From contig OX638333.1 of the NCBI GenBank assembly GCA_951812895.1, forward strand, positions 3,948,001-4,012,000: a DNA stretch of 64,000 nt, given 5' to 3'. The DNA comes from an uncultured Roseovarius sp. (GTDB lineage: Bacteria; Pseudomonadota; Alphaproteobacteria; Rhodobacterales; Rhodobacteraceae). The translations under genes were made by a program, and so were the position numbers. Each line of letters starts with the position of its first letter. The first letter of the stretch is position 1. Shown here piece after piece: positions 1-64,000 of this stretch. Under the pieces are notes generated by a model. It was not told the DNA's origin. It did not search any database and saw nothing but the letters and a program-made list of their open reading frames with translations.

Positions 1-477
1 AACCTCGTAGGAAATCATCTGTGCCGCTGACCGGAGCGATCCCAAGAATGGATATTTAGAGTTCGACGCCCAGCCACCCATAATCACGCCGTAAACCTCG
101 AGTGAGGAAACCGCAAAGACGAACAGGATCGCGACGTTAATATCGCTTAATACCCAGCCATCATTGAACGGAATGACTGCCCAGGCCAGGATCGCAAGTA
201 CGAAACTTGTCAGCGGTGCCAGCATAAAGACCGGTTTGTCGGCGCCGGCAGGCACAACCACTTCTTTCACGACATATTTCAGAGCATCTGCAACCGATTG
301 CAAAAGGCCAAAGACCCCAACCACATTCGGCCCTCGGCGCATCTGAACCGCGGCCCAGATTTTGCGGTCGCCATAGACCAGAAACAGCAGTGAGATCATC
401 ACAAAACCCACCACCGCCAGGCATTGCGCCACGATGATCACCAGGGTCCCGAAGGGGGTAGTAAAGAATTCAGCCAT
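1..477 (-). CDS. nuoH: NADH-quinone oxidoreductase subunit H (5' part, cut by window edge)
   Basis: NuoH is a membrane subunit of complex I at the junction with the peripheral arm and helps to form the quinone site. Only the first 159 codons are present; the gene runs off the left edge. Translation from the ATG at 477 gives a first membrane helix at about residues 8-35, followed by the conserved family loop [18 protein letters not shown] (about 37-54) and more hydrophobic segments. It lies 7 bp downstream of a small lipoprotein gene that itself abuts nuoG, so it is the last visible gene of the nuo operon. Identification is firm from the loop motif and the neighbours. Confidence 0.95.
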
Positions 478-484
478 CAGCTCC

Positions 485-889
485 TCACACCATCGGTATT
501 CCGTTTTCCGCACAATCCGCGGCGACGACTTCTGCGTCGAGTTTTCTTAGCCCATCAGGCAGGGCTGATGAGACCGTATAAACCGCATCACCGCGCCAGA
601 TACCAGCCTCTTCCACCACATTCGTGCGAACATGGCGTGCAAATCCGAAACCGCGAATAAGCGTATACTGCGCCGCGGCACATTCGGCATACCGATCCAC
701 ATCGGTAGAGTTACGCGCCCCTGTCATCGTCACCTGGAAGTTAACCAGATCACCTTCCAGCAACCTGGTCTCTATCCCTCTGTAATCCGGGCTGAAACGG
801 CCCACCACTTCGGCATCAGCGGAATTGCACCCCGACAATGCGACGGGAGCCGCGCAAATCAGCGGAAGGATATGTGACCCGGAACGCAT
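485..889 (-). CDS. Small lipoprotein encoded between nuoG and nuoH
   Basis: This 134-residue protein has a signal sequence with a lipobox (ALSGC, Cys21) and no transmembrane helix after it, so it is probably a periplasmic lipoprotein. Its start codon touches the nuoG stop at 889 and nuoH begins 7 bp beyond its stop, so it is co-transcribed with complex I. Four cysteines follow the lipobox cysteine or lie in the body, including a C-A-A-A pattern near residue 90. I do not recognise a family with a known function. A role in complex I assembly or stability is only suggested by position. Confidence 0.75.
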
Positions 890-2898
890 TACTCTGCAGC
901 AACCTTTGGCGCGCGCCGTTCAAGCGCATTTGCCGAAAGCTCTGCCATGAGTGCGCTCGCCCTTGCGATCGGGTTAGTCAGATAAAAGTCGCTGACTGCG
1001 CCCGAGATTTTTCCGGCACCCAATTCAACAGACTCAACAAGTGCCCATTCATTCTCTGGCACCTGATCAATCATCGCCAGATGCGGCACCTCCGCGATCA
1101 ACGCCTGTCGCAGCTGCGCCAAACTGTCATAAGCAAGCGCGTTTCCAAGCTCACCGGACAACGCCCGAAGGATGGCCCAGTTTTCTTTGGCCTCGCCCGG
1201 TGCGTGACCGGCACGCAACGCCAATTGAGGACGGCCTTCGGTATTTACAAAAAGACCCTGTTCTTCGGTATATGCCGCTCCGGGCAAGATCACATCCGCA
1301 CGATGAGCACCGCGGTCACCGTGGCTACCCTGGTAAATGACAAACGGCCCGCCTGCGATATCAATTTCATCTGCACCAAGGTTGTAGACAACCTCTGCCC
1401 CATCAAGTGCCGCGTTGAGGCCGCCATCTGTAGTGCATCCGGCATCCATCGCGCCAACCCGCCCTGCAGCAATGTGCAAGATCAGCATCTTGCCACCAAG
1501 CTTTTCCGTCAATTGCATAGCGTGGCTCAAAACGGCGGCACCACTGTCACCGGAAATAGCGCCTTGCCCGACGATTACCACAGCGCTTTCCTCTGGTTTC
1601 GCCTCTTTGATCGCACGGCCCAGATAGCGATTTCCGGCACCTAACTGTTCAACGTCATAGGTCAGATCGATATGTTGACCAACATGTGTGATATCTGCCC
1701 CTTTTAACCACGCCTTGCGAATGCGCGCATTCAGAACAGGGGCTTCTACAGAAGGATCGCTACCAATCAGGTAAATCCGGCGGGCGCTGTCGATATCCTC
1801 GACCCGGGCAGTTCCGACATAACCGGAACGGTTGCCCGCGGGAAGTGCAGCACCATCTGTACGGCATTCTACGGTGCCACCTAATCCAGTCACCAGCTGC
1901 TTGAGCGCGAATGCAGCCTCAACCGGCACCAGATCACCAACCAGGCCCGCTACCTTCCGATTCTGCAGCGCTTCTGCAGCTTTACTCATCGCCTCGGACC
2001 AACTGGCCGGGCGTAGTTTACCGTTTTCGCGCACATAGGGTTTGTCCAAGCGTTGACGACGAAGCCCGTCCCAGACAAACCGTGTTTTGTCGGAAATCCA
2101 TTCTTCGTTTACGCCATCGTGGTTACGTGGCAGAATTCGCATCACTTCTCGGCCTTTGGTGTCTACACGAATATTGCTGCCAAGCGCATCCATCACATCA
2201 ATGGTTTCTGTCTTGTTCAGCTCCCATGGCCTTGCAGTAAAGGCATATGGCTTGCTGACCAGAGCACCAACCGGACAAAGGTCGATAATGTTACCCTGCA
2301 TATTGCTGTCCAGGGTCTCCCCTAAATACGAGGTGATTTCTGCATCTTCGCCACGGCCGGTTTGACCCATCTGCGTGATACCTGCGACCTCAGTAGTGAA
2401 TCGCACGCAACGTGTGCATGATATACAACGCGTCATATGGGTTTCTACCAGCGGGCCCAAATCAAGATCGTCACAGGCCCGTTTTGCTTCACGATAACGG
2501 CTGAAATCCACACCATAGGCCATCGCCTGATCCTGCAGATCGCATTCACCTCCCTGATCGCAGATCGGACAATCCAGCGGATGGTTGATCAGAAGAAATT
2601 CCATCACCCCTTCGCGGGCCTTCTTAACCATCGGGCTGTTTGTTTTCACAACGGGCGACTGCCCCTCAGGACCGGGTCGCAAATCACGCACCTGCATCGC
2701 ACAGGAAGCCGCCGGTTTCGGCGGCCCCCCAACGACTTCCACAAGACACATCCGGCAATTGCCCGCGATGGACAAACGTTCGTGGTAGCAAAACCGCGGC
2801 ACTTCAACTCCGACCTGTTCACAGGCCTGAATCAGGGTCATTGCCCCGTCTACCTCGATCTCCTGATCGTCGATGATGATTTTGCGAAGGTCAGACAT
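889..2898 (-). CDS. nuoG: NADH-quinone oxidoreductase subunit G
   Basis: NuoG is the large iron-sulphur subunit of the NADH-dehydrogenase arm of complex I and passes electrons along a chain of FeS clusters. The 669-residue protein has the N-terminal [2Fe-2S] ferredoxin cysteines C37, C48, C51 and C66, then the His/Cys cluster motif [14 protein letters not shown] (about 105-118) and the 4Fe-4S motif CISCTRC (about 158-164). The rest is a molybdopterin-oxidoreductase-like domain without cofactor function in this family. The length is normal for the shorter alphaproteobacterial NuoG. The start is preceded by a 6-bp gap to the upstream DUF5333-like gene. Confidence 0.97.
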
Positions 2899-2904
2899 CC
2901 GTTC

Positions 2905-3315
2905 TCACTTTGCTTTCAGTAACCGGCCGATCCGGCTTTTCTTTGCAATCTCTTCCCGGCCGAGTGCGCACAGGCTCTCCGCGTCCAGATTACTTGCTCC
3001 ACGGCTATGGAAAAAGGCGTTGCGCCTTGCGCGCATCTCCGCCTTGTTTTCGCTGCTGTTAATGTATGCATCAATCTCGTCGTCGGTGTACCCACGGTCC
3101 GCAGCCGCATCTTTAAGCGCGTTGGCATAAGACTGAGCTTTGAACAAACGCCCTCCAATACCATCACAGGCGCGGCGTATCTTGTCCGCCGCAGCGATAA
3201 ACAACAGGCCTTCATTTATATCGGCTTCGTGCTTTAACCCGGGTTTGGCATTTGCACCGGCAGCACCTGCCGAAATCGCCAAAGTGAGAACCGCAGTAGT
3301 TATCAGTCGCATCAC
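2905..3315 (-). CDS. Secreted DUF5333-like protein in the nuo operon
   Basis: This 136-residue protein has a cleavable signal peptide (about residues 1-23, ending AGANA) followed by an all-helical, charged domain with two cysteines (C50 and C116 approximately) that could form a disulphide in the periplasm. It resembles the DUF5333 proteins found in Rhodobacteraceae nuo operons; that assignment is from memory. It lies 6 bp before nuoG and 124 bp after the preceding small lipoprotein gene, the widest gap in this part of the operon. The start has a good ribosome site (AAGGAG 5 bp before ATG). Function unknown. Confidence 0.75.
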   Translation of the reverse strand: MMRLITTAVLTLAISAGAAGANAKPGLKHEADINEGLLFIAAADKIRRACDGIGGRLFKAQSYANALKDAAADRGYTDDEIDAYINSSENKAEMRARRNAFFHSRGASNLDAESLCALGREEIAKKSRIGRLLKAK

Positions 3316-3361
3316 AAAACTCCTTTCACAGAGAACTCGGAGGCCGCAAGCATTGCTGCCT

Positions 3362-3411
3362 CATCTGCTTCGCAGATGGGAGAATGCTCATGTGTTATGC
3401 AATAACACATG
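3362..3411 (-). promoter_or_regulatory. Two tandem perfect hairpins inside the nuo operon
   Basis: The 124-bp gap between two nuo-operon genes holds two perfect inverted repeats: CATCTGC/GCAGATG with a 3-nt loop (3362-3378) and CATGTGTTAT/ATAACACATG with a 3-nt loop (3389-3411). Neither is followed by a T-run in the direction of transcription, so a simple terminator is unlikely. They could set mRNA processing or stability between the nuoF-side and nuoG-side halves of the transcript. This is inference. Confidence 0.55.
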
Positions 3412-3439
3412 CCCCAAGTTACTGTTATTGAAAGGTTCT

Positions 3440-3796
3440 TTACCAAAGTACGCACCTGCCCCTGAATATCAGGTTGCCACCTGACAGCTCCAACTCAGCA
3501 TCTTCGGCATCCGGTCCTTGGGTCCAGTCAATGTCTGATGTGCCAAAGTTTTTCAGGCAGTATCTTGTACCGCCATGACGCCCCGCTTCGCGCGCGGCAT
3601 CCAAACCCTGTTCCGCACGGCGCACCGTTACAACAAAGGAATTTCGGTCGCCCTTGGCACCGGATTCTTTGACCGGATAGTACTTGCCGTCAAAAAGAAC
3701 ACGCTCATTACGTTTCTGGCATGCAGAAAGCGCAAATGCGGCGACAAGGACAGCAATTGTTACCACCCGCCCATATCCAGTCAGCTTTACTGACAC
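3440..3796 (-). CDS. Small lipoprotein in the nuo operon
   Basis: The start is taken as GTG at 3796, one base after the stop of the MAPEG gene (TAAtGTG). An ATG nine codons upstream would overlap that gene by 26 bp. The resulting 118-residue product has a signal sequence ending in the lipobox ALSAC and a C-terminal domain with two further cysteines (around RYC and RGRC). It is probably a membrane-anchored periplasmic protein. I do not recognise the family. Position between MAPEG and the DUF5333-like gene suggests co-expression with complex I. Confidence 0.7.
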   Translation of the reverse strand: MSVKLTGYGRVVTIAVLVAAFALSACQKRNERVLFDGKYYPVKESGAKGDRNSFVVTVRRAEQGLDAAREAGRHGGTRYCLKNFGTSDIDWTQGPDAEDAELELSGGNLIFRGRCVLW

Positions 3797-3797
3797 A

Positions 3798-4223
3798 TTA
3801 CCCACCAGCAAATACTCCAACAATAGCCATCAATCCAAGAATGACGCACACAGCCCAACCACCAACATAGCTAAAGGACCGAAGGCTCATATCCGGGCGA
3901 CCAAGGCCTCGAATGTGAACAAAGGCCAGTACCAACCGGCTGACGAAAAAGATCGAAGCCAGCAAGTTAACCCAAAACGGGCTTGCCCCCGCCAACATGG
4001 CCGCAACGGTCACAGCCAGGAAATAGCCCATGGTTTCTGACAGGTTCGCATAACACCTGTGCCAACGGTAAACCGAGCTGGAATAATCCGCCTCTGGCTC
4101 ACTGCCCGGTGCAAGCCCGATCTTTGTTTTGCGCATCGCTGAAAGCGGGCTCAACAGGAGGCCGAAAATGGCGGTCCCCGCCATTGCAACGATTGCGTGT
4201 CCATATGCTGCAAATTGCTCCAT
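3798..4223 (-). CDS. MAPEG-family membrane protein
   Basis: This 141-residue integral membrane protein has four hydrophobic segments (about 8-28, 64-85, 87-107 and 116-138) and the MAPEG-type motif around NLSETMGYF (residues about 61-69) and SRLVLAFVH (about 94-102). The MAPEG family includes membrane glutathione transferases and eicosanoid enzymes; the bacterial members mostly have no tested substrate. It starts 5 bp after nuoF and is therefore part of the nuo transcript. A role connected to respiration is unproven. Confidence 0.8.
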   Translation of the reverse strand: MEQFAAYGHAIVAMAGTAIFGLLLSPLSAMRKTKIGLAPGSEPEADYSSSVYRWHRCYANLSETMGYFLAVTVAAMLAGASPFWVNLLASIFFVSRLVLAFVHIRGLGRPDMSLRSFSYVGGWAVCVILGLMAIVGVFAGG

Positions 4224-4228
4224 CCGCG

Positions 4229-5524
4229 CTACTCCGCCGCGACCGCACTACCGCGGCCGTTTTTTTGAACTTTGATCCGGTCCTCGATTTCACCGCGGAA
4301 ATTTTTGATCAGCCCCTGAATAGGCCAGGCCGCCGCATCACCCAGGGCACAGATTGTGTGCCCCTCTACCTGCTTGGTGACATCCAGCAGCATATCGATC
4401 TCTTCGATCTCTGCCTCACCTTTCACCAACCGGTCCATTACCCGCATCATCCAGCCGGTGCCCTCGCGACACGGTGTGCACTGGCCACAGCTTTCATGTT
4501 TGTAGAATTTGGAAAGTCGCCAAATCGCTTTGATGATGTCGGTGGAATTGTCCATCACGATCACCGCCGCCGTACCAAGGCTTGATCCACACTCACGCAG
4601 GCCGTCGAAATCCATTATCGCATCGCGAATATTCGCACCGGTCACACAAGGTACCGAGGAACCGCCCGGGATCACCGCTTTCAGGTTTTCCCAACCACCG
4701 CGAATTCCGCCACAATGTGTCTCAATCAGTTCTTCAAAGCTGATCCCCATCGCGTCTTCGACAACGCATGGATTGTTCACGTGACCGCTAATGGCATAGA
4801 CTTTTGTGCCTGAGTTATTAGCCCGACCGATCCCAGCAAACCAATCAGCCCCGCGGCGCAGGATGGTTGGCACAACGGCAATCGATTCCACATTGTTCAC
4901 CGTCGTTGGGCAACCATAAAGGCCAGCGCCAGCCGGAAACGGAGGTTTCATCCGAGGCATGCCCTTTTTGCCCTCAAGACTTTCGATCAACGCAGTTTCT
5001 TCACCACAGATATAGGCCCCGGCGCCGTGGTGCAGGTACAGATCAAAATCATAGCCAGACCCGCATGCATTGCGGCCGACCAGACCAGCCTCATACGCCT
5101 CATCAATCGCGTTTTGCAGTGCCTCTTTCTCGCGGATGTATTCACCCCGGATATAGATGTAACAGGCATGCGCGTTCATAGCGAAACTGGCAATCAGGCA
5201 TCCTTCGACCAAAGTATGCGGATCATGGCGCATAATCTCGCGGTCTTTACAGGTGCCGGGTTCCGATTCATCGGCATTGACCACCAGGTAGGCCGGTCGC
5301 CCATCGCTTTCCTTGGGCATGAATGACCACTTCAAACCGGTTGGGAAACCCGCACCACCGCGCCCGCGCAGTCCGCTGGCCTTCATCTGATCAACGATCC
5401 AGTCACGACCGTTCTGAAGAATCTTTGCCGTGCCGTCCCAATGGCCGCGCGACTGCGCCCCTTTGAGCGTGCGGTCATGCATACCGTAGAGATTGGTAAA
5501 GATACGGTCCTGGTCTGTCAGCAT
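4229..5524 (-). CDS. nuoF: NADH-quinone oxidoreductase subunit F
   Basis: NuoF carries the NADH site, FMN and one [4Fe-4S] cluster and is where electrons enter complex I. The start at 5524 gives MLTDQDRIF and the usual 431-residue length; an upstream in-frame ATG at 5554 would add ten residues that overlap the next gene. The glycine-rich NADH/FMN motif [10 protein letters not shown] is at residues 54-63, and the cluster motif ESCGQCTPC with the distant HTICALGD cysteine is near the C-terminus. It sits between the DUF5337-like gene (5-bp gap) and the MAPEG gene. Confidence 0.97.
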
Positions 5525-5528
5525 CCCG

Positions 5529-5747
5529 CTACCCCTGATTGTCCTGACGCGCACGCCAGATTTGAAAAATTAACCACAAGGCCCAAACGAACCCCGCCAA
5601 TGCCAGCATATCGAACAGCGCCAGCATCCGCTGGCTCAGCCCTGCTTGCGACCCGACCAACACCGCCACAACCCAGATCACCGCGGTCCCGGCAATGACC
5701 AAAGCGGCCTGTCGCCCCGTTCGGTTCTGATCGTTGCGTTTGCTCAT
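5529..5747 (-). CDS. DUF5337-like two-helix membrane protein
   Basis: This 72-residue protein has a short charged N-terminus (MSKRNDQNR) and two predicted transmembrane helices (about 14-32 and 42-62). It matches what I recall as the DUF5337 family of Rhodobacteraceae nuo operons. Genes on both sides are within 4-14 bp, which supports it as a real cistron between nuoE/HhH and nuoF. Function unknown; a small accessory or assembly subunit of complex I is a reasonable guess. Confidence 0.75.
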
Positions 5748-5760
5748 GCCATCCGCTCAT

Positions 5761-6399
5761 TCAATACACGTCACCTTTGTCGACCCGCTTGGCAAATTCC
5801 GTCTCGCCACCAGATGCAAGAGTACCTGCCTGATCGACCCAGCCATCCCGTTCAATCCGGCCTTTGAACTTCAGGCGGCTGTCAACCCATGCGATGTCAT
5901 CCGCATTCCACGCCGCGATCTGATCAAAGTGATAAAACCCAAGTTCATTCAGCGTTTGCTCCAGTTTTGGGCCAACGCCTTTGAGCCGCTTCAAGTCATC
6001 CGCCTGCCCGTCCCGCGGGCCTTCCAATACAACAGGACCATCACTATCAGGAACCGTTTCAACATCAACAGAAGCCGAAGCCTCAACGGTATCGACTTTA
6101 ACCGCTTCAGCCTTTGTTTCAGAAGTTGCCGCCGAAGATGCCTCGGACGATTCCGGCTTGGCCGGTACCGCATCGGAACGTGTGTCAGCAGGCGTTGATC
6201 CGTAACTGCGATCTTCCTGCGCATTACAAAACAGCCGCGTCAGAACAATCCAAAGGATAATCGCCAGGATAGCCCCGGCCAGCAACGCGCCCACAAACGT
6301 GATTGCGTCGCGCGACATCAAAAATACAGCAAGCCCGACGATTGCCGCTACTACGCAGCAAACGATCCGGCAGGTGTTCCATCCTTCTAATGTCGTCAT
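5761..6399 (-). CDS. Membrane protein with a NuoE-like C-terminal helix-hairpin-helix domain
   Basis: The start at 6399 (MTTLEGW) is preceded by GAGGG at a good distance; an ATG five codons upstream is possible. The 212-residue product has two predicted membrane segments near the N-terminus (about 9-27 and 31-50), a low-complexity Ala/Ser/Val/Glu linker, and a C-terminal domain of about 77 residues starting [19 protein letters not shown]. The KGVGPKLE motif is helix-hairpin-helix-like. By eye about 64 of these 77 residues are identical to the C-terminus of NuoE encoded next to it (stop at 6430), so the domain was duplicated within the operon. Confidence 0.8.
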   Translation of the reverse strand: MTTLEGWNTCRIVCCVVAAIVGLAVFLMSRDAITFVGALLAGAILAIILWIVLTRLFCNAQEDRSYGSTPADTRSDAVPAKPESSEASSAATSETKAEAVKVDTVEASASVDVETVPDSDGPVVLEGPRDGQADDLKRLKGVGPKLEQTLNELGFYHFDQIAAWNADDIAWVDSRLKFKGRIERDGWVDQAGTLASGGETEFAKRVDKGDVY

Positions 6400-6429
6400 G
6401 GTGTGATCCCTCATTCAGACCTTGGTGGT

Positions 6430-7608
6430 CTAGTAAACGTCGCCCTTTTTCACGCGTTTTGAAAATTCCGTCTGTTCCCCGGCGGCTAGCTGTTTGGCTT
6501 GTTCGACCCAGCCATCGCGCTCGATCCGGCCTTTGAATTTCAGCCGGCTATCGACCCAGGCAATCTCACCTGAACCCCAGGCCGCGATCTGATCAAAATG
6601 GTAAAACCCAAGCTCATTCAGTGTCTGCTCCAGCTTCGGGCCAACACCTTTGAGCTGCTTCAGGTCATCAGCTCCACCGTCGCGTGCGGCGGTGAGCGTT
6701 TCCGGCTGCGCCTCATCGCCACCGGCGCCGACGTCAGCCTTGGCCGCTTTCTTGGGCTTGGCTGCCTTTGCTTTTTTGGCCTTGGGTTTCTCGGCTTTGG
6801 CCTTAGGCTTTTCAGTCGTAGCTTTCGGAGCTTCGGCAACCACCTCATCAGCTGCTTCAGCAGCAGGCGGAGCATATGCACCGGGTTTGTGATTGGCACC
6901 TTTGTCACGCCAGGGTGTCAACAATGGCACTTCTGTCCCGTCAATGCGCTTGATCGTTTCGCCAATATCAGTGGCGAGTTGCGCGCTGGCATTGTATTTG
7001 GTCTTTCCACTGTCGAAATCGCTCAGGCTGGTCAGGCCCGACTTGGGTTCCGAGGCATACCGGCCATTTTGCGGACCGGGCACAGGAACCTTACCGGCAG
7101 ACAATTCATCCAGAATTTCAGCAAACCGTTCGACCGTCAGATCCTCGTAATAATCCTTGCCGATCTGGGCCATCGGCGCGTTGGCACAGGCCCCGAGGCA
7201 TTCAACTTCTTCCCAGCTTAGCTTGCCATCCACGCTGACAACATGGGGCTGATCAGCGATCTTTTCACGACAAACCGCCACCAGATCTTCTGCGCCGCAA
7301 ATCATACATGAGGTCGTGCCGCAAATCTGAATATGCGCAACAGAACCAACTGGTTGCAGCTGAAACATAAAGTAAAAGGATGCCACTTCAAGCGCACGAA
7401 TATACGCCATGTCCAACAAATCTGCGATATGTTCGATCGCAGGCCGGGTCAGCCAGCCTTCCTGCTCCTGCGCACGCCACAACAGTGGGATAATCGCGCT
7501 GGCCTGACGACCTTCAGGGTACTTACTGATCTGCCCTTCTGCCCAGCTCTGGTTGGCGGGTGAAAACGCAAAGCTCTCAGGTTGGTTGTGGTAAAGACGG
7601 CGTAGCAT
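6430..7608 (-). CDS. nuoE: NADH-quinone oxidoreductase subunit E with long C-terminal extension
   Basis: NuoE binds a [2Fe-2S] cluster in the NADH-dehydrogenase module. Residues 1-180 are the thioredoxin-like NuoE domain with the cluster cysteines C96, C101, C137 and C141 (C-x4-C ... C-x3-C). The protein is 392 residues, roughly twice the usual length. The extra part is a Lys/Ala/Pro-rich linker (about 240-300) and a C-terminal helix-hairpin-helix domain (about 316-392) shared with the neighbouring gene. Such extensions are known in Rhodobacteraceae; their role is not established. It begins one base after the stop of a small lipoprotein gene. Confidence 0.95.
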
Positions 7609-7887
7609 CTAGGCACAGGCTCCTGTAATCAAACGAACCCCACCATCGGCAAGCCGTTCTGCTTTTCCGGTGGCGAGCATATGTTGGGAAATCGCGGTGG
7701 CCTGCTCTCGGGTCAGATCCGCCTGAAATTCAACCGCTACATAGTCGGATTCACTGACCATTTCGCAGCCGATGCTGGCAACGGCCAGCTCGTAGGCAGC
7801 CACATTTTCGACCGACGTCCCTTCCGGCGGCACATCACAGGCGGCCAAAAACCCGAGGGACAACACCGCAATCAAACTTTTCTTCAA
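7609..7887 (-). CDS. Small lipoprotein between nuoD and nuoE
   Basis: This 92-residue protein has a signal sequence with the lipobox FLAAC (Cys17) followed by [20 protein letters not shown] and a compact domain with two more cysteines (about 40 and 91). Its start overlaps the nuoD stop by 4 bp (ATGA) and its stop abuts the nuoE start, so translation is probably coupled to both. I do not recognise the family. It is another of the small exported proteins threaded through this nuo operon. Confidence 0.75.
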
Positions 7888-9107
7888 CGGTCAATCTCCC
7901 CAAAGACGACATCCATCGTCCCGATAATCGCCGCCACATCGGCAAGCTGATGACCTCCGGCCACGTGATCCATGGCTTGAAGATGCAAATAGCCCGGCGC
8001 ACGGATTTTTGAGCGATACGGCTTATTTGTCCCATCAGAGACCAGATAGACCCCAAATTCACCCTTCGGTGCCTCGACAGCCGCATAAACTTCGCCCGCG
8101 GGAACGTGAAATCCTTCGGTATAAAGTTTGAAGTGGTGGATCAACGCCTCCATCGAGGTTTTCATATCTCCGCGTGACGGCGGCGACAGCTTGCCTCTGG
8201 CCATAACATCGCCCTTCCCGTCCGGTGCACGCAGTTTGGCAATTGCCTGATGGATAATATGAAGCGACTGGCGCATTTCTTCCATCCGGCAGAGATAACG
8301 ATCATAGCAATCGCCATTCTTGCCAACCGGGATCTGAAATTCGAATTCGTCATAACATTCATAGGGTTGCGCCCTGCGCAAATCCCACGCCATGCCAGAG
8401 CCACGAACCATCACTCCGGAAAAGCCCCAATCAAGAGCTTCCTGCTCACTCACCACACCGATATCAGCATTGCGTTGCTTGAAAATTCGGTTTTCGGTCA
8501 AAAGCCCATCAATATCGTCCATGACCTGTGGAAATTCCCTGGCCCAGGTTTCGATATCATCAATCAGATCATCGGGAATATCCTGATGCACCCCGCCGGG
8601 CCGGAAATAGGCTGCGTGCAGACGTGCACCACAGGCGCGTTCATAAAACACCATCAGCTTTTCACGCTCTTCAAACCCCCAAAGCGGTGGGGTCAGCGCG
8701 CCCACATCCATCGCCTGCGTGGTAACGTTCAGCAGGTGGTTCAGGATGCGGCCAATTTCGGAATACAGCACCCGGATCAGGCTGCCTCGGCGAGGCACTT
8801 CGGTGCCAGTCAGCTTTTCAATCGCCAGACACCAGGCATGTTCCTGATTCATCGGCGCCACGTAATCCAGCCGGTCGAAATAGGGCAGGTTTTGCAGGTA
8901 GGTGCGGCTTTCCATCAACTTTTCGGTGCCACGGTGCAGCAGGCCGATATGCGGATCGCAGCGTTCTACGATCTCGCCATCCAGTTCCAGAACCAGACGC
9001 AGCACGCCGTGGGCCGCCGGGTGCTGCGGGCCGAAATTGATGTTGAAATTGCGGATCTTCTGTTCGCCGGTCTGGGCGTCGTCAAAACCTTTGGAGCCGT
9101 CCATCAT
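7884..9107 (-). CDS. nuoD: NADH-quinone oxidoreductase subunit D
   Basis: NuoD (49-kDa subunit homologue) forms the quinone-binding cavity with NuoB. The 407-residue protein contains the family motifs [13 protein letters not shown] (about 26-38), [14 protein letters not shown] (about 57-70), the PGGVHQDIP segment, and the C-terminal [19 protein letters not shown] region with the conserved terminal Arg (DVVFGEIDR). Length and end match the family. A small ORF of unclear status lies between it and nuoC. Confidence 0.97.
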
Positions 9108-9345
9108 AGTGAACCCTCCGTTGTATGAATACCCATGAATAACCGGTCCTTTGATAACATTGCGGAAAACCCAGAACGCAGGGGATAGATTTCATAAGCG
9201 TTTTTTTAATTGGGTAATCGTTTCTCACTTGAACAACTGGAAAAACTTTTCCAACGCGCGTTTTTTTGAACACCTCGCTAGCGAGCAATGCGCTTAACCC
9301 TGAACCGAAGACTACCAAGAAGATATCCCAGAAAAGACCAATCAT
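9082..9345 (-). CDS. Possible small membrane protein between nuoC and nuoD
   Basis: This 87-residue ORF starts in an ATGA overlap with the nuoC stop and ends 26 bp inside the 5' end of nuoD. Residues 1-22 form one hydrophobic helix ([20 protein letters not shown]); the rest is basic and shows no family I know. The start coupling favours translation. The overlap into nuoD, the A/T-rich homopolymer runs and the unremarkable C-terminus argue against conservation of the full length. It may be a shortened or decaying gene. Confidence 0.4.
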
Positions 9346-9950
9346 TTCGCCGCCTCCTCATTCTCATCACCCGGCAGGATGTATTCCGCACCCTCCCACG
9401 GGCTCATGAAATCAAACTGGCGGTATTCCTGAACAAGCGAAACCGGTTCATAGACAACCCGCTTTTGCACCTCGTCATAGCGCACTTCGGTATAACCCGT
9501 GGTTGGGAAGTCCTTGCGCAGCGGATAGCCGCGGAAACCATAGTCGGTCAGAATACGGCGCAGGTCCGGATGGCCCGAGAACAGGATGCCGAACATATCA
9601 AACACTTCGCGCTCAAACCAATTGGCAGACGGGTGCACATCCACAATCGACGGCACCATGTCATCCTCGCGCACCGCCACGCGCAGACGTATGCGTTGGT
9701 TCTGGTACATGCTCAGAAAGTGGTAAACGACATCAAACCGCTTGACCCGCTCGGGGTAATCTACTGCGGTGATGTCCACCAAAGATGAAAACTTGCAGGT
9801 CTGATCGGTTTTCAGAAACTCCACCAGCCCGACAATATTCGCCAGCGTCACATCGACGTTCAGCTCTCCCTGGCTCACATCCCAACCCAACACACAATCT
9901 GTGCGTTTGAGCTCGATATGGGTGCCAAGTTCTTTCAGTGCCTCAGACAT
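9342..9950 (-). CDS. nuoC: NADH-quinone oxidoreductase subunit C
   Basis: NuoC (30-kDa subunit homologue) is a peripheral-arm subunit without a cofactor. The 202-residue protein has the family signature near residues 112-148: [10 protein letters not shown], then [13 protein letters not shown] and GYPLRKDFP. The start (MSEALKELG) lies 25 bp after the nuoB stop. The acidic C-terminus is normal for the group. Confidence 0.97.
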
Positions 9951-9975
9951 CGTTTCTTATCCTTTCACGTGCGAG

Positions 9976-10509
9976 TTAACGCACGATCGTCCCTGTTCGA
10001 CGGATTTTGCGCTGGAGCTGCAAAATGCCATACACCAAAGCTTCTGCCGTTGGCGGACAGCCGGGAACGTAAACATCAACCGGAACAACCCGGTCACAGC
10101 CGCGCACAACCGAATAGCTATAGTGGTAGTAACCGCCGCCATTAGCGCAGGAGCCCATCGAAATCACGTAACGTGGTTCGGGCATCTGGTCGTAAACCTT
10201 GCGCAGCGCGGGGGCCATTTTGTTGGTCAACGTACCTGCCACGATCATCACGTCCGACTGGCGCGGGCTGGCACGTGGGGCAAAGCCGAAACGCTCCACA
10301 TCATAGCGCGGCATCGCTGTGTGCATCATTTCAACCGCACAACAAGCCAACCCAAAGGTCATCCAGTGCAACGAACCCGTGCGCGCCCAGTTGATGATGT
10401 CTTCGGTCGAGGTCAGCAAAAACCCCTTATCCTGAAGCTCACGGTTAAGCTCTCGTGTCGCCACCTCGCGATCACCTCCGGCGGAATTCACTCCGGTCGC
10501 TACTCCCAT
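9976..10509 (-). CDS. nuoB: NADH-quinone oxidoreductase subunit B
   Basis: NuoB holds the terminal [4Fe-4S] cluster N2 that reduces quinone. The conserved adjacent cysteines are in [10 protein letters not shown], the third is in [17 protein letters not shown], and the fourth in VYVPGCPP. The start is set at ATG 10509, giving a 177-residue product that overlaps the nuoA stop by 10 bp; an ATG at 10530 would overlap more, and a GTG five codons inside is also possible. Confidence 0.96.
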
Positions 10510-10865
10510 TCCATCGCCCCCTTCTTCCACTCATAGGCAAACCCTGCGGTCAGGACGGCCAGGAACACCATCATCGACCAGAACCCGACCATGCTGATAT
10601 CCTTGAACGCCACAGCCCATGGGAACAGCATCGCGATCTCAAGATCGAAGATGATGAACAGGATCGAAACAAGGTAGAACCGGACATCGAATTTCATCCG
10701 CGCATCATCGAATGCGTTGAACCCGCATTCATACGCACTGACTTTTTCAGGATCGGGATTTCGGACGGCGACAATAACGGCCGCGAGGATCAGGACGATG
10801 CCAAGACCGATGGCGATGCCCATAAGAACGAGAACGGGAAGATATTCCCTCAGCATCTCTTCCAA
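10500..10865 (-). CDS. nuoA: NADH-quinone oxidoreductase subunit A (TTG start)
   Basis: NuoA is a three-helix membrane subunit of complex I. The product begins [16 protein letters not shown] as in the family. The best start is TTG at 10865 because AAGGAG lies 7 bp before it; an ATG 33 bp upstream (10898) would add a non-conserved segment, and an internal ATG at 10856 has no ribosome site. Family motifs visible are [20 protein letters not shown] (the Q-module loop) and [11 protein letters not shown]. It is the first nuo gene; a weak promoter candidate (TTGACC-17 bp-TAAACC) lies about 70 bp upstream. Confidence 0.94.
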
Positions 10866-11018
10866 GTGGTGGCTCCTTTCATGCGCAAGCAGGTGCACAT
10901 TAAGATGGCTGCAGTATCACTCTTTCGGGTTTAACCGTGCCCCCCGATGGGGTCAACCGGACGCCGCGAATTTAGACGCCTTGGATAACGGCAAACTGCC
11001 ACGTTCACGCTTGGGGGT

Positions 11019-11873
11019 TCAAGCGACCTCTGCCTGTGTTGATACACGCCCATCAGCAACAACCGTAATCCGGTTCATACAACGGTATTCGGGCAGATAG
11101 TCCGCCACGGCATAGTGCATGGTGACGCGATTGTCCCACATTGCAATGTCCCCGGCCTTCCAGCGCCACCGCACCTGATCCTCGGGCTTATTCATATGCC
11201 CTGCCAGCCAGGTTTTCAGAGAATTGGCTTCATTGGTTGTCAAACCTGCGATGTGAGTCACGAAAGCTTCGTTAAAATTCAGAAACTTACGTCCCGTAAC
11301 CGGGTGATCCGCGATAAGTGGACGTACCCTATGTCCAAACCGCGCCATTCCTTCGTTCAGACGTTCTTCGGCTGATTTTCCAGCCTGTTCCACCGCAAAA
11401 CTGTTACGAAAATCACCCATGTCATGGATCGCATTCAACCCTTCAAGGTCACGTTTCATCCCTTCAGGCAGGCGGTCATAGGCCGCATAACAGCTCGACC
11501 ACATTGTATCTCCGCCCACTTCCGGCACATGCCGCGCGACCAAAATAGAGGCAAAAGGCTGTTCCTGCTTAAATGTCAGATCGGTGTGCCAACTGTTCGT
11601 GTCCGGAGGTGCACCGGAATCATTTTCGAGCAGCACGATATTCTTGAATCCATCTACATGAGGATACAGAGGGTGCGGCTCATCTATCTGACCAAAACCG
11701 CGCGCAAAGGACATGTGGGCCGAAGGACTGATTTCGCTGTCGCGGAAAAAGATAACCAGATTGTCCATCAAAGCCTGATAAATTGCGTCATGCACGGCAT
11801 TCGAAATTGGTGCCGAGAAATCAATGCCTGAAATTTCTGCACCCAAAGTCGGAGTAATCTTGTTGATTTGCAT
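11019..11873 (-). CDS. TauD/TfdA-family 2-oxoglutarate dioxygenase
   Basis: The 284-residue protein belongs to the Fe(II)/2-oxoglutarate dioxygenases related to taurine dioxygenase, which usually release sulphite or cleave an ether by hydroxylation. The metal facial triad is visible as H96-x-D98 (SWHTDLT) and H253 (TMHYAVADY), and the 2-oxoglutarate-binding arginine is in the YRCMNRIT segment (R264 or R268). The substrate cannot be read from sequence; no sulphonate transporter is adjacent. It lies 91 bp downstream of a MetE-like gene on the same strand. Confidence 0.9.
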   Translation of the reverse strand: MQINKITPTLGAEISGIDFSAPISNAVHDAIYQALMDNLVIFFRDSEISPSAHMSFARGFGQIDEPHPLYPHVDGFKNIVLLENDSGAPPDTNSWHTDLTFKQEQPFASILVARHVPEVGGDTMWSSCYAAYDRLPEGMKRDLEGLNAIHDMGDFRNSFAVEQAGKSAEERLNEGMARFGHRVRPLIADHPVTGRKFLNFNEAFVTHIAGLTTNEANSLKTWLAGHMNKPEDQVRWRWKAGDIAMWDNRVTMHYAVADYLPEYRCMNRITVVADGRVSTQAEVA

Positions 11874-11964
11874 AGCGCCCCCCTAGTCGTTGGAATTTCG
11901 GCTCAAATTGTGCAGTTACCCAATAAGCCGTCTACAGATTTCGCGACAAAAATACGTGACGCAA

Positions 11965-13014
11965 TCAGACTGTACGCGCCGCCTCAGAAAGGTTTTTCAG
12001 CTTACGCATCGCCAGATCGCGCCCCAGAAACCCTAACCCGCAATCTGGCCCGGCAATAACGCGATTTGCAGGCAGGTACTTTAATACGTCCTGCATTCGG
12101 GTGCGAATTTCTTCTACGGATTCCACGCGGCTGGACGCTATTGTAACAAACCCAACGATCAGGCTTGATCGCTCAAACTGCGAAAATAACGCGTCCGGGT
12201 TGTGCCGATGTGCATCCTCGATCGAAATCTGGTCCGCAACACCGTCCACCGCTTTGGCAATTTGCATATATGCGCCCTGATCTGCTTTGGGATAGTCATG
12301 GTCGTCCAGACAGCTGGGATAGCCACAGCACATATGAACAACCCGGGTCACGTCATCTGGCACCCCATGAAAACACCGTTCAAGCGTTTCTATGCCATAG
12401 GCCAGTGCGCCTGCTGGTTTGCGTGCAAATATCGGCTCATCGACCTGGATGTAGCGGCACCCGGCCTCTGCCAGAGCCCGGATTTGAACGTTCAAAGCAT
12501 CTGCCAAATCCCGCGCCTGAACCGCGGCATCAGCGTAATGTACGTTCGCTGTCGTATCTGAGATCGTCATCGGCCCCGGCACAGTGATTTTCACAGGTCG
12601 TCCGGCCGCCGCCTCGGCAAACTCCCAATCACGCACCAGTGTGCTCACGTCACCCGCCGAAACCTTACCCCGGATGGTCGGCAGATCCACGTCATAGGCA
12701 CCGTTTCGCATTACTGTGCGCGTCAAATTGTCGAAATCAAATCCAGAAAAATGCCGGCACTGGTAGTGCACATAATTTTCCCGCCGAACCTCACCGTCTG
12801 TCGGAACATCGATACCACAGTCAATCTGGTCTGAAATCACCTCTCTTGTGGCTTTGTCGAGCAAGGCGCGCGCCTCCTCAACTTTTTCATGGGACCAATT
12901 GTTGAGTACTTGTTCGCTATATTGCGCATCTGCCAGATCAATTTGAAACCAATCCGAAATGGGGACGTAATCCGGTTTGGGATAGGCCCCGATACAGGTT
13001 GTTGTCAGTGGCAT
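11965..13014 (-). CDS. MetE C-terminal-domain-like methyltransferase
   Basis: This 349-residue protein is a single-barrel homologue of the catalytic half of cobalamin-independent methionine synthase (UROD/MetE-like). It keeps the zinc-site-like residues in HMCCGYP (about 227-233) and AGPDCGLG (near 323-330), the family's metal-binding His/Cys positions, and the VDEP motif (about 191-194). It lacks the N-terminal half of MetE. Proteins of this type accept methyl groups from small donors or methylcobalamin; the donor here is unknown. Its stop is 91 bp before the TauD-like gene, so the pair may form a small sulphur/methyl module. Confidence 0.85.
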   Translation of the reverse strand: MPLTTTCIGAYPKPDYVPISDWFQIDLADAQYSEQVLNNWSHEKVEEARALLDKATREVISDQIDCGIDVPTDGEVRRENYVHYQCRHFSGFDFDNLTRTVMRNGAYDVDLPTIRGKVSAGDVSTLVRDWEFAEAAAGRPVKITVPGPMTISDTTANVHYADAAVQARDLADALNVQIRALAEAGCRYIQVDEPIFARKPAGALAYGIETLERCFHGVPDDVTRVVHMCCGYPSCLDDHDYPKADQGAYMQIAKAVDGVADQISIEDAHRHNPDALFSQFERSSLIVGFVTIASSRVESVEEIRTRMQDVLKYLPANRVIAGPDCGLGFLGRDLAMRKLKNLSEAARTV

Positions 13015-13048
13015 TCGGACCCCTTGGAAATTGCAGCGTTCTAGAGGA

Positions 13049-13069
13049 TGCTAAGAAGGCGCTTTAGCA
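13049..13069. promoter_or_regulatory. Short inverted repeat between porin and MetE-like gene
   Basis: TGCTAA and TTAGCA are separated by 9 bp in the 86-bp gap downstream of the porin and upstream of the MetE-like gene. No T-run follows on the minus strand. It could be a weak terminator stem for the porin or an operator for the next gene; neither can be decided here. Confidence 0.35.
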
Positions 13070-13100
13070 CACGCAAGAGAAACGTGTCAGCCAGAGGTCT

Positions 13101-14330
13101 CTAGAATGTAAGTTTTACTCCTGTGATCAATGTGTGCGACTCGACGCTTCGATCACCGGTAATGGTTGGCATGATCAATAGTACGAAACCGGCATTGTAC
13201 ATGTATTCCGCACCAACCCGCACGTTGGGTGCCGCCTCCACTTCAATCCCAAAGATGACCTGCTCCATCCGTTCCCATTCGGTGCCATTGGTACCTTGCT
13301 CACCCCGGCTCGCACTAACAGACCAGATGGCTGGACGACCCAGAAGCTGCGCATGATAGCGTGCCTGCAGAGTAGTTGCAGACACGTGATGGCCGGTTGC
13401 CGGCCAGTCATGCAACGTACGCGTAAACTCCGCGGCAATATCAAACGGGCGATGGCCTAGCCTCACATTCACATCCCAGGCCCCATTCCATACCCGGTTG
13501 ATGCCGACACCCGGAGGATGATGCGCAATTGTGCTGTCATAAATCGTCCCGCGCAGGATTCCTGCCCCCAGCTTCAGGCTCGTATTACCATCCAGATCAA
13601 ACCGGTGCGATCCGTTCACTGCATAATTGCTAAAGGCACCGTTATTCGCCGGGCTGCTAAGAACCCGCAATCCGCGATGCGCCGGGATCAATGTTAAAGA
13701 CAGTTCGGTTTGATCGGTCACATAGCCAAATTCAACCAGCACATCTTCGGACTGCGCCCAGAAGTAGTGATTGCTATGGCTGTGGGTAAAGGGGGAAAAG
13801 GTGGCAAACTGCCCGAAATTGACCGTCTTGCGCCCGGCCGCAATGTAGAACGGCCATCGATCCAAATCGCCGAAAACCACCCAAAATTTGCGCAACTGCA
13901 CGTCATCCTGCCCCGGGTATTCGACTTCGGTATATTCACCTTGGGCGAAGGCCATAAAACCGGGCAAGGTCAGTGTCGCATTCAACGATGCCTCATTGAT
14001 CACGCTATAACTATCCGAGATTCCCGATGTATGCGTGGGTGGCAATCGGGACAGGGTGGGAAATTTGCCCGCCGTATCGGTCGTTTCCGCAATATAAGTC
14101 CCCACGACCCTGCCACCAAAACTAAGCCCCAGTTCAGGCAACCCACCGGAATGTCGCGCGCGCAACGCAAAAGCAATCTTACCGGTGACATTGCCCTGCC
14201 GGTCAAACATGCCGTCTGAATAGTCCACATTGGTCGCCCACGTGAAACCACTACCCTGCCCAGTGACAGGGCCGGCGCCGCAAACAACACAAACCAAGAA
14301 AACGGCAATTACCGGCCTAAATTTATTCAC
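13101..14330 (-). CDS. Outer-membrane beta-barrel porin (LbtU-like)
   Basis: The 409-residue protein has a signal peptide (about 1-24) followed by alternating amphipathic strands and ends in phenylalanine (GVKLTF), the classical outer-membrane barrel signal. The segment LRKFWVVFGDLDRWPFYIAAGR and the following VNFGQFATFSP resemble LbtU-type siderophore porins; this is recognition from memory. It lies downstream of the liu operon on the same strand (76-bp gap), so it may be co-transcribed or have its own promoter. Substrate unknown. Confidence 0.8.
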   Translation of the reverse strand: MNKFRPVIAVFLVCVVCGAGPVTGQGSGFTWATNVDYSDGMFDRQGNVTGKIAFALRARHSGGLPELGLSFGGRVVGTYIAETTDTAGKFPTLSRLPPTHTSGISDSYSVINEASLNATLTLPGFMAFAQGEYTEVEYPGQDDVQLRKFWVVFGDLDRWPFYIAAGRKTVNFGQFATFSPFTHSHSNHYFWAQSEDVLVEFGYVTDQTELSLTLIPAHRGLRVLSSPANNGAFSNYAVNGSHRFDLDGNTSLKLGAGILRGTIYDSTIAHHPPGVGINRVWNGAWDVNVRLGHRPFDIAAEFTRTLHDWPATGHHVSATTLQARYHAQLLGRPAIWSVSASRGEQGTNGTEWERMEQVIFGIEVEAAPNVRVGAEYMYNAGFVLLIMPTITGDRSVESHTLITGVKLTF

Positions 14331-14406
14331 GGCCTCACCTCCCTGTTTTTCTCAATAGGAGGTTGAAGCCCTTACTATCCTGTTAACCAAGAGGCTTCGA
14401 AGGCAT

Positions 14407-15201
14407 CTAGTTCACATCCCAGTCGGGTTTTCTTTTATCAAAGAATGCCCCGACCCCTTCGGGAGCCTCTTTGCCGTCCCAGCATTCAACCAGCTGGGCA
14501 ATACTGTGATCAATCATGCCGGCATCAATTTTTGGTCCGAGCTGTCGCAGCAAGTATTTGGCCCGCGCCACCGCACCCGGAGCACATTGCAGATAAGGTT
14601 CAACTTCGGCCGCGACAACCTCGTCCAACTCTTCTAACGGTACAGCCCGCGCCAGCAGATCAAGCGACACCGCCTCATCTGCACCAAACAAACGCCCGGA
14701 CATGAAAACCCTGCGCGCCTTGCCTTCTCCCATGCGTGCCCAGACATAAGGCCCGATCGTCGCGGGGATCAGTCCGAGCTTTGTTTCTGTCAGACCCATT
14801 TTGATGTGATCAGCCCCAATTGCCACATCGCAAACACTGGCCAGTCCCACGCCTCCACCAAACGCATGTCCGTGCAATCGGCCAATCAACGGTTTGGGCA
14901 ATGTGTTGAGCGCAAACAGCATATTCGCGAGCTTTGCCGCCTCCTGCGCCCGCACGTCTGGAGCTGCATCAAACTGTTCGCGCATCCACGCCAGATCTCC
15001 CCCGGCGCAAAAGCTCTTTCCCCTGGCTGCAAGGACTACGACGCGCACTTGATCATTTGCGCCAAGTGTTTCTGCGGCTGCGCTCAGCTCAGAAATCATC
15101 TTTGCCGACATGGCATTGTGCTTTTCAGCGCGATCCAACCAAAGCGTCACCACGCCACGCGAATCTTGTTCGATTTCTATGGTTTCAAATTTTGGCGACA
15201 T
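14407..15201 (-). CDS. liuC: Methylglutaconyl-CoA hydratase (enoyl-CoA hydratase family)
   Basis: This 264-residue crotonase-fold protein hydrates 3-methylglutaconyl-CoA to HMG-CoA in leucine breakdown. The oxyanion-hole segments are GKSFCAGGDLAWM (about 64-76) and HGHAFGGGVGLASVC (about 110-124); the catalytic Glu lies in the MGLTETKLGL segment. The specific substrate is assigned from context: both carboxylase subunits, HMG-CoA lyase and isovaleryl-CoA dehydrogenase are in the same operon. Confidence 0.9.
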   Translation of the reverse strand: MSPKFETIEIEQDSRGVVTLWLDRAEKHNAMSAKMISELSAAAETLGANDQVRVVVLAARGKSFCAGGDLAWMREQFDAAPDVRAQEAAKLANMLFALNTLPKPLIGRLHGHAFGGGVGLASVCDVAIGADHIKMGLTETKLGLIPATIGPYVWARMGEGKARRVFMSGRLFGADEAVSLDLLARAVPLEELDEVVAAEVEPYLQCAPGAVARAKYLLRQLGPKIDAGMIDHSIAQLVECWDGKEAPEGVGAFFDKRKPDWDVN

Positions 15202-15216
15202 TCCAGATCCTTATTC

Positions 15217-16074
15217 TCACAGCTCGCTCCGCATGGCCCGCGCCATATTTGATGCCGCGGTCAGAACTTCACGGTCCAACGCGGTTTCGTATCCCAATTT
15301 TGTAAGATGATCATGGACTGCTTCGGTTACGACATTGCCCGCGGCCCCAGGCGCAAAAGGACACCCGCCAAGCCCACCGATAGCGGCGTCAAACACCCGT
15401 AATTCTCGCTCCAAAGCGACGTCTACATTCAATAGCGCACGTCCGCTGGTATCGTGAAAATGCCCCGCGAGCCGGTCAGCTGGAACTTCATCCAAAACGG
15501 CCGATAGCATCGCATCAATACGCTCTGGTGTTGCCTGACCGATCGTATCCCCCAGGCTGATCTCATAACACCCCATTGCTGACAAGGCTGCGGCAACTTT
15601 GGCCACCTGCTGTGGTGCAACAGGTCCGTCATATGGGCAATCACTTATACAGGAAACATACCCCCGCACGCGAATTCCAACTCGGTTTGCCGCCTCCGCA
15701 ACAGGCGCAAATCGTTCCAAGCTTTCTTCAATTGTCGCGTTGATATTCGCCTTAGAAAACCCTTCCGAAGCGGATCCAAATATCGCCACTTCATCCGCTT
15801 TCGCCGCCTGTGCTGCCTCAAACCCACGCATGTTCGGGGTTAGCGCAGCATAAGAAACGTTTTCACCGCGTTTGATCCCAGCCAACACAACTGCGCTATC
15901 CGCCATCTGTGGCACCCATTTGGGACTGACAAAGCTCGCCACTTCGATCCGGCGGTATCCGGCCTGATTCAGGCAATTGATCAGAGCGATCTTATCATCC
16001 GTTGAAATTCGACCCTTCTCATTCTGCAACCCGTCCCTTGGGCCAACTTCAAAGATTTCCACATGTCCTGCCAT
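15217..16074 (-). CDS. liuE: Hydroxymethylglutaryl-CoA lyase
   Basis: The enzyme splits HMG-CoA to acetoacetate and acetyl-CoA, the last step of the leucine pathway. The 285-residue TIM-barrel protein shows the N-terminal motif VGPRDGLQNEK (about 7-17) and the catalytic-cysteine signature GGLGGCPFAPGAAGN near residues 233-247. It begins directly after the stop of a glutathione-transferase-like gene (16075) and is followed 15 bp later by liuC. Confidence 0.95.
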   Translation of the reverse strand: MAGHVEIFEVGPRDGLQNEKGRISTDDKIALINCLNQAGYRRIEVASFVSPKWVPQMADSAVVLAGIKRGENVSYAALTPNMRGFEAAQAAKADEVAIFGSASEGFSKANINATIEESLERFAPVAEAANRVGIRVRGYVSCISDCPYDGPVAPQQVAKVAAALSAMGCYEISLGDTIGQATPERIDAMLSAVLDEVPADRLAGHFHDTSGRALLNVDVALERELRVFDAAIGGLGGCPFAPGAAGNVVTEAVHDHLTKLGYETALDREVLTAASNMARAMRSEL

Positions 16075-16734
16075 TTACTCCTCCGGCACCGGGTAAAAAT
16101 CCCGGGTGTAGAAGTCCTGAACGCCGTCCTTGCCCCTTGCAGCCTTATAGCTCGGGCGTGCTTCTAGCCGTGTCATATAGCGCCGCAAACCCTCGAATGG
16201 CTCCATGTCAACGTAGTATGGCGCCGCAAACAGATTGAAGCCCATCATGACATCCGCCGCTGTAAATCCAGTAGTCAGCAGATAATCCTGCGCACCCAGC
16301 ATATCTTCCAGCCCTTTCGCCGCAGCCCGCAAACGCGCCGTTACCAATTTGATTACCACAGGCGACGCTTGCGAAGGATCACGCAGAAACAGATGCTGCA
16401 TATTCAACTGCTCTATCGGGCTTGCCAAGGTTTCGGCATAGCTCAGCAATTCCAGAAACCGGGGCCTTTCCGGGTGCCCGGGTTCTGGTGCCAAACTTGC
16501 ATCAGGATGGCGTTCGCAAAGGTATTGTACGATCGCCCCACTTTCAAAGATGGTTAAGCCATCAATTTCCAACGCCGGGACACGACCGGCTGGCGAAAGC
16601 GCCAAAAATTCGGGACTGCGCAAAGAGCCGTCGCGAATGGAGTAGCTGACCAACTCGCATTCCAACCCAAGTTCTTCCAACATCCACAGCACCCGGAAAG
16701 ATCGCGAAAACGGAACATGATGCAAACGGATCAT
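16075..16734 (-). CDS. Glutathione S-transferase family protein
   Basis: Start at 16734 (MIRLHHVPFSRSFRVLWMLEEL) overlaps the upstream transferase stop by 4 bp; longer ORF starts run through that gene. The 219-residue product has the N-terminal thioredoxin-like domain with the SRSFRV active-site region, the cis-Pro RVPALEID and the FESGAIVQYL motif (glutathione gamma-glutamyl site), followed by an all-helical C-terminal domain. It is the second of two adjacent GST genes within the liu operon; the link with leucine catabolism is not known. Confidence 0.85.
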   Translation of the reverse strand: MIRLHHVPFSRSFRVLWMLEELGLECELVSYSIRDGSLRSPEFLALSPAGRVPALEIDGLTIFESGAIVQYLCERHPDASLAPEPGHPERPRFLELLSYAETLASPIEQLNMQHLFLRDPSQASPVVIKLVTARLRAAAKGLEDMLGAQDYLLTTGFTAADVMMGFNLFAAPYYVDMEPFEGLRRYMTRLEARPSYKAARGKDGVQDFYTRDFYPVPEE

Positions 16735-17384
16735 TCCGGCACCTCCTGCTTCAGGGCCTGCAAGTCTGGCCATGTCTCTAAAAATGGGCGCATAGCCCTC
16801 ATCAACTCTAAGCGCGCGGCCAACGCCGGGTAATGCTCGATTAATGTCTGACCTTCTGGCGCCTGGACAAAATATTCGAGCATCGGGATCAGGTGGCAAT
16901 CCGCCAGTGACATCGCACCCTGCCCCAGCACATGCCCTTCAACAGCAATCGCCTCTAATGCAGCCAGAACCGGCTCTGAGGCGCGCAACCCGGTCTCAAC
17001 CTCTTCCCTGTCAGCCGCTTCACCGAGAAGCGGTTGAAAATACCCATGCGAGAAAACCTGCCGGACCAGCGGCCAATACCCGTAATTGTCGACGATCCCG
17101 ATCACCTGACGCATCCGCGCCCGGGCCAATGGGCCCTGCGGGATCAGCGGCGGGTCAGAGAACGCTAGATCTAAATAATCGAGAATGGCGGCCGTTTCCC
17201 AAATCTCAAAACCTGCATATTCCAATACCGGCACCCTAGAAAACGGATGTCGGCCTGACAGTTGTGCCTGCCCTTCCGGCATAAAAGGGTCTGCTTCGAG
17301 ATAGTCGTAAGATAAGCCTTTTGCACTCAGCGCTATCTTAACGATGCGTGTGTACACGCTGAATTCATACCCAATCAGGCGCAT
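16731..17384 (-). CDS. Glutathione S-transferase family protein
   Basis: The product (MRLIGYEFSVYTRIVKIAL) has a GST thioredoxin fold with SVYTRIV active-site loop, RVPVLEY cis-proline and WETAAILDYL motifs, and a helical C-terminal domain. A TTG seven codons upstream would overlap liuD and is an alternative start. It shares only family-level similarity with the next GST, so the two are not a fresh duplication. It is placed between liuD and the second GST. Confidence 0.83.
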   Translation of the reverse strand: MRLIGYEFSVYTRIVKIALSAKGLSYDYLEADPFMPEGQAQLSGRHPFSRVPVLEYAGFEIWETAAILDYLDLAFSDPPLIPQGPLARARMRQVIGIVDNYGYWPLVRQVFSHGYFQPLLGEAADREEVETGLRASEPVLAALEAIAVEGHVLGQGAMSLADCHLIPMLEYFVQAPEGQTLIEHYPALAARLELMRAMRPFLETWPDLQALKQEVPE

Positions 17385-17401
17385 ATTTTGATTGCCACCC
17401 G

Positions 17402-19345
17402 TCAATCGGAAGCCTCATCGGCCAAACGGATAAGCGCGGCGCCGGCTTCTACCTGAGCACCCTCTGAAACTAAAACCTCTGCAACTTCGCCATCACGTGC
17501 CGCAAGCAGGGAATGTTCCATTTTCATTGCTTCAAGTATGGCCAGGCGATCGCCGGCCTGAACATTCTGGCCAACTGTCGAAAACACCGCCTTGACCAAC
17601 CCTGGCATCGGCGCCTCGATCAATGCCGCATCACCCGCCGCGCTCACCGCCTGATCCAGAGGGTCGACAATCTCGAAATGAATACCAAACTGAGAAAAGA
17701 CAGTGACCACATCGCCATTGACCACGGTCTTTGGCGCCGTCAAACCCTCAATCTGCCACCGCCCGACCGGGCGCAGAACTGATAGTTTCTCGCCACAACA
17801 CTCCACCTCATGTGCCGCCGCTGACAGAGTCTCAATCCGAACCGCATACTCCTCTTCTCCGCGGCGCAACACGAGACTTCGATTCATCGGCTGCCATAGG
17901 TGAAAACCCACATTCGCACCTTCCATGCCCAACAATCCAAGTGCAGCCAGAGCGGCCAACGCAACGTCAGCAGGCATGGGTTGCACTTCTTTGACCAGAT
18001 CATCCAGATCGCGACCAATCAGCCCTGTATCCAACCGCCCCTCGGCAAAGTCCTTGTGCCCCGTCAGAGCCCCTAGAAATCCCAGATTTGTAACCGTGCC
18101 AGACACCTCACAGGCGGCCAACGCCGATGACATCCTGCGCAACGCACCGGTACGTGTTGCCCCATGGGTGATCAGCTTGGCAATCATCGGATCGTACCAT
18201 GGGCTTATCTCATCCCCGGCCTCGACACCGCTGTCTGCTCTGGCTTCTTTAGGGAACTGAAGATGCGTCAACCGGCCCGTCGCGGGCAAAAACCCCTTGG
18301 GAACGTCCTCGGCATAAAGCCGTGCCTCGAATGCATGGCCTTTGATGGACAGTTCATCCTGCGTCAACGGCAACCCTTCGCCACTGGCTACCCGCAGCTG
18401 CCACTCTACCAGATCAACGCCAGTGATCGCTTCGGTGACCGGATGTTCCACCTGCAATCGTGTATTCATCTCCATGAACCAGAACCCATCGGTGCGCAGC
18501 CCGTCAGACCCGTCCACAATAAACTCTACGGTCCCCGCCCCTTTGTAACCAATAGCCTCTGCCGCTCGAACCGCAGCCGACCCCATTGCCGCGCGCATCT
18601 CATCGGTCATGCCCGGCGCAGGCGCCTCTTCTATGACCTTCTGATGCCGGCGTTGCAGTGAACAATCCCGTTCAAATAAATGAACCGCGTTAGTGCCATC
18701 GCCAAACACCTGCACCTCAATATGGCGCGGGCTTTCAACAAACTTCTCGATCAGCACCGCATCATTACCAAAGGCCGTGCGCGCTTCGCTGCGCGCACTC
18801 TCTAATGCGGCGTTGAATTCGGTGTCGGCCTCGACCAACCGCATCCCCTTGCCGCCCCCGCCCGCCACAGCCTTGATCAGCACTGGATATCCAATGGTCT
18901 CCGCCTGCATGGCCAGAAAAGCCGCATCCTGCTCCGCACCATGATACCCCGGCACAACAGGCACACCAGCCTTTTCCATCAGTGCTTTGGCCGCATCCTT
19001 CAGGCCCATCGCACGTATCGCATCCGCAGAGGGTCCAATAAACGTAAGGCCCGCCGCTTCGACCGCCTCAACAAACTCTGGGTTCTCGCTCAGAAAACCA
19101 TAACCGGGATGTATCGCCTGCGCGCCTGTGGCCAATGCCGCCTCAATAACCCGATCCCCCCGCAAATAGCTTTCTGCCGGTGCTGCGCCGCCAATATGCA
19201 CAGCCATGTCTGCGAGCCTCACATGCCGCGCCGCCTGATCCGCATCCGAATAGACCGCCACAGTCCGCACACCCAAGGATCGCGCGGTGTCAATGACGCG
19301 GCAGGCAATCTCGCCTCGGTTTGCGATAAGGATTTTATGAAACAT
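17402..19345 (-). CDS. liuD: 3-methylcrotonyl-CoA carboxylase, biotin-containing alpha subunit
   Basis: This 647-residue subunit carries biotin carboxylase and biotin carrier domains and carboxylates biotin for transfer to 3-methylcrotonyl-CoA. Domains in order: N-terminal biotin carboxylase ([16 protein letters not shown] start), ATP-grasp with the GGGGKGMR loop (about 163-170), C-terminal carboxylase domain with [13 protein letters not shown], and the biotinyl lysine in EAMKMEH near residue 608. The start overlaps the macro-domain gene by 11 bp. The beta subunit (liuB) is encoded just upstream. Confidence 0.96.
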
Positions 19346-19841
19346 CAGTTATCCCCAGCTTACGCACCGCATTTTTTAAATGCCGTGCGGTTCGGTCATC
19401 AACGGACACCAGTTTCACATCCAATATGCTCAAGCGTGTCTGAGAAACAGCAATAAGCGCTGCTTCATCATGCGGGTATCCATAAGCCCCGGTTGAAATT
19501 GCTGGGAATGCGATGGATCGACATCCATTTGCCTGCGCCAGTTGCAATGAGTTGCGATAACAATCTGCAAGAATTTCTGCCTCGCCATCGGTGCCACCAC
19601 GCCAAATCGGCCCAACCGTGTGGATCACAAAGCGCGCTGGAAGGTTGTAAGCGCTTGTAAGTTTCGCCTCTCCGGGGTTAGCGCCGCCAAGACGCGTGCA
19701 CTCTTCTTTCAACTCGGGTCCGGCCACACGATGGATTGCACCATCGACACCACCACCGCCTAGAAGCGAGCGATTTGCAGCGTTTACAATCACATCTACC
19801 GCAAGTGTGGTGATGTCAGCCTTTAGTATCTCGAAGGGCAT
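19335..19841 (-). CDS. Macro-domain protein (O-acetyl-ADP-ribose deacetylase type)
   Basis: The 168-residue single-domain protein has the canonical ADP-ribose-binding motif [18 protein letters not shown] (about 21-38) and the second loop [10 protein letters not shown] (about 114-123), as in YmdB/MacroD-type hydrolases that remove ADP-ribose or deacetylate O-acetyl-ADP-ribose. It lies 3 bp downstream of liuB and overlaps liuD by 11 bp, so it is translated with the methylcrotonyl-CoA carboxylase subunits. That placement is unexpected: it suggests coupling of NAD-derived signalling or acyl-ADP-ribose clean-up to leucine catabolism, which is inference. Confidence 0.92.
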
Positions 19842-19844
19842 GGA

Positions 19845-21449
19845 CTACATCCGGAACACGCCGAAACGTGTCTTCTCAATTGGTGCATTCAACGCTGCGC
19901 GCAGTGACAGGGACAGCACATTTCGGCTCTTGCGCGGGTCGACGATCCCGTCATCCCAAAGCCGCGCGCTGGCATAAAGTGGATGGGACTGGCGCTCGAA
20001 CATGTCAATCGTGGGCTGTTTGAAGGCGGCCTCTTCTTCGACTGACCATTCACCACCTTTGCGTTCGATCGCATCCCGCCGCACCGTTGCCAGCACGCCC
20101 GCCGCCTGCTCACCCCCCATCACAGAAATCCGGGAATTCGGCCATGACCACATAAAGAGCGGGCTATAAGCCCTTCCAGACATTACATAATTTCCAGCTC
20201 CGAATGAGCCGCCTACAACCATTGTAATTTTGGGCACCGCCGTTGTCGCCACGGCTGTCACCATCTTTGCGCCGTGCCTTGCGATGCCTTCGTTTTCATA
20301 CTTCCGGCCCACCATGAACCCGGTGATATTCTGCAGAAACACCAACGGTATCTTTCGCTGGCTGCACAGTTCCACGAAATGCGCGCCTTTTTGGGCCGCA
20401 TCGGAAAACAGCACGCCATTATTCGCAATCAACCCCACCGGATAGCCGTCGACATGGGCAAACCCGCAGACAAGTGTTTCGCCAAACCTTTGTTTGAATT
20501 CATCAAACCGCGAACCATCAACAATGCGGGCAATCACTTCGCGTATGTCATAAGGCGTACGTAAATCCCCCGGAACCACACTCAGGATCTCTTCCGGATC
20601 ATACGCTGGCAGTTCCGGTGTCGCTCTATTTTGTGTGGCCCTCAAGGTACCACCCAGATTGGCAACGGCACGCCGCGCCAATGCCAGCGCATGCGTGTCG
20701 TCTTCGGCCAGGTAATCCGCAACACCGCTCAGGCGCGTATGTACATCCCCACCGCCCAAATCCTCGGCACTCACCACTTCGCCTGTTGCAGCCTTGACCA
20801 AAGGCGGTCCCGCCAGAAAGATAGTCCCTTGTTCTTTCACGATAATTGTCACATCTGACATCGCCGGAACATAAGCACCTCCAGCGGTACAACTACCCAT
20901 CACAACCGCTATCTGCGCGATGCCTTTTGCACTCATCTGCGCCTGATTATAGAAAATCCGCCCAAAATGGTCCCGATCCGGAAAAACTTCATCCTGATTG
21001 GGCAAGTTAGCCCCGCCGCTATCCACCTGATAGATACAGGGCAAATTGCATTCCGCCGCAATTTCCTGCGCGCGCAGATGCTTTTTGACAGTCATTGGGT
21101 AATAGGTGCCGCCTTTTACCGTGGCGTCATTGCAGACGATCATACAATCGCGCCCTTCGACACGCCCAACACCGGCAATAACCCCGGCACAAGGTGCCGC
21201 ACCATCATACATGCCATGCGCCGCCGTTGCTCCGATTTCGAGAAACGGACTACCGGGATCAAGCAGATTGGCCACCCGTTCCCGGGGAAGCATTTTACCT
21301 CGCGACACATGCCGTTCGCGGGACGATTCACCGCCTCCGGCTGCTGCAAGATATGCAGCGTCTTCCGCCACCCGCAAAGCCTCCAGATGTGCCGCCCGAT
21401 TTGACTGGAATGCCTCCGAAGATGTCAGCGCACTAGATCGAAGTTTCAT
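19845..21449 (-). CDS. liuB: 3-methylcrotonyl-CoA carboxylase, beta subunit
   Basis: This carboxyltransferase subunit moves CO2 from biotin to 3-methylcrotonyl-CoA. The 534-residue protein has two crotonase-like carboxyltransferase halves; visible motifs are [17 protein letters not shown] (about 142-158), [15 protein letters not shown] (about 185-199) and the C-terminal [13 protein letters not shown] and [10 protein letters not shown]. Length fits the family. It is preceded by a 72-bp gap and followed within 3 bp by the macro-domain gene. Confidence 0.96.
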
Positions 21450-21521
21450 AGGATTTTCCCAATATCGCCAGACGCACCGCGCTGGCCCGCGTGAATTTTA
21501 TGCAAACAGCTAATGCAAACA

Positions 21522-22121
21522 TCAATCTGCCCCCGGCCCGGGCCGCACCTTCGGGCGGATCGGCGGCGGAATACGGGCCCAGCCCGCTTCGACCGCAGGC
21601 ATCGCCCAGCCCAAATGCCGCGCAATTTGCCATGCAAGAACCGCATTTCTCAGCCGTCCATTGGCCTCTCGCGCTTCACACCATACCTGATACAATTGCT
21701 CGGCACCGGCACAATCCTGCCCTGCTGAACCACCATGCGCTATCGACCAGGCATTGGCATAAAGCTGAGCGGCAAAGTTCTCCTGCTCCGCATCAACCAA
21801 AGGCGCCCGCAACTGGCCCAGCACCTCCAAGCGCAGAGATTCCTGTGTTTCCGTTAACGCCTGCTGGCAACCCACCAGATCATTGGATCGGTCACAGAGC
21901 GTGATCCCGATATTGCCGCAGTACTCCACCCACTGAACTCCGGCTATCTTGTAACCTTCCTGCGCGTCGGCTCGCCGGTGTAGCCAAGTCAGTTCGCGCT
22001 CGTAGCGTGCAACTTCGATGTCCATACAGGTTTTGAAATCAGGCAAAGGCACATCTTCGGAACTACTGGTCCCGGCACACCAAATCAGCACAACAGCGAA
22101 ATATGGGAAAAACCTAGGCAC
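21522..22121 (-). CDS. Exported LprI-like (DUF1311-like) protein in the liu operon
   Basis: The GTG at 22121, which overlaps the stop of the acyl-CoA synthetase gene, is chosen as start; an ATG at 22145 overlaps it further. The 199-residue product has an N-terminal hydrophobic signal, then a cysteine-containing helical domain (C at about 32, 67, 75, 82) and later WCEAREANGRLRNAVLAWQ. The Cys pattern and helices recall lysozyme-inhibitor LprI-type proteins, but weakly. Function in this operon unknown. Confidence 0.6.
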   Translation of the reverse strand: MPRFFPYFAVVLIWCAGTSSSEDVPLPDFKTCMDIEVARYERELTWLHRRADAQEGYKIAGVQWVEYCGNIGITLCDRSNDLVGCQQALTETQESLRLEVLGQLRAPLVDAEQENFAAQLYANAWSIAHGGSAGQDCAGAEQLYQVWCEAREANGRLRNAVLAWQIARHLGWAMPAVEAGWARIPPPIRPKVRPGPGAD

Positions 22122-23679
22122 AACCGTCGACCTCGGCTGCGGCACGTGACCTCAACTCCTTGCGAATGACTTTACCGGTGACGGTCATAGGCAAAGCCTC
22201 AACAAATTCTATTTCCCTTGGATATGAATGGCTTGCAAGACGATCTTTAACAAAGCGCTGCAATTCCCCCGGATCAATAACTTGCGCTTTCGAAACCGGC
22301 TTCAGCACGACATACGCCTTAACGATCTCTGTCCTCAACGCATCGGGTTTCCCGACCACCCCTACGGTTGCGACCGCGGGATGTTTGAGCAGGCAATCCT
22401 CTATCTCTGCCGGGCCAATCCGATAACCCGATGAGGTGATAACGTCGTCTTCACGCCCGACAAACCGCAGATAGTCGCCATCCCAGACGCCCCTGTCTCC
22501 GGTCAACATCCAATCGCCCTTAAACTTTTCAGCGGTCAATTCTGGTTGGTTCCAGTACCCAAGCATCATACTGGCCGACCCGCGCCTGGTCGCCACATCG
22601 CCCTCTACATCTGTTGGGATTCCATCAGGATTCAGGATACCCACCTCATGTCCGGGCACGGGTTTGCCGATGCATCCCGGCTGCGGTTCAAACAATGCGC
22701 TACAGCTCGACGCGACCATGTTGCACTCTGTCTGACCATAAAACTCATTGATTTGCAGGCCTAGTGCCCTTTGGCCCCACTCCAACATTTCTGAGCCCAA
22801 GGGCTCTCCACCGCTCGCCACACTGCGCAGACCGGATATTTCTGCATCCTGCGCCTTCAGCATTCTCAGCGCGGTTGGCGGAAAAAACACATTACGAACA
22901 GCGCCTTCCGACACGACCCGAATACACTCATCAACGCTGAACTTCGCAAATCTGGCCGCAACAACGGGAACACCAAGTGCCAAGCCCGGCATCAGGACAT
23001 CAAACAATCCGCCAATCCAAGCCCAATCCGCGGGCGTCCATAGGCAATCACCGTCCTGTCCCAGAAAATCGTGGCTGAGCTCCACTCCTGGCAGATGCCC
23101 AGTCAAAATCCGGTGGCCATGCAGCGCGCCTTTGGGGCTACCCGTTGTCCCGCTGGTGTAGATGAGCACGGCGGGATCTTCCGGGCCGGTCTCCGCGGTC
23201 TTAAAAGTACCTTCCGGTAGATCGGATTCTTCCGGGACCAGTGCTGTGATATCGCCAAGTGATGCCAACAATTGCGCACCCTCTATATCGCACACAACAA
23301 TTTTTGCGCTGGCATCTGCTACTCGGCTGACCAAGGCATCTTGTTTGAAGAGCTTAAACAAAGGAATTGAAATCGCTGCTATTTTCCAGATTGCGATATG
23401 GGCCACAGCGCACCACGCATCCTGGCTTCGCAAAACCCCAACACGGTCGCCGCGCCTTACACCCCGTGCAACCAGTTCACGCGCCAAACTGTCGGCCATG
23501 GTTTGCATCTGAGCAAAGGTAACCTCCTGAAGCCCGTCACTCAGATCTATGATCGCCACTTTGTCGGGTGTGGTCTTTGCCGGGCCATCGCAAACCTGCG
23601 TTGCCATATTCAACCGCACAGGCAACTCCCAAGCGAAATTGGCAACCAGATCGTCATATGATTGAGCGTGCTTCAACAT
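22114..23679 (-). CDS. Acyl-CoA synthetase (AMP-binding), medium/branched-chain type
   Basis: The 521-residue ANL-superfamily ligase activates a carboxylic acid through an acyl-adenylate. Motifs: A3 loop IYTSGTTGSPKGALHG (about 173-188), A5 EFYGQTE (about 317-323), A7/A8 TGDRGVWDGDYLRFVGREDD with YRIGP, and the C-terminal catalytic lysine in VTGKVIRKELR. Its location just downstream of liuA suggests it activates isovalerate or another branched acid, or acetoacetate; the substrate cannot be read directly. Confidence 0.88.
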   Translation of the reverse strand: MLKHAQSYDDLVANFAWELPVRLNMATQVCDGPAKTTPDKVAIIDLSDGLQEVTFAQMQTMADSLARELVARGVRRGDRVGVLRSQDAWCAVAHIAIWKIAAISIPLFKLFKQDALVSRVADASAKIVVCDIEGAQLLASLGDITALVPEESDLPEGTFKTAETGPEDPAVLIYTSGTTGSPKGALHGHRILTGHLPGVELSHDFLGQDGDCLWTPADWAWIGGLFDVLMPGLALGVPVVAARFAKFSVDECIRVVSEGAVRNVFFPPTALRMLKAQDAEISGLRSVASGGEPLGSEMLEWGQRALGLQINEFYGQTECNMVASSCSALFEPQPGCIGKPVPGHEVGILNPDGIPTDVEGDVATRRGSASMMLGYWNQPELTAEKFKGDWMLTGDRGVWDGDYLRFVGREDDVITSSGYRIGPAEIEDCLLKHPAVATVGVVGKPDALRTEIVKAYVVLKPVSKAQVIDPGELQRFVKDRLASHSYPREIEFVEALPMTVTGKVIRKELRSRAAAEVDGCA

Positions 23680-23682
23680 CGT

Positions 23683-24165
23683 CTAGTTCGACAACCGACC
23701 TTCCAGGAAAAGCGTCTGTTCCGCAGTCGCCCACATCAGGCATACTACTTGCGCTGGCCCGCCGCCGGTGCCACCTCCCCATTGCGACCGCTCAAAGTCA
23801 CACTTCGAGTCGCGAAATAAGATCCAAGCACGTTGCATGTTGCGCAAAGCTGCCACTTGACTGGGTGCACTTTCGCCATTTTCGCTGTCGATCCGGCTCG
23901 ATTGTGCCATCAGCGCTTTATAGGCCACGTTCAGTCGCGCGTCCCACCATTCGGCCTCAGCACCATAACACATCACCTGACCCGCCGTTGAATAACCCAG
24001 ATCATTATGTTCAAGGCAATGTTCTGCAGATAACCCAATGCAATGGTCGAAATCACCCATAACATGCTCAAACAGGCAGTCATCCGTATAAGTGTCGTCA
24101 AATTGCAGCTCCTGTGCTTGTGAAGGCCCAGCAATCAAAAAAATGGCTAACACTAAGTATTTCAT
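23683..24165 (-). CDS. LprI-family (DUF1311) periplasmic protein
   Basis: The 160-residue protein has a signal peptide (about 1-18) and the LprI/DUF1311 pattern: paired cysteines in the N-terminal half, [11 protein letters not shown], and [38 protein letters not shown] split here as its key elements (WILFRDSKC and the later C-L-M-W-A-T). The LprI family includes a mycobacterial lysozyme inhibitor. It overlaps liuA by 4 bp and is 3 bp before the acyl-CoA synthetase gene. Why it sits in a leucine operon is unclear. Confidence 0.8.
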
Positions 24166-25325
24166 TGCATCGCTCCCATCATTTCCCTGCCGACCAGCAT
24201 ACGACGGATTTCCGATGTCCCCGCACCAATTTCCATCAGCTTGGCATCGCGGAACAGTCTGGCCACGGGCGCATCATTCAAAAACCCGGCCCCGCCCATG
24301 GCCTGAACGGCCTGATGCGCCTGCGTCATTGCCTGCTCGCTCGCATATAGACAGCAGGCCGCCGCATCCTGTCGTGTGACCTCTCCCCGGTCACAGGCCT
24401 TGGCCACTTCGTAGACATAGGCGCGAGCGGAGTTCATCGCGGTGTACATGTCGGCGATCTTGCCCTGCATGAGTTGAAAGTTTCCAATCGGCTGACCAAA
24501 CTGCCTGCGCTCCGCAAGGTAGGGCATCACCTCATCCAGACAGGACGCCATGATCCCCAGCCCAATCCCGGCCAACACCACACGCTCATAATCCAGGCCG
24601 GACATTAAAACCCGGACACCGCGCCCCTCTTCCCCCAGAACATTCTCAAACGGCACTTCAACATCGTCAAAGATCAGCTCTGCCGTGTTACTGCCCCGCA
24701 TCCCAAGCTTGTCAAAATGCGGACTGGTGGAAAATCCAGCCATCTCCCGCTCGATCAAAAACGCCGTGATCCCCTTTGATCCCGCTTCGGGGTCGGTCTT
24801 TGCATAAACCACCAGCGTCTCGGCATCCGGGCCGTTGGTGATCCAGTATTTGTTGCCGTTCAAACGGTAATGATCATTCCGTTTCTCCGCACGCAGTTTC
24901 ATGCTGACCACATCACTGCCAGAACCAGCCTCTGACATCGCCAATGCGCCCACATGGGCACCCGAAACCAGCCCCGGCAGGTATTTTTGCCGCTGTTCAT
25001 CCGTCCCGTTCAGCTTAATCTGATTGACGCACAGGTTCGAATGCGCCCCATAGCTTAGCGAGACACTGGCCGAGGCACGCGCGATCTCTTCAACCGCCAC
25101 CACGTGGGCGAGATAGCCCATATCGACGCCACCGTATTCTTCGGGCACAGTGATCCCCAACAGGCCCAGCTCGCCCATCTCCGTCCAAAGTTCGTTGGGA
25201 AAGCTGTTTTGTTCGTCGATCTCTGTCGCAATCGGCTTGACCCGCTCCTGCGCCCATTTGTGCACGAGCTCGCGGAGGTTCTCAACGTCCTCACCCAAAT
25301 CGAACCGCATAACGGCGTTGAACAT
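24162..25325 (-). CDS. liuA: Isovaleryl-CoA dehydrogenase
   Basis: This FAD enzyme oxidises isovaleryl-CoA to 3-methylcrotonyl-CoA, the first dedicated step of leucine breakdown. The start at 25325 ([13 protein letters not shown]) gives 387 residues; an ATG 12 codons upstream lies in the promoter region. Seen are the acyl-CoA dehydrogenase signatures [19 protein letters not shown] (around 135) and [11 protein letters not shown], and the isovaleryl-type catalytic Glu context DYERVVLAG (around 245). It heads the liu operon and has a clear promoter and operator upstream. Confidence 0.95.
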
Positions 25326-25354
25326 GGCCTTTTGCTCCCGTCTCTCAGGTTTAT

Positions 25355-25368
25355 TGAACACTTGTTCA
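25355..25368. promoter_or_regulatory. Palindromic operator at the liuA start site
   Basis: TGAACA and TGTTCA flank CT, a 14-bp palindrome placed immediately downstream of the predicted -10 box, covering the transcription start region. Binding of a repressor here would block liuA transcription. The half-site is like those of TetR-family acyl-CoA-metabolism regulators; the regulator is not in the window. Confidence 0.7.
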
Positions 25369-25369
25369 T

Positions 25370-25399
25370 TTTATAAACGCAATCTCTGAGTCGGGTCAA
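25370..25399 (-). promoter_or_regulatory. Sigma70-type promoter of the liu operon
   Basis: On the minus strand -35 TTGACC (25394-25399) and -10 TATAAA (25370-25375) are separated by 18 bp. The liuA start codon at 25325 follows about 40 bp after the predicted start, and a palindromic operator overlaps the start site. Confidence 0.7.
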
Positions 25400-25423
25400 T
25401 CCCGACCTTGTTTGGCCCTGAAT

Positions 25424-25930
25424 CTAGCGTGATGAAGTGTTTAACCGCGGATCAAGAACGAAAGATGTCTGGCTCACATCCGTGATCCAATCCTCCGGCA
25501 ACGGGGCCTGAAAAATCAGGTTCCAGCTCTGCCGCGACACGGCAGAGGGTAAAACGATCATTTTGTGCGCCTGAAGGGCGCGATCCCCCCATTGCCGCTG
25601 GTCCGGCGCCACAACGCCTGCCTCCAGCCATCTTTGTTCTGCAAAATCCTCTGGCTGAAACACCGCAACGCGGTCCGGGTCCACTATAGTGAACGACGTC
25701 AGGATATGGGGTTGTTGATCAAGCAGCTGAAACCCCTTGTGAACGGCAACCTCCAAGATCGCGGTCGCCGGGTCCAATGCGCAATACACAGCGCGGGTTC
25801 CAACGCTGTTCCAGCGGCCCCCTGCCTGAAACGCGCCTTCGCCACTGTCCCAACCCGGCGCATGCCGCGCCCGGTCAAGCCGGTGCGCCCGAAGGGCACC
25901 GCCACCCAATTGCGCGGGCAATGGCGTCAC
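25424..25930 (-). CDS. RES-domain toxin
   Basis: The 168-residue protein is a RES-domain protein; the characterised members are toxins that degrade NAD+. The family residues are visible: the Arg in ALRAHRLDRA (about 12-21), GGRWNSVGTRAVYCALDPATAILEVAVH split into GGRWNSVG (about 37-44) with YCALDPATAILEV (the Glu), and the Ser-containing C-terminal segment LPSAVSRQSWNLIF. It overlaps the upstream DUF2384 antitoxin gene by 4 bp (ATGA), the normal gene order for this toxin-antitoxin type. Confidence 0.92.
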   Translation of the reverse strand: MTPLPAQLGGGALRAHRLDRARHAPGWDSGEGAFQAGGRWNSVGTRAVYCALDPATAILEVAVHKGFQLLDQQPHILTSFTIVDPDRVAVFQPEDFAEQRWLEAGVVAPDQRQWGDRALQAHKMIVLPSAVSRQSWNLIFQAPLPEDWITDVSQTSFVLDPRLNTSSR

Positions 25931-26379
25931 AGATAGACGCCGAAATCAATCTGACGCAGGGTCTGATCCACAAGGGCCGCACCAATGAACGTATCCAACA
26001 GATCAATCGGCCGACGACCGCCAAGGGCCAGCTGATCGGAGCGCAACCACTGCAATGCCGTGTCGCGCCCACCAAACACGTCCTCTGCCCGGGTCAGAAT
26101 CAGTGCGAACAAAACCAGCTGTGAACTGACATTGCTCGACAACGGTTTTTCACTGTCCCGCAACCGTTTAAGCTGCGATACGCTGATCGACAGAATTTCG
26201 GCCCAGGTCTTGTCCGGCAATTCATCCACCGCCGCCCGAAACCTGTGTAGCGCCAACGGGGGCAGGCCATTCTCTATCGCCGTATGCACGTCAATTGCAG
26301 TCTCCGGCGCGGATTTTCCCTGACCCAAAAACTTCCAGGAATGCCGAAGCTCCTCCTGACTTGCGATGTCGAATGGCAT
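25927..26379 (-). CDS. Xre/MbcA/ParS-type antitoxin (DUF2384)
   Basis: The 150-residue protein combines an N-terminal helix-turn-helix-like segment (around WAEILSISVSQLKRL, residues 69-83) with the C-terminal toxin-binding DUF2384 part (EDVFGGRDTALQWLRSDQLALGG split as EDVFGG and ALQWL, then RRPIDLLDT, typical PxxLL-like end). It precedes the RES toxin and has an inverted repeat in its promoter, so autorepression is likely. Confidence 0.9.
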   Translation of the reverse strand: MPFDIASQEELRHSWKFLGQGKSAPETAIDVHTAIENGLPPLALHRFRAAVDELPDKTWAEILSISVSQLKRLRDSEKPLSSNVSSQLVLFALILTRAEDVFGGRDTALQWLRSDQLALGGRRPIDLLDTFIGAALVDQTLRQIDFGVYL

Positions 26380-26398
26380 TGGTGACTCCAGTGCGGTT

Positions 26399-26440
26399 CA
26401 TTTGGGCCATTCAAATAGTCCAAATGGGCCAATATGTCAA
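26399..26440 (-). promoter_or_regulatory. Promoter and operator of the RES-Xre toxin-antitoxin operon
   Basis: On the minus strand -35 TTGACA (26435-26440, consensus) and -10 TATTTG (26412-26417) are spaced by 17 bp. The inverted repeat CATTTGG (26399-26405) / CCAAATG (26420-26426) has one arm in the spacer and one at the start site, and the direct repeat TGGGCCA recurs 22 bp apart (26403, 26425), two helical turns. The arrangement fits binding of the antitoxin and steric autorepression. Confidence 0.75.
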
Positions 26441-27633
26441 GATTGCCCTTGAAAGACCGTTCCTACCTCGGCCCTTATGATCCTTGAGATCAACGCACAA
26501 TCTTTTTCACTAAAGGTCAGCGGTAATCGCATGTCGACGATCCCCTTAAGCACCCTGTCGCTTTCGGGCATCCGCTCACTCGACACATAGCGCCAGCTGT
26601 CATACCGGCTGGTAAAGCCTGTGGGTTCTGCACCCCCGAACCATTTAAGCTCCACGCCCCGCTTTGAACAGCGTGCCAGTACATCTGCAATGGCGGCTTC
26701 GGACCAATCCAACAACAGAAACTGGATGGACGATCCAACATAGGTCTCTTCCTCCGGCCGCTCCACAACCGTCAGGCCCGGTGTGCCACGCAAACCGTCC
26801 TCGACCACCCGATAACGGTCATTCCATGCTGCGCATTGCTTCTCCAGCGCGGCCAGCTGCGGCCGCAAAATTGCGGCCCGCAAATTATCCATCCGGCCCG
26901 ACACGTTAGGCGTGTGGTATTTCACCCGCTCAAATACCTCGGCGGACGGAACCACCCCGTTGCGCCCGTACAGCATATAAGACCCTGACAAGATAACAGC
27001 CCGGGCCATCACTTCATCATCGTCAGTAACGAAAAACCCACCCTCACCGGAATTCATGTGCTTATAGGTCTGTGTTGAATAACAGCCGATCAACCCATCA
27101 CGCCCCGACGGCCGCCCTTTCCAAGCCGCACCCATCGTGTGCGCGCAATCCTCGATGACCGTAATGCCAGCCTCGTCACAGATCTGTATCAACTGATCCA
27201 TATCGCACAAATGCCCGCGCATATGGCTCAGCATCAGCACTGCTGCCTGATCTGCCTTGGCCCGCAGATCATCCAGATCAATCGTCAGCGACTCAGTGAC
27301 CCCCACAAACACAGGCACAGCCTCTATACTCGCAATCGCACCCGGCACCGGGGCCAGGGTAAAGGCGTTGGTCAGCACCCTCTCACCCGGCTTTACACCG
27401 ATCGCCCGCAACGCGGTGGCCATGGCATAACCGCCCGACGCCACGGCAAGCGCATATTTCGCACCGGTATAGGCCGCAAATTCCCGCTCTAACAGGGCCG
27501 TCTCACCATCCTCTCCGGATGCGAGATTATACCGATGCAGGCGTCCATGCTGTAACACCTCCATCGCCGCCCTGATCCCGTCTTCGGGAATCGGCTCTTG
27601 CTGGGTGAAACTACCTTTGAAAATCTCAGTCAT
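26437..27633 (-). CDS. DegT/DnrJ/EryC1-family PLP aminotransferase
   Basis: These enzymes aminate keto-sugars in surface-polysaccharide or secondary metabolism. The start MTEIFKGSF at 27633 is preferred over an ATG 12 codons upstream. The 398-residue protein has the PLP lysine in the family motif STQTYKHMNSGEGGFF (about 194-209) and the VIEDCAHTMGA segment with the PLP Asp. No other sugar-nucleotide genes flank it, so the substrate is unknown; related proteins are found in aminocyclitol and deoxysugar pathways. Confidence 0.85.
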   Translation of the reverse strand: MTEIFKGSFTQQEPIPEDGIRAAMEVLQHGRLHRYNLASGEDGETALLEREFAAYTGAKYALAVASGGYAMATALRAIGVKPGERVLTNAFTLAPVPGAIASIEAVPVFVGVTESLTIDLDDLRAKADQAAVLMLSHMRGHLCDMDQLIQICDEAGITVIEDCAHTMGAAWKGRPSGRDGLIGCYSTQTYKHMNSGEGGFFVTDDDEVMARAVILSGSYMLYGRNGVVPSAEVFERVKYHTPNVSGRMDNLRAAILRPQLAALEKQCAAWNDRYRVVEDGLRGTPGLTVVERPEEETYVGSSIQFLLLDWSEAAIADVLARCSKRGVELKWFGGAEPTGFTSRYDSWRYVSSERMPESDRVLKGIVDMRLPLTFSEKDCALISRIIRAEVGTVFQGQS

Positions 27634-27729
27634 GCTTTTGTTAATGCGGTCGGTTTTGACGCAGGTCAATGGGTTGGCATGACTTTCGCCGCTATGTTTC
27701 GAAAACCCGAAATCCTGCTCTGTGTGTTC

Positions 27730-28422
27730 TTAAACTCGGGCGGGTCCAATCAACCGCAGCACAACATCGGGCAGTTCGGCAAATCCATCAATCATCGCAT
27801 CTGGCTCCAGATCTGCAGCAATCGGCCCGTTCGGTCCAAAATTGACCAGAACCGAGGGCACGCCCGCCGCACGCGCGGTATCATGATCCGTCTGCGTATC
27901 GCCAACCAACAGACACAGCTCAGGTGCACCCCCAGCCCGCCGAACCGCCTCGAACAACGGTTCAGGATCAGGTTTCCGGACTGACAACGTATCCGCGCCG
28001 ATCAACGCGCCAAACTGGTCCAACACACCCAGACGGCGTAGCAACAACCGGGCGAGGTATTCTGGTTTGTTCGTGCAAATTGATACCCTGTACCCATCCA
28101 CCTTGAGCACATCCACCGCGTCCAACGCACCCGGATAAAACACCGTGTGGACATCAATCGCTTTCTCGTAAGCTGCCAGCAGAACGGGATATTGCCGGTC
28201 AATCTCATCCGTATCCTCCCCACGTCCGATCCGGCCCAACCCCAGCTTCAGCATCGCGCGCCCGCCCCGCAACGCTGTACTTGCATCTCTGACCGGGTCG
28301 AGCAGATCACCTACTCCCAACCCCTGAAAACAGGCATTTGCGGCTGCAATCAGGTCTCCACTGGTGTCCGCCAGAGTACCGTCCAGATCAAATACAACTG
28401 TTTTCAATACCCTGTCTCCCAT
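27730..28422 (-). CDS. gph: HAD-family phosphoglycolate phosphatase
   Basis: The 230-residue protein is a HAD hydrolase that removes phosphate from 2-phosphoglycolate or similar substrates. HAD motif I is FDLDGTLAD (about 10-18), motif II SICTNKPEYL, motif III the lysine in VRKPDPEPLF and motif IV VGDTQTDHDTA. The start ATG at 28422 follows a divergent intergenic region shared with glmU. Confidence 0.88.
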   Translation of the reverse strand: MGDRVLKTVVFDLDGTLADTSGDLIAAANACFQGLGVGDLLDPVRDASTALRGGRAMLKLGLGRIGRGEDTDEIDRQYPVLLAAYEKAIDVHTVFYPGALDAVDVLKVDGYRVSICTNKPEYLARLLLRRLGVLDQFGALIGADTLSVRKPDPEPLFEAVRRAGGAPELCLLVGDTQTDHDTARAAGVPSVLVNFGPNGPIAADLEPDAMIDGFAELPDVVLRLIGPARV

Positions 28423-28470
28423 GGGTGAAACGCCCGGTTTGGCATATTTCCGCGCAAGTTTGTCACATCC

Positions 28471-28494
28471 CGCAATCATCTTTGATGGATTGCG
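28471..28494. promoter_or_regulatory. Inverted repeat in the gph/glmU divergent region
   Basis: CGCAATC (28471-28477) and GATTGCG (28488-28494) bracket ATCTTTGATG, giving an extended imperfect stem (ATC/GAT inside). It lies in the 132-bp divergent region, upstream of a plausible glmU promoter (TTGCGC-16 bp-TAAAAC). Operator function is inference. Confidence 0.4.
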
Positions 28495-28554
28495 ATCTTG
28501 CGCCTGTTCCGCAACCGGATAAAACGTGCGCAACTGGAAGGAAAGAAAAACCGC

Positions 28555-29910
28555 ATGGGCACTGCTTTGATCATCCTTGCCGCTGGCAAGGGGACCCGAA
28601 TGAAATCCGATCTCCCCAAAGTGTTGCATCAGGTGGCTGGCGCCCCTCTGTTGGAGCATGCCATGCGGGCAGGACAAGCGCTCGATCCGGATCGTATCGT
28701 TGTGGTTGCCGGCCACGGCGCAGAGAAAGTTGAACACTGTGCCAAGGCCTTTAACGACGAAGCCGAAGTGGTATTGCAAACAGAACAGCTTGGAACCGGA
28801 CATGCCGTCCAACAAGCCCAAGCCGCGCTTGCCGGTCACGATGGTGACACCATCGTCCTATATGGCGACACGCCGTTTATAAGCTCCGAAACTCTAACCC
28901 GGATGATCGCCGCGCGTACGGACCATGATATCGTGGTTCTGGGCTTCGATGCCGCCGATCCGGGGCGCTACGGGCGCCTTGTCACCAAGGGTGAAACCCT
29001 TGAACGTATCGTGGAATTCAAAGATGCATCCGAATCCGAACGGGCCATAAATTTCTGCAATTCCGGCGTGATCGCCGCCCGTTCTGCCACCTTGTTTGAC
29101 CTGCTTTCAGAGGTTTCAAACAATAATGCCTCTGGTGAATACTACCTCACCGACATTATCGGCATTGCCCGCGAACGCGGGCTAAGCGCGAGCGCCGTCC
29201 GCTGCTCTGAGGCGGAGACCATGGGCATCAACTCTCGCGCTGAACTCGCGGTGGCGGAAAAAACGTTTCAGGATCACGCGCGTGCAACAGCATTTGAAAA
29301 CGGCGTCACTCTGACCGCCCCGGAAACCGTGTATTTCGCCTTCGATACTGTGATTGGCCGCGACACAGTGGTTGAGCCATATGTCTTTTTCGGCCCCGGT
29401 GCAACCGTGGAATCAGGCGCCCGTATCCGTGCATTCTCGCATCTTGAGGGCTGTCACGTGGCCCAAGGCGCCATTATCGGCCCCTATGCCCGTCTCCGCC
29501 CGGGGGCGGAACTGGCTGAAAACACCCGTGTTGGCAATTTTGTTGAGATCAAGAACGCCACGATTGACGCGGGCGCAAAGGTCAACCATCTCAGCTATAT
29601 CGGCGACGCCCATTTGGGTGAGGCCACAAACGTCGGCGCAGGCACAATCACCTGCAACTACGATGGCGTTTCCAAACACCACACCGATGTCGGCAGCAAC
29701 GTGTTTATCGGGTCCAACACGATGCTGGTCGCACCGGTTTCAATTGGCGACAACGCAATGACCGCGTCTGGCGCGGTCATTACCAAAGATGTCCCAGCAG
29801 AGGCTCTCGCCATCGCGCGGGCACAGCAGGTCAACAAACCCGAACTGGCCCGAAAGTTATTTGATTCCCTTAGACGTACAGCAAATTTGAAAAAGAAAAA
29901 GGCTTCCTGA
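28555..29910 (+). CDS. glmU: Bifunctional N-acetylglucosamine-1-phosphate uridyltransferase / glucosamine-1-phosphate acetyltransferase
   Basis: GlmU makes UDP-N-acetylglucosamine for peptidoglycan and LPS. The start ATG at 28555 follows GGAAGGAAAG; upstream ATGs in frame are not conserved. The N-terminal nucleotidyltransferase motif LAAGKGTRMKSDLPKVLHQV is at residues 8-27, and the C-terminal half is the left-handed beta-helix acetyltransferase with hexapeptide repeats ending in KKKKAS. It overlaps nothing and glmS begins 1 bp after its stop. Confidence 0.97.
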   Translation: MGTALIILAAGKGTRMKSDLPKVLHQVAGAPLLEHAMRAGQALDPDRIVVVAGHGAEKVEHCAKAFNDEAEVVLQTEQLGTGHAVQQAQAALAGHDGDTIVLYGDTPFISSETLTRMIAARTDHDIVVLGFDAADPGRYGRLVTKGETLERIVEFKDASESERAINFCNSGVIAARSATLFDLLSEVSNNNASGEYYLTDIIGIARERGLSASAVRCSEAETMGINSRAELAVAEKTFQDHARATAFENGVTLTAPETVYFAFDTVIGRDTVVEPYVFFGPGATVESGARIRAFSHLEGCHVAQGAIIGPYARLRPGAELAENTRVGNFVEIKNATIDAGAKVNHLSYIGDAHLGEATNVGAGTITCNYDGVSKHHTDVGSNVFIGSNTMLVAPVSIGDNAMTASGAVITKDVPAEALAIARAQQVNKPELARKLFDSLRRTANLKKKKAS

Positions 29911-29911
29911 T

Positions 29912-31735
29912 ATGTGTGGTATTGTAGGCGTACTTGGAAAACACGAAGCCGCGCCAGTTTTGGTCGAGGCTTTGAAATTACTGGAATATCGCGGTTACGA
30001 CAGCGCGGGCATTGCGACCATCAACAACGGTCAACTGGATCGTCGCCGTGCGATTGGAAAACTGGTCAACCTTTCGGATAAACTGGTTCATGAACCACTG
30101 GCTGGCAAGGCCGGTATCGGCCACACCCGCTGGGCCACGCACGGCGCGCCGAACCTGTCCAACACCCACCCACACCGTGCCGGACCTGTTGCCGTGGTCC
30201 ATAACGGTATCATCGAAAACTATCGCGAACTGCGTGCCGATCTGTCTGAAAAAGGCATCGGATTCGACACCGACACCGACACAGAAACCGTGGCCCTTCT
30301 GACGCATTACTACATGACCCAGGGGGCCAGCCCCTCCGAAGCCGCCAAACAAACACTGACCCGGCTCGAAGGCGCCTATGCCCTGTGCTTCTTGTTTGAC
30401 GGTGAAGCGGATCTTCTCGTCGCGGCCCGCAAGGGCAGCCCACTGGCCATTGGTCACGGGGGTGATGAGATGTTTGTTGGTTCTGACGCTATTGCGCTGT
30501 CACCCTTCACCAATCAGATCACGTATCTCGAAGAAGGCGATTGTGCCGTTGTGACCCGCAACAGCGTCGTTATCACCGACGCGCACGGCACCCTCGCCAA
30601 TCGCGAGATGCGAACGCTTCAGATCGACAACACCCGCGTCGACAAAGCAGGGCACAAGCATTTCATGGCCAAGGAAATCGCCGAACAACCGATGGTGATC
30701 GGCGATGCTTTGCGTCACTACCTGACCGAAGATGGTCTTGACATCGACCTGGGTGACAAAGCGCTGGATTTCTCAAAGATTGACCGGCTTTCGCTGGTTG
30801 CCTGTGGCACGGCGTATTATGCCTGTGTCACGGCCAAATATTGGTTTGAACAGGTCGCCGGTCTTCCGGTAGACGTCGATGTCGCATCTGAATTCCGCTA
30901 CCGCGAACCCCCGATCCCGGCCAGAACCGCAGCCCTTTTTGTCAGCCAGTCGGGCGAAACCGCCGACACCCTCGCCGCCCTGCGCTACTGCACCTCACGC
31001 GCAGACCGGGTTCTTTCGGTTGTAAATGTCCCGGAAAGCTCGATCGCCCGTGAAAGCGATCTGGCCCTGCCCATCCATGCCGGCACGGAAATCGGTGTTG
31101 CCTCGACCAAGGCATTTACCTGCCAGTTGGTCGTGCTGCTGCTTTTGGCGCTGAAAGCCGCCAAGGACCGCGGCGAAATGGACGCTGAAACACTCGGCAA
31201 ACACTTGACGGAACTGCGTCGCATTCCGGCCTTGATCAACCTCACGCTAGAGGATGACAGCGCATTCCGCAGCGCGTCCAAAGGGCTTGCCAAAGCCGAT
31301 AATGCCCTGTTTCTCGGGCGTGGCCTGATGTTCCCTCTCGCTCTCGAAGGCGCGCTTAAATTAAAAGAAATCAGCTATATACACGCCGAAGCTTATGCAT
31401 CCGGGGAACTCAAACACGGCCCCATAGCACTGGTTGACAAAAAGATGCCCGTTGTGGTTATGGCGCCCAGTGACGGGCTCTTCGACAAAACCGTCTCCAA
31501 CATGCAGGAGGTAATGGCGCGCGGTGGTAAAATTATGCTGGTCAGCGATGCCAAAGGTGTCTCAGAAGCCGGTGACGGGGTTTGGAAAGAGCTGGTCCTG
31601 CCCGATGTCGACCCCATCTTCGCCCCCATCCTCTACGCCATTCCGGCGCAATTGCTGGCCTATCACACCGCCGTTGCCAAGGGCACAGACGTGGATCAGC
31701 CGCGCAACCTCGCCAAATCCGTGACTGTGGAGTGA
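29912..31735 (+). CDS. glmS: Glutamine--fructose-6-phosphate aminotransferase
   Basis: GlmS forms glucosamine-6-phosphate from fructose-6-phosphate and glutamine. The N-terminal glutaminase nucleophile is Cys2 (MCGIVGVLG); two SIS sugar-isomerase domains follow (about 285-425 and 455-597), and the end KSVTVE matches the family. The 607-residue length is normal. glmU-glmS adjacency supplies the two ends of the UDP-GlcNAc branch. No glmS ribozyme precedes it. Confidence 0.98.
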   Translation: MCGIVGVLGKHEAAPVLVEALKLLEYRGYDSAGIATINNGQLDRRRAIGKLVNLSDKLVHEPLAGKAGIGHTRWATHGAPNLSNTHPHRAGPVAVVHNGIIENYRELRADLSEKGIGFDTDTDTETVALLTHYYMTQGASPSEAAKQTLTRLEGAYALCFLFDGEADLLVAARKGSPLAIGHGGDEMFVGSDAIALSPFTNQITYLEEGDCAVVTRNSVVITDAHGTLANREMRTLQIDNTRVDKAGHKHFMAKEIAEQPMVIGDALRHYLTEDGLDIDLGDKALDFSKIDRLSLVACGTAYYACVTAKYWFEQVAGLPVDVDVASEFRYREPPIPARTAALFVSQSGETADTLAALRYCTSRADRVLSVVNVPESSIARESDLALPIHAGTEIGVASTKAFTCQLVVLLLLALKAAKDRGEMDAETLGKHLTELRRIPALINLTLEDDSAFRSASKGLAKADNALFLGRGLMFPLALEGALKLKEISYIHAEAYASGELKHGPIALVDKKMPVVVMAPSDGLFDKTVSNMQEVMARGGKIMLVSDAKGVSEAGDGVWKELVLPDVDPIFAPILYAIPAQLLAYHTAVAKGTDVDQPRNLAKSVTVE

Positions 31736-32406
31736 CCCTTCAGGACGCACTCGATGCCCTCGCATCCCGCGCAGAGCCGGGGCGTGCCGAACAAATGGCA
31801 GCCTATCACAAGGTGCCACGCCGATATCTCGGCGCGCCCAACCCTGCGACAAATGAACTAACCACTGGCTGGCGACGCACGCTTAGCCTGTCTCAACGCA
31901 TCGATCTGGCCTCGGCCCTGTGGCAAACCGACATATTCGAGGCGCGTGTCGCCGCCGGGAAACTGCTGACACAGGCGCGCATCCGGCCGGATCAAGACGT
32001 ATGGGCACTGATCACCTCATGGCTTCCTGATTTTGACAGCTGGGCCATTGCAGATCACGCCATGACGGCCGGTCAAAAACGGCTGACAGCTGACCCATCC
32101 CGCATTGATGAAATAGAAAGCTGGACCAAATCAGACAGCTTTAGGATTCGTCGTGCCGCGCTGGTCATCTCCCTGCCTTTTACCAAGCAGAACCATCCCA
32201 AACCGCACGAACTAGAGGTCCGTGAACGCGTTCTTGGCTGGGCTGCGGGTTATGTTGATGACACCGAATGGTTCATCCAAAAGGCTGTCGCATGGTGGCT
32301 CAGAGATCTGTCAAAACATGATGCAGCCAGGGTTCAATACTTTTTGGACGAACATGGCGAACGAATGAAGTCTTTTGCACGAGAAGAGGCTGCTAGACTT
32401 CTGTAA
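31732..32406 (+). CDS. AlkD-like DNA alkylation repair protein
   Basis: The GTG at 31732 overlaps the glmS stop (GTGA) and is chosen as the start. The 224-residue protein is all-helical with HEAT-like repeats and matches the AlkD/AlkC fold: FEARVAAGKLL, WLPDFDSWAIADH (Asp and Trp residues typical of the DNA-binding cleft), SFRIRRAALVISLPF, and EWFIQKAVAWWLRDLSKHD. AlkD enzymes excise bulky cationic alkylated bases without base flipping. Confidence 0.85.
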   Translation: MTLQDALDALASRAEPGRAEQMAAYHKVPRRYLGAPNPATNELTTGWRRTLSLSQRIDLASALWQTDIFEARVAAGKLLTQARIRPDQDVWALITSWLPDFDSWAIADHAMTAGQKRLTADPSRIDEIESWTKSDSFRIRRAALVISLPFTKQNHPKPHELEVRERVLGWAAGYVDDTEWFIQKAVAWWLRDLSKHDAARVQYFLDEHGERMKSFAREEAARLL

Positions 32407-32418
32407 ATAAACACTGAA

Positions 32419-32922
32419 TCAATTTGACATCCGATACACGCGTAGCTCCGGCAAACCCGTCAAATTGGCTTCGATCAACCGCATCGCCGCCAATGATATC
32501 CGGCTGCCTGACCCCGCATCCCCTTCGATCGGGATCAGCTCCACCGCCACAGATGTCCCTTTGGCAGGGTACTCAACCCGCCCCTTCGCAGTTGTCTTCA
32601 CCAACGGCGTTTTTAACCAAATACCCGGCTCCGTTGCCGACCCGAGCGAGACCACTGTCAGCCCAAGATCGACACCACCCACCCCGACACCCTGAACCGC
32701 CTCCGTCCGTTCTTCGGCACTTGTAGTGTCAAATTCTTCAATTGTACGGGCATTTTGCGGGAGTTTTAGCCCTAAAGGCCGGGCAACAGGCCGGACCTGC
32801 CCGCTCGCGTCCCGCACCTCGGGTACGGCCTCCGGAGCCGGCCGTAACACCCTTGGCCAGCCGCCACACGCTGCAAGCATCCCGATTAACCCGGCACAAA
32901 CAACCAAACGTATCATGATCAC
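32419..32922 (-). CDS. Uncharacterised lipoprotein
   Basis: The 167-residue protein has an N-terminal signal with lipobox LAAC (Cys19) and a largely beta C-terminal part. It is convergent with the AlkD-like gene (12-bp gap) and divergent from moaA. Similar proteins in Rhodobacteraceae are known to me only as hypothetical; no function can be given. Confidence 0.7.
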   Translation of the reverse strand: MIMIRLVVCAGLIGMLAACGGWPRVLRPAPEAVPEVRDASGQVRPVARPLGLKLPQNARTIEEFDTTSAEERTEAVQGVGVGGVDLGLTVVSLGSATEPGIWLKTPLVKTTAKGRVEYPAKGTSVAVELIPIEGDAGSGSRISLAAMRLIEANLTGLPELRVYRMSN

Positions 32923-33002
32923 ACTCTAGGCAACGGCCACCCACCGATCAATCCGCCAATTACCGCCTTGCCCCCGGCCCGCACAAACCCTAGATTTCCC
33001 AC

Positions 33003-34010
33003 ATGACAGCCCCACTCATCGATCCCTTTCTGCGCCCCATCTCTTACCTGCGCGTTTCGGTCACTGACCGCTGCGATTTCCGCTGTGTCTATTGCATGTC
33101 CGAAAACATGACCTTTCTGCCCAAGAAGGAGCTTCTGACGCTGGAAGAGCTGGATCGTATGTGCTCGACCTTTATCCGCCTGGGTGTTGAAAAACTGCGC
33201 ATCACGGGCGGAGAACCGTTGGTGCGTCGCGATATCATGTCGTATTTCAGGTCGATGAACCGCCACCTTGACTCCGGTACATTGCGGGAATTGACCCTCA
33301 CAACCAACGGATCACAGCTCGAACGCTTCGCAGAAGATCTTTATGCCACAGGCGTGCGCCGCGTGAATATCTCGCTCGACACGCTGGATGAGAAGAAATT
33401 CGCCGACATCACCCGCTGGGGTCGCCTGCCACAGGTCCTGCGCGGCATAGACGCCGCACAAAAGGCGGGTCTGCGGGTCAAAATCAACACTGTCGCTCTG
33501 AAAGGGTTTAACGAGGACGAATTGTTTACCCTCCTCGAATGGTGCCACGCGCGCGATATGGATCTAACCTTTATCGAAGTTATGCCAATGGGCGATATCG
33601 GTAACGAAAACCGGTTGGATCAGTATTGGAAACTCTCTGACCTGCGGGCCCGGATGGCAGAAAACTATACCCTGACCGAGCTTGAGGAAAGCAGCGGCGG
33701 ACCTGCCCGCTATGTGCGCATTAACGAAACCGGTCAGAAAATCGGTTTTATCACGCCGTTGACCCATAATTTCTGTGAAAGCTGCAACCGCGTGCGCCTG
33801 ACCTGCACCGGAGAGCTGTTTATGTGCCTTGGCCAAGAGGACAACGCCGATCTGCGCGCTGCGTTGCGCAACCACCCCAAATCGGACGCGCCTTTGGAAG
33901 ACGCCATTCGCACCGCTATATCGCACAAACCCAAGGGCCATGACTTTGACTATTCCCGGCAGGCAGTCGGCGGTCAGATGTCCCGTCATATGAGCCATAC
34001 CGGCGGCTGA
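33003..34010 (+). CDS. moaA: GTP 3',8-cyclase MoaA
   Basis: MoaA is a radical-SAM enzyme of molybdenum-cofactor synthesis that rearranges GTP. The 335-residue protein has the N-terminal cluster CDFRCVYC (C-x3-C-x2-C, about 24-31) and the C-terminal second-cluster cysteines in [21 protein letters not shown] split as FCESCNR, LTC and MC; the terminal glycine pair (THTGG type: MSHTGG) is present. Overlaps waaA by one base. Confidence 0.96.
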
Positions 34011-35290
34011 TGCCCTCTGCACCGCTACCAGTACGCCTGTATTGCACGCTCGCAAATCTGGTCGCGCCACTGGCCTTTCGACGTGTTGCCGCCAAATTGT
34101 CTGCACAAGGTACGTCCCCGGCCCGACTGCGCGAACGTCTGGGACATGCAAGTGCTGAACGGCCCTCCAAGCGACTGCTCTGGTTCCACGCCGCCTCAGT
34201 CGGGGAAAGCCTTTCGGTCCTGCGGCTCATCACACGGATGGGGGAAACAGATCCCGATCTTGCTTTCCTGCTGACTTCCGGCACTGCCACCTCGGCAGAC
34301 ATCGTCGCCCGCCGCCTGCCCCCGCGCACAACCCACCAGTTTGCCCCGCTCGACAGCGCCCGTGCGGTAAACCGGTTTCTGGATCATTGGACACCTGATG
34401 CTGCGATCTTTGTCGAAAGCGAACTTTGGCCGCAAATGCTGACACGCACCCATGCACGCGACATCCCCCTGGCTCTGATCAACGCGCGTATTTCGGAGAA
34501 TTCCGCCCGCAAATGGAAGCGGTTTCGCTCGACCGCCAAACACCTGATGGATCATTTCCGTCTAATACATTGCCAGGACACCCGGACAGCCAAACACCTC
34601 AACGACATCGGTTTGACCCAGGCCAAAGCAGGGCAGAACCTAAAATCACTGTCCGGCCCCCTGCCCTTTGACGCGGATGAGCTTTCCCGCCTTAGCGATG
34701 TGACCGGCAAGCGCCCGGTCTGGCTCGCCAGTTCGACGCATCCGGGCGAAGATGGAATCATGCTCAAAGCGCATAAAACGCTTTTGAAAGAACATCCTGA
34801 CGCTCTTTTGATCCTCGTTCCGCGCCACCCGGAACGCGCCAACGATATTGCAAAATTGATCTCTGGAACAGGCCAGCGTCACACGCGCCGCTCAACAGAT
34901 GCACAGATTTCCCCTGAAACTCAGGTTTATCTGGCAGACACCCTTGGTGAAACAGGCCTCTGGTATGCGCTTTGCCCACTGACCTGCCTGTGCGGGTCTT
35001 TCACACCAGTCGGTGGTCATAACCCCTATGAGCCCGCCTACGCGGGTTCGGCCATTCTGCACGGGCCACTCTATACCAACATTGCCAAAACATACGAAGA
35101 AATGGATGCAATAGGGGCCGCGCGCCAGGTGGCAGACGCAAAAGAGCTTGGCGAAGCTCTCAATGAATTGCTGAGCGATGCAGAGGCCCTGACCCGGTTG
35201 CAAGACGGCGCACACAGTTTTGCCGAGGCACAGGTCGACCAGCTTGACGCTTTCGCACGCACCCTTTCCAAGGCGTTGTCGCTAGTTTAG
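34010..35290 (+). CDS. waaA: 3-deoxy-D-manno-octulosonic acid transferase
   Basis: This inner-membrane-associated GT30 enzyme adds Kdo to lipid A precursors. The 426-residue protein shows WFHAASVGESLSVLRLI (about 55-71; the conserved HAASVGE with catalytic Glu), the VESELWPQML segment and the C-terminal GSFTPVGGHNPYEPAYAG nucleotide-sugar site. It overlaps moaA by one base and is followed after 24 bp by a glycosyltransferase, suggesting an LPS-core link. Confidence 0.93.
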   Translation: MPSAPLPVRLYCTLANLVAPLAFRRVAAKLSAQGTSPARLRERLGHASAERPSKRLLWFHAASVGESLSVLRLITRMGETDPDLAFLLTSGTATSADIVARRLPPRTTHQFAPLDSARAVNRFLDHWTPDAAIFVESELWPQMLTRTHARDIPLALINARISENSARKWKRFRSTAKHLMDHFRLIHCQDTRTAKHLNDIGLTQAKAGQNLKSLSGPLPFDADELSRLSDVTGKRPVWLASSTHPGEDGIMLKAHKTLLKEHPDALLILVPRHPERANDIAKLISGTGQRHTRRSTDAQISPETQVYLADTLGETGLWYALCPLTCLCGSFTPVGGHNPYEPAYAGSAILHGPLYTNIAKTYEEMDAIGAARQVADAKELGEALNELLSDAEALTRLQDGAHSFAEAQVDQLDAFARTLSKALSLV

Positions 35291-35314
35291 GCAGTTCAGA
35301 ACCCGCTTTTTTGA

Positions 35315-36370
35315 ATGAGCAGCCGTGTGCCGGACCTGATCGTTACCAATTTTAATCAAAATTTCACCGGTGTGTCCGCCACTGCCGCGGGTGTGGTGCG
35401 CCAGCAAGTCGACCGCTACGATCTGGCGCTTGCCGGACACGCTTTGCCCGGTTGCCCCGCGCCTGTCACACGGGCTGAGGTCACGCAACTCAGCCGGCGA
35501 AACCCTGAGAAATACCCTTTCACAATCTGGCACGTCCGCCGCAACCCGGAAATGCGCGCCGCATTGTGGGCACGCGATGTGCTGCGCCTGCCGGTACGGA
35601 TCGTCTTTACCTCTGCCGCGCAAAGGTATCACTCGATGTTCCCGCGCTGGCTGATCTCCCGCATGGATGCGGTAATCGCCACGACCGAACGGGCGGCGGA
35701 ATTTGTACCGAATGTCCGCGCCGTTGTGCCCCACGGGGTAGAAACAGAACGGTTTTATCCCGCCGAAGACCGGGCAATCGCCTGGCTTGCAGCCGGGTAC
35801 CCCGGCTCAAGGGGCATCGCCACGATCGGGCGTATCCGCCCCGAAAAAGGCACAGATCGCTTTGTCAAAGCTATGCTGCGCCTCTTGCCCGACCATCCTG
35901 ACACCACCGCATTGGTGATTGGCCGCGCGGCAAAATCCGATCAGTGGTTTCTGGACGATTTAAGGGTCGAAATCGACGAGGCCGGCCTGAACGACCGCAT
36001 TCTCTTTCCTGGCGAAATCTCATCCGATGATCTGCCCGCTCTCATGCGCGCCCTCTCTGCAATCGTTCAGCTGCCCCGTTACGAAGGTTACGGCATGACG
36101 CCGCTTGAGGGCATGGCTTCTGGTGTGCCCTTTGTGGCCACGGATATGGGGTACTACCGCAACTTTTCCGGTCAGGGCACCAGCGGCCTCATCGTTCCCG
36201 AAGAGGTTGCAGAAGGAGCGGCACAAGCGCTCGATGGCCTGCTGACTGACGCGGACCGACACAGCAAAATGTCGAACGCTGCCAGAGATGCGGCGCTGAC
36301 CCATTTCAGCATCAAATCCGAAGCAGACGGGATCGATACGGTCTATCAGCAGCTGTGGCAGCAGAGCTAA
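35315..36370 (+). CDS. GT4-family glycosyltransferase (LPS core type)
   Basis: The 351-residue protein has a C-terminal GT-B donor domain: GRIRPEKGTDRFVKAM (about 169-184) and the Glu-x7-Glu-like motif EGYGMTPLEGMASGVPFVAT (about 249-268). The adjacent waaA and the same strand suggest transfer of a core sugar to LPS. Donor and acceptor unknown. Confidence 0.88.
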   Translation: MSSRVPDLIVTNFNQNFTGVSATAAGVVRQQVDRYDLALAGHALPGCPAPVTRAEVTQLSRRNPEKYPFTIWHVRRNPEMRAALWARDVLRLPVRIVFTSAAQRYHSMFPRWLISRMDAVIATTERAAEFVPNVRAVVPHGVETERFYPAEDRAIAWLAAGYPGSRGIATIGRIRPEKGTDRFVKAMLRLLPDHPDTTALVIGRAAKSDQWFLDDLRVEIDEAGLNDRILFPGEISSDDLPALMRALSAIVQLPRYEGYGMTPLEGMASGVPFVATDMGYYRNFSGQGTSGLIVPEEVAEGAAQALDGLLTDADRHSKMSNAARDAALTHFSIKSEADGIDTVYQQLWQQS

Positions 36371-36489
36371 GAAATGGCTTCACCCAGATAGCTGGCGTTT
36401 CGCCCCGAAATCCTGACTCAGACCGGTGTTGTTGGCCTTGAGCGGACGTTTGGACATTCTCCCTCCGCGCGGAATCAAGCCCGCAGGGC

Positions 36490-36534
36490 GCCGCGCGATC
36501 GCCAGTCCGAGGGGCGGCCCGGCAATCGCGCGGC
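36490..36534. repeat. Imperfect 14-bp inverted repeat between convergent genes
   Basis: GCCGCGCGATCGCC (36490-36503) and GGCAATCGCGCGGC (36521-36534) pair with one wobble over a 17-nt loop. It sits between two genes that end towards each other. The sequence looks like a mobile or widespread palindromic repeat of the family and may act as a bidirectional terminator. Confidence 0.6.
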
Positions 36535-36584
36535 TTGTATTCAATGGCAATTACAGGCCATCGTCACAGGTTGCAGACAAATCT

Positions 36585-37745
36585 CTAAACCGGCATCCTC
36601 TGCTCAACAATCTCGGCCCACCAGCTACAGCCCGCCGGTATTACCTCGTCATTAAAGTTGTATTCCGGATGATGCACCGCAGCCGTGTCGCCATTACCCA
36701 CCAGAATATAAGCTCCTGGCCGCTTTTCGAGCATAAAGGCAAAATCCTCACCCCCCATGATCAACGGCGCCTCATCGCATTGTCCGCTGACTGATTGCGC
36801 AACCTTGGCGGCAAATTCGGTCTGCGTTTCATGGTTGACCATAACCGGATAGTTCCGCTCATAATTCAATACAGCCGTCCCGCCAAACGCCGCCGAAATG
36901 TGATCGCATAGCACGCCCATTCGCTCCTCAGCCAGATCCCGCATCTCGGGGCTCAGCGTGCGCACTGTACCCATCAGATGCACCTTCTGCGGGATCACGT
37001 TGAATGTGTCCGAATCCGTGCTGAACGAGGTCACTGACACCACCAGCTGCTCCACCGGATCGGCATTGCGGCTGGCAATTGTCTGAAGCGCTATCACCAG
37101 ATGGCTGGCCATAACTGTTGTATCGATGGTTTCATGCGGCTTGGCCGCATGGCCACCCCTGCCCTCGATCTCGATGTCGAACTTGTCGGTCGCTGCAAAA
37201 AACGGCCCCTGACGAATCGCAAACTGACCTTCGGGGACCCCCGGCCAATTGTGCATGCCGTAGACTTCCCGCACACCAAACCGCTCCATCAGACCGTCAT
37301 CACACATTTCACGACCGCCGCCGCCGCCCTCTTCTGCAGGTTGGAAAATAATCACGGCTGTGCCGTCAAAATTCCGCGTCTCGGCCAGATACTTCGCCGC
37401 CCCCAGCAACATCGCAGTATGCCCGTCATGACCACAAGCATGCATCGCGCCCGGCGTTTTGCTGGCATACTCCACGCCCGTTGCCTCGTGAATGGGCAAC
37501 GCATCCATATCCGCACGCAGCCCGACCACCCGGCCCGACCCATTCTCGCGGCCACGTATCACGCCAACAACACCCGTCCGGCCAATACCGGTCACCACCT
37601 CGTCACAGCCAAAGGCCTGCAGCTTTTCGGCCACCAACGCACTGGTCCGATGCGTGTCAAACATAAGTTCGGGATGCTCATGCAGATCCCGCCGCCAGGC
37701 GGTGATCTCGGGCTGCAATTCGGCAAAACGGTTCTTAACTGGCAT
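36585..37745 (-). CDS. M20-family amidohydrolase (hippurate hydrolase type)
   Basis: The 386-residue metallopeptidase hydrolyses N-acyl amino acids. Metal/catalytic residues are visible in GLRADMDALPIHEATG (about 76-91), MHACGHDGHTAMLLG (about 101-115), EEGGGGGREM (catalytic Glu pair around 138) and the late MGGEDFAFML. It follows the ABC ATPase gene on the same strand (27-bp gap), suggesting use of an imported N-acyl or peptide substrate. Confidence 0.9.
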   Translation of the reverse strand: MPVKNRFAELQPEITAWRRDLHEHPELMFDTHRTSALVAEKLQAFGCDEVVTGIGRTGVVGVIRGRENGSGRVVGLRADMDALPIHEATGVEYASKTPGAMHACGHDGHTAMLLGAAKYLAETRNFDGTAVIIFQPAEEGGGGGREMCDDGLMERFGVREVYGMHNWPGVPEGQFAIRQGPFFAATDKFDIEIEGRGGHAAKPHETIDTTVMASHLVIALQTIASRNADPVEQLVVSVTSFSTDSDTFNVIPQKVHLMGTVRTLSPEMRDLAEERMGVLCDHISAAFGGTAVLNYERNYPVMVNHETQTEFAAKVAQSVSGQCDEAPLIMGGEDFAFMLEKRPGAYILVGNGDTAAVHHPEYNFNDEVIPAGCSWWAEIVEQRMPV

Positions 37746-37772
37746 GACAGGCTCCTCTGCTCTCGCCCACCG

Positions 37773-39593
37773 TCAATAGCCGCTTTCGGACACCAGTACA
37801 AAGTGTCCTTCGCTCACTTTCTCGTAGATTGACGGACCCGGTTCATACCCCACGGGATGGATCGGCGAGGGTATCGGTTTGAGTTTCAGATCGCTTTCCG
37901 ATTTGCGTCGTTTCGGATCGGCAATCGGCACCGCGCTCAGCAGTGCCTTGGTATAGGGATGCTGCGGATTTTCAAACACCGAGGCACGGGGGCCACGTTC
38001 GACGATGCGGCCCAGATACATAACGCCCACATCATGGCTGACCCGTTCCACCACCGCCATGTCATGGCTGATGAACAGATAAGACAGGCCCAGCTCGGCC
38101 TGCAGCTCCATCATCAGGTTCAGCACCTGCGCCTGAACGCTCACGTCCAGCGCCGAAACCGCCTCATCCGACACGATCAGCTTTGGGTTCAACGCCAGCG
38201 CCCGCGCAATCGCCACCCGTTGCCGCTGACCGCCTGATAACTCATGTGGATAACGCTGCAGAAAACTCAATGGAAGCTGTACCCGATCGAACAACATGGC
38301 CACCCGGTCATCCATTTCCGCGGCACTGCCCATTTGGTAATTCCGCATCGGTTCTGCCACCTGATCAGACAGGCGCATCTGTGGGTTCAGGCTGGCAAAC
38401 GGATCCTGAAAGATCATCTGCATATTTACCCGCGCTGCCCGCAGCTCTGACGGGCCAAGCGCCATAATATCCATACCGTCCAGCCGCACCTGACCACGCA
38501 ACGGATCTATCAACCGCAAAATCGATCGCCCGGCAGAGGATTTGCCACAACCCGATTCCCCGACCAGTGACAGCGTGCGGCCCTTGTTCAGGGTGAAAGA
38601 AACATCTTCAACCGCATGCACATTGGCCACGGTCCGGCGCATCAACCCGCCTTTGACCGGAAATCGCGTCACCAGCCCCTCGACCTCCAACAACAGCTCA
38701 TCGCTGCCCGTAATCGGCTTTTCCTTTGCCGTGTCCGATCCCAGTAACCGCATCGGCACCGGGTCGGGTTTCCCCTTCATCTCACCAAGCTTCGGCACAG
38801 CGGCCAACAAAGATTTGGTGTAGTCATGTTGGGGCGCTTCGAATATTTGCTCGACCGGGCCTTCTTCCACCTTGCGTCCCCGGTACATCACCACAACCCG
38901 GTCAGCCATCTGTGCCACGACCGCCATATCATGGGTGATAAACACCACCGCAGTCCCGGTCTCACGCTTCAACCGATCCATCAGGGCCAGTATCTCGGCC
39001 TGAATCGTCACATCCAGCGCCGTCGTCGGCTCATCCGCAATCAACAACCGCGGAGAGCAGGCCAACGCCATCGCAATCACCACCCTCTGCCGCATGCCGC
39101 CGGACAGCTCGTGCGGATATTGGCTCAGCCGTCGCTCCGGCTCTGGAATCCGGACCTCGCACAGCAACTCCGCCGCTCTTTCCTGTGCTTCGCGCCGGGA
39201 CAATCCCTTGTGCAGTCGCAGCCCCTCCCTCAATTGCCGGCCAATGGTAAAAACCGGGTTCAGCGCGGTCATCGGCTCCTGAAAGATCATTCCGATTTCG
39301 TTACCGCGAATGGTCCGCATCAGCGATTGATCGGTCTTTGCCAGATCAACCTCTGTGCCATCACAGCGGTCGAACAAAAGGCGCCCTTGGGTGATGTCGC
39401 CACCACCAAATTCCACCAGCCGCATCAGCGACAAAGATGAGACCGACTTGCCCGACCCGCTTTCGCCGACGATACAGACGGCCTCACCAGCATGAACATC
39501 GAAAGAGATGTCCTCGACCCCCGCAACCGGGCCGTCGCGGGTCTGGAACTCGACCCTCAGGTTCTCAATACGGGCAATCGGTCGGTCCAGCAT
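37773..39593 (-). CDS. Fused double ATP-binding protein of a peptide/glutathione-type ABC importer
   Basis: The 606-residue protein has two complete ABC ATPase domains in tandem (like GsiA/YejF/DdpDF fusions). Start at 39593 (MLDRPIARIENL). Walker A GESGSGKS (about 45-52), signature LSGGMRQR, Walker B LLIADEPT, then a second Walker A GESGCGKS, signature LSGGQRQR and LIVSDEAVSALD. Both have oligopeptide C-terminal extensions. No permease or binding protein gene is in the window, so its partners are elsewhere. Confidence 0.92.
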   Translation of the reverse strand: MLDRPIARIENLRVEFQTRDGPVAGVEDISFDVHAGEAVCIVGESGSGKSVSSLSLMRLVEFGGGDITQGRLLFDRCDGTEVDLAKTDQSLMRTIRGNEIGMIFQEPMTALNPVFTIGRQLREGLRLHKGLSRREAQERAAELLCEVRIPEPERRLSQYPHELSGGMRQRVVIAMALACSPRLLIADEPTTALDVTIQAEILALMDRLKRETGTAVVFITHDMAVVAQMADRVVVMYRGRKVEEGPVEQIFEAPQHDYTKSLLAAVPKLGEMKGKPDPVPMRLLGSDTAKEKPITGSDELLLEVEGLVTRFPVKGGLMRRTVANVHAVEDVSFTLNKGRTLSLVGESGCGKSSAGRSILRLIDPLRGQVRLDGMDIMALGPSELRAARVNMQMIFQDPFASLNPQMRLSDQVAEPMRNYQMGSAAEMDDRVAMLFDRVQLPLSFLQRYPHELSGGQRQRVAIARALALNPKLIVSDEAVSALDVSVQAQVLNLMMELQAELGLSYLFISHDMAVVERVSHDVGVMYLGRIVERGPRASVFENPQHPYTKALLSAVPIADPKRRKSESDLKLKPIPSPIHPVGYEPGPSIYEKVSEGHFVLVSESGY

Positions 39594-39712
39594 AAGGCTC
39601 CTTGTGACGCAATGGCGCTCTGGCAACGCTAACGCCCGGTCGAAAGCGGGTCAAACCCCCCGGGCAAACCGATTCGTTAACACTTTTCCCATCCTTTCCC
39701 CGTCATCCACCC

Positions 39713-39745
39713 GGTGTACGGGGGGTGCACAGGGGGTGTACGGAT
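39713..39745. repeat. Three 11-bp tandem iterons upstream of the ABC ATPase gene
   Basis: The units GGTGTACGGGG, GGTGCACAGGG and GGTGTACGGAT follow directly at 39713, 39724 and 39735 with an exact 11-bp period, close to one helical turn. They are followed by CACCCCCCTG, an inverted counterpart of the middle unit. They lie in the 207-bp space between the penicillin acylase stop and the ABC ATPase start. Cooperative protein binding is a reasonable inference. Confidence 0.55.
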
Positions 39746-39800
39746 GTCACCCCCCTGTTTTGGGTCAGTTTGGGCAGATTAACACACCGCTCGCAGCACC

Positions 39801-42281
39801 TTACTGGCCTGCAGGAACCAGCACCGTCACACCCACCGCAGCCGCGCGGGCAAGCTCGGGATCGAGCGACATAGGGATGTATTCTCCCTGCCGCCAACGC
39901 TGTGCCAGATCATCGTAATGGCGGCTCAGAAAATGACCCGACTGCCCGGTTGAGATGACAAAAACGCTGCTGTCCGGGTCTGCAAAATCATAAACACCGC
40001 GATACCCAGCACCATGTACGTTATTGAAAGGATTGGGATCTTTCCCGCTGGTCCTGCCCCGCAACAAAGTGTTGTCGCCGCCCGACGTCGATTGTCGAAT
40101 GTTAACAAAATAACGCAGCAACGGAATGTTGCCCAATACCAGATGATCATGGGTCGCCTGATGCGCATCACCCCATCGCAGACTCTCAAGCGCGGTACCG
40201 TAACGTTCTGTTATCCAGATCAGCGCATCATCGAGTGCAAGCCGCGCAATATCCTCGCAACTCTCAATCGGAGAAGACTGCCGCACATCACACCACGCTG
40301 ATGCCCCATCTACATCGCGGTACACCCGTTCAATGAAAACCGGGTTTGGTCTGGTAAAATCTTCCGTCAACGGGCCCAGCTCATCCTGAACAAGCCGCAG
40401 CTGCAGCGCACGCAGCCATGCGGCATAGATCAACGGTTCTGGCAGATGCTCGTTCATCTCGCCGTTCCAGTTCGACAACAGTTCCAGCGCCCGCTGCCTC
40501 TGGCGTTCGTCACTGCCTTCGGGCGCCGCCTCTCCGGTGAACCACAGATTCGCACCGATCAGGGGCAGCAACGACCGCGCGGTAAAGCTCACCGTATCCA
40601 GCTGCGCCTCGATAAAACTGTCGCGCGTATGCACCTGCCGGGTCTGCATCAGCTTGTGCCACCTGTGTACACGCTGGGTATCCCCCCAGACAAAGCTCAC
40701 ATGCAGCGGAAAAGGCCGGTCAACGGTCTTATTGTTGGTATTGCCCAACAAACCGCCCGCGGGATCCAAAAACTCGGGGTTGGCGGAATAGGGGCTGATG
40801 CCCTGCCAGCGGTTTTCAGCAATCCATCCCCGGCTTGGCATTCGTCCCAGGCTTTCATGCCCCGCATGACGCCGCGGCATCGCTCCAATAGTCTTCAGGG
40901 CAATCTGCTCGGGCCCGACCAGTGTCAGGTTCTGCGACGGCCCGATGTACAATCGCCCGGCCTCCAGCGCCTCGTCCACACTGTTCGACCGCATCAATGC
41001 CATCGCCGCGCTCATCGTTGTGTCCTGCGGGGTCAGCACCGTCCAGGCCAACGACGCCACATGCCCCGGTGGCGTGACCGCTGACAACCCGTAATGCGAT
41101 CCCGGCAGCACCGGGCCATTTTCGGTCCAGCGCAAGGTCATCGTGATCGGCTCTGCATCCTTGATCCGGATAATTGTTTTCTTTGTTTCAAAGGGCATGA
41201 ACCCAACCGGCGTCAAATATTCGCTCGGTTCTTCCGGGTTCAGCTTCTCGATATAAAGGTCCTGATCATCCAGATAGGACGACGTTATCCCCCACCCCAA
41301 TAGTGCGCTTCGTCCGGTCAGGATAACCGGAATGCCGGGGATCGTTCCGCCTATGACGCCGCCGGTTTCCAGCTCCATCCGCGCAAGATACCAGATCGCC
41401 GGAGCAGAGAAGCCCAGATGCGGATCGTTGGCCAACAGCGTTCCACCTGACGCAGAACGCGCAGGCGCAGCCGCCCAGGCATTCGAGGCCCCGGCAAAAG
41501 CGCGTTCCAGAAAGGGCGACAATGGCTGCCCAACGGCGCCAGCAGAGGCAAGCCGAGGTGTAGAAACGGTTGAGCTATCTGGGAAAAACGACGCATAATC
41601 CGGCAGTGCCGCAATCCCGCTGCCGGGTGCCAAGGGCATAATATCCGCCAAACGCGATTCATCCTGCAGAGCCAGAGAACTGCGCGCATAAAGGACTTCA
41701 TTGTGCAGATGCGGAGATAGCTGCACGGCCATCAACTTGATAATGGCAATTGAATCCGCTGGCTGCCACGGTGCTATCGGCGCACTGAACATGAACATCT
41801 CAGGCGCACCACGGCCCAATGCCTCGTCATTGATCTCCTGCAGGCGGGCATTGATCCCTGCCGAATACGCCTCAAGTGCCCGCAGCGTATCTGCATCCTG
41901 CACATCAACAGACGCACGCGCTGCGGTATAAAGATCATAGCGGCGCATCACTTTGTCGATCTCTATGCTGCGCTGGCCAAACAGCTCTGACAGCCGCCCC
42001 TGTACCGTTCGGCGCAACACAACCATCTGCCACAACCGGTCCTGCGCATGGGCGTAGCCCAATCCATAGAAAACATCCTGATCATTGCCTGCAAAAATAT
42101 GAGGAACATTGGCATTATCGCGCACAATCTCCACGGCAGAAGATACGCCGTTCACCTGCAACCGTTTGTCATATTCCGGCAAAGACCGCGACACGAGGAA
42201 ATAGATCGCCATGACAGCGATCAACACCAAAACGATCATTCCGCCCGTAATTGCTACCAGCCAGTTGAAGACCCGCGCCAT
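39801..42281 (-). CDS. Penicillin-acylase-family (S45) N-terminal-nucleophile hydrolase
   Basis: The 826-residue proenzyme hydrolyses amide bonds such as N-acyl homoserine lactones, acylated amino acids or beta-lactam side chains. It begins with a membrane anchor (about 8-30, start MARVFNWLVA at 42281). The autoproteolytic nucleophile is Ser266 in the motif GASNAWA; the oxyanion-hole Asn is further in the beta chain (GLLGNTNNK region). An ATG 31 codons upstream lies in the divergent promoter region. Substrate unknown. Confidence 0.9.
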   Translation of the reverse strand: MARVFNWLVAITGGMIVLVLIAVMAIYFLVSRSLPEYDKRLQVNGVSSAVEIVRDNANVPHIFAGNDQDVFYGLGYAHAQDRLWQMVVLRRTVQGRLSELFGQRSIEIDKVMRRYDLYTAARASVDVQDADTLRALEAYSAGINARLQEINDEALGRGAPEMFMFSAPIAPWQPADSIAIIKLMAVQLSPHLHNEVLYARSSLALQDESRLADIMPLAPGSGIAALPDYASFFPDSSTVSTPRLASAGAVGQPLSPFLERAFAGASNAWAAAPARSASGGTLLANDPHLGFSAPAIWYLARMELETGGVIGGTIPGIPVILTGRSALLGWGITSSYLDDQDLYIEKLNPEEPSEYLTPVGFMPFETKKTIIRIKDAEPITMTLRWTENGPVLPGSHYGLSAVTPPGHVASLAWTVLTPQDTTMSAAMALMRSNSVDEALEAGRLYIGPSQNLTLVGPEQIALKTIGAMPRRHAGHESLGRMPSRGWIAENRWQGISPYSANPEFLDPAGGLLGNTNNKTVDRPFPLHVSFVWGDTQRVHRWHKLMQTRQVHTRDSFIEAQLDTVSFTARSLLPLIGANLWFTGEAAPEGSDERQRQRALELLSNWNGEMNEHLPEPLIYAAWLRALQLRLVQDELGPLTEDFTRPNPVFIERVYRDVDGASAWCDVRQSSPIESCEDIARLALDDALIWITERYGTALESLRWGDAHQATHDHLVLGNIPLLRYFVNIRQSTSGGDNTLLRGRTSGKDPNPFNNVHGAGYRGVYDFADPDSSVFVISTGQSGHFLSRHYDDLAQRWRQGEYIPMSLDPELARAAAVGVTVLVPAGQ

Positions 42282-42358
42282 ATGTGCTCCGATTTCGCTT
42301 GCCTCTGGGGCCGGGATAGTCAGAAATCCCGCAGTAGACAATGGCAAGGAAAAAAACG

Positions 42359-43231
42359 ATGGCAAAACTCGCATTTTTGGGTATGGGCGTGATGGGATAT
42401 CCGATGGCTGGGCATCTTCAGGCTGCAGGGTATGAAGTCTGCGTCTACAATCGCACAGTGGCCAAGGCCGAAGGCTGGGCAGCTGAACATGGCGGCCGCT
42501 TTGCTGCTACGCCACGAGAGGCCGCGCAGGGCGCCGAACTTGTGATGGCCTGCGTTGGCAATGATGACGACCTGCGCAGCGTCTGTCTTGGTGATGACGG
42601 CGCTTTTGCCGGGATGGATAGCGGCGCTTGTTTTGTTGATCACACCACCGTTTCCGCAACGGTTACTCAGGAACTTTTCTTGGTTGCCAGCGAGCAGGGT
42701 ATTAACTTTGTAGATGCGCCGATTTCCGGGGGCGAGGCCGGCGCACAAAATGGCAAGCTATCAATTATGTGCGGCGGCGATCAGGCCGCCTATGATCGCG
42801 CAGAGCCTGTGATGAACACCTATGCCAAGCTTTGCCGTCGAATCGGCGAAAGCGGCGCGGGGCAAAAAACCAAGATGGCCAACCAAATCGCCATCGCGGG
42901 GCTGGTGCAGGGCCTGTCAGAGGCATTGCATTTCGCTGAAAAAGCCGGGTTGGATGGCCGCGCGGTGGTCGAGGTGATCAGCCAGGGCGCGGCGGGCAGC
43001 TGGCAGATGTCCAATCGTTTTGAGACCATGCTCGACGACCATTTTGAACATGGCTTCGCGGTGGACTGGATGCGTAAGGACCTGGACATTTGCTTGACCG
43101 CAGCCGATGAAAACGGCGCTTCCTTGCCGGTCACGGCACTGGTCGATCAATTCTACAAGGACGTCCAAAAGATGGGAGGCGGCCGATGGGACACGTCCAG
43201 TCTGTTCAAACGGTTGAGAAAATTAGACTAG
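42359..43231 (+). CDS. 3-hydroxyisobutyrate-dehydrogenase-family NAD(P)-dependent oxidoreductase
   Basis: Start at 42359 follows an AAGGA ribosome site; an ATG six codons upstream is in frame but less well placed. The 290-residue protein has the N-terminal Rossmann motif LGMGVMGYPMAGHL (about 7-20), the VDAPISGGEAGAQNGKL substrate loop and the catalytic lysine in GAGQKTKMANQ. Family members act on 3-hydroxyisobutyrate, tartronate semialdehyde or succinic semialdehyde; the exact substrate is not clear. It is divergent from the acylase gene and convergent with the IS element. Confidence 0.88.
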   Translation: MAKLAFLGMGVMGYPMAGHLQAAGYEVCVYNRTVAKAEGWAAEHGGRFAATPREAAQGAELVMACVGNDDDLRSVCLGDDGAFAGMDSGACFVDHTTVSATVTQELFLVASEQGINFVDAPISGGEAGAQNGKLSIMCGGDQAAYDRAEPVMNTYAKLCRRIGESGAGQKTKMANQIAIAGLVQGLSEALHFAEKAGLDGRAVVEVISQGAAGSWQMSNRFETMLDDHFEHGFAVDWMRKDLDICLTAADENGASLPVTALVDQFYKDVQKMGGGRWDTSSLFKRLRKLD

Positions 43232-43283
43232 AGCAAATCGGTGTAATGCTATTTCACCCGCCTTCCCGGGCTTGTCTCGGGAC

Positions 43284-43302
43284 CTCGTGTTATATCCACG
43301 AG
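43284..43302 (+). terminator. Weak hairpin downstream of the hydroxyisobutyrate-dehydrogenase-like gene
   Basis: CTCGTG and CACGAG (7-nt loop) lie about 50 bp after the stop codon. A second short stem, TCCCG/CGGGA, lies just before it. No T-run follows, so terminator activity is uncertain. Confidence 0.3.
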
Positions 43303-43343
43303 AACGCACTCTTATCGCTGTTCATAACCCCAATTTGTCCTGT

Positions 43344-43357
43344 GTGGATGGCTCCTG
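43344..43357. repeat. Left inverted repeat of the IS element
   Basis: GTGGATGGCTCCTG; exact inverse of the repeat at 44674-44687. It lies beyond the 3' end of the transposase gene with 232 bp of non-coding DNA between them. Confidence 0.85.
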
Positions 43358-43589
43358 CAAAGCAAGACATTTTTGAGGTGATCGACATTTTGTCAGAAGC
43401 GGTCTTGTGTTCGGCCTGTTTGCGCGGTGCACTTGACCGCTGGCCCTGATGGTTTCCGCGACCCAAGTCCCCATCCTCGCAAGCGGACAGATGTCGTCCT
43501 GGACAAAGCCCGGGGTGTCTTGAGATTGCGGCTGACTCATTGCCATCACTTCTTTGGTCTTGCTGTCTCTGTTTCATTCCTTTCCGGTA
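43358..43589 (-). ncRNA. Candidate guide RNA (bridge RNA / seekRNA) region of the IS element
   Basis: In IS1111-group elements the non-coding RNA that guides the recombinase is reported to come from the 3' non-coding end; here that end is 232 bp whereas the 5' end is only about 64 bp. It contains a perfect 7-bp stem AGCGGTC (43398-43404) / GACCGCT (43435-43441) around a 30-nt loop, as expected for a guide-bearing stem-loop. Expression and exact ends are not shown by sequence. Confidence 0.45.
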
Positions 43590-44609
43590 TCAGACGGTCC
43601 TGATCCTGTAGGGCTCATTTCGTGTGAGCACCGCCCAGATTATCCGCGCTGTCTTGTTCGCCATGGCCACTGCCGCGAGCTTTGCGGGTTTGCGCTCCAG
43701 CAGGTCCGCAAACCAGGGATCAAATCGCTCAGGTGCGCTTTTGATCTGTTTCATGCGGGAGGTCATGCCGACGACCATCAGGTGGCGTATGTAGCGGTCG
43801 CCCATCTTCGATATGCGGCCCAGCCTCTCTTTGCCTCCGGTCGACCGGTTGATCGGCGTCAGCCCCAACCAGGCCGAGAAGTCTCTGCCGCACTTAAACT
43901 GTGCGGCACTGCCAACCGTCGCGACAATGGCCGACGCCGTGATCGGCCCAATGCCGGGGATTGTCTGAAGCAAGTCGATCCGGGGCTCGGATTTCGCAGC
44001 TTGTGTCAGCTTGCGGCCATACCAGAGCACCCGCCCATGCAGGGCCAATATCTGTTCGCTAAGGTCGATGATGGTGTCCAGCGCAACGGGCGGTAGGTCC
44101 AGAGCCTGCTCTTGGGTGGTACGCTTTGCAAACCGGACGGCGTGACCGACGCCCTGAGCAAAGACGATGCCGAACTCCGCCAACAGACCACGCAGCATGT
44201 TGATCGTCTGGGTTCTCTGTCGAACGACTAGGCTACGCGCTCGGTGCAATGAAAGAATGGCCTGCTGTTCAGGCGACTTTACCTCAACGAACCGCATGGT
44301 CGGGCGGGTGACAGCCTCGCAGATCGCCTCTGCGTCAGCCGCATCGGACTTGCCGCGCTTGACATAGGGCTTCACATAGACAGGTGCTATCAACCTGACT
44401 TCATGACCCAGCCTGGTCAGTTCCCGCGCCCAGTAGTGGCTCGCACCGCACGCTTCCATGCCGATCAGACATGGCTCCAGACGTTCGAAAAATGCAAACA
44501 TCTGACTGCGCCGCAAAGACCGGCTGAACCCTACAGATCCATCCTCCATGACACCGTGAATATGGAAAACGTTCTTGGCCAAATCGAGGCCGACTGTTGT
44601 AACCTGCAT
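43590..44609 (-). CDS. IS110-family transposase (DEDD recombinase)
   Basis: The 339-residue protein has the N-terminal RuvC-like DEDD domain: D9 in VGLDLAKN, the Glu in IGMEACGASHYWA, and the paired Asp in KSDAADAEAI (about 94-103). The C-terminal Tnp_IS1111A/transposase_20 domain contains IPGIGPITASAIVATVG and the catalytic-serine context NRSTGGKERLG. It is full length. The start is preceded by GGAGAGGAG, 15 bp after the stop of the truncated esterase reading frame. Confidence 0.95.
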   Translation of the reverse strand: MQVTTVGLDLAKNVFHIHGVMEDGSVGFSRSLRRSQMFAFFERLEPCLIGMEACGASHYWARELTRLGHEVRLIAPVYVKPYVKRGKSDAADAEAICEAVTRPTMRFVEVKSPEQQAILSLHRARSLVVRQRTQTINMLRGLLAEFGIVFAQGVGHAVRFAKRTTQEQALDLPPVALDTIIDLSEQILALHGRVLWYGRKLTQAAKSEPRIDLLQTIPGIGPITASAIVATVGSAAQFKCGRDFSAWLGLTPINRSTGGKERLGRISKMGDRYIRHLMVVGMTSRMKQIKSAPERFDPWFADLLERKPAKLAAVAMANKTARIIWAVLTRNEPYRIRTV

Positions 44610-44624
44610 TGGGTGGCTCCTCTC

Positions 44625-45341
44625 CTAGCAGTTCATGACAACTGCACTATGGCGCATTGCGACGCCGATGGAGCAGGAGCCATCCACCCCATCCCGCATA
44701 AACGCCAGGGCCACGCTCAATCCATCCGGCGCAATCCCATGAGCCGTGCCTTTCATGATATGGGCAAATACATCTTTCCATCCCGCTGCCTGTAACGCTT
44801 CTGCAGCCTCCGGCAAAGACTTTGGCGGCACCACATCATCCGCATCCCCATGCACCAACAGCACCGGCGGACGGCTCATTACCTCTTCGTTAAGCAATTC
44901 CGGCGCTAGCAAACGCCCGGAAAACGCAACAATCCCCGCAATCGGGTCTTCGCGGCGCGGGGCCACATGCAGCGCCATCATTGTGCCCTGCGAGAACCCA
45001 AACAACACAACCTGCTCTGGCAGTACATCTTCGTCGACCATCAATGCATCCAGAAATGCATCAAGATCAGCAGAAGCAGCCATCAGGCCACGTTCGGCCT
45101 CTTCCTCAGACGACCCGTCAATCCAGGGGATCGGAAACCACTGCAAGCCAAAGGGCATACCCGGAATCGTTTCCGGCGCATCGGGGGCCACAAACAGCGT
45201 ATCGGGCAAATGCTCGGCCAATACGTCAGCCAGTCCCAACAAATCGGCCCCATTCGCACCGTAGCCGTGAAGGAACACCACAACCGAACGCGTTGTCCCT
45301 GACAGCGGCTCTTTACGGCCCGCTTTCAAAACTCTGGTCAT
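44625..45341 (-). CDS. Alpha/beta-hydrolase (phospholipase/carboxylesterase family), C-terminus replaced by IS sequence
   Basis: Start at 45341 (MTRVLKAGRKE) overlaps the glycosylase gene by 4 bp; longer upstream starts lie in that gene. The protein has VVFLHGYGANGADLLGLA (oxyanion loop), the nucleophile elbow GFSQGTMMA, the catalytic Asp in HGDADDVVP, and the His in KGTAHGIAP. After FMRDG the reading frame enters the IS element and adds about 20 foreign residues (VDGSCSIGVAMRHSAVVMNC). The catalytic triad is intact, so activity may survive. Confidence 0.88.
   Translation of the reverse strand: MTRVLKAGRKEPLSGTTRSVVVFLHGYGANGADLLGLADVLAEHLPDTLFVAPDAPETIPGMPFGLQWFPIPWIDGSSEEEAERGLMAASADLDAFLDALMVDEDVLPEQVVLFGFSQGTMMALHVAPRREDPIAGIVAFSGRLLAPELLNEEVMSRPPVLLVHGDADDVVPPKSLPEAAEALQAAGWKDVFAHIMKGTAHGIAPDGLSVALAFMRDGVDGSCSIGVAMRHSAVVMNC
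44674..44687. repeat. Right inverted repeat of the IS element
   Basis: CAGGAGCCATCCAC, exact inverse of the repeat at 43344-43357. It lies inside the esterase reading frame and marks where the insertion occurred. Confidence 0.85.
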
Positions 45342-45967
45342 CTGACCCCTTCCCTGTTCTTCACAACCCGGTAGTAGGCCCACAATATGCGCGCTGCAAC
45401 CGATCTCCATGGGGCCCATGCTTCGGCCAATTCACGAAACGCCCGGTCTTTTGGTCGTTCGGGCAGGTCATACAGAACTTTGGCGGCTTCCTGCAGCGCC
45501 AGATCGCCCGGAGCAAAAACATCTGCTCGGCCCAGGCTGAACATGGCGTAAACTTCTGCGGTCCAGACACCGATACCTGGCACTTTTGTCAGCGTTTTAA
45601 TCACTTCGTCTGTAGGCGCGTAGCGCAGTTCTGCATAGTCCAGATCTGCCTGCGCCAGGGCAATTGAATATCGAATTTTCTGCCGACTCAGCCCAACATC
45701 GCGCAGATCATCTTCGGTCGCCTGCCGAACGTTATCTGCAGATGTCAGTCTCGCCGCCTTCATCCGATCCCAGATGGCACTGGCCGAAGCTGTGCTCACC
45801 TGTTGACTGACAATCGCGCTTAACAATTGATCAAACCCATCCGGCTTGCGTCGCAACGGCAAAGGTTTCGTTATTTCAAAGGCTTGCGCGAGTTTCGGGC
45901 AAACCGAAATCAGAAACTCAGCCCCTTCCTGTACATCCGCATCGGTTTCGATGATTCGACCCGTCAC
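45338..45967 (-). CDS. AlkA-like DNA-3-methyladenine glycosylase
   Basis: The GTG at 45967 overlaps the cobK stop by 4 bp (GTGA) and is the preferred start; an ATG five codons upstream is an alternative. The 209-residue protein is a helix-hairpin-helix GPD glycosylase: HhH motif LTKVPGIGVWTAEVYAMF and the catalytic Asp in FAPGDLALQ. It removes alkylated bases from DNA. With the esterase it may form a small operon after cobK. Confidence 0.88.
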   Translation of the reverse strand: MTGRIIETDADVQEGAEFLISVCPKLAQAFEITKPLPLRRKPDGFDQLLSAIVSQQVSTASASAIWDRMKAARLTSADNVRQATEDDLRDVGLSRQKIRYSIALAQADLDYAELRYAPTDEVIKTLTKVPGIGVWTAEVYAMFSLGRADVFAPGDLALQEAAKVLYDLPERPKDRAFRELAEAWAPWRSVAARILWAYYRVVKNREGVR

Positions 45968-46692
45968 AGCGACAAAACCCACTCAAGCGCTGCATCCACC
46001 GTCTCAACCCGAACCGCATCCGGTTGAGCAGGTCGCCGGATCATGGCCACCCTGATACCCAGCTCCCGCGCCGCAATCAGTTTAGATTTCGGGGCCTCGC
46101 CACCGGCGTTCTTGACGATCAGCCAATCGACACTCAAACGAGTGAATAGATTTACTTCTTCTTCAACCGAAAACGGAGGGCGCCCGATCAAAAACTCGCC
46201 GTTTGGAAACGGAAATTCGCGATCCGGGGGATCAATCTGCCGACAGATCAACCGGCAACTGGCAAGATTTGCAAACCGGTCCAGTGTCTGCCTCCCGGTG
46301 GCCAGAAACACCGTTAATCCATCTTCAATTTCAGAGGATGCATCCTCTTCGCGATCAATCATCGTCCATAGATCGCCCGCTTCGGGCACCCACTCTTGTC
46401 TAAGCAACTGGCAATAGGGAATTTTTTCTTCCTCGCAAAGCAGCGCACTGCGCATAGAAATGCGAGCCGCAAATGGGTGCGTGGCGTCCAGAACCGCGCT
46501 TATATTCTCTTCCTTCAGAAAAGTTCGAAAGCCTTCAGCACCTCCAAAGCCGCCAATCCGTGTCGGCAAACCAGTGTCTTTTGGCGCCCGCGTGGCCCCG
46601 GCCAACGAAGCGATTGCTTGAATGTCCTGTTTTGCGAAAGCCCCGGCAATTTGCAGTGCCTGCCCGGTTCCGGCCAACAAAAGAACGGTCAT
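45964..46692 (-). CDS. cobK: Precorrin-6A reductase
   Basis: CobK/CbiJ reduces precorrin-6A in cobalamin synthesis. The 242-residue protein starts MTVLLLAGTGQALQIA with the nucleotide-binding TGxA-type loop, carries the family segment VLDATHPFAARIS (about 70-82) and ends with the RPAQPDAVRVETVDAALEWV pattern. It overlaps cbiD by 4 bp. Confidence 0.92.
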   Translation of the reverse strand: MTVLLLAGTGQALQIAGAFAKQDIQAIASLAGATRAPKDTGLPTRIGGFGGAEGFRTFLKEENISAVLDATHPFAARISMRSALLCEEEKIPYCQLLRQEWVPEAGDLWTMIDREEDASSEIEDGLTVFLATGRQTLDRFANLASCRLICRQIDPPDREFPFPNGEFLIGRPPFSVEEEVNLFTRLSVDWLIVKNAGGEAPKSKLIAARELGIRVAMIRRPAQPDAVRVETVDAALEWVLSL

Positions 46693-47735
46693 TCTCCGGC
46701 CCTCGAAACAACTGCACCTTTCCGGTCAATGATCACGACATCCGCTTTGATCTCTTCCGGCAACATGCCAGACACATTTTTCAACGCTTCACCCGCAACA
46801 AATTCAGCGTAATTTTTTCCTATGTTTTCATAGGTTTGCAATGCTGAATTCATGTACTCCACGTCTGGTTTGCCAAGATCCTTTGCAAGCCGCGCGAAAT
46901 CCACCTGACTGCGCCCGGAATGAAGGTCACGCGCGCCCTGGGCAAGCTTGGTCATCTTGCCGATACCACCCCCAATGGTGATCCGCGGCAGCGGGTGGCG
47001 GGCGAGATACTTCAACAAACCGCCCGCAAAATCCCCCATGTCCAGCATGGCATGATCCGGCAACCCATATAGGGTTTGCACGGTTTTCTCGCTCGTCGCC
47101 CCGGTACAACCCGCCACATGGATCAGCCCGTCGGCCCGGGCCACATCAATGCCGCGATGGATAGAGGCAATCCATGCAGCACAGGAAAACGGACGCACAA
47201 TTCCAGTAGTGCCCAAAACAGACAATCCACCCTTGATTCCAAGACGTGGATTCCAGGTTTTTTGGGCCAGTTTTTCGCCGCCGGGAATTGAAATTTCGAT
47301 CATCACATCAGCGGCTTGCGATAACCTTTGCGCCATTTCCTGCACCGTATCGGTCAACATTTGCCGCGGTACAGGGTTGATTGCAGGCTCACCGGGCGGA
47401 ATTGGCAAACCCTCCATGGTTACCGTCCCCACCCCCTCACCCGCTACAAACTGCACCCCACCCGCCGACGCGGATACCCGGGACCGGATCAGTGCACCAT
47501 GCGTTACGTCAGGATCATCACCCGCATCTTTGATCACACCGGCCTCTGCCCAGCCTTCCCCCTGGTCCCAATGTGAAATTTCAAATTCCGGCCGCTCTCC
47601 CTTGGGCAGTGTTATGCGCACACGATCCGGGCGCCCCTCGCCCCATAGCCCCATCAACGCCGCGCGCGTCGCCGCCGTGGCACAGGCGCCTGTGGTCCAG
47701 CCACGGCGCAAAGGTCTATCCGGTTTGCGAGCCAT
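46689..47735 (-). CDS. cbiD: Cobalt-precorrin-5B C1-methyltransferase
   Basis: CbiD methylates C1 of the corrin ring in the anaerobic-type route, although it also occurs in Rhodobacteraceae that use hybrid gene sets. The 348-residue protein has the typical N-terminus RRGWTTGACATAATRAAL (about 10-27), GVGTVTMEGLPIPPGEPAINP-like segment and the GCTGATSEKTVQ motif. It overlaps cobK. Confidence 0.92.
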   Translation of the reverse strand: MARKPDRPLRRGWTTGACATAATRAALMGLWGEGRPDRVRITLPKGERPEFEISHWDQGEGWAEAGVIKDAGDDPDVTHGALIRSRVSASAGGVQFVAGEGVGTVTMEGLPIPPGEPAINPVPRQMLTDTVQEMAQRLSQAADVMIEISIPGGEKLAQKTWNPRLGIKGGLSVLGTTGIVRPFSCAAWIASIHRGIDVARADGLIHVAGCTGATSEKTVQTLYGLPDHAMLDMGDFAGGLLKYLARHPLPRITIGGGIGKMTKLAQGARDLHSGRSQVDFARLAKDLGKPDVEYMNSALQTYENIGKNYAEFVAGEALKNVSGMLPEEIKADVVIIDRKGAVVSRAGE

Positions 47736-47869
47736 CGTGATGCGGACTATAGGCAGAGCAGATCGTCAGGCCAATCCGCAAATCACCGAAAACAAGCATC
47801 ACGAAATTCGAAATTGCCGGGCGTTCATTTTGCCTATTGCTCGGGTTAAGCGGCCTCTCGTAGCTCGCA

Positions 47870-47894
47870 GGGTCAATAGAACCATAATTGACCC
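47870..47894. promoter_or_regulatory. Inverted repeat in the cbiD/cobA divergent region
   Basis: GGGTCAAT (47870-47877) and ATTGACCC (47887-47894) are separated by 9 bp. The position between two divergent cobalamin operons suggests an operator for a shared regulator. No cobalamin-riboswitch motif is visible in this 237-bp region. Confidence 0.5.
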
Positions 47895-47972
47895 ACCAAA
47901 ATGTCGCGACCTGTCTGGTCAAGCGTCGCGACCGCCCTTTCCCGTCTGCGTTGGAATAGGCATATATGGGGC

Positions 47973-48824
47973 ATGAACGACTCACTTTCACTTCCCAATG
48001 GCGATTGGCCGGAACTGCTGCCAGGCTGGGTCTGGCTGTGCGGCGCCGGCCCCGGCGATCCGGGACTGCTTACCCTGCACGCAATCAATGCGCTGCGCCA
48101 GGCGGATGTCGTGATCTATGATGCGCTTGTACAGGAAGCGATACTGGAGTGGGCGCCTCAGGCCAAACATATCTATGCAGGCAAACGCGGTGGCAAGCCG
48201 TCTGCTATTCAACGTGATATATCGCTCCGTCTTGTGGATCTGGCCAGAGAAGGCAAGCGCGTGCTGCGCCTGAAAGGCGGGGATCCATTTGTGTTCGGAC
48301 GCGGCGGCGAAGAGGCCCAAACATTGGTGCAGCACAATGTACCGATCCGGATCATTCCGGGCATCAGCGCCGGTATCGGCGGATTGGCCTATGCCGGAAT
48401 TCCCGTAACCCACCGTGACGTGAACCAGTCGGTCACCTTTGTCACCGGTCATGATCAATCCGGTGAAACACCTTCGTCGCTGAACTGGCCGGCTATTGCG
48501 CAAGGCAGCCAAGTACTGGTGATCTATATGGGCATGAAACATGCGGAGCAGATCACCAGTGAATTGATTAAAGCCGGGCGCGGAGTTGAGGAACCTTGTG
48601 CTGTGGTCTGTTCAGCCACGACCGGTGATCAGAAGGTGCTTGAAACCACGCTGGGGCGGATGGCCGCGGACATTGCCGCAAGCGGCTATGAGCCGCCTGC
48701 AATCTTGTGCGTGGGCCGATCGGTGTTGATGCGACAGGTTCTGGACTGGCAGGGCATGATGGGCGGCCAGGCCCCTCGTAACCTTGACCCACTTGGCCGT
48801 GGACGCCCTGCCGAGGCGTCATGA
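47973..48824 (+). CDS. cobA: Uroporphyrinogen-III C-methyltransferase
   Basis: SUMT makes precorrin-2 from uroporphyrinogen III, committing it to cobalamin or siroheme. The start ATG at 47973 (MNDSLSLPNG) gives 283 residues. Motifs: VWLCGAGPGDPGLLTLHA (about 19-36), RVLRLKGGDPFVFGRGGEE and the GISAGIGGLAYAGIPVTHRD SAM site. It is divergent from cbiD and followed by cobB after a palindromic repeat. Confidence 0.93.
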   Translation: MNDSLSLPNGDWPELLPGWVWLCGAGPGDPGLLTLHAINALRQADVVIYDALVQEAILEWAPQAKHIYAGKRGGKPSAIQRDISLRLVDLAREGKRVLRLKGGDPFVFGRGGEEAQTLVQHNVPIRIIPGISAGIGGLAYAGIPVTHRDVNQSVTFVTGHDQSGETPSSLNWPAIAQGSQVLVIYMGMKHAEQITSELIKAGRGVEEPCAVVCSATTGDQKVLETTLGRMAADIAASGYEPPAILCVGRSVLMRQVLDWQGMMGGQAPRNLDPLGRGRPAEAS

Positions 48825-48848
48825 TCACGCGAACCCGTTTTAGTTTGA

Positions 48849-48892
48849 GGGGGCTCTGCCCCCGGCGCCATTGGCGCCTCCCCCGGGATATT
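48849..48892. repeat. GC-rich double-hairpin intergenic repeat
   Basis: Two adjacent stems, GGGGGC/GCCCCC (48849-48863) and GGCGCC/GGCGCC (48864-48878), are followed by TCCCCCGGGATATT. Repeats of this form are, from memory, very common between genes in Rhodobacteraceae. It lies in the 96-bp space between cobA and cobB and may modulate read-through. Confidence 0.75.
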
Positions 48893-48920
48893 CTCAGCAA
48901 GAAGAAAAGCGGTGTTGGCC

Positions 48921-50192
48921 ATGAATAGCGGCCTGATCATTGCTGCACCATCCTCTGGTTCGGGCAAAACAACGGTGACCCTGGCGTTATTGCGTCTGTT
49001 GTCGCGTGAGGGTGTCGCTGTACGTGGCGCGAAATCCGGACCTGACTACATCGATCCGCGATTTCACGAGGCTGCCTGTGGCGCACCTTGCCCCAATCTG
49101 GATGCCTGGGCGATGACACCTGAACGGGTACGGTCGCTTGCTACAGGCGAAGGCATGCTTTTGATCGAAGGCGCCATGGGCCTGTATGACGGCGCACCTC
49201 CCGATAGCCGCGGCGCTGTTGCAGATCTGGCCCGTATCCTAGACCTTCCTGTGGTGCTGGTCATTGATACGGGGCGCATGGCCGGATCGATCGCGCCGCT
49301 GGTTGCTGGTTTTGCAAACTATGACAACACGGTGCGGATTACCGGGCTCATTCTGAACAATGTCGGAAGTGACCGCCATGAACGGATGTTGCGCCGGGCT
49401 TTGGCACCGTTGGATATTCCAGTTCTTGCCGTATTGCCACGTAATGCGGATCTGGCCATGCCGTCCCGCCATCTCGGGCTGGTTCAGGCCACTGAACGCG
49501 CTGATCTTGATGAGTTTCTGGATACCGCCGCTGACGCGCTTGCCGCAAGTTTGGACCGGGACGCTTTTTTGGCTCAGCCGCGCCCGTTATCGGTTGCAAA
49601 CTCTGCGCGGATATTTTCACCGCCAGCCCAGGCAATTGCGGTCGCCAGTGATGAGGCATTTGCCTTTTCATACCCGCATATGCTGGCAGACTGGCGTAAA
49701 GCCGGGGCCGAAATACGCTTTTTCTCCCCTTTGGCAGACGAGGCTGTGCCGGACGCGGGTTTTGTATTTTTACCAGGTGGATACCCCGAATTGCACGGCG
49801 CCCGGCTTGCAGCCGCTTCACGGTTCAAAGAAAGTCTGTTGATCGCAGCGCAAAACGCCGTGATTTATGGCGAATGTGGTGGCTATATGTTGCTGGGTGA
49901 AGCTCTGTTTGATGCCGACGGCACCTGCCACCAGATGGCAGGACTATTGCCGCTGGAAACCTCCTTCGCGAAACGCAAACTTCACCTTGGGTATCGTCAA
50001 TTGACCTGTTCAGACGGTCCAATGAAAGGCTCTTTCACAGCGCATGAATTCCACTATGCGACAACCTTACGGGCAAACGGCACCCCCCTGTTTTCAGCCC
50101 AGGATGCCGAAGGCAACACCCTACCTGAAATGGGGCTGCGTGTGGGGCATGTCCAGGGTAGCTTTGCCCATGTCATCGACAGGGTAATCTGA
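48921..50192 (+). CDS. cobB: Cobyrinic acid a,c-diamide synthase
   Basis: The enzyme amidates the a and c side chains of (hydrogeno)byrinic acid using glutamine and ATP. Start ATG at 48921 (MNSGLIIAAPSSGSGKTTVT), with the P-loop at residues 9-17, the AKSGPDYIDPRFHEAACG motif and the C-terminal glutaminase with FLPGGYPELHGA and the Cys nucleophile in YGECGGYMLLGE. The 423-residue length is normal. Confidence 0.95.
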   Translation: MNSGLIIAAPSSGSGKTTVTLALLRLLSREGVAVRGAKSGPDYIDPRFHEAACGAPCPNLDAWAMTPERVRSLATGEGMLLIEGAMGLYDGAPPDSRGAVADLARILDLPVVLVIDTGRMAGSIAPLVAGFANYDNTVRITGLILNNVGSDRHERMLRRALAPLDIPVLAVLPRNADLAMPSRHLGLVQATERADLDEFLDTAADALAASLDRDAFLAQPRPLSVANSARIFSPPAQAIAVASDEAFAFSYPHMLADWRKAGAEIRFFSPLADEAVPDAGFVFLPGGYPELHGARLAAASRFKESLLIAAQNAVIYGECGGYMLLGEALFDADGTCHQMAGLLPLETSFAKRKLHLGYRQLTCSDGPMKGSFTAHEFHYATTLRANGTPLFSAQDAEGNTLPEMGLRVGHVQGSFAHVIDRVI

Positions 50193-50233
50193 GCCACTTG
50201 CAGCCCCCGGAAAAGCACTCTAGCACTTCACGC

Positions 50234-51451
50234 ATGAGTGAAACCGCCATCTCGCCCGAACTGCCACAGGCCAAACGCAATGTTGCGGTTTTGATCCTGG
50301 CGCAGGCGATATTGGGGTCGCAGATGTCAATGTTATTCGTGGTTGGCGGGTTGGCTGGGCAATCACTGGCAAGCAATATTTGTTTTGCCACGCTGCCGAT
50401 CACGCTGATCGTTCTGGGCTCAATGCTGGCAGCAAACCCTTTATCTGCATTGATGCAGAAATGGGGGCGCAGATCGGGGTTTTTGATCGGCGTCGCAGCC
50501 GGGGCAACCGGAGGCGCTGTTGGCGCATATGGTCTCTATCTGGCATCCTTTCCGGTTCTTCTGTTGGGCAGCCTGATCACCGGCGTCTATATGTCAGCAC
50601 AGGGGTTTTACCGGTTTGCAGCGACCGACATGGCAAGCGAAGGCTATAAACCAAAGGCAATTTCCTACGTGATGGCCGGAGGGCTTGCCAGCGCGATCAT
50701 CGGCCCGCAATTGGTAAAAGTTACATCACAGGCGATGGTGGTGCCTTTTTTGGGCACCTATCTGGCAGTGGTCGCGCTCAACCTTATCGGCGCATTTCTT
50801 TTCTTCTTTTTGGATATTCCAAAGCCAGCACCCGCAAAAGTCGATGACAAACCCGGCAGAAGCCGTTGGGAGCTTTTGACAACGCCACGCATTGCGGTGG
50901 CTGTGATCTGTGCCGCGGTAAGCTATGCGCTGATGAACCTTGTTATGACCTCTACTCCGCTGGCGGTTGTCGGATGTGGGTTTACCGAAGGTAATGCCGC
51001 AGATGTGGTTACCGGGCATGTGCTGGCAATGTTTGCACCCTCCTTTTTTACCGGTCATCTGATTGCCCGGTTCGGAGTTGAAAGGATAATGGGCACAGGC
51101 CTTTTCATCCTCGCCTGTGCAGGGGTTGTCGCGCTTCAGGGGATTGAGCTGAGTAATTTCTTCATAGCGCTCATCCTGTTGGGGCTGGGATGGAATTTCG
51201 GCTTTATCGGTGCCACAACTATGCTGGCCTCTTCTCACACACCAGAGGAACGCGGGAGAATACAAGGGCTGAACGATCTGATTGTGTTTGGGGGCGTGAC
51301 ACTTGCGTCGCTTTCCTCAGGTGGTTTGATGAACTGTACTGGTGGAGACGCGGCGACTGGTTGGATCGCGGTTAATCTGGCCATAGTACCATTGCTGACC
51401 CTCGCAGGTGGCGCATTGATATGGCTGATGTTACGCCCCAAAGAGGTATGA
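50234..51451 (+). CDS. MFS transporter
   Basis: Start at 50234 (MSETAISPELPQ); an earlier in-frame ATG at 50198 is close to the cobB stop. The 405-residue protein has about 12 hydrophobic segments and the MFS loop-2-3 motif variant LMQKWGRRSGFLIG (about 73-86) and a central cytoplasmic linker DIPKPAPAKVDDKPGRSRW. It follows cobB by 41 bp, so it may be part of the cobalamin operon, but the substrate is unknown. Confidence 0.87.
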   Translation: MSETAISPELPQAKRNVAVLILAQAILGSQMSMLFVVGGLAGQSLASNICFATLPITLIVLGSMLAANPLSALMQKWGRRSGFLIGVAAGATGGAVGAYGLYLASFPVLLLGSLITGVYMSAQGFYRFAATDMASEGYKPKAISYVMAGGLASAIIGPQLVKVTSQAMVVPFLGTYLAVVALNLIGAFLFFFLDIPKPAPAKVDDKPGRSRWELLTTPRIAVAVICAAVSYALMNLVMTSTPLAVVGCGFTEGNAADVVTGHVLAMFAPSFFTGHLIARFGVERIMGTGLFILACAGVVALQGIELSNFFIALILLGLGWNFGFIGATTMLASSHTPEERGRIQGLNDLIVFGGVTLASLSSGGLMNCTGGDAATGWIAVNLAIVPLLTLAGGALIWLMLRPKEV

Positions 51452-51482
51452 GTTGATACGTATAGTTTACCAACCCAGCTAT

Positions 51483-51570
51483 TGCGGGGTCGCATAGGTA
51501 ACACATGGGTATTTTGGGCAAGAAAGAAGCCCCAGTTACCCCGCAGTTATTCGTCTTGCCAAAAACACCC
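51483..51570. terminator. Interleaved inverted repeats between convergent genes
   Basis: TGCGGGGT (51483-51490) pairs with ACCCCGCA (51538-51545), and the 16-bp GGGTATTTTGGGCAAG (51507-51522) pairs imperfectly with CTTGCCAAAAACACCC (51555-51570). Because the arms alternate (A B A' B'), either stem or a pseudoknot-like fold can form. It is placed where a bidirectional terminator would be expected. Confidence 0.45.
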
Positions 51571-51604
51571 GGAGATTTTCACATCTGCGCGCATCGTTCA
51601 GCAG

Positions 51605-52381
51605 TTACCAACGGCCTGTAAAAGCGGTTCGCATCAGCATCAGACGGCTGCGAGCCGGGGACAATTCCAGCGAACCTGATGCGACATTTGAAGGCGCGCG
51701 TTCTGCCTGGCGCAATATGGTCGCACTTTGCCATAACGGGTTCAAGGCCGGGCGGGCAATTTTGGGCAATCGGGCGCAACCCTTACGCGCCTGCATCAAA
51801 GCGGCAATCCCCTCTTTTGCAAGGGTACGCACTGCATCAGGCGTACCTTCCACCAAAGGGATACGGCCCGAGCTTTCCAGTGCAGGTATTGCGCGCAGCC
51901 AGTTGGCAAGGCCAAGCGCGAAACCGGCCTGTCGCAGGGCGTCTTCAGGCAATTCGGTCGGACAAAGCGCGCGGGCGCTGGCCAAAAGAAGATTGGCCGA
52001 CGTATGATCGAGATATTCGCGAAAATGCTGCATATCCTCAAACGGATCGCGGTAGATGTCCCATCGTCGGGCCACAATCAACTGGTCTAGCAATCCTGCA
52101 CCTTCTGCGTCCAGCACACCCGCCAATGGTGTGGCCACCTCATGCCTCCGGACATCTCTACCGGTGCGGATTTCTTCCAAAACATCGCGCCACCATTGCA
52201 GCCGCATTTCCGCAATCATGCTTTCCTGCGTCAGCCAGGGTGCGCGCGCCACCTCAACGTTAAACGCGTAAATCGGAAACAGCACTGCACGCGCCTTTAC
52301 CGGTGCTGCCATTGCCGCCATAAACCTGTCCGGATCGCCGCGTTCAACGATCCCGGCACAGGCGGTCAGCGCCTCATCCAT
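51605..52381 (-). CDS. Squalene/phytoene-synthase-family protein (NDUFAF6-like)
   Basis: The 258-residue protein has the all-helical isoprenoid synthase fold, with EMRLQWWRDVLEEI (about 58-71) and DHTSANLLLASAR. It lacks the clear pair of Asp-rich DxxxD motifs of true phytoene synthases, and resembles the NDUFAF6 group, whose mitochondrial member helps to assemble complex I. It overlaps cimA by 8 bp in the cysS-cimA operon. Catalytic activity is doubtful. Confidence 0.8.
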   Translation of the reverse strand: MDEALTACAGIVERGDPDRFMAAMAAPVKARAVLFPIYAFNVEVARAPWLTQESMIAEMRLQWWRDVLEEIRTGRDVRRHEVATPLAGVLDAEGAGLLDQLIVARRWDIYRDPFEDMQHFREYLDHTSANLLLASARALCPTELPEDALRQAGFALGLANWLRAIPALESSGRIPLVEGTPDAVRTLAKEGIAALMQARKGCARLPKIARPALNPLWQSATILRQAERAPSNVASGSLELSPARSRLMLMRTAFTGRW

Positions 52382-53984
52382 CGCGCAGCAGCTTCCAGAT
52401 TATGGCATCCAGCAGCGCCTCAAATGACGCATCCACTATGTTGGGGGACACACCCACAGTTGACCATCGCCGTCCCTTGCCATCTTCGCTGTCGATGATC
52501 ACACGGGTCACGGCCTCTGTCCCGCCCTGGGTAATGCGCACCTTGAAATCCACAAGGCGCATATCTTCAATCGCATGCTGATAGGGGCCCAAATCCTTTG
52601 CCAGCGCCTTGGCCAATGCGTTCACCGGACCACGATCAGACCCTTGCTCATCCATTGACTCAGAAACCGACAGCGTTTTCTCTCCGTCAATTTTGACAAC
52701 AACAACGGCCTCGGAAAGCGAGATCATCTGGTTGTATTTGTTTTTGCGCCGCTCGACGGTGACTTTGTAACGCTTGACCTCAAAAAACTCTGGCAGCAGG
52801 CCCAACTCGCCCCGCGCCAAGAGTTCGAAAGACGCCTGTGCGCTGTCATAGGTATAGCCGCGATCCTCACGCTGTTTGATCTGTTCGAGAATGCGCGACA
52901 AGGCCGGGTCATCCGGTGCAACCTCTAACCCTGCTTCGGCCAAACGGCTGCGCAAATTGGACTGTCCAGCCTGATTTGACATCGGGATGATACGCGCATT
53001 TCCCACCATTTCCGGGTCAATATGTTCATAGGTGGTCGGATCTTTGAGAATGGCCGACGCATGCAACCCCGCCTTGTGAGCAAAGGCAGAGGCCCCGACA
53101 TAGGCCGATTGCCGCAGGGGCACGCGGTTTAGGATATCATCAAGTTGCCGACTGGCGCGACTTAACCCTTTGAGCGCATCCAGGCTAATCCCGGTTTCAT
53201 ACTGGCTGGCATAAGGCTCTTTAAGCAAAAGCGTCGGAATGATCGCTGTGAGGTTTGCATTTCCACAGCGTTCGCCAAGCCCGTTCAGCGTGCCCTGAAT
53301 CTGCCGCGCGCCCGCATCGACGGCTGCAAGGGAACCGGCAACTGCGTTTTCGGTGTCGTTGTGGGTATGAATCCCGAGGTTTTCCCCGGGGATACCCCCC
53401 GCAATCACGGCTTTGGTGATGTCATGGATTTCCTGCGGCAGCGTGCCACCATTGGTGTCGCATAATACGATCCAGCGGGCACCGGCCTCTAGAGCGGCAT
53501 GAAGACAAGAGAGCGCATAGTCCGGATTGGATTTGTATCCGTCAAAGAAATGCTCGGCATCAAACAGCGCCTCGCGCCCCTGCGCCACGATATGTTCGAT
53601 GGACCGGGCAATGTTATCCCGATTTTCGTCGAGCGTGATGCTGAGCGCGGTTTCGACATGGAAATCATGGGTTTTTCCCACCAGACACACGGCAGGCGTG
53701 CCCGCGTTCATCACCGCGGCCAGCACATCGTCATTCTCCGCCGACCGCCCGGTCCGTTTGGTCATGCCAAAGGCGGTCATGGTCGCCCGGGTATCGGGGG
53801 CGGCATCGAAAAACGCACTATCGGTGGGATTGGCCCCGGGCCAGCCGCCTTCGATATAGTCGAGGCCGAGGGCATCAAGAGCCTGTGCAATCTGCTGCTT
53901 TTCCGAGGTCGAAAACTGGACGCCCTGCGTTTGCTGACCGTCGCGCAGAGTGGTGTCGTAGAGGGAGAGTCGGGATTTGGTCAT
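52374..53984 (-). CDS. cimA: (R)-citramalate synthase
   Basis: CimA condenses pyruvate and acetyl-CoA to citramalate, the first step of a threonine-independent isoleucine route. The 536-residue protein has the DRE-TIM catalytic motif [15 protein letters not shown] (about 8-22), [11 protein letters not shown] (metal-binding histidines, about 203-213), [13 protein letters not shown], and the C-terminal LeuA allosteric domain (about 400-536), where isoleucine inhibition normally acts. Its start overlaps the cysS stop by 4 bp, so it is translated with cysS. Confidence 0.93.
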
Positions 53985-55348
53985 TGGAGTGCCTCAAGCT
54001 TGGTGGGGTCGAACTCCGGGCCGGGGACCAGTTCGACGCCGTCTTTGGACATTCGTACCTCGACACCGGCGTTAATTAGCGCTGCTTTGAGACGATCGAC
54101 TTCGGCGAAGTTTTTGGTTTGCATCGCAGCCTGTCTAACAGCCTGCAATTTGTCAGCAAGCAATCCAAGGCCTGAAGCTTTGGGCAACGCGGCCCACCCC
54201 GGCACCATATCTCCCATAAGGCCCAAAAATTGTAGAGTGTATCTTAAGGTGGAAATATCATCAGCCAATGAAAGCTGATGCAATTCGGCAATCGCACCCG
54301 CAGTATTCAAATCGTCTGACAAAGAATTCACAACAGCTTTGTAAGGTTCACCAGTTCCTACACCTTGCTCGGCTTGTGCATACCATCTTCTCAGCGTTTT
54401 CTCAGCCTCCCTCGCTTTCTCCGCTGTCCAGTCCATCGGTTTGCGGTAATGCGTGGACAGGAACACAAAGTGGATCACCTCGCCCGGGATGCCCTGATCG
54501 AGCAAATCCCGCACGGTAAAGAAATTGCCCAATGATTTGGACATCTTCTTGCCTTCGACCTGAAGCATCTCGTTGTGCATCCAGACATTGGCAAACCCGT
54601 GGCCCATGCAGCGTGACTGAGCAATCTCATTCTCATGATGCGGGAATTGCAGGTCATTGCCGCCGCCATGGATGTCAAAGCTTTCGCCCAGCAGTTCATA
54701 AGCCATGGCCGAGCATTCGATGTGCCAGCCGGGGCGACCCCTGCCCCATGGGCTGTCCCAGCCGGGTTGGGCTTCGTCCGAGGGTTTCCACAGCACAAAA
54801 TCCATCGGGTCTTCTTTATACGGTGCCACCTCAACCCGGGCACCGGCGATCATGTCGTCAACACTGCGACCAGACAACGCTCCATAGTCTTTATAAGACC
54901 GCACCCGGAACAGGACATGGCCTTCAACGGCGTAGGCATGGCCGCGTTCGATCAGTGCAGAGGTCATCGCAACCATAGGCGCGATCCATTCGGTCGCGCG
55001 GGGCATGGCATCCGGTTCCAGAGCACCCAATGCGCCCATATCGTCCAGAAACCACTGTGTTGTCTCATTGGTTATGTCACTGATCGACCGGCCACTTTCG
55101 GCGGCGCGTGCGTTGATCTTGTCATCCACATCGGTGAAATTGCGGGCATATGTGACATGGTCCGTACCAAACACATGGCGCAACAGCCGGTAGAGCACGT
55201 CAAACACCACAACAGGCCGGGCATTGCCCAGATGCGCGCGGTCATACACCGTGGGGCCACAGACATACATCCGCACATTGTCCGGATCGATGGGGGTAAA
55301 ATCCTCTTTTTTCCGGGATTTGGTGTTGTGCAGTCTGATCGTCGTCAT
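53981..55348 (-). CDS. cysS: Cysteinyl-tRNA synthetase
   Basis: The 455-residue class I synthetase charges tRNA-Cys. Class signatures are [17 protein letters not shown] (about 28-44; HIGH-type HLGN with the zinc Cys), the zinc/substrate site [10 protein letters not shown], and [11 protein letters not shown] (KMSKS loop). The start ATG at 55348 is preceded by GAGG 5 bp upstream. The gene is preceded by a short Ile/Cys leader ORF and a promoter, and followed by cimA through a 4-bp overlap. Confidence 0.96.
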
Positions 55349-55372
55349 AAGGTCCTCGCGCGCGTGATCCGC

Positions 55373-55436
55373 GGCGGGCTTATCAACTTAACGTCTTGGA
55401 TGGAATAGATGACCGGGCCCGCCTGAGATTTCTCAG
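55373..55436 (-). promoter_or_regulatory. Candidate alternative RNA stems in the cysS leader
   Basis: A hairpin CTGAGA/TCTCAG (55423-55436) spans the leader-ORF stop codon, and next to it the minus-strand GGCGGGC (55417-55423) can pair with GCCCGCC (55373-55379), which ends about 25 nt before the cysS start. Both share base 55423, so they compete. Another stem, AATGCA/TGCATT (55442-55447, 55463-55468), lies inside the leader coding region. No U-run is visible, so control of translation or Rho access is more likely than intrinsic termination. Confidence 0.45.
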
Positions 55437-55474
55437 TGGGTAATGCAGCAGATAATGATGGTTGCATTGGTCAT
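55433..55474 (-). CDS. Leader peptide MTNATIIICCITH upstream of cysS-cimA
   Basis: A 13-codon ORF starts at ATG 55474 and ends with TGA at 55433. It contains ATC ATT ATC (Ile x3), TGC TGC (Cys x2) and ATT (Ile) in a row, codons for the amino acids handled by the next two genes (cysS, cimA). The ATG sits exactly where a predicted promoter would start transcription, so it would be read from a leaderless mRNA, as known for trpL in Sinorhizobium. An in-frame ATG at 55486 would add four residues but lies in the -10 box. Function by amino-acid attenuation is inference. Confidence 0.65.
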   Translation of the reverse strand: MTNATIIICCITH

Positions 55475-55481
55475 GACGGCG

Positions 55482-55510
55482 AACATAGGCAGGTGGCAGG
55501 GCCCGGTCAA
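55482..55510 (-). promoter_or_regulatory. Promoter of the cysS-cimA operon, start at the leader ATG
   Basis: Minus-strand -35 TTGACC (55505-55510) and -10 TATGTT (55482-55487) have a 17-bp spacer; seven bases after the -10 box comes the A of the leader ATG (55474). An inverted repeat GGGCCCGGTC / GACCGGGCCC (55499-55508, 55411-55420) has one arm in the -35 region. Confidence 0.65.
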
Positions 55511-55534
55511 TAGCTCTGACCGGAACCGTATGGT

Positions 55535-55912
55535 TCAGTCAAAAAAGTCGTGATCAGTGCGCAAGGCACAGCGATTGCCATCCGGGTCCATAAACTCTGC
55601 TGTCCGCCCCCATGAGTAATCAAACTCTTCAACAACCACACCATGGGATCGCAGGTGCGCAACCGATGCTGCCAGATCATTGGTGTTGAGACGTAGTTTA
55701 GAAGGGCATTCCTGGGGGGATTTGAGTTTCGCTGCAGTAGTGCCGCCGGTTTCCACCATCAGATAGGCACCACTCAGATCAAAACAGATCAGCCCGTCCC
55801 TATCCGTACCTTTCTCAAAAAGCACCTTGAGGCCGATCACATCCCGATAAAACGCCCGGCACGCCGGGTAGTCGCCCGTATTTAAAATAAAGCCGTAACG
55901 CGAAATTTCCAT
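55535..55912 (-). CDS. VOC-superfamily (glyoxalase-like) protein
   Basis: The 125-residue protein has the paired beta-alpha-beta-beta-beta modules of the vicinal-oxygen-chelate fold: SRYGFILNTGDYPACRAFYRD type start (key elements FILNTGDYPACRAFYRDV and GLKVLFEKG) and SWGRTAEFMDPDGNRCAL at the end. The usual first His is replaced (ILNT), so metal binding may differ. It follows the SoxR-box promoter VOC gene by 57 bp on the same strand. Confidence 0.82.
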   Translation of the reverse strand: MEISRYGFILNTGDYPACRAFYRDVIGLKVLFEKGTDRDGLICFDLSGAYLMVETGGTTAAKLKSPQECPSKLRLNTNDLAASVAHLRSHGVVVEEFDYSWGRTAEFMDPDGNRCALRTDHDFFD

Positions 55913-55969
55913 GATGCATTCCTTTTGTTGGGAACAGCCAATTCTAATGACCGGCTGCGCCCATTCGAT

Positions 55970-56344
55970 TCAGCTGTAATTCACAACCTCAAACTCGATC
56001 CCATCAGGTCCGTCGAAATAGAACCGAAGGCCGGGTTCGTAATCGCCGTGACTGTGTGTTTCATACCCGGCGGCCTTGACCCGTGCTTCTGTCGCATCGA
56101 TGTCGTCCACAACTACACCTACGTGATTGAGCCCGCCAATTCGGCCATAGGTATTCCCGAGCTTCTTAAGCTCTTTATTCGGTGCATAAAGCGCAAGATA
56201 GCTGTCCGCATCACCCACGTGCACGGTATGCCCATTGTCCTTCGCTTCACCTTCCCAACGAATATGCCAGCCAAACAAATTACACAGGATCGCAGCGCTT
56301 TCCTCGGGTTTCGGCACGGTGATGTTTACGTGTTCCAGATGCAT
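55970..56344 (-). CDS. VOC-superfamily (glyoxalase-like) protein under a SoxR-type promoter
   Basis: The 124-residue protein has VOC metal-site positions: His5 (HLEHVNITV), the second-module LNHVGVVVDD and the terminal Glu in GIEFEVVNYS. VOC proteins include glyoxalases, dioxygenases and resistance proteins. It is divergent from soxR and its promoter carries a SoxR box; GGAAGGAA precedes the start. It and the next VOC gene form a probable operon. Substrate unknown. Confidence 0.85.
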   Translation of the reverse strand: MHLEHVNITVPKPEESAAILCNLFGWHIRWEGEAKDNGHTVHVGDADSYLALYAPNKELKKLGNTYGRIGGLNHVGVVVDDIDATEARVKAAGYETHSHGDYEPGLRFYFDGPDGIEFEVVNYS

Positions 56345-56379
56345 GTTGTTTCCTTCCGGATTGAAATTTAATGACTTTG

Positions 56380-56410
56380 AATGTAGTACTTCAAGTTAAC
56401 TTGAGTTCAA
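56380..56410 (-). promoter_or_regulatory. SoxR-type promoter of the VOC genes (19-bp spacer)
   Basis: Minus-strand -35 TTGAAC (56405-56410) and -10 TACATT (56380-56385) are 19 bp apart, the overlong spacing typical of promoters that MerR-family activators such as SoxR open by bending DNA. The SoxR palindrome fills the spacer. Confidence 0.75.
56389..56406. promoter_or_regulatory. SoxR box
   Basis: CTTCAAGTTAACTTGAGT matches the enterobacterial SoxR box CCTCAAGTTAACTTGAGG at 16 of 18 positions, with the full core TCAAGTTAACTTGA. It lies in the 80-bp region between soxR and the divergent VOC genes. Confidence 0.85.
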
Positions 56411-56424
56411 TATGGAAAATATTC

Positions 56425-56895
56425 ATGCAAAACAATTCATTACGAAATAGAGGTCTCTCAATAGGATATGTTTCAGAGCGTACAGGCCTGTCTGTATCAG
56501 CCATCCGCTACTACGAGGACGAACAACTGGTGCACCCCGATCGCAATGAAAGCGGGCACCGCCGTTATGCCCGGTCCGACATCAGGCGCCTCTCTTTTGT
56601 GATGATTGCACAGGGTTTGGGGTTTTCCATCTCGGACATTCGCAATGCCTTGGCTACCTTGCCCGAACACAGGACGCCAAACAAAGGGGATTGGGCCAGG
56701 ATTTCGCGCAATTTCGGCAGGGTTCTGGATGAGCGTATTTCACAGATGCAGCTGCTCCGCGAAAAACTGGACGGATGCATTGGGTGCGGATGTCTGTCGC
56801 TTAAAACCTGCGGACTTTATAACGCGCGTGATCGCGCGGCACGTCGCGGCGCCGGGCCGCGCTATCTGTTGGGGGACAACAGCGAAACGGTGTGA
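56425..56895 (+). CDS. soxR: Redox-sensitive transcriptional activator SoxR
   Basis: SoxR is a MerR-family dimer with a [2Fe-2S] cluster that senses redox-active compounds. Start at 56425 (MQNNSLRNRGLSIGYV) is chosen over an ATG at 56371 that lies in the promoter. The 156-residue protein has the winged-helix N-terminus (SIGYVSERTGLSVSAIRYYE, about 12-31), a dimerisation helix, and the SoxR cluster motif CIGCGCLSLKTC (C-x2-C-x-C-x5-C). The SoxR box lies immediately upstream. Confidence 0.95.
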   Translation: MQNNSLRNRGLSIGYVSERTGLSVSAIRYYEDEQLVHPDRNESGHRRYARSDIRRLSFVMIAQGLGFSISDIRNALATLPEHRTPNKGDWARISRNFGRVLDERISQMQLLREKLDGCIGCGCLSLKTCGLYNARDRAARRGAGPRYLLGDNSETV

Positions 56896-56993
56896 ATAGC
56901 ATATTTACATATAGAAAGAGGTTAGAAACGAGGCGTCTCAGAACAAAACATGCCCTCAGATAAAATTGGTCGCCACACCGCCAACAATAAAGA

Positions 56994-57019
56994 CCATTTG
57001 CGACATACGTCGCAAATGG
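56994..57019. promoter_or_regulatory. 26-bp palindrome (operator) upstream of the mttB-like gene
   Basis: CCATTTGCGAC (56994-57004) and GTCGCAAATGG (57009-57019) are perfect inverted 11-bp arms around ATAC, itself largely self-complementary with its flanks (GACATACGTC). A repressor or activator dimer site for mttB is likely. Confidence 0.7.
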
Positions 57020-57074
57020 GACAGAATACGACAGGGAATCATGCATTTACCTGCGCCAACAGGGAGTTTTAACC

Positions 57075-57164
57075 ATGAAGCAACGCTGCAAGATTGCTTT
57101 GGTAATCTACACGATCGGCGCTGTCCGCGGTCGCGCAGCGCGGGGAAGACCATCATTGGGCTAA
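57075..57164 (+). CDS. Possible 29-residue leader ORF before the mttB-like gene
   Basis: AGGGAG lies 8 bp before ATG at 57075; the peptide starts MKQRCKIALVIYTIG and ends at TAA (57162-57164) in the loop of an inverted repeat whose 3' arm is 26 nt before the mttB start. Basic, with no runs of one amino acid. It may be a leader peptide, or a chance ORF. Confidence 0.3.
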   Translation: MKQRCKIALVIYTIGAVRGRAARGRPSLG

Positions 57165-57181
57165 CCTTTCACCCCAATGAT
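57152..57181 (+). promoter_or_regulatory. Hairpin just upstream of the mttB-like start
   Basis: ATCATTGGG (57152-57160) and CCCAATGAT (57173-57181) form a 9-bp stem with a 12-nt loop, 25 nt before the start codon at 57207. No T-run follows. It could act on translation of mttB or bind a regulator. Confidence 0.5.
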
Positions 57182-57206
57182 AGCTTGACCCAAGGACGAT
57201 CCTGAC

Positions 57207-58751
57207 ATGACCGATACAACCACAACCTCGCGCCGTTCCGGTGGACGTGCAGCCCGGCGCGCAAGCCGCGCCGCTCCTCTGGAGGATGCCGTTCGCCCCG
57301 TTCGCGCGGGTATCGAAGGCGGCACATACAAGCCCCTGACACAGGCAGGAATGGAAAAGATTCACAACACCGCCCTTGACGCGCTGGAACAAATCGGCTT
57401 GGCCGATGCGCCCGAAAGTGGCATCAAGTATTTGACCGATGCCGGTGCAATCCTCGGCGATGACGGACGTATCCGTTTCCCCCGGGCGCTCGTCGAAGAC
57501 ATGATCGCCGTGGCAAACAGGCAGGTCACATTGTGCAGCCGTGACGGCAAGAACGACCTCTCACTTTCCGGTAATCGCGTTCATTACGGCACCGCTGGTG
57601 CTGCCGTTCATATGGTGGATGTAGCAGGCCGAGAATATCGCGAAAGCACTCTTCAGGACCTGCATGATGCGTCGCGCATTTGTGACGTGCTGGATAACAT
57701 CCATTTCGTGCAGCGCCCGATGGTCTGCCGGGACATTCCGGACAACCGTGAAATGGATCTTAACACAGTCTATGCCACTACTGCCGGGACAACCAAACAC
57801 ATCGGCACCTCCTTTACCGATCCCAGCTATGTCGCCCCGGCCCTTGAAATGCTGCACATGATCGCCGGTGGTGAAGACAAATGGCGTGAACGGCCATTTA
57901 TGAGCAATTCCAACTGCTTCGTTGTCCCACCTATGAAGTTTGCCACTGAATCCTGTCAGGTGATGGAGGAGTGTATCAAGGGTGGGATGCCAGTGTTGCT
58001 ACTCTCAGCCGGTATGGCCGGAGCAACGGCGCCGTCCACTGTAGCAGGCGCTATTGTGCAGGCTGTGGCGGAATGTCTGGCCGGTCTGGTCTATGTGAAT
58101 GCGGTCAAACCAGGACACCCGGCAATTTTCGGCACTTGGCCCTTCGGCCTTGACCTGCGCACAGGCGCGATGACCGTGGGTTCAGGCGAACAGGCATTGT
58201 TGTCAGCCGGATGCGCTCAAATGCACAAATTCTACGGCGTGCCGGGTGGCGCCGCAGCCGGTGCTGCTGATTCCAAAATGCCTGATATGCAAGCCGGTTG
58301 GGAGCAAATGTGTTCGAATGTGATGGCCGGGCTTTCCGGTTTGAACATGGTGTACGAGGCCGCCGGCATGCATGCTTCTCTGCTTGGCTTCTGCCACGAA
58401 TCCCTGATCCTGGGCGACGATCTGATTGGTCATGCGCTGCGCTGTGTGCGCGGGATTGAAGTGGATGATGAAACCCTCGCCTTTGAACAAATCCGCGAAG
58501 TTTGCATCGGTGGGCCGGGACATTACCTTGGCACGGAACAAACGCTCGGCCGAATGCAGAAAGATTATGTTTATCCGGCACTTGGGGACAGAACCTCTCC
58601 CAAGGAATGGGCAGAACGGGACAAACCTGACCTGCTGATAAACGCCACAACACGCAAAGAGCAGATCCTCTCAGAACGCTCTGCTGCACGGTTCAATCCC
58701 ATGCTGGATGCTGAAATTCGGCGGAAGTTCAACATTCACCTGCCATCATGA
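57207..58751 (+). CDS. mttB: MttB-family (trimethylamine methyltransferase-like) protein without pyrrolysine
   Basis: The 514-residue TIM-barrel protein belongs to COG5598, which demethylates quaternary or tertiary amines (glycine betaine, proline betaine, carnitine) onto a corrinoid protein. It is one uninterrupted frame with no in-frame amber at the pyrrolysine position of archaeal MttB, so it is of the non-Pyl type (MtgB/MtpB-like). Seen: an Arg/Ala-rich N-terminal tail (RRSGGRAARRASRAA), GTAGAAVHMVD and AGMAGATAPSTVAGA barrel segments, MHASLLGFCHESLILGDD. No corrinoid protein or activase gene is nearby, so its partner must be encoded elsewhere. Confidence 0.88.
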   Translation: MTDTTTTSRRSGGRAARRASRAAPLEDAVRPVRAGIEGGTYKPLTQAGMEKIHNTALDALEQIGLADAPESGIKYLTDAGAILGDDGRIRFPRALVEDMIAVANRQVTLCSRDGKNDLSLSGNRVHYGTAGAAVHMVDVAGREYRESTLQDLHDASRICDVLDNIHFVQRPMVCRDIPDNREMDLNTVYATTAGTTKHIGTSFTDPSYVAPALEMLHMIAGGEDKWRERPFMSNSNCFVVPPMKFATESCQVMEECIKGGMPVLLLSAGMAGATAPSTVAGAIVQAVAECLAGLVYVNAVKPGHPAIFGTWPFGLDLRTGAMTVGSGEQALLSAGCAQMHKFYGVPGGAAAGAADSKMPDMQAGWEQMCSNVMAGLSGLNMVYEAAGMHASLLGFCHESLILGDDLIGHALRCVRGIEVDDETLAFEQIREVCIGGPGHYLGTEQTLGRMQKDYVYPALGDRTSPKEWAERDKPDLLINATTRKEQILSERSAARFNPMLDAEIRRKFNIHLPS

Positions 58752-58774
58752 TGTTGGAAGCAAAGTAAGAAACG

Positions 58775-58804
58775 GAGCAGCGGGTTACACGCTGCTCATG
58801 TTTT
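58775..58804 (+). terminator. Rho-independent terminator of the mttB-like gene
   Basis: A perfect 8-bp stem GAGCAGCG / CGCTGCTC with a 7-nt loop lies 23 bp after the stop and is followed by ATGTTTT. Confidence 0.75.
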
Positions 58805-58840
58805 ATCGCGACGACCGAAAGCGGCGTTCGGTATATCAGA

Positions 58841-59611
58841 TCATCCGGAAATCCGCGCAAGCAACGCCACGGTATCCAGCCCTGCAACCGACCCCGCTAG
58901 TGGCTCTCGGCGAAGCGTGCACAGAATGTCGAGACAGATCGCGTTGCCCGACCCTTCCCAGATCGAATTCAGCGGTGCCTCACGGTAAAACAAGGGCAAT
59001 GGCGTATCTTCAATATAGCCTGTGCCCCCCATGCGCTCCATCGCCTTGTAAACAAAGTTAGAGCACAGCTTGTTCCCAAGGAATTTTGCCAATGCAACGG
59101 CTAGACGGGCAAAGTCACGATTAGCCTCTGAGGCGCGGTCAAAGAACCCCGCCACATAGAGGCCAAATGCAAGCGTGCCTTCCCTATCCAGCGTAAGATC
59201 GGGCAGCACACACCGGGCTCAGTTTGCGACGTGAGACAGACCATCCCGGCATGGGTCGCATGGACCACCGACCCGGTCTTCCCAGGCCACAGCGGTATAG
59301 CCAGCTCCGATATCAGACGACATTTATCGATGATATGAGGGGTGAAACTCGACTTCATCAAGCCGCCGACCACCTGTATCAAACTGGATCAACTCGGGCA
59401 CATGCCGATTGGTCTGACACCCGGTAACACGCATATCTGCCTGCCACATCAACGCGCCATAATCCGCCAACACAGCCGCATCCCCACCTGCTAACGCTGC
59501 GTGCTCTCGCAATGCAATATCACCGCCCCAATAGTCGATATCGTGCCTCGCTTCAGGTTGATTATGGACATCATGTGTGTCAAGCTCTGACCGAGGCGGG
59601 ATCTGTGGCAT
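58841..59611 (-). pseudogene. Degraded AidB-like acyl-CoA dehydrogenase
   Basis: Three same-strand fragments in different frames match one AidB-type protein in order. The N-terminus (MPQIPPRSELDTHDVHNQPE, then DEVEFHPSYH) ends in a stop at 59324; the frame resumes with VAWEDRVGG, shifts to VVHATHAGMVCLTSQ and GVCCPI, and then jumps to the C-terminus LPDLTLDREGTLAFGL, AMERMGGTGYIED and YREAPLNSIWEGSGN. The middle (FAD-binding beta domain, about half of the normal ~540 residues) is missing. One stop, at least two frameshifts and a large deletion make it non-functional. Confidence 0.85.
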
Positions 59612-59627
59612 GAAAGACTCTCCATGC

Positions 59628-59661
59628 CACATCAATTGTGCTGCGCGAAACAATTGATGTG
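59628..59661. promoter_or_regulatory. 34-bp palindrome at the pseudogene start / upstream of ftsB
   Basis: CACATCAATTGT (59628-59639) and ACAATTGATGTG (59650-59661) are perfect 12-bp arms with a 10-bp centre. It starts 17 bp upstream of the pseudogene's former start codon and 91 bp before ftsB. Probably an operator left from the pseudogene's promoter, or one used for ftsB. Confidence 0.6.
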
Positions 59662-59751
59662 AAAGGGGATTCACAAACCACCATACCTGTGCCATGGTGT
59701 CAGGGCACCACCCAAAAAGAGGTGGGCACACAAAGGCAGAGCAGGACGATC

Positions 59752-60051
59752 ATGACCAATCGCAAACGCCCGGCAATCGGCATTTTGGTATATTTTGCCA
59801 TCGCCTTTGGATTGGGCGCTTACTTCACCTTTGCGGCCGTTCAGGGCGATTATGGCCTGTTCCGACGGGCAGAGATCGTAGCCGAAGAAAAGGCGTTGCA
59901 GGCCCGTCTGGACCGGCTGAATGCCAAGGTTGCCCGGATGGAAAACCTGACGGCACGGCTGTCAGACACCTTTCTTGATCTTGACCTGCTGGACCAACAG
60001 GCCCGTGACGTTTTGGGTCTCTTGCGGTCAGACGAAATTGTCATTCGCTAA
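59752..60051 (+). CDS. ftsB: Septum formation initiator FtsB/DivIC family
   Basis: FtsB is a single-pass inner-membrane division protein working with FtsL and FtsQ. The start at 59752 (MTNRKRPAIG) gives 99 residues: a membrane helix (about 9-29), then a coiled coil with leucine heptads (KALQARLDRLNAKVARMENLTARL split as KALQARLDRL and MENLTARL), and the C-terminal LLDQQARDVLGL typical of alphaproteobacterial members. Length is normal. Confidence 0.9.
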   Translation: MTNRKRPAIGILVYFAIAFGLGAYFTFAAVQGDYGLFRRAEIVAEEKALQARLDRLNAKVARMENLTARLSDTFLDLDLLDQQARDVLGLLRSDEIVIR

Positions 60052-60144
60052 AGTATCATCGCCAAATTCATTGCCACTGAATCCAACGCGTATAAAGCAC
60101 GTTAGAATCAGCTAAATACGCTATCTTAAAGGGTGGTTTGAAAA

Positions 60145-60221
<77 letters not shown>

Positions 60222-60232
60222 ACTGTTCGCGC

Positions 60233-60261
60233 GGTATAGCCGGGCAAAACCGGCGGCGCAA
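60233..60261 (-). promoter_or_regulatory. Promoter of tRNA-Arg
   Basis: Minus-strand -35 TTGCGC (60256-60261) and -10 TATACC (60233-60238) with a 17-bp spacer; the mature tRNA 5' end is 12 bp downstream of the -10 box. Confidence 0.6.
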
Positions 60262-60314
60262 TCGCGAATATCGTTACTCACAAATGCGGGAAAATGACAT
60301 GTTTTAAAAACACG

Positions 60315-60344
60315 TTTTGGGGCCCCGTTTCCGAGACCCCAAAA
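60315..60344 (-). terminator. Terminator hairpin after the small lipoprotein gene
   Basis: TTTTGGGG (60315-60322) and CCCCAAAA (60337-60344) form an 8-bp stem with a GC-rich loop, ending in A/T stretches on both sides. It lies 29 bp beyond the stop of the small lipoprotein gene and could work in both directions. Confidence 0.7.
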
Positions 60345-60373
60345 AGAGGTAGTCCTGAACGCAGAAGCTGCGC

Positions 60374-60502
60374 TTAAACTGGGTTACCGTATTTGTCGTA
60401 TGTGGGTTCTGGCTCAACAAAAATTGTTGGCTCTTCCTGCTGTGCGCAGGCCGATACGAAGATACCCATTGCGAGTACTACGGTAATTTTCAAAAGCTTC
60501 AT
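60374..60502 (-). CDS. 42-residue lipoprotein
   Basis: A short gene with a strong ribosome site (AAGGAG, 9 bp before ATG at 60502). The peptide starts MKLLKITVVLAMGIFVSAC with a lipobox VSAC (Cys19) and ends EPEPTYDKYGNPV. After lipid attachment only 24 residues would remain. A terminator hairpin follows. Similar tiny lipoproteins occur in other Roseobacters as I recall; function unknown. Confidence 0.75.
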   Translation of the reverse strand: MKLLKITVVLAMGIFVSACAQQEEPTIFVEPEPTYDKYGNPV

Positions 60503-60813
60503 GCTGGCAGCTCCTTTTGCTTCATTCACAAGAATGTTAGCGACTCTATTCGCATCCGTCGAACATTAATACGCAAAAATTTCAATTTTTTTCGGATTTC
60601 CGCCGATCTTTGTCGACTGTGTACAAAATGCCTCACCCGTTGAGTGCGACATCGCCAGCGGCATGTACGTATTGCTGTCGCAAATCTCCTTCAGAACCAA
60701 CATTTTCGAATGCGTGTACCAACACAGGTACGTGCAAACCCGCAGAATAAGAATGTTTATGCCAATTTGCTTCTATCTGATATGTTTGCCTTCAAGCCAA
60801 TTTAGAGAAAATC
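60503..60813. other. 311-bp AT-rich gene-free region
   Basis: It separates the divergent small lipoprotein and the coiled-coil gene. It is visibly richer in A/T than its surroundings and contains a short inverted repeat GTACC/GGTAC (near 60717-60731). Promoters for both genes must lie here, but I see none that is clear-cut. Confidence 0.5.
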
Positions 60814-61440
60814 ATGATACGTAGACAATTTCTGAAGACGGGTACCGCTTTTGCATGTGTTGCATTTCCTTCTTCGCTGATGGCAGGTGGGGAAGCCCCA
60901 CCAAAGTTCGGCAAACCAAAAACGTCTCAAACACCTGAGAAAAAGGACGCGCCCGAAAAAAACTGCAAGGCGCTCAAGAAAAAGCTCGCAGAATTACGGC
61001 GGAATCTCAAAAGAGCAGAACGCGCAGAAAAAAAGCGGGAAAGGCTATTTAACAGTATTCGTAACGACGCAGAAGACTATGAAGCTCAAGTTCATGTGGA
61101 TCAAGCAAAGTTGCGTAAAGCACGAACAAATTTGAAGAAGGCCGAAAAGCGGACGAAATTGGCCAGCAGAGTATATGAACGTGCGCGAGCAGCAGGAAAT
61201 GATACAAAAACCGCAAGCGCAGAACGTGCCCTAGACGACGCCCTTGAAAAAGAAAAGGGTGCAGAAGACCATGTTGAAAATTTGGAAATCGATATTTGGG
61301 AAAATAACAACCGACACGCGAGCGAATTAAGAGACTTGAAGGATGCCCAAGCCAAACTGAATAGCGCGCGCACATGGGTTTCAAACTACAAGTCTCAGAT
61401 TAGAAAGTTGACCAAAGAGATGAAGACTGCTGGGTGTTAA
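60814..61440 (+). CDS. Tat-exported coiled-coil protein of unknown function
   Basis: The 208-residue protein begins with a twin-arginine signal (MIRRQFLKTGTAFACVAF) and continues as a highly charged Lys/Glu/Ala-rich coiled coil (about 50-205) with two cysteines (C51 and the terminal C208). The coding sequence is clearly more AT-rich than its neighbours and uses AAA/GAA codons freely, which suggests transfer or drift. It is convergent with sufS (3-bp gap). No family recognised. Confidence 0.75.
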   Translation: MIRRQFLKTGTAFACVAFPSSLMAGGEAPPKFGKPKTSQTPEKKDAPEKNCKALKKKLAELRRNLKRAERAEKKRERLFNSIRNDAEDYEAQVHVDQAKLRKARTNLKKAEKRTKLASRVYERARAAGNDTKTASAERALDDALEKEKGAEDHVENLEIDIWENNNRHASELRDLKDAQAKLNSARTWVSNYKSQIRKLTKEMKTAGC

Positions 61441-61443
61441 GCG

Positions 61444-62664
61444 CTAGCCCAGCAATTCGTGACACAGCTCCAGTGCATCGACCAGCACGTCAATCTCTGC
61501 CTCAGTATTATAGAGGCCAAATGACGCCCGGCACGTTGCCGTTAACCCCAGATGATCCATCAATGGTCCGGCACAATGGTGCCCTGCCCGCACTGCCACG
61601 CCTTTTTTGTCCAGAATCGTTGAAATATCATGGGCATGCGCTGCCCCGTCCAGCGTGAATGAGAAGATTGCGGCCTTATCCGGTGCAGTCCCCTGCAATT
61701 GCAACCAGTTCAGCCCGGTCAATCGTGACACGGCATAGTCGCGCAAATGGTCCTCGTGCGCCGCAATATTCTCCATCCCCAGGCTCATCATATAGTCCAG
61801 CGCCACGCCAAGTCCGATGGTCTGAACAATCCCCGGCGTGCCGGCCTCGAACTTCATGGGCGGATCGTTATAGGTCACGGCGTCTTTGCTGACTTCGCGG
61901 ATCATATCCCCGCCGCCCATAAACGGCCGCATCTCGGCCAAACGCTCCCTGCGCACAAAAATTGCACCTGATCCGGAGGGGCCGTATAGTTTGTGACCAG
62001 TGATCGCGTAAAAATCACACCCCAAATCGTCCAGATTAACCGGCATGTGCACCGCGGCCTGGCTGCCATCTACCAGTACAGGAACGCCCTGATCTCGCGC
62101 GGCCTGACAAATTGATTTTACATCAACCTTAGTCCCTAACACATTAGAAAGGTGAGATATTGCTACCAACTTGGTCTTTGGACCGATGGCATCGATCACC
62201 TTCTGCGCATCCAGTGCACCGCTGGCATCCGTATCAACCCATTTCAAAACCACACCCTGACGCTCGCGCAGGAAATGCCAGGGTACGATATTGGCATGGT
62301 GCTCCATCACACTCAGAACAATCTCGTCGCCTGCCTTCATGCGCGGCATGGCCCAGCCATAGGCAACCATGTTGATGCCTTCGGTTGTGCCAGAATTCAG
62401 AACGATCTGATCCTCATCCGCCACGCCCAGAAACTTCGCAATAATTCCCCGCACCGCCTCATACTTCTCGGTCGCGATGTTTGAGAGTGTGTGCAACCCA
62501 CGATGTACATTGGCATATTCGTGGGAATAGGCATTGGTTATCGCATCAATCACCACCTGCGGCTTTTGCGCCGATGCGCCATTGTCCAGATAGACCAATG
62601 GCTTGCCATTAATCTCCCGGCTCAGGATAGGAAAATCGGCTCTGATTTTGTTGATATCCAGCAT
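61444..62664 (-). CDS. sufS: Cysteine desulfurase SufS
   Basis: SufS takes sulphur from cysteine for Fe-S cluster assembly. Start at 62664 (MLDINKIRADFP) gives 406 residues. Seen: YLDNGASAQKPQ (about 26-37), the PLP lysine in AITGHKLYGPSGSGA (about 221-235), and the active-site cysteine loop RAGHHCAGPLM (about 357-367). It starts 2 bp after the end of a Yip1-like gene within the suf operon. Confidence 0.95.
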   Translation of the reverse strand: MLDINKIRADFPILSREINGKPLVYLDNGASAQKPQVVIDAITNAYSHEYANVHRGLHTLSNIATEKYEAVRGIIAKFLGVADEDQIVLNSGTTEGINMVAYGWAMPRMKAGDEIVLSVMEHHANIVPWHFLRERQGVVLKWVDTDASGALDAQKVIDAIGPKTKLVAISHLSNVLGTKVDVKSICQAARDQGVPVLVDGSQAAVHMPVNLDDLGCDFYAITGHKLYGPSGSGAIFVRRERLAEMRPFMGGGDMIREVSKDAVTYNDPPMKFEAGTPGIVQTIGLGVALDYMMSLGMENIAAHEDHLRDYAVSRLTGLNWLQLQGTAPDKAAIFSFTLDGAAHAHDISTILDKKGVAVRAGHHCAGPLMDHLGLTATCRASFGLYNTEAEIDVLVDALELCHELLG

Positions 62665-62665
62665 C

Positions 62666-63268
62666 TTAGGCCCTTCCAAACGCCAGACCGCCAAGAACGG
62701 TCGACAAAATCATCGAAGCGATCAATGTGCCCATCAGCGCAGCGAACCAAATTCCCGCCGCATGTCCCGCACTCTCTACGCGGTGGGCCGCACCGACAAA
62801 GGAGACAGAGGCCCATAACAACCAGACCACAAACACAAGCATGGCCAGCAGCGCCACAAACGGCAGAACCGCTGTTATCAGAAATATCACCATGAACAGC
62901 ACGAATGACATGACCTGCCACAAAGCTGCGACAGCTAACACATCCGCAAACTCTCCCTGGCCACCAAACATCCGGCCAGCCCAAAGAATCGCGAAAACCC
63001 AGATGACGGCCTGCGCCCAATTCAGGACCGCGAAAAACAGTGGTGAGCTGTAAGCAGGTGACAGGGCCAGAAACTGCGCCATTTCATCCGACGGTATCGG
63101 CATTGCAAGAACACTGGCCGACAACATCAAAGACAACAACACTGCAACCAATGCCAGCGCGATCCACAGGCCCTGCACCGGCAGGTTCAGCGCCATTACC
63201 CGCTCTGCGCCTGCGCGCGGGTTGCGCAATGTCAGGCGGAAAATATCTGCTAGCAGCGCCGCATTCAT
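62666..63268 (-). CDS. Yip1-like membrane protein in the suf operon
   Basis: The 200-residue protein has about five hydrophobic segments and the Yip1-family start with a cytoplasmic LRNPRAGAERVMAL motif. It overlaps the next Yip1-like gene by 4 bp. Membrane proteins of this type recur between sufD and sufS in Rhodobacteraceae; no function is established. Confidence 0.75.
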   Translation of the reverse strand: MNAALLADIFRLTLRNPRAGAERVMALNLPVQGLWIALALVAVLLSLMLSASVLAMPIPSDEMAQFLALSPAYSSPLFFAVLNWAQAVIWVFAILWAGRMFGGQGEFADVLAVAALWQVMSFVLFMVIFLITAVLPFVALLAMLVFVVWLLWASVSFVGAAHRVESAGHAAGIWFAALMGTLIASMILSTVLGGLAFGRA

Positions 63269-63774
63269 GTCATGCCCTTTCCTGCCTCACGCAGATTGGA
63301 TATCCAGAACCACAGGAATATAACGCACCATATCGCACCAACCAGCGTCATCGCCGGCCCCTGCCCGATAAACCCTGCAACCATGCCCCACAACAGCAAT
63401 AGCGGGCTGGCCGCCAACAGCGCCCAGAACAACGCCAAACGAGAGCCATAGCCGCTGATCTTTCGGCCAAACGCACGACAGATCAAAAACACAACAAACG
63501 CAAGAGCATAGAACAATAGCGGCGCGATGAAGACCAGACCTAACAATGCGCCGCCCAGCAGTGGGTTCAGCTCCTGCCCGGTAATGTGCGCCTCTCGCGC
63601 TAATCGTGGCCACTGACCAATGAAAGTCACGGCACAGGCGGCCATCAAGATGGCCAGCGCCCGCCCTTCATGCTCGCCCAGCTCCAGCAAACGCCGCATG
63701 ACTTTGCCCGGGCCCTTGTAACTGGCCACAATATCGCGCGTCACGGGCATTAGCCGCGCCGACGCTCCAACCAA
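63265..63774 (-). CDS. Yip1-like membrane protein in the suf operon
   Basis: The 169-residue protein has an N-terminal amphipathic part (YKGPGKVMRRLLELGEHEGRALAI split as GKVMRRLLEL and EHEGRALAI) and four hydrophobic helices. It overlaps sufD by 25 bp at the start given; a start a few codons later (MPVTRDIVASYKGPG, 63750) would remove most of the overlap. It is related in kind to the following gene. Confidence 0.75.
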   Translation of the reverse strand: MVGASARLMPVTRDIVASYKGPGKVMRRLLELGEHEGRALAILMAACAVTFIGQWPRLAREAHITGQELNPLLGGALLGLVFIAPLLFYALAFVVFLICRAFGRKISGYGSRLALFWALLAASPLLLLWGMVAGFIGQGPAMTLVGAIWCVIFLWFWISNLREAGKGMT

Positions 63775-64000
63775 CCTTCCAGCAGGTCCACGATTTCTTG
63801 TCTCAGCGTTTCTTCTTCGATCTCTTCAACGGCTTCCGCTAAAAACGCCAGCGTCAACAGATCGGTGGCAATCGCACTCGGCACACCGCGCGCGCGCAGA
63901 TAAAACAGCGCATCCTCATCAATGGCACCACTTGTGGACCCATGCGAACACGCCACATCGTCGGCGTAAATCTCCAGTTCCGGCTTCGCCAGAAACTCAC
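63750..64000 (-). CDS. sufD: Fe-S cluster assembly protein SufD (3' part, cut by window edge)
   Basis: Only the C-terminal 82 or so residues are present, running off the right edge. The SufB/D-family end is clear: ADDVACSHGSTSGAIDEDALF followed by YLRARGVPSAIATDLLTLAFLAE (key elements CSHGSTSGAID and YLRARGV). SufD forms the SufBCD scaffold. Confidence 0.93.
   Translation of the reverse strand, partial: EFLAKPELEIYADDVACSHGSTSGAIDEDALFYLRARGVPSAIATDLLTLAFLAEAVEEIEEETLRQEIVDLLEGWLERRRG

Follow-up and report, generated by a model that had tools for sequence, protein, structure and literature searches.

A leader ORF with isoleucine and cysteine codons ahead of cysS-cimA in Rhodobacterales: a candidate attenuator for two unrelated amino acids

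Control codons for several amino acids can occur in one leader peptide: enterobacterial thrL reads Thr and Ile, and ilvL reads Ile, Val, and Leu, each within one branched pathway. In Sinorhizobium meliloti, the trpL/rnTrpL attenuator is described, in the part of the report that deals with it, as having a leaderless leader ORF of 14 amino acids (PMC10117765). For actinobacterial cys operon leaders, the passages of another report that concern Cys describe short ORFs in which Cys codon runs lie close to the stop (PMC1262725). The element closest to the locus studied here is uORFC-8-2, which was published in 2021 with 145 examples upstream of cysS in Rhodobacterales; according to the section devoted to it, it has a conserved AUG, tandem Cys codons usually at codons 14–15, and two stems, the first of which contains the Cys codons, followed by a U run at the 3' end, and it is presumed to be a transcription attenuator (PMC8632094). 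The word isoleucine has no occurrence in the main text of that paper, and its uORFC-8-2 section mentions neither Ile, cimA, a promoter, a leaderless start, nor another order (PMC8632094). A search of the open-licence literature by title and start of abstract found no paper joining a Cys leader of cysS with Ile or cimA.

We analyzed a 64,000-nt stretch of DNA from an uncultured Roseovarius sp. (hereafter, the window), in which a short ORF lies ahead of cysS and cimA.

55433..55474, minus strand: leader ORF MTNATIIICCITH, with control codons Ile-Ile-Ile-Cys-Cys-Ile
55353..55357, minus strand: Shine–Dalgarno sequence of cysS, GAGGA (from the sequence)
53981..55348, minus strand: cysS, cysteine--tRNA ligase (NCBIfam equivalog TIGR00435, 416.7 bits, cut-off 340)
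52374..53984, minus strand: cimA, citramalate synthase, for the isoleucine precursor (NCBIfam equivalog TIGR00977, 588 bits, cut-off 450)
51605..52381, minus strand: third gene, squalene/phytoene synthase family (PF00494), overlapping the cimA end

The original prediction had placed a leader ORF with consecutive Ile and Cys codons ahead of a cysS-cimA pair overlapping by 4 bp. Re-reading gave the same sequence and coordinates: the minus-strand codons ATG ACC AAT GCA ACC ATC ATT ATC TGC TGC ATT ACC CAC TGA (55474..55433) encode MTNATIIICCITH followed by a stop, Cys occupies codons 9–10 of the 13-codon ORF, and a gap of 84 nt separates the ORF end from the cysS start. The overlap (ATGA) was likewise confirmed, and both genes were identified by equivalog models over their cut-offs. 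Since the squalene/phytoene synthase family gene overlaps the cimA end, the unit may comprise three genes; the HpnD model scored this gene far under its cut-off. The window also contains two adjacent glyoxalase-fold genes, from which the gene of a MerR-family regulator diverges (55535–56344, minus strand, and 56371–56895, plus strand). The regulator has a CxxCxC cluster near its end and is presumably SoxR-like.

Comparison of sequences indicates that the leader ORF is not a chance frame. Among 574 short ATG ORFs in the window (9–24 amino acids, both strands), the leader frame, counted with two nested starts, is alone in having at least five Ile/Cys codons within the last 12. The pattern Ile-Ile-Cys-Cys-Ile was found three times in the window's own genome; one copy is the leader, and the other two belong to longer open frames, 67 and 124 codons long in the extracted stretches, with no short leader frame. 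In the family, we read 160 cysS loci (from 110 of 117 genomes with a match, a further 49 of 60 genomes, and one more) and scored the highest-ranking short ORF in the 450 nt ahead of cysS, with a threshold of at least 4. This threshold was reached in 136 of the 159 loci with upstream sequence, against 13/795 dinucleotide shuffles and 2/159 opposite strands, by a score that selects Ile and Cys combined without demanding both and in relatives that are not statistically independent, a limit that affects all family counts given here. On these grounds, chance was rejected as the origin of the ORF. Loci L171, L351, L410, and L211 have too little upstream sequence and hence no leader score, and L185, whose ORF is 355 nt away, is inside the count of 136 (and that of 128 below) and excluded from the 135 aligned leaders. 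Named relatives in the family include Roseovarius, Ruegeria, and Sulfitobacter; we take the order of these and the other relatives bearing the published element to be Rhodobacterales. Two other readings of the stretch were discarded. An Rfam covariance-model scan of window positions 55000–56000 gave 0 matches up to E = 1, T-box included, which rules out a T-box or other Rfam family, and an alternative frame of the conserved stretch (His/Tyr/Leu) was rejected by inspection because ATC/ATT exchanges, synonymous for the leader, would change the residues of that frame; nor was a shared start seen for it.

Conservation of the Ile/Cys codons in relatives had been set beforehand as the test of the prediction, and they are conserved: besides the scores above, both amino acids are present in 134 of the 135 aligned family leaders. 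The exception is a linked relative (L182), whose leader, MNAPNRIIGIIIGG, has Ile and no Cys. Counted from the stop codon, 127 leaders have Ile at −3 and 104 have it at −7; for Cys, the numbers are 91 at −5 and 102 at −4. Ile and Cys make up 26% and 18% of the leader codons, compared with 4% and 1% in cysS. The order and number of Ile and Cys codons differ among family leaders, while the C-terminal residues are kept; a Ruegeria pomeroyi locus (from a strain other than DSS-3; L342), for example, has the leader MTRTIRIIICCITR. Both Ile codons are frequent upstream (ATC/ATT: 32/32 at −6, 41/61 at −7, and 53/18 at −8). ATT is nearly fixed at −3 (121 of the 127 Ile codons), and therefore some RNA constraint probably acts there too.

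Within the family, presence of the leader goes with linkage of the two genes: it was found in 128/147 loci with linked cysS-cimA and in 1/5 unlinked loci (Fisher p 0.002, with loci that are not independent). The single unlinked locus with a leader (L073) has the Cys-rich MDWICCLCRA, and the other four have none. In three of the five unlinked genomes (G105, G047, and G011), matches to cimA reached 34–35% at most and were taken for leuA; in the remaining two, cimA lies elsewhere. No Ile leader was found upstream of two stand-alone cimA loci of the family (L189 and L190; genomes G157 and G045). Among 80 named records, which overlap the family genome set and are not a separate sample, the leader was present in 73/76 linked loci with upstream sequence and 0/2 unlinked loci (Rhodovulum bhavnagarense and Roseovarius autotrophicus). 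As 19 of the 147 linked family loci fall under a score of 4, the leader is dispensable; by eye, three of these loci (L009, L163, and L183) perhaps have worn leaders.

The two genes are apart in another alphaproteobacterial order, represented here by G321. We searched 40 genomes of this order and took 30 cimA and 30 cysS loci, one cysS locus being without upstream sequence; the partner gene was absent from every locus taken. Upstream of stand-alone cimA, an ORF with at least three Ile codons was present in 30/30 loci versus 45/1200 shuffles, and upstream of stand-alone cysS, an ORF with at least two Cys codons (e.g., MTCRCCRKNTTESPA) in 22/29 versus 269/1160, the genomes being related and the counts therefore not independent. 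None of the Ile-rich ORFs before cimA (e.g., MNPAHSIIQGLIISG and MNIINAIIIKGLIISG) has Cys. Conversely, Cys was not enriched before stand-alone cimA in this order (at least two Cys in 2/30; shuffles, 182/1200), and Ile was not enriched before stand-alone cysS (at least three Ile in 2/29; shuffles, 95/1160). Restricting the search further, to 20 codons and 300 nt, left 28/30 for Ile at cimA and 14/29 for Cys at cysS. The predicted dual sensing of Ile and Cys for cysS-cimA thus gains support from the split genes, which carry Ile-rich, Cys-free ORFs (cimA) or often Cys-rich ORFs without Ile runs (cysS), and the comparison suggests that the Ile codons of the joint leader serve cimA. To our knowledge, the Ile-rich, Cys-free leader of stand-alone cimA has no description; a literature search on citramalate synthase leader peptides did not find it. 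The ORF often ends IIxGLIISG (L266, L267, and L376–L403). At L406–L408, L419, L421, and L424–L426, the ORFs upstream of cysS have about 28–30 codons with a common TCCRT core and four to eight Cys, and are possibly a second type of Cys leader.

Other families of the class gave a more mixed picture. Outside the family, 93 cysS loci were scored, namely, 87 from the class sample and six added later (L200–L204 and L265). Among the linked loci, 14/46 had an upstream ORF at p ≤ 0.01, or 9/41 without the later-added loci, which were chosen since their families already showed a candidate and are not a neutral sample. Thirteen of these 14 leaders have at least two Ile and at least one Cys (e.g., MKTAATIWCICCTIIIS and MTRCQNQICQICIGCICCQSIICG); seven of the outside-family Ile-plus-Cys leaders come from two families, and five of these seven are later-added loci. 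The other 32 of the 46 had no recognizable leader at p 0.01. The unlinked loci gave 1/43 at p ≤ 0.01 (L121, Cys-rich), where the genomes scored as unlinked include six with cimA 0.9–2.2 kb further down (G215, G342, G274, G285, G265, and G218); in G278, a second cysS lies directly ahead of cimA. In a family in which cysS has no cimA behind it (f4), upstream ORFs end CPCRCA, RWCCA, and LCCCA (shuffle p 0.007, 0.14, and 0.06, respectively). Among 25 cimA loci of the class genomes not scored as linked, seven of them near a cysS, a clear Ile leader was found only in L266 and L267, both from the G321 order. In some other alphaproteobacteria (L142, L206, L225, and L241), the frame just before cysS has an LLPLIG- or LVLIG-like end, which presumably recalls gltX, and two tRNA-ligase genes may stand in a row there.

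Two candidate promoters were recognized around the leader.

55505..55510, minus strand: P1 −35 element TTGACC (TTG[AGC]C is found 34–37 nt before the leader ATG in 90/135 relatives; none in 41)
55482..55487, minus strand: P1 −10 element TATGTT, 17 nt past the −35 element (from the sequence)
55400..55405, minus strand: candidate P2 −35-like element TTCCAT (from the sequence, putative)
55377..55382, minus strand: candidate P2 −10-like element TAAGCC, 17 nt past TTCCAT and part of GTTGCTAAGCCC

Because the −10 element of P1 ends 7 nt before the leader AUG, the predicted transcript start lies at the AUG or within about 1 nt of it, so the mRNA would be leaderless. A Shine–Dalgarno-like motif precedes the leader ATG in 20/135 relatives, versus 115/135 for cysS. 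With up to two mismatches, GTTGCTAAGCCC occurs in 90/135 loci with the leader, in 9/24 without it, and in 0/159 simple (single-base) shuffles; its retention in loci lacking the leader ORF suggests that P2 is a candidate promoter making the leader dispensable.

The RNA of the leader region can form three helices, of which T and B share bases and are mutually exclusive.

55469..55474, minus strand: helix A, 5' arm AUGACC (the first six bases of the ORF), pairing with 55409–55414
55409..55414, minus strand: helix A, 3' arm GGUCAU, the segment after GCGGGC (fold)
55418..55440, minus strand: helix T, hairpin over the stop codon (CCC.CUGAG / CUCAG..GGG; fold and chimera test)
55417..55423, minus strand: helix B, 5' arm GGCGGGC, overlapping helix T
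55373..55379, minus strand: helix B, 3' arm GCCCGCC (sequence and chimera test)
55398..55408, minus strand: pyrimidine-rich tail after helix A, candidate termination zone, with no clean U run in the window

Arm-swap and chimera fold tests on 123 non-identical loci, with 2000 shuffled pairings, indicate that the helices around the leader covary. No swap was as good as the native pairing of helix A (z = −12.1, 0/2000), while a mid-ORF control gave no pairing signal (354/2000 as good). Helix T reached a z of about −9 at five cut points in chimera folds with no shared bases (0/2000). A narrow duplex test of helix T with separate windows gave z = −2.1 (40/2000, n = 135), and z = −1.4 (165/2000, n = 68) without duplicates; a duplex test with overlapping windows could be inflated. 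For helix B, no shuffled pairing was as good in the chimera test (z = −7.9, 0/2000), and the plain duplex test was weak (z = −1.9, 54/2000). RNAalifold on a gapped 261-column MAFFT alignment returned no structure, the single-sequence fold was unremarkable (z −1.8), and the register of helix A shifts between lineages. The 10 nt after the 3' arm of helix A contain 43% T and 9% G in the 135 relatives, compared with 23% T and 26% G over the 120 nt ahead of cysS, and several relatives have U-rich tails. The 3' arm of helix B is transcribed after the tail; therefore, helix B is no simple antiterminator. An inverted repeat, GACCGGGCCC with GGGCCCGGTC, dominates the fold of the whole intergenic region and was rejected as part of a switch because its left arm lies within P1, upstream of the predicted transcript start.

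Taken together, we consider it likely that the locus encodes a transcription attenuator that works through the ribosome and has two inputs, Ile and Cys; its mRNA would be nearly leaderless, and a second promoter would serve as a bypass. P1 would start the mRNA almost at the leader AUG. When both Ile-tRNA and Cys-tRNA are charged, the ribosome would complete the leader and depart; the start of the ORF and the segment past the stop would then form helix A, enclosing helix T, and transcription by RNA polymerase would end within the pyrimidine-rich tail. If one of the two tRNAs is uncharged, the ribosome would stall on the Ile or Cys codons and mask arms of helix A, helix T, or both, so that the polymerase could continue into cysS-cimA; CysS would charge tRNA-Cys, and CimA would feed isoleucine synthesis. 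P2, beside cysS, would supply basal expression. A more specific version, which we put forward only tentatively, assigns each kind of codon in a two-input switch its own helix, and supposes that such leaders acquire or shed codons when genes enter or leave the operon. A stall at the Ile codons (−6 to −8) would still cover the 5' arm of helix A, a stall at the Cys-Cys-Ile codons (−5 to −3) would cover helix T, and a shortage of either amino acid would open one common terminator.

Dual sensing might also work through translation or Rho access, with the helix switch exposing the cysS start or blocking Rho. The tail in the window, pyrimidine-rich and with no clean U run, would suit this reading, as would helix B, which is exclusive with T and comes within about 15 nt of the cysS Shine–Dalgarno sequence; nevertheless, transcripts from the candidate P2 would presumably be without the switch, and termination is favored by the U-rich tails of several relatives and by the model in the published section on the element (PMC8632094), so that we regard this reading as rather unlikely. 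An attenuator of cysS that responds to Cys only, with the Ile codons as filler or as an RNA-level constraint, appears improbable. It accords with the tandem Cys codons, the conserved hallmark in that same section (PMC8632094), and the near-fixed ATT at −3 does suggest some RNA constraint, but Ile is conserved as much as Cys in the leaders, the Ile codons at −6 to −8 switch between ATC and ATT, the linked relative L182 has an Ile leader without Cys, and Ile runs stand before stand-alone cimA (30/30) and not before stand-alone cysS (2/29) in the G321 order.

The varying order and number of Ile and Cys codons, the first codons following helix A, and the content following the downstream genes are all as expected of control codons; they speak against an arrest peptide or small functional peptide, in which the nascent chain would matter rather than tRNA charging and for which the conserved C-terminal residues could be cited, and we see very little probability in it. 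The roughly 13% of linked family loci without a leader (19/147) would sit well with chance or non-coding conservation, an explanation already refuted by conservation, codon content, the helix tests, and the split-gene comparison, and its probability is negligible. The dual-input attenuator would make the locus a candidate OR gate whose inputs are two unrelated amino acids, and it predicts that isoleucine starvation should raise the tRNA-Cys ligase. The codons of the leaders appear to track the genes behind them: linked genes have leaders with both amino acids, and separated genes, in another order, have leaders that carry mainly one of the two. This joining and splitting of genes is a natural experiment for the control-codon idea.

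Among known systems, thrL and ilvL resemble this leader in having control codons for several amino acids; unlike there, one leader here precedes two unrelated genes, one for a tRNA ligase and one for a biosynthetic enzyme, and the two kinds of codon tend to separate along with the genes. The statement in the original prediction that known attenuation leaders serve one pathway needs the qualification that thrL and ilvL read several amino acids, if within a single pathway. Attenuators of the trp/his/ilv type have control codons matching the downstream genes, as appears to be the case here; of their terminator and alternative pairing, helices A, T, and B are supported, with T and B sharing bases, and the 3' arm of B lies beyond the tail. 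The actinobacterial cys leaders share the Cys run close to the stop of a short leader ORF and differ in their genes and phylum; in the passages on Cys, Ile is not mentioned, and a conserved terminator hairpin was not seen in them (PMC1262725). Like the described part of trpL/rnTrpL, the locus has a candidate leaderless leader ORF in an alphaproteobacterial attenuator, whereas the S. meliloti system reads tryptophan and is unrelated in sequence (PMC10117765). The leader in the window is the published uORFC-8-2 element: it lies upstream of cysS in Rhodobacterales and has the AUG and tandem Cys codons given in the section on that element, although at codons 9–10 rather than 14–15, and, compared with the two stems and U run described there, helices A and T were found here with a pyrimidine-rich tail lacking a clean U run (PMC8632094). 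Since the cysS attenuator was already in print in 2021, the Ile/cimA half alone of the original prediction is new. Unlike in the published section, the Ile codons here are tied to cimA (PMC8632094), and the cysteine-only assignment is thereby extended to isoleucine.
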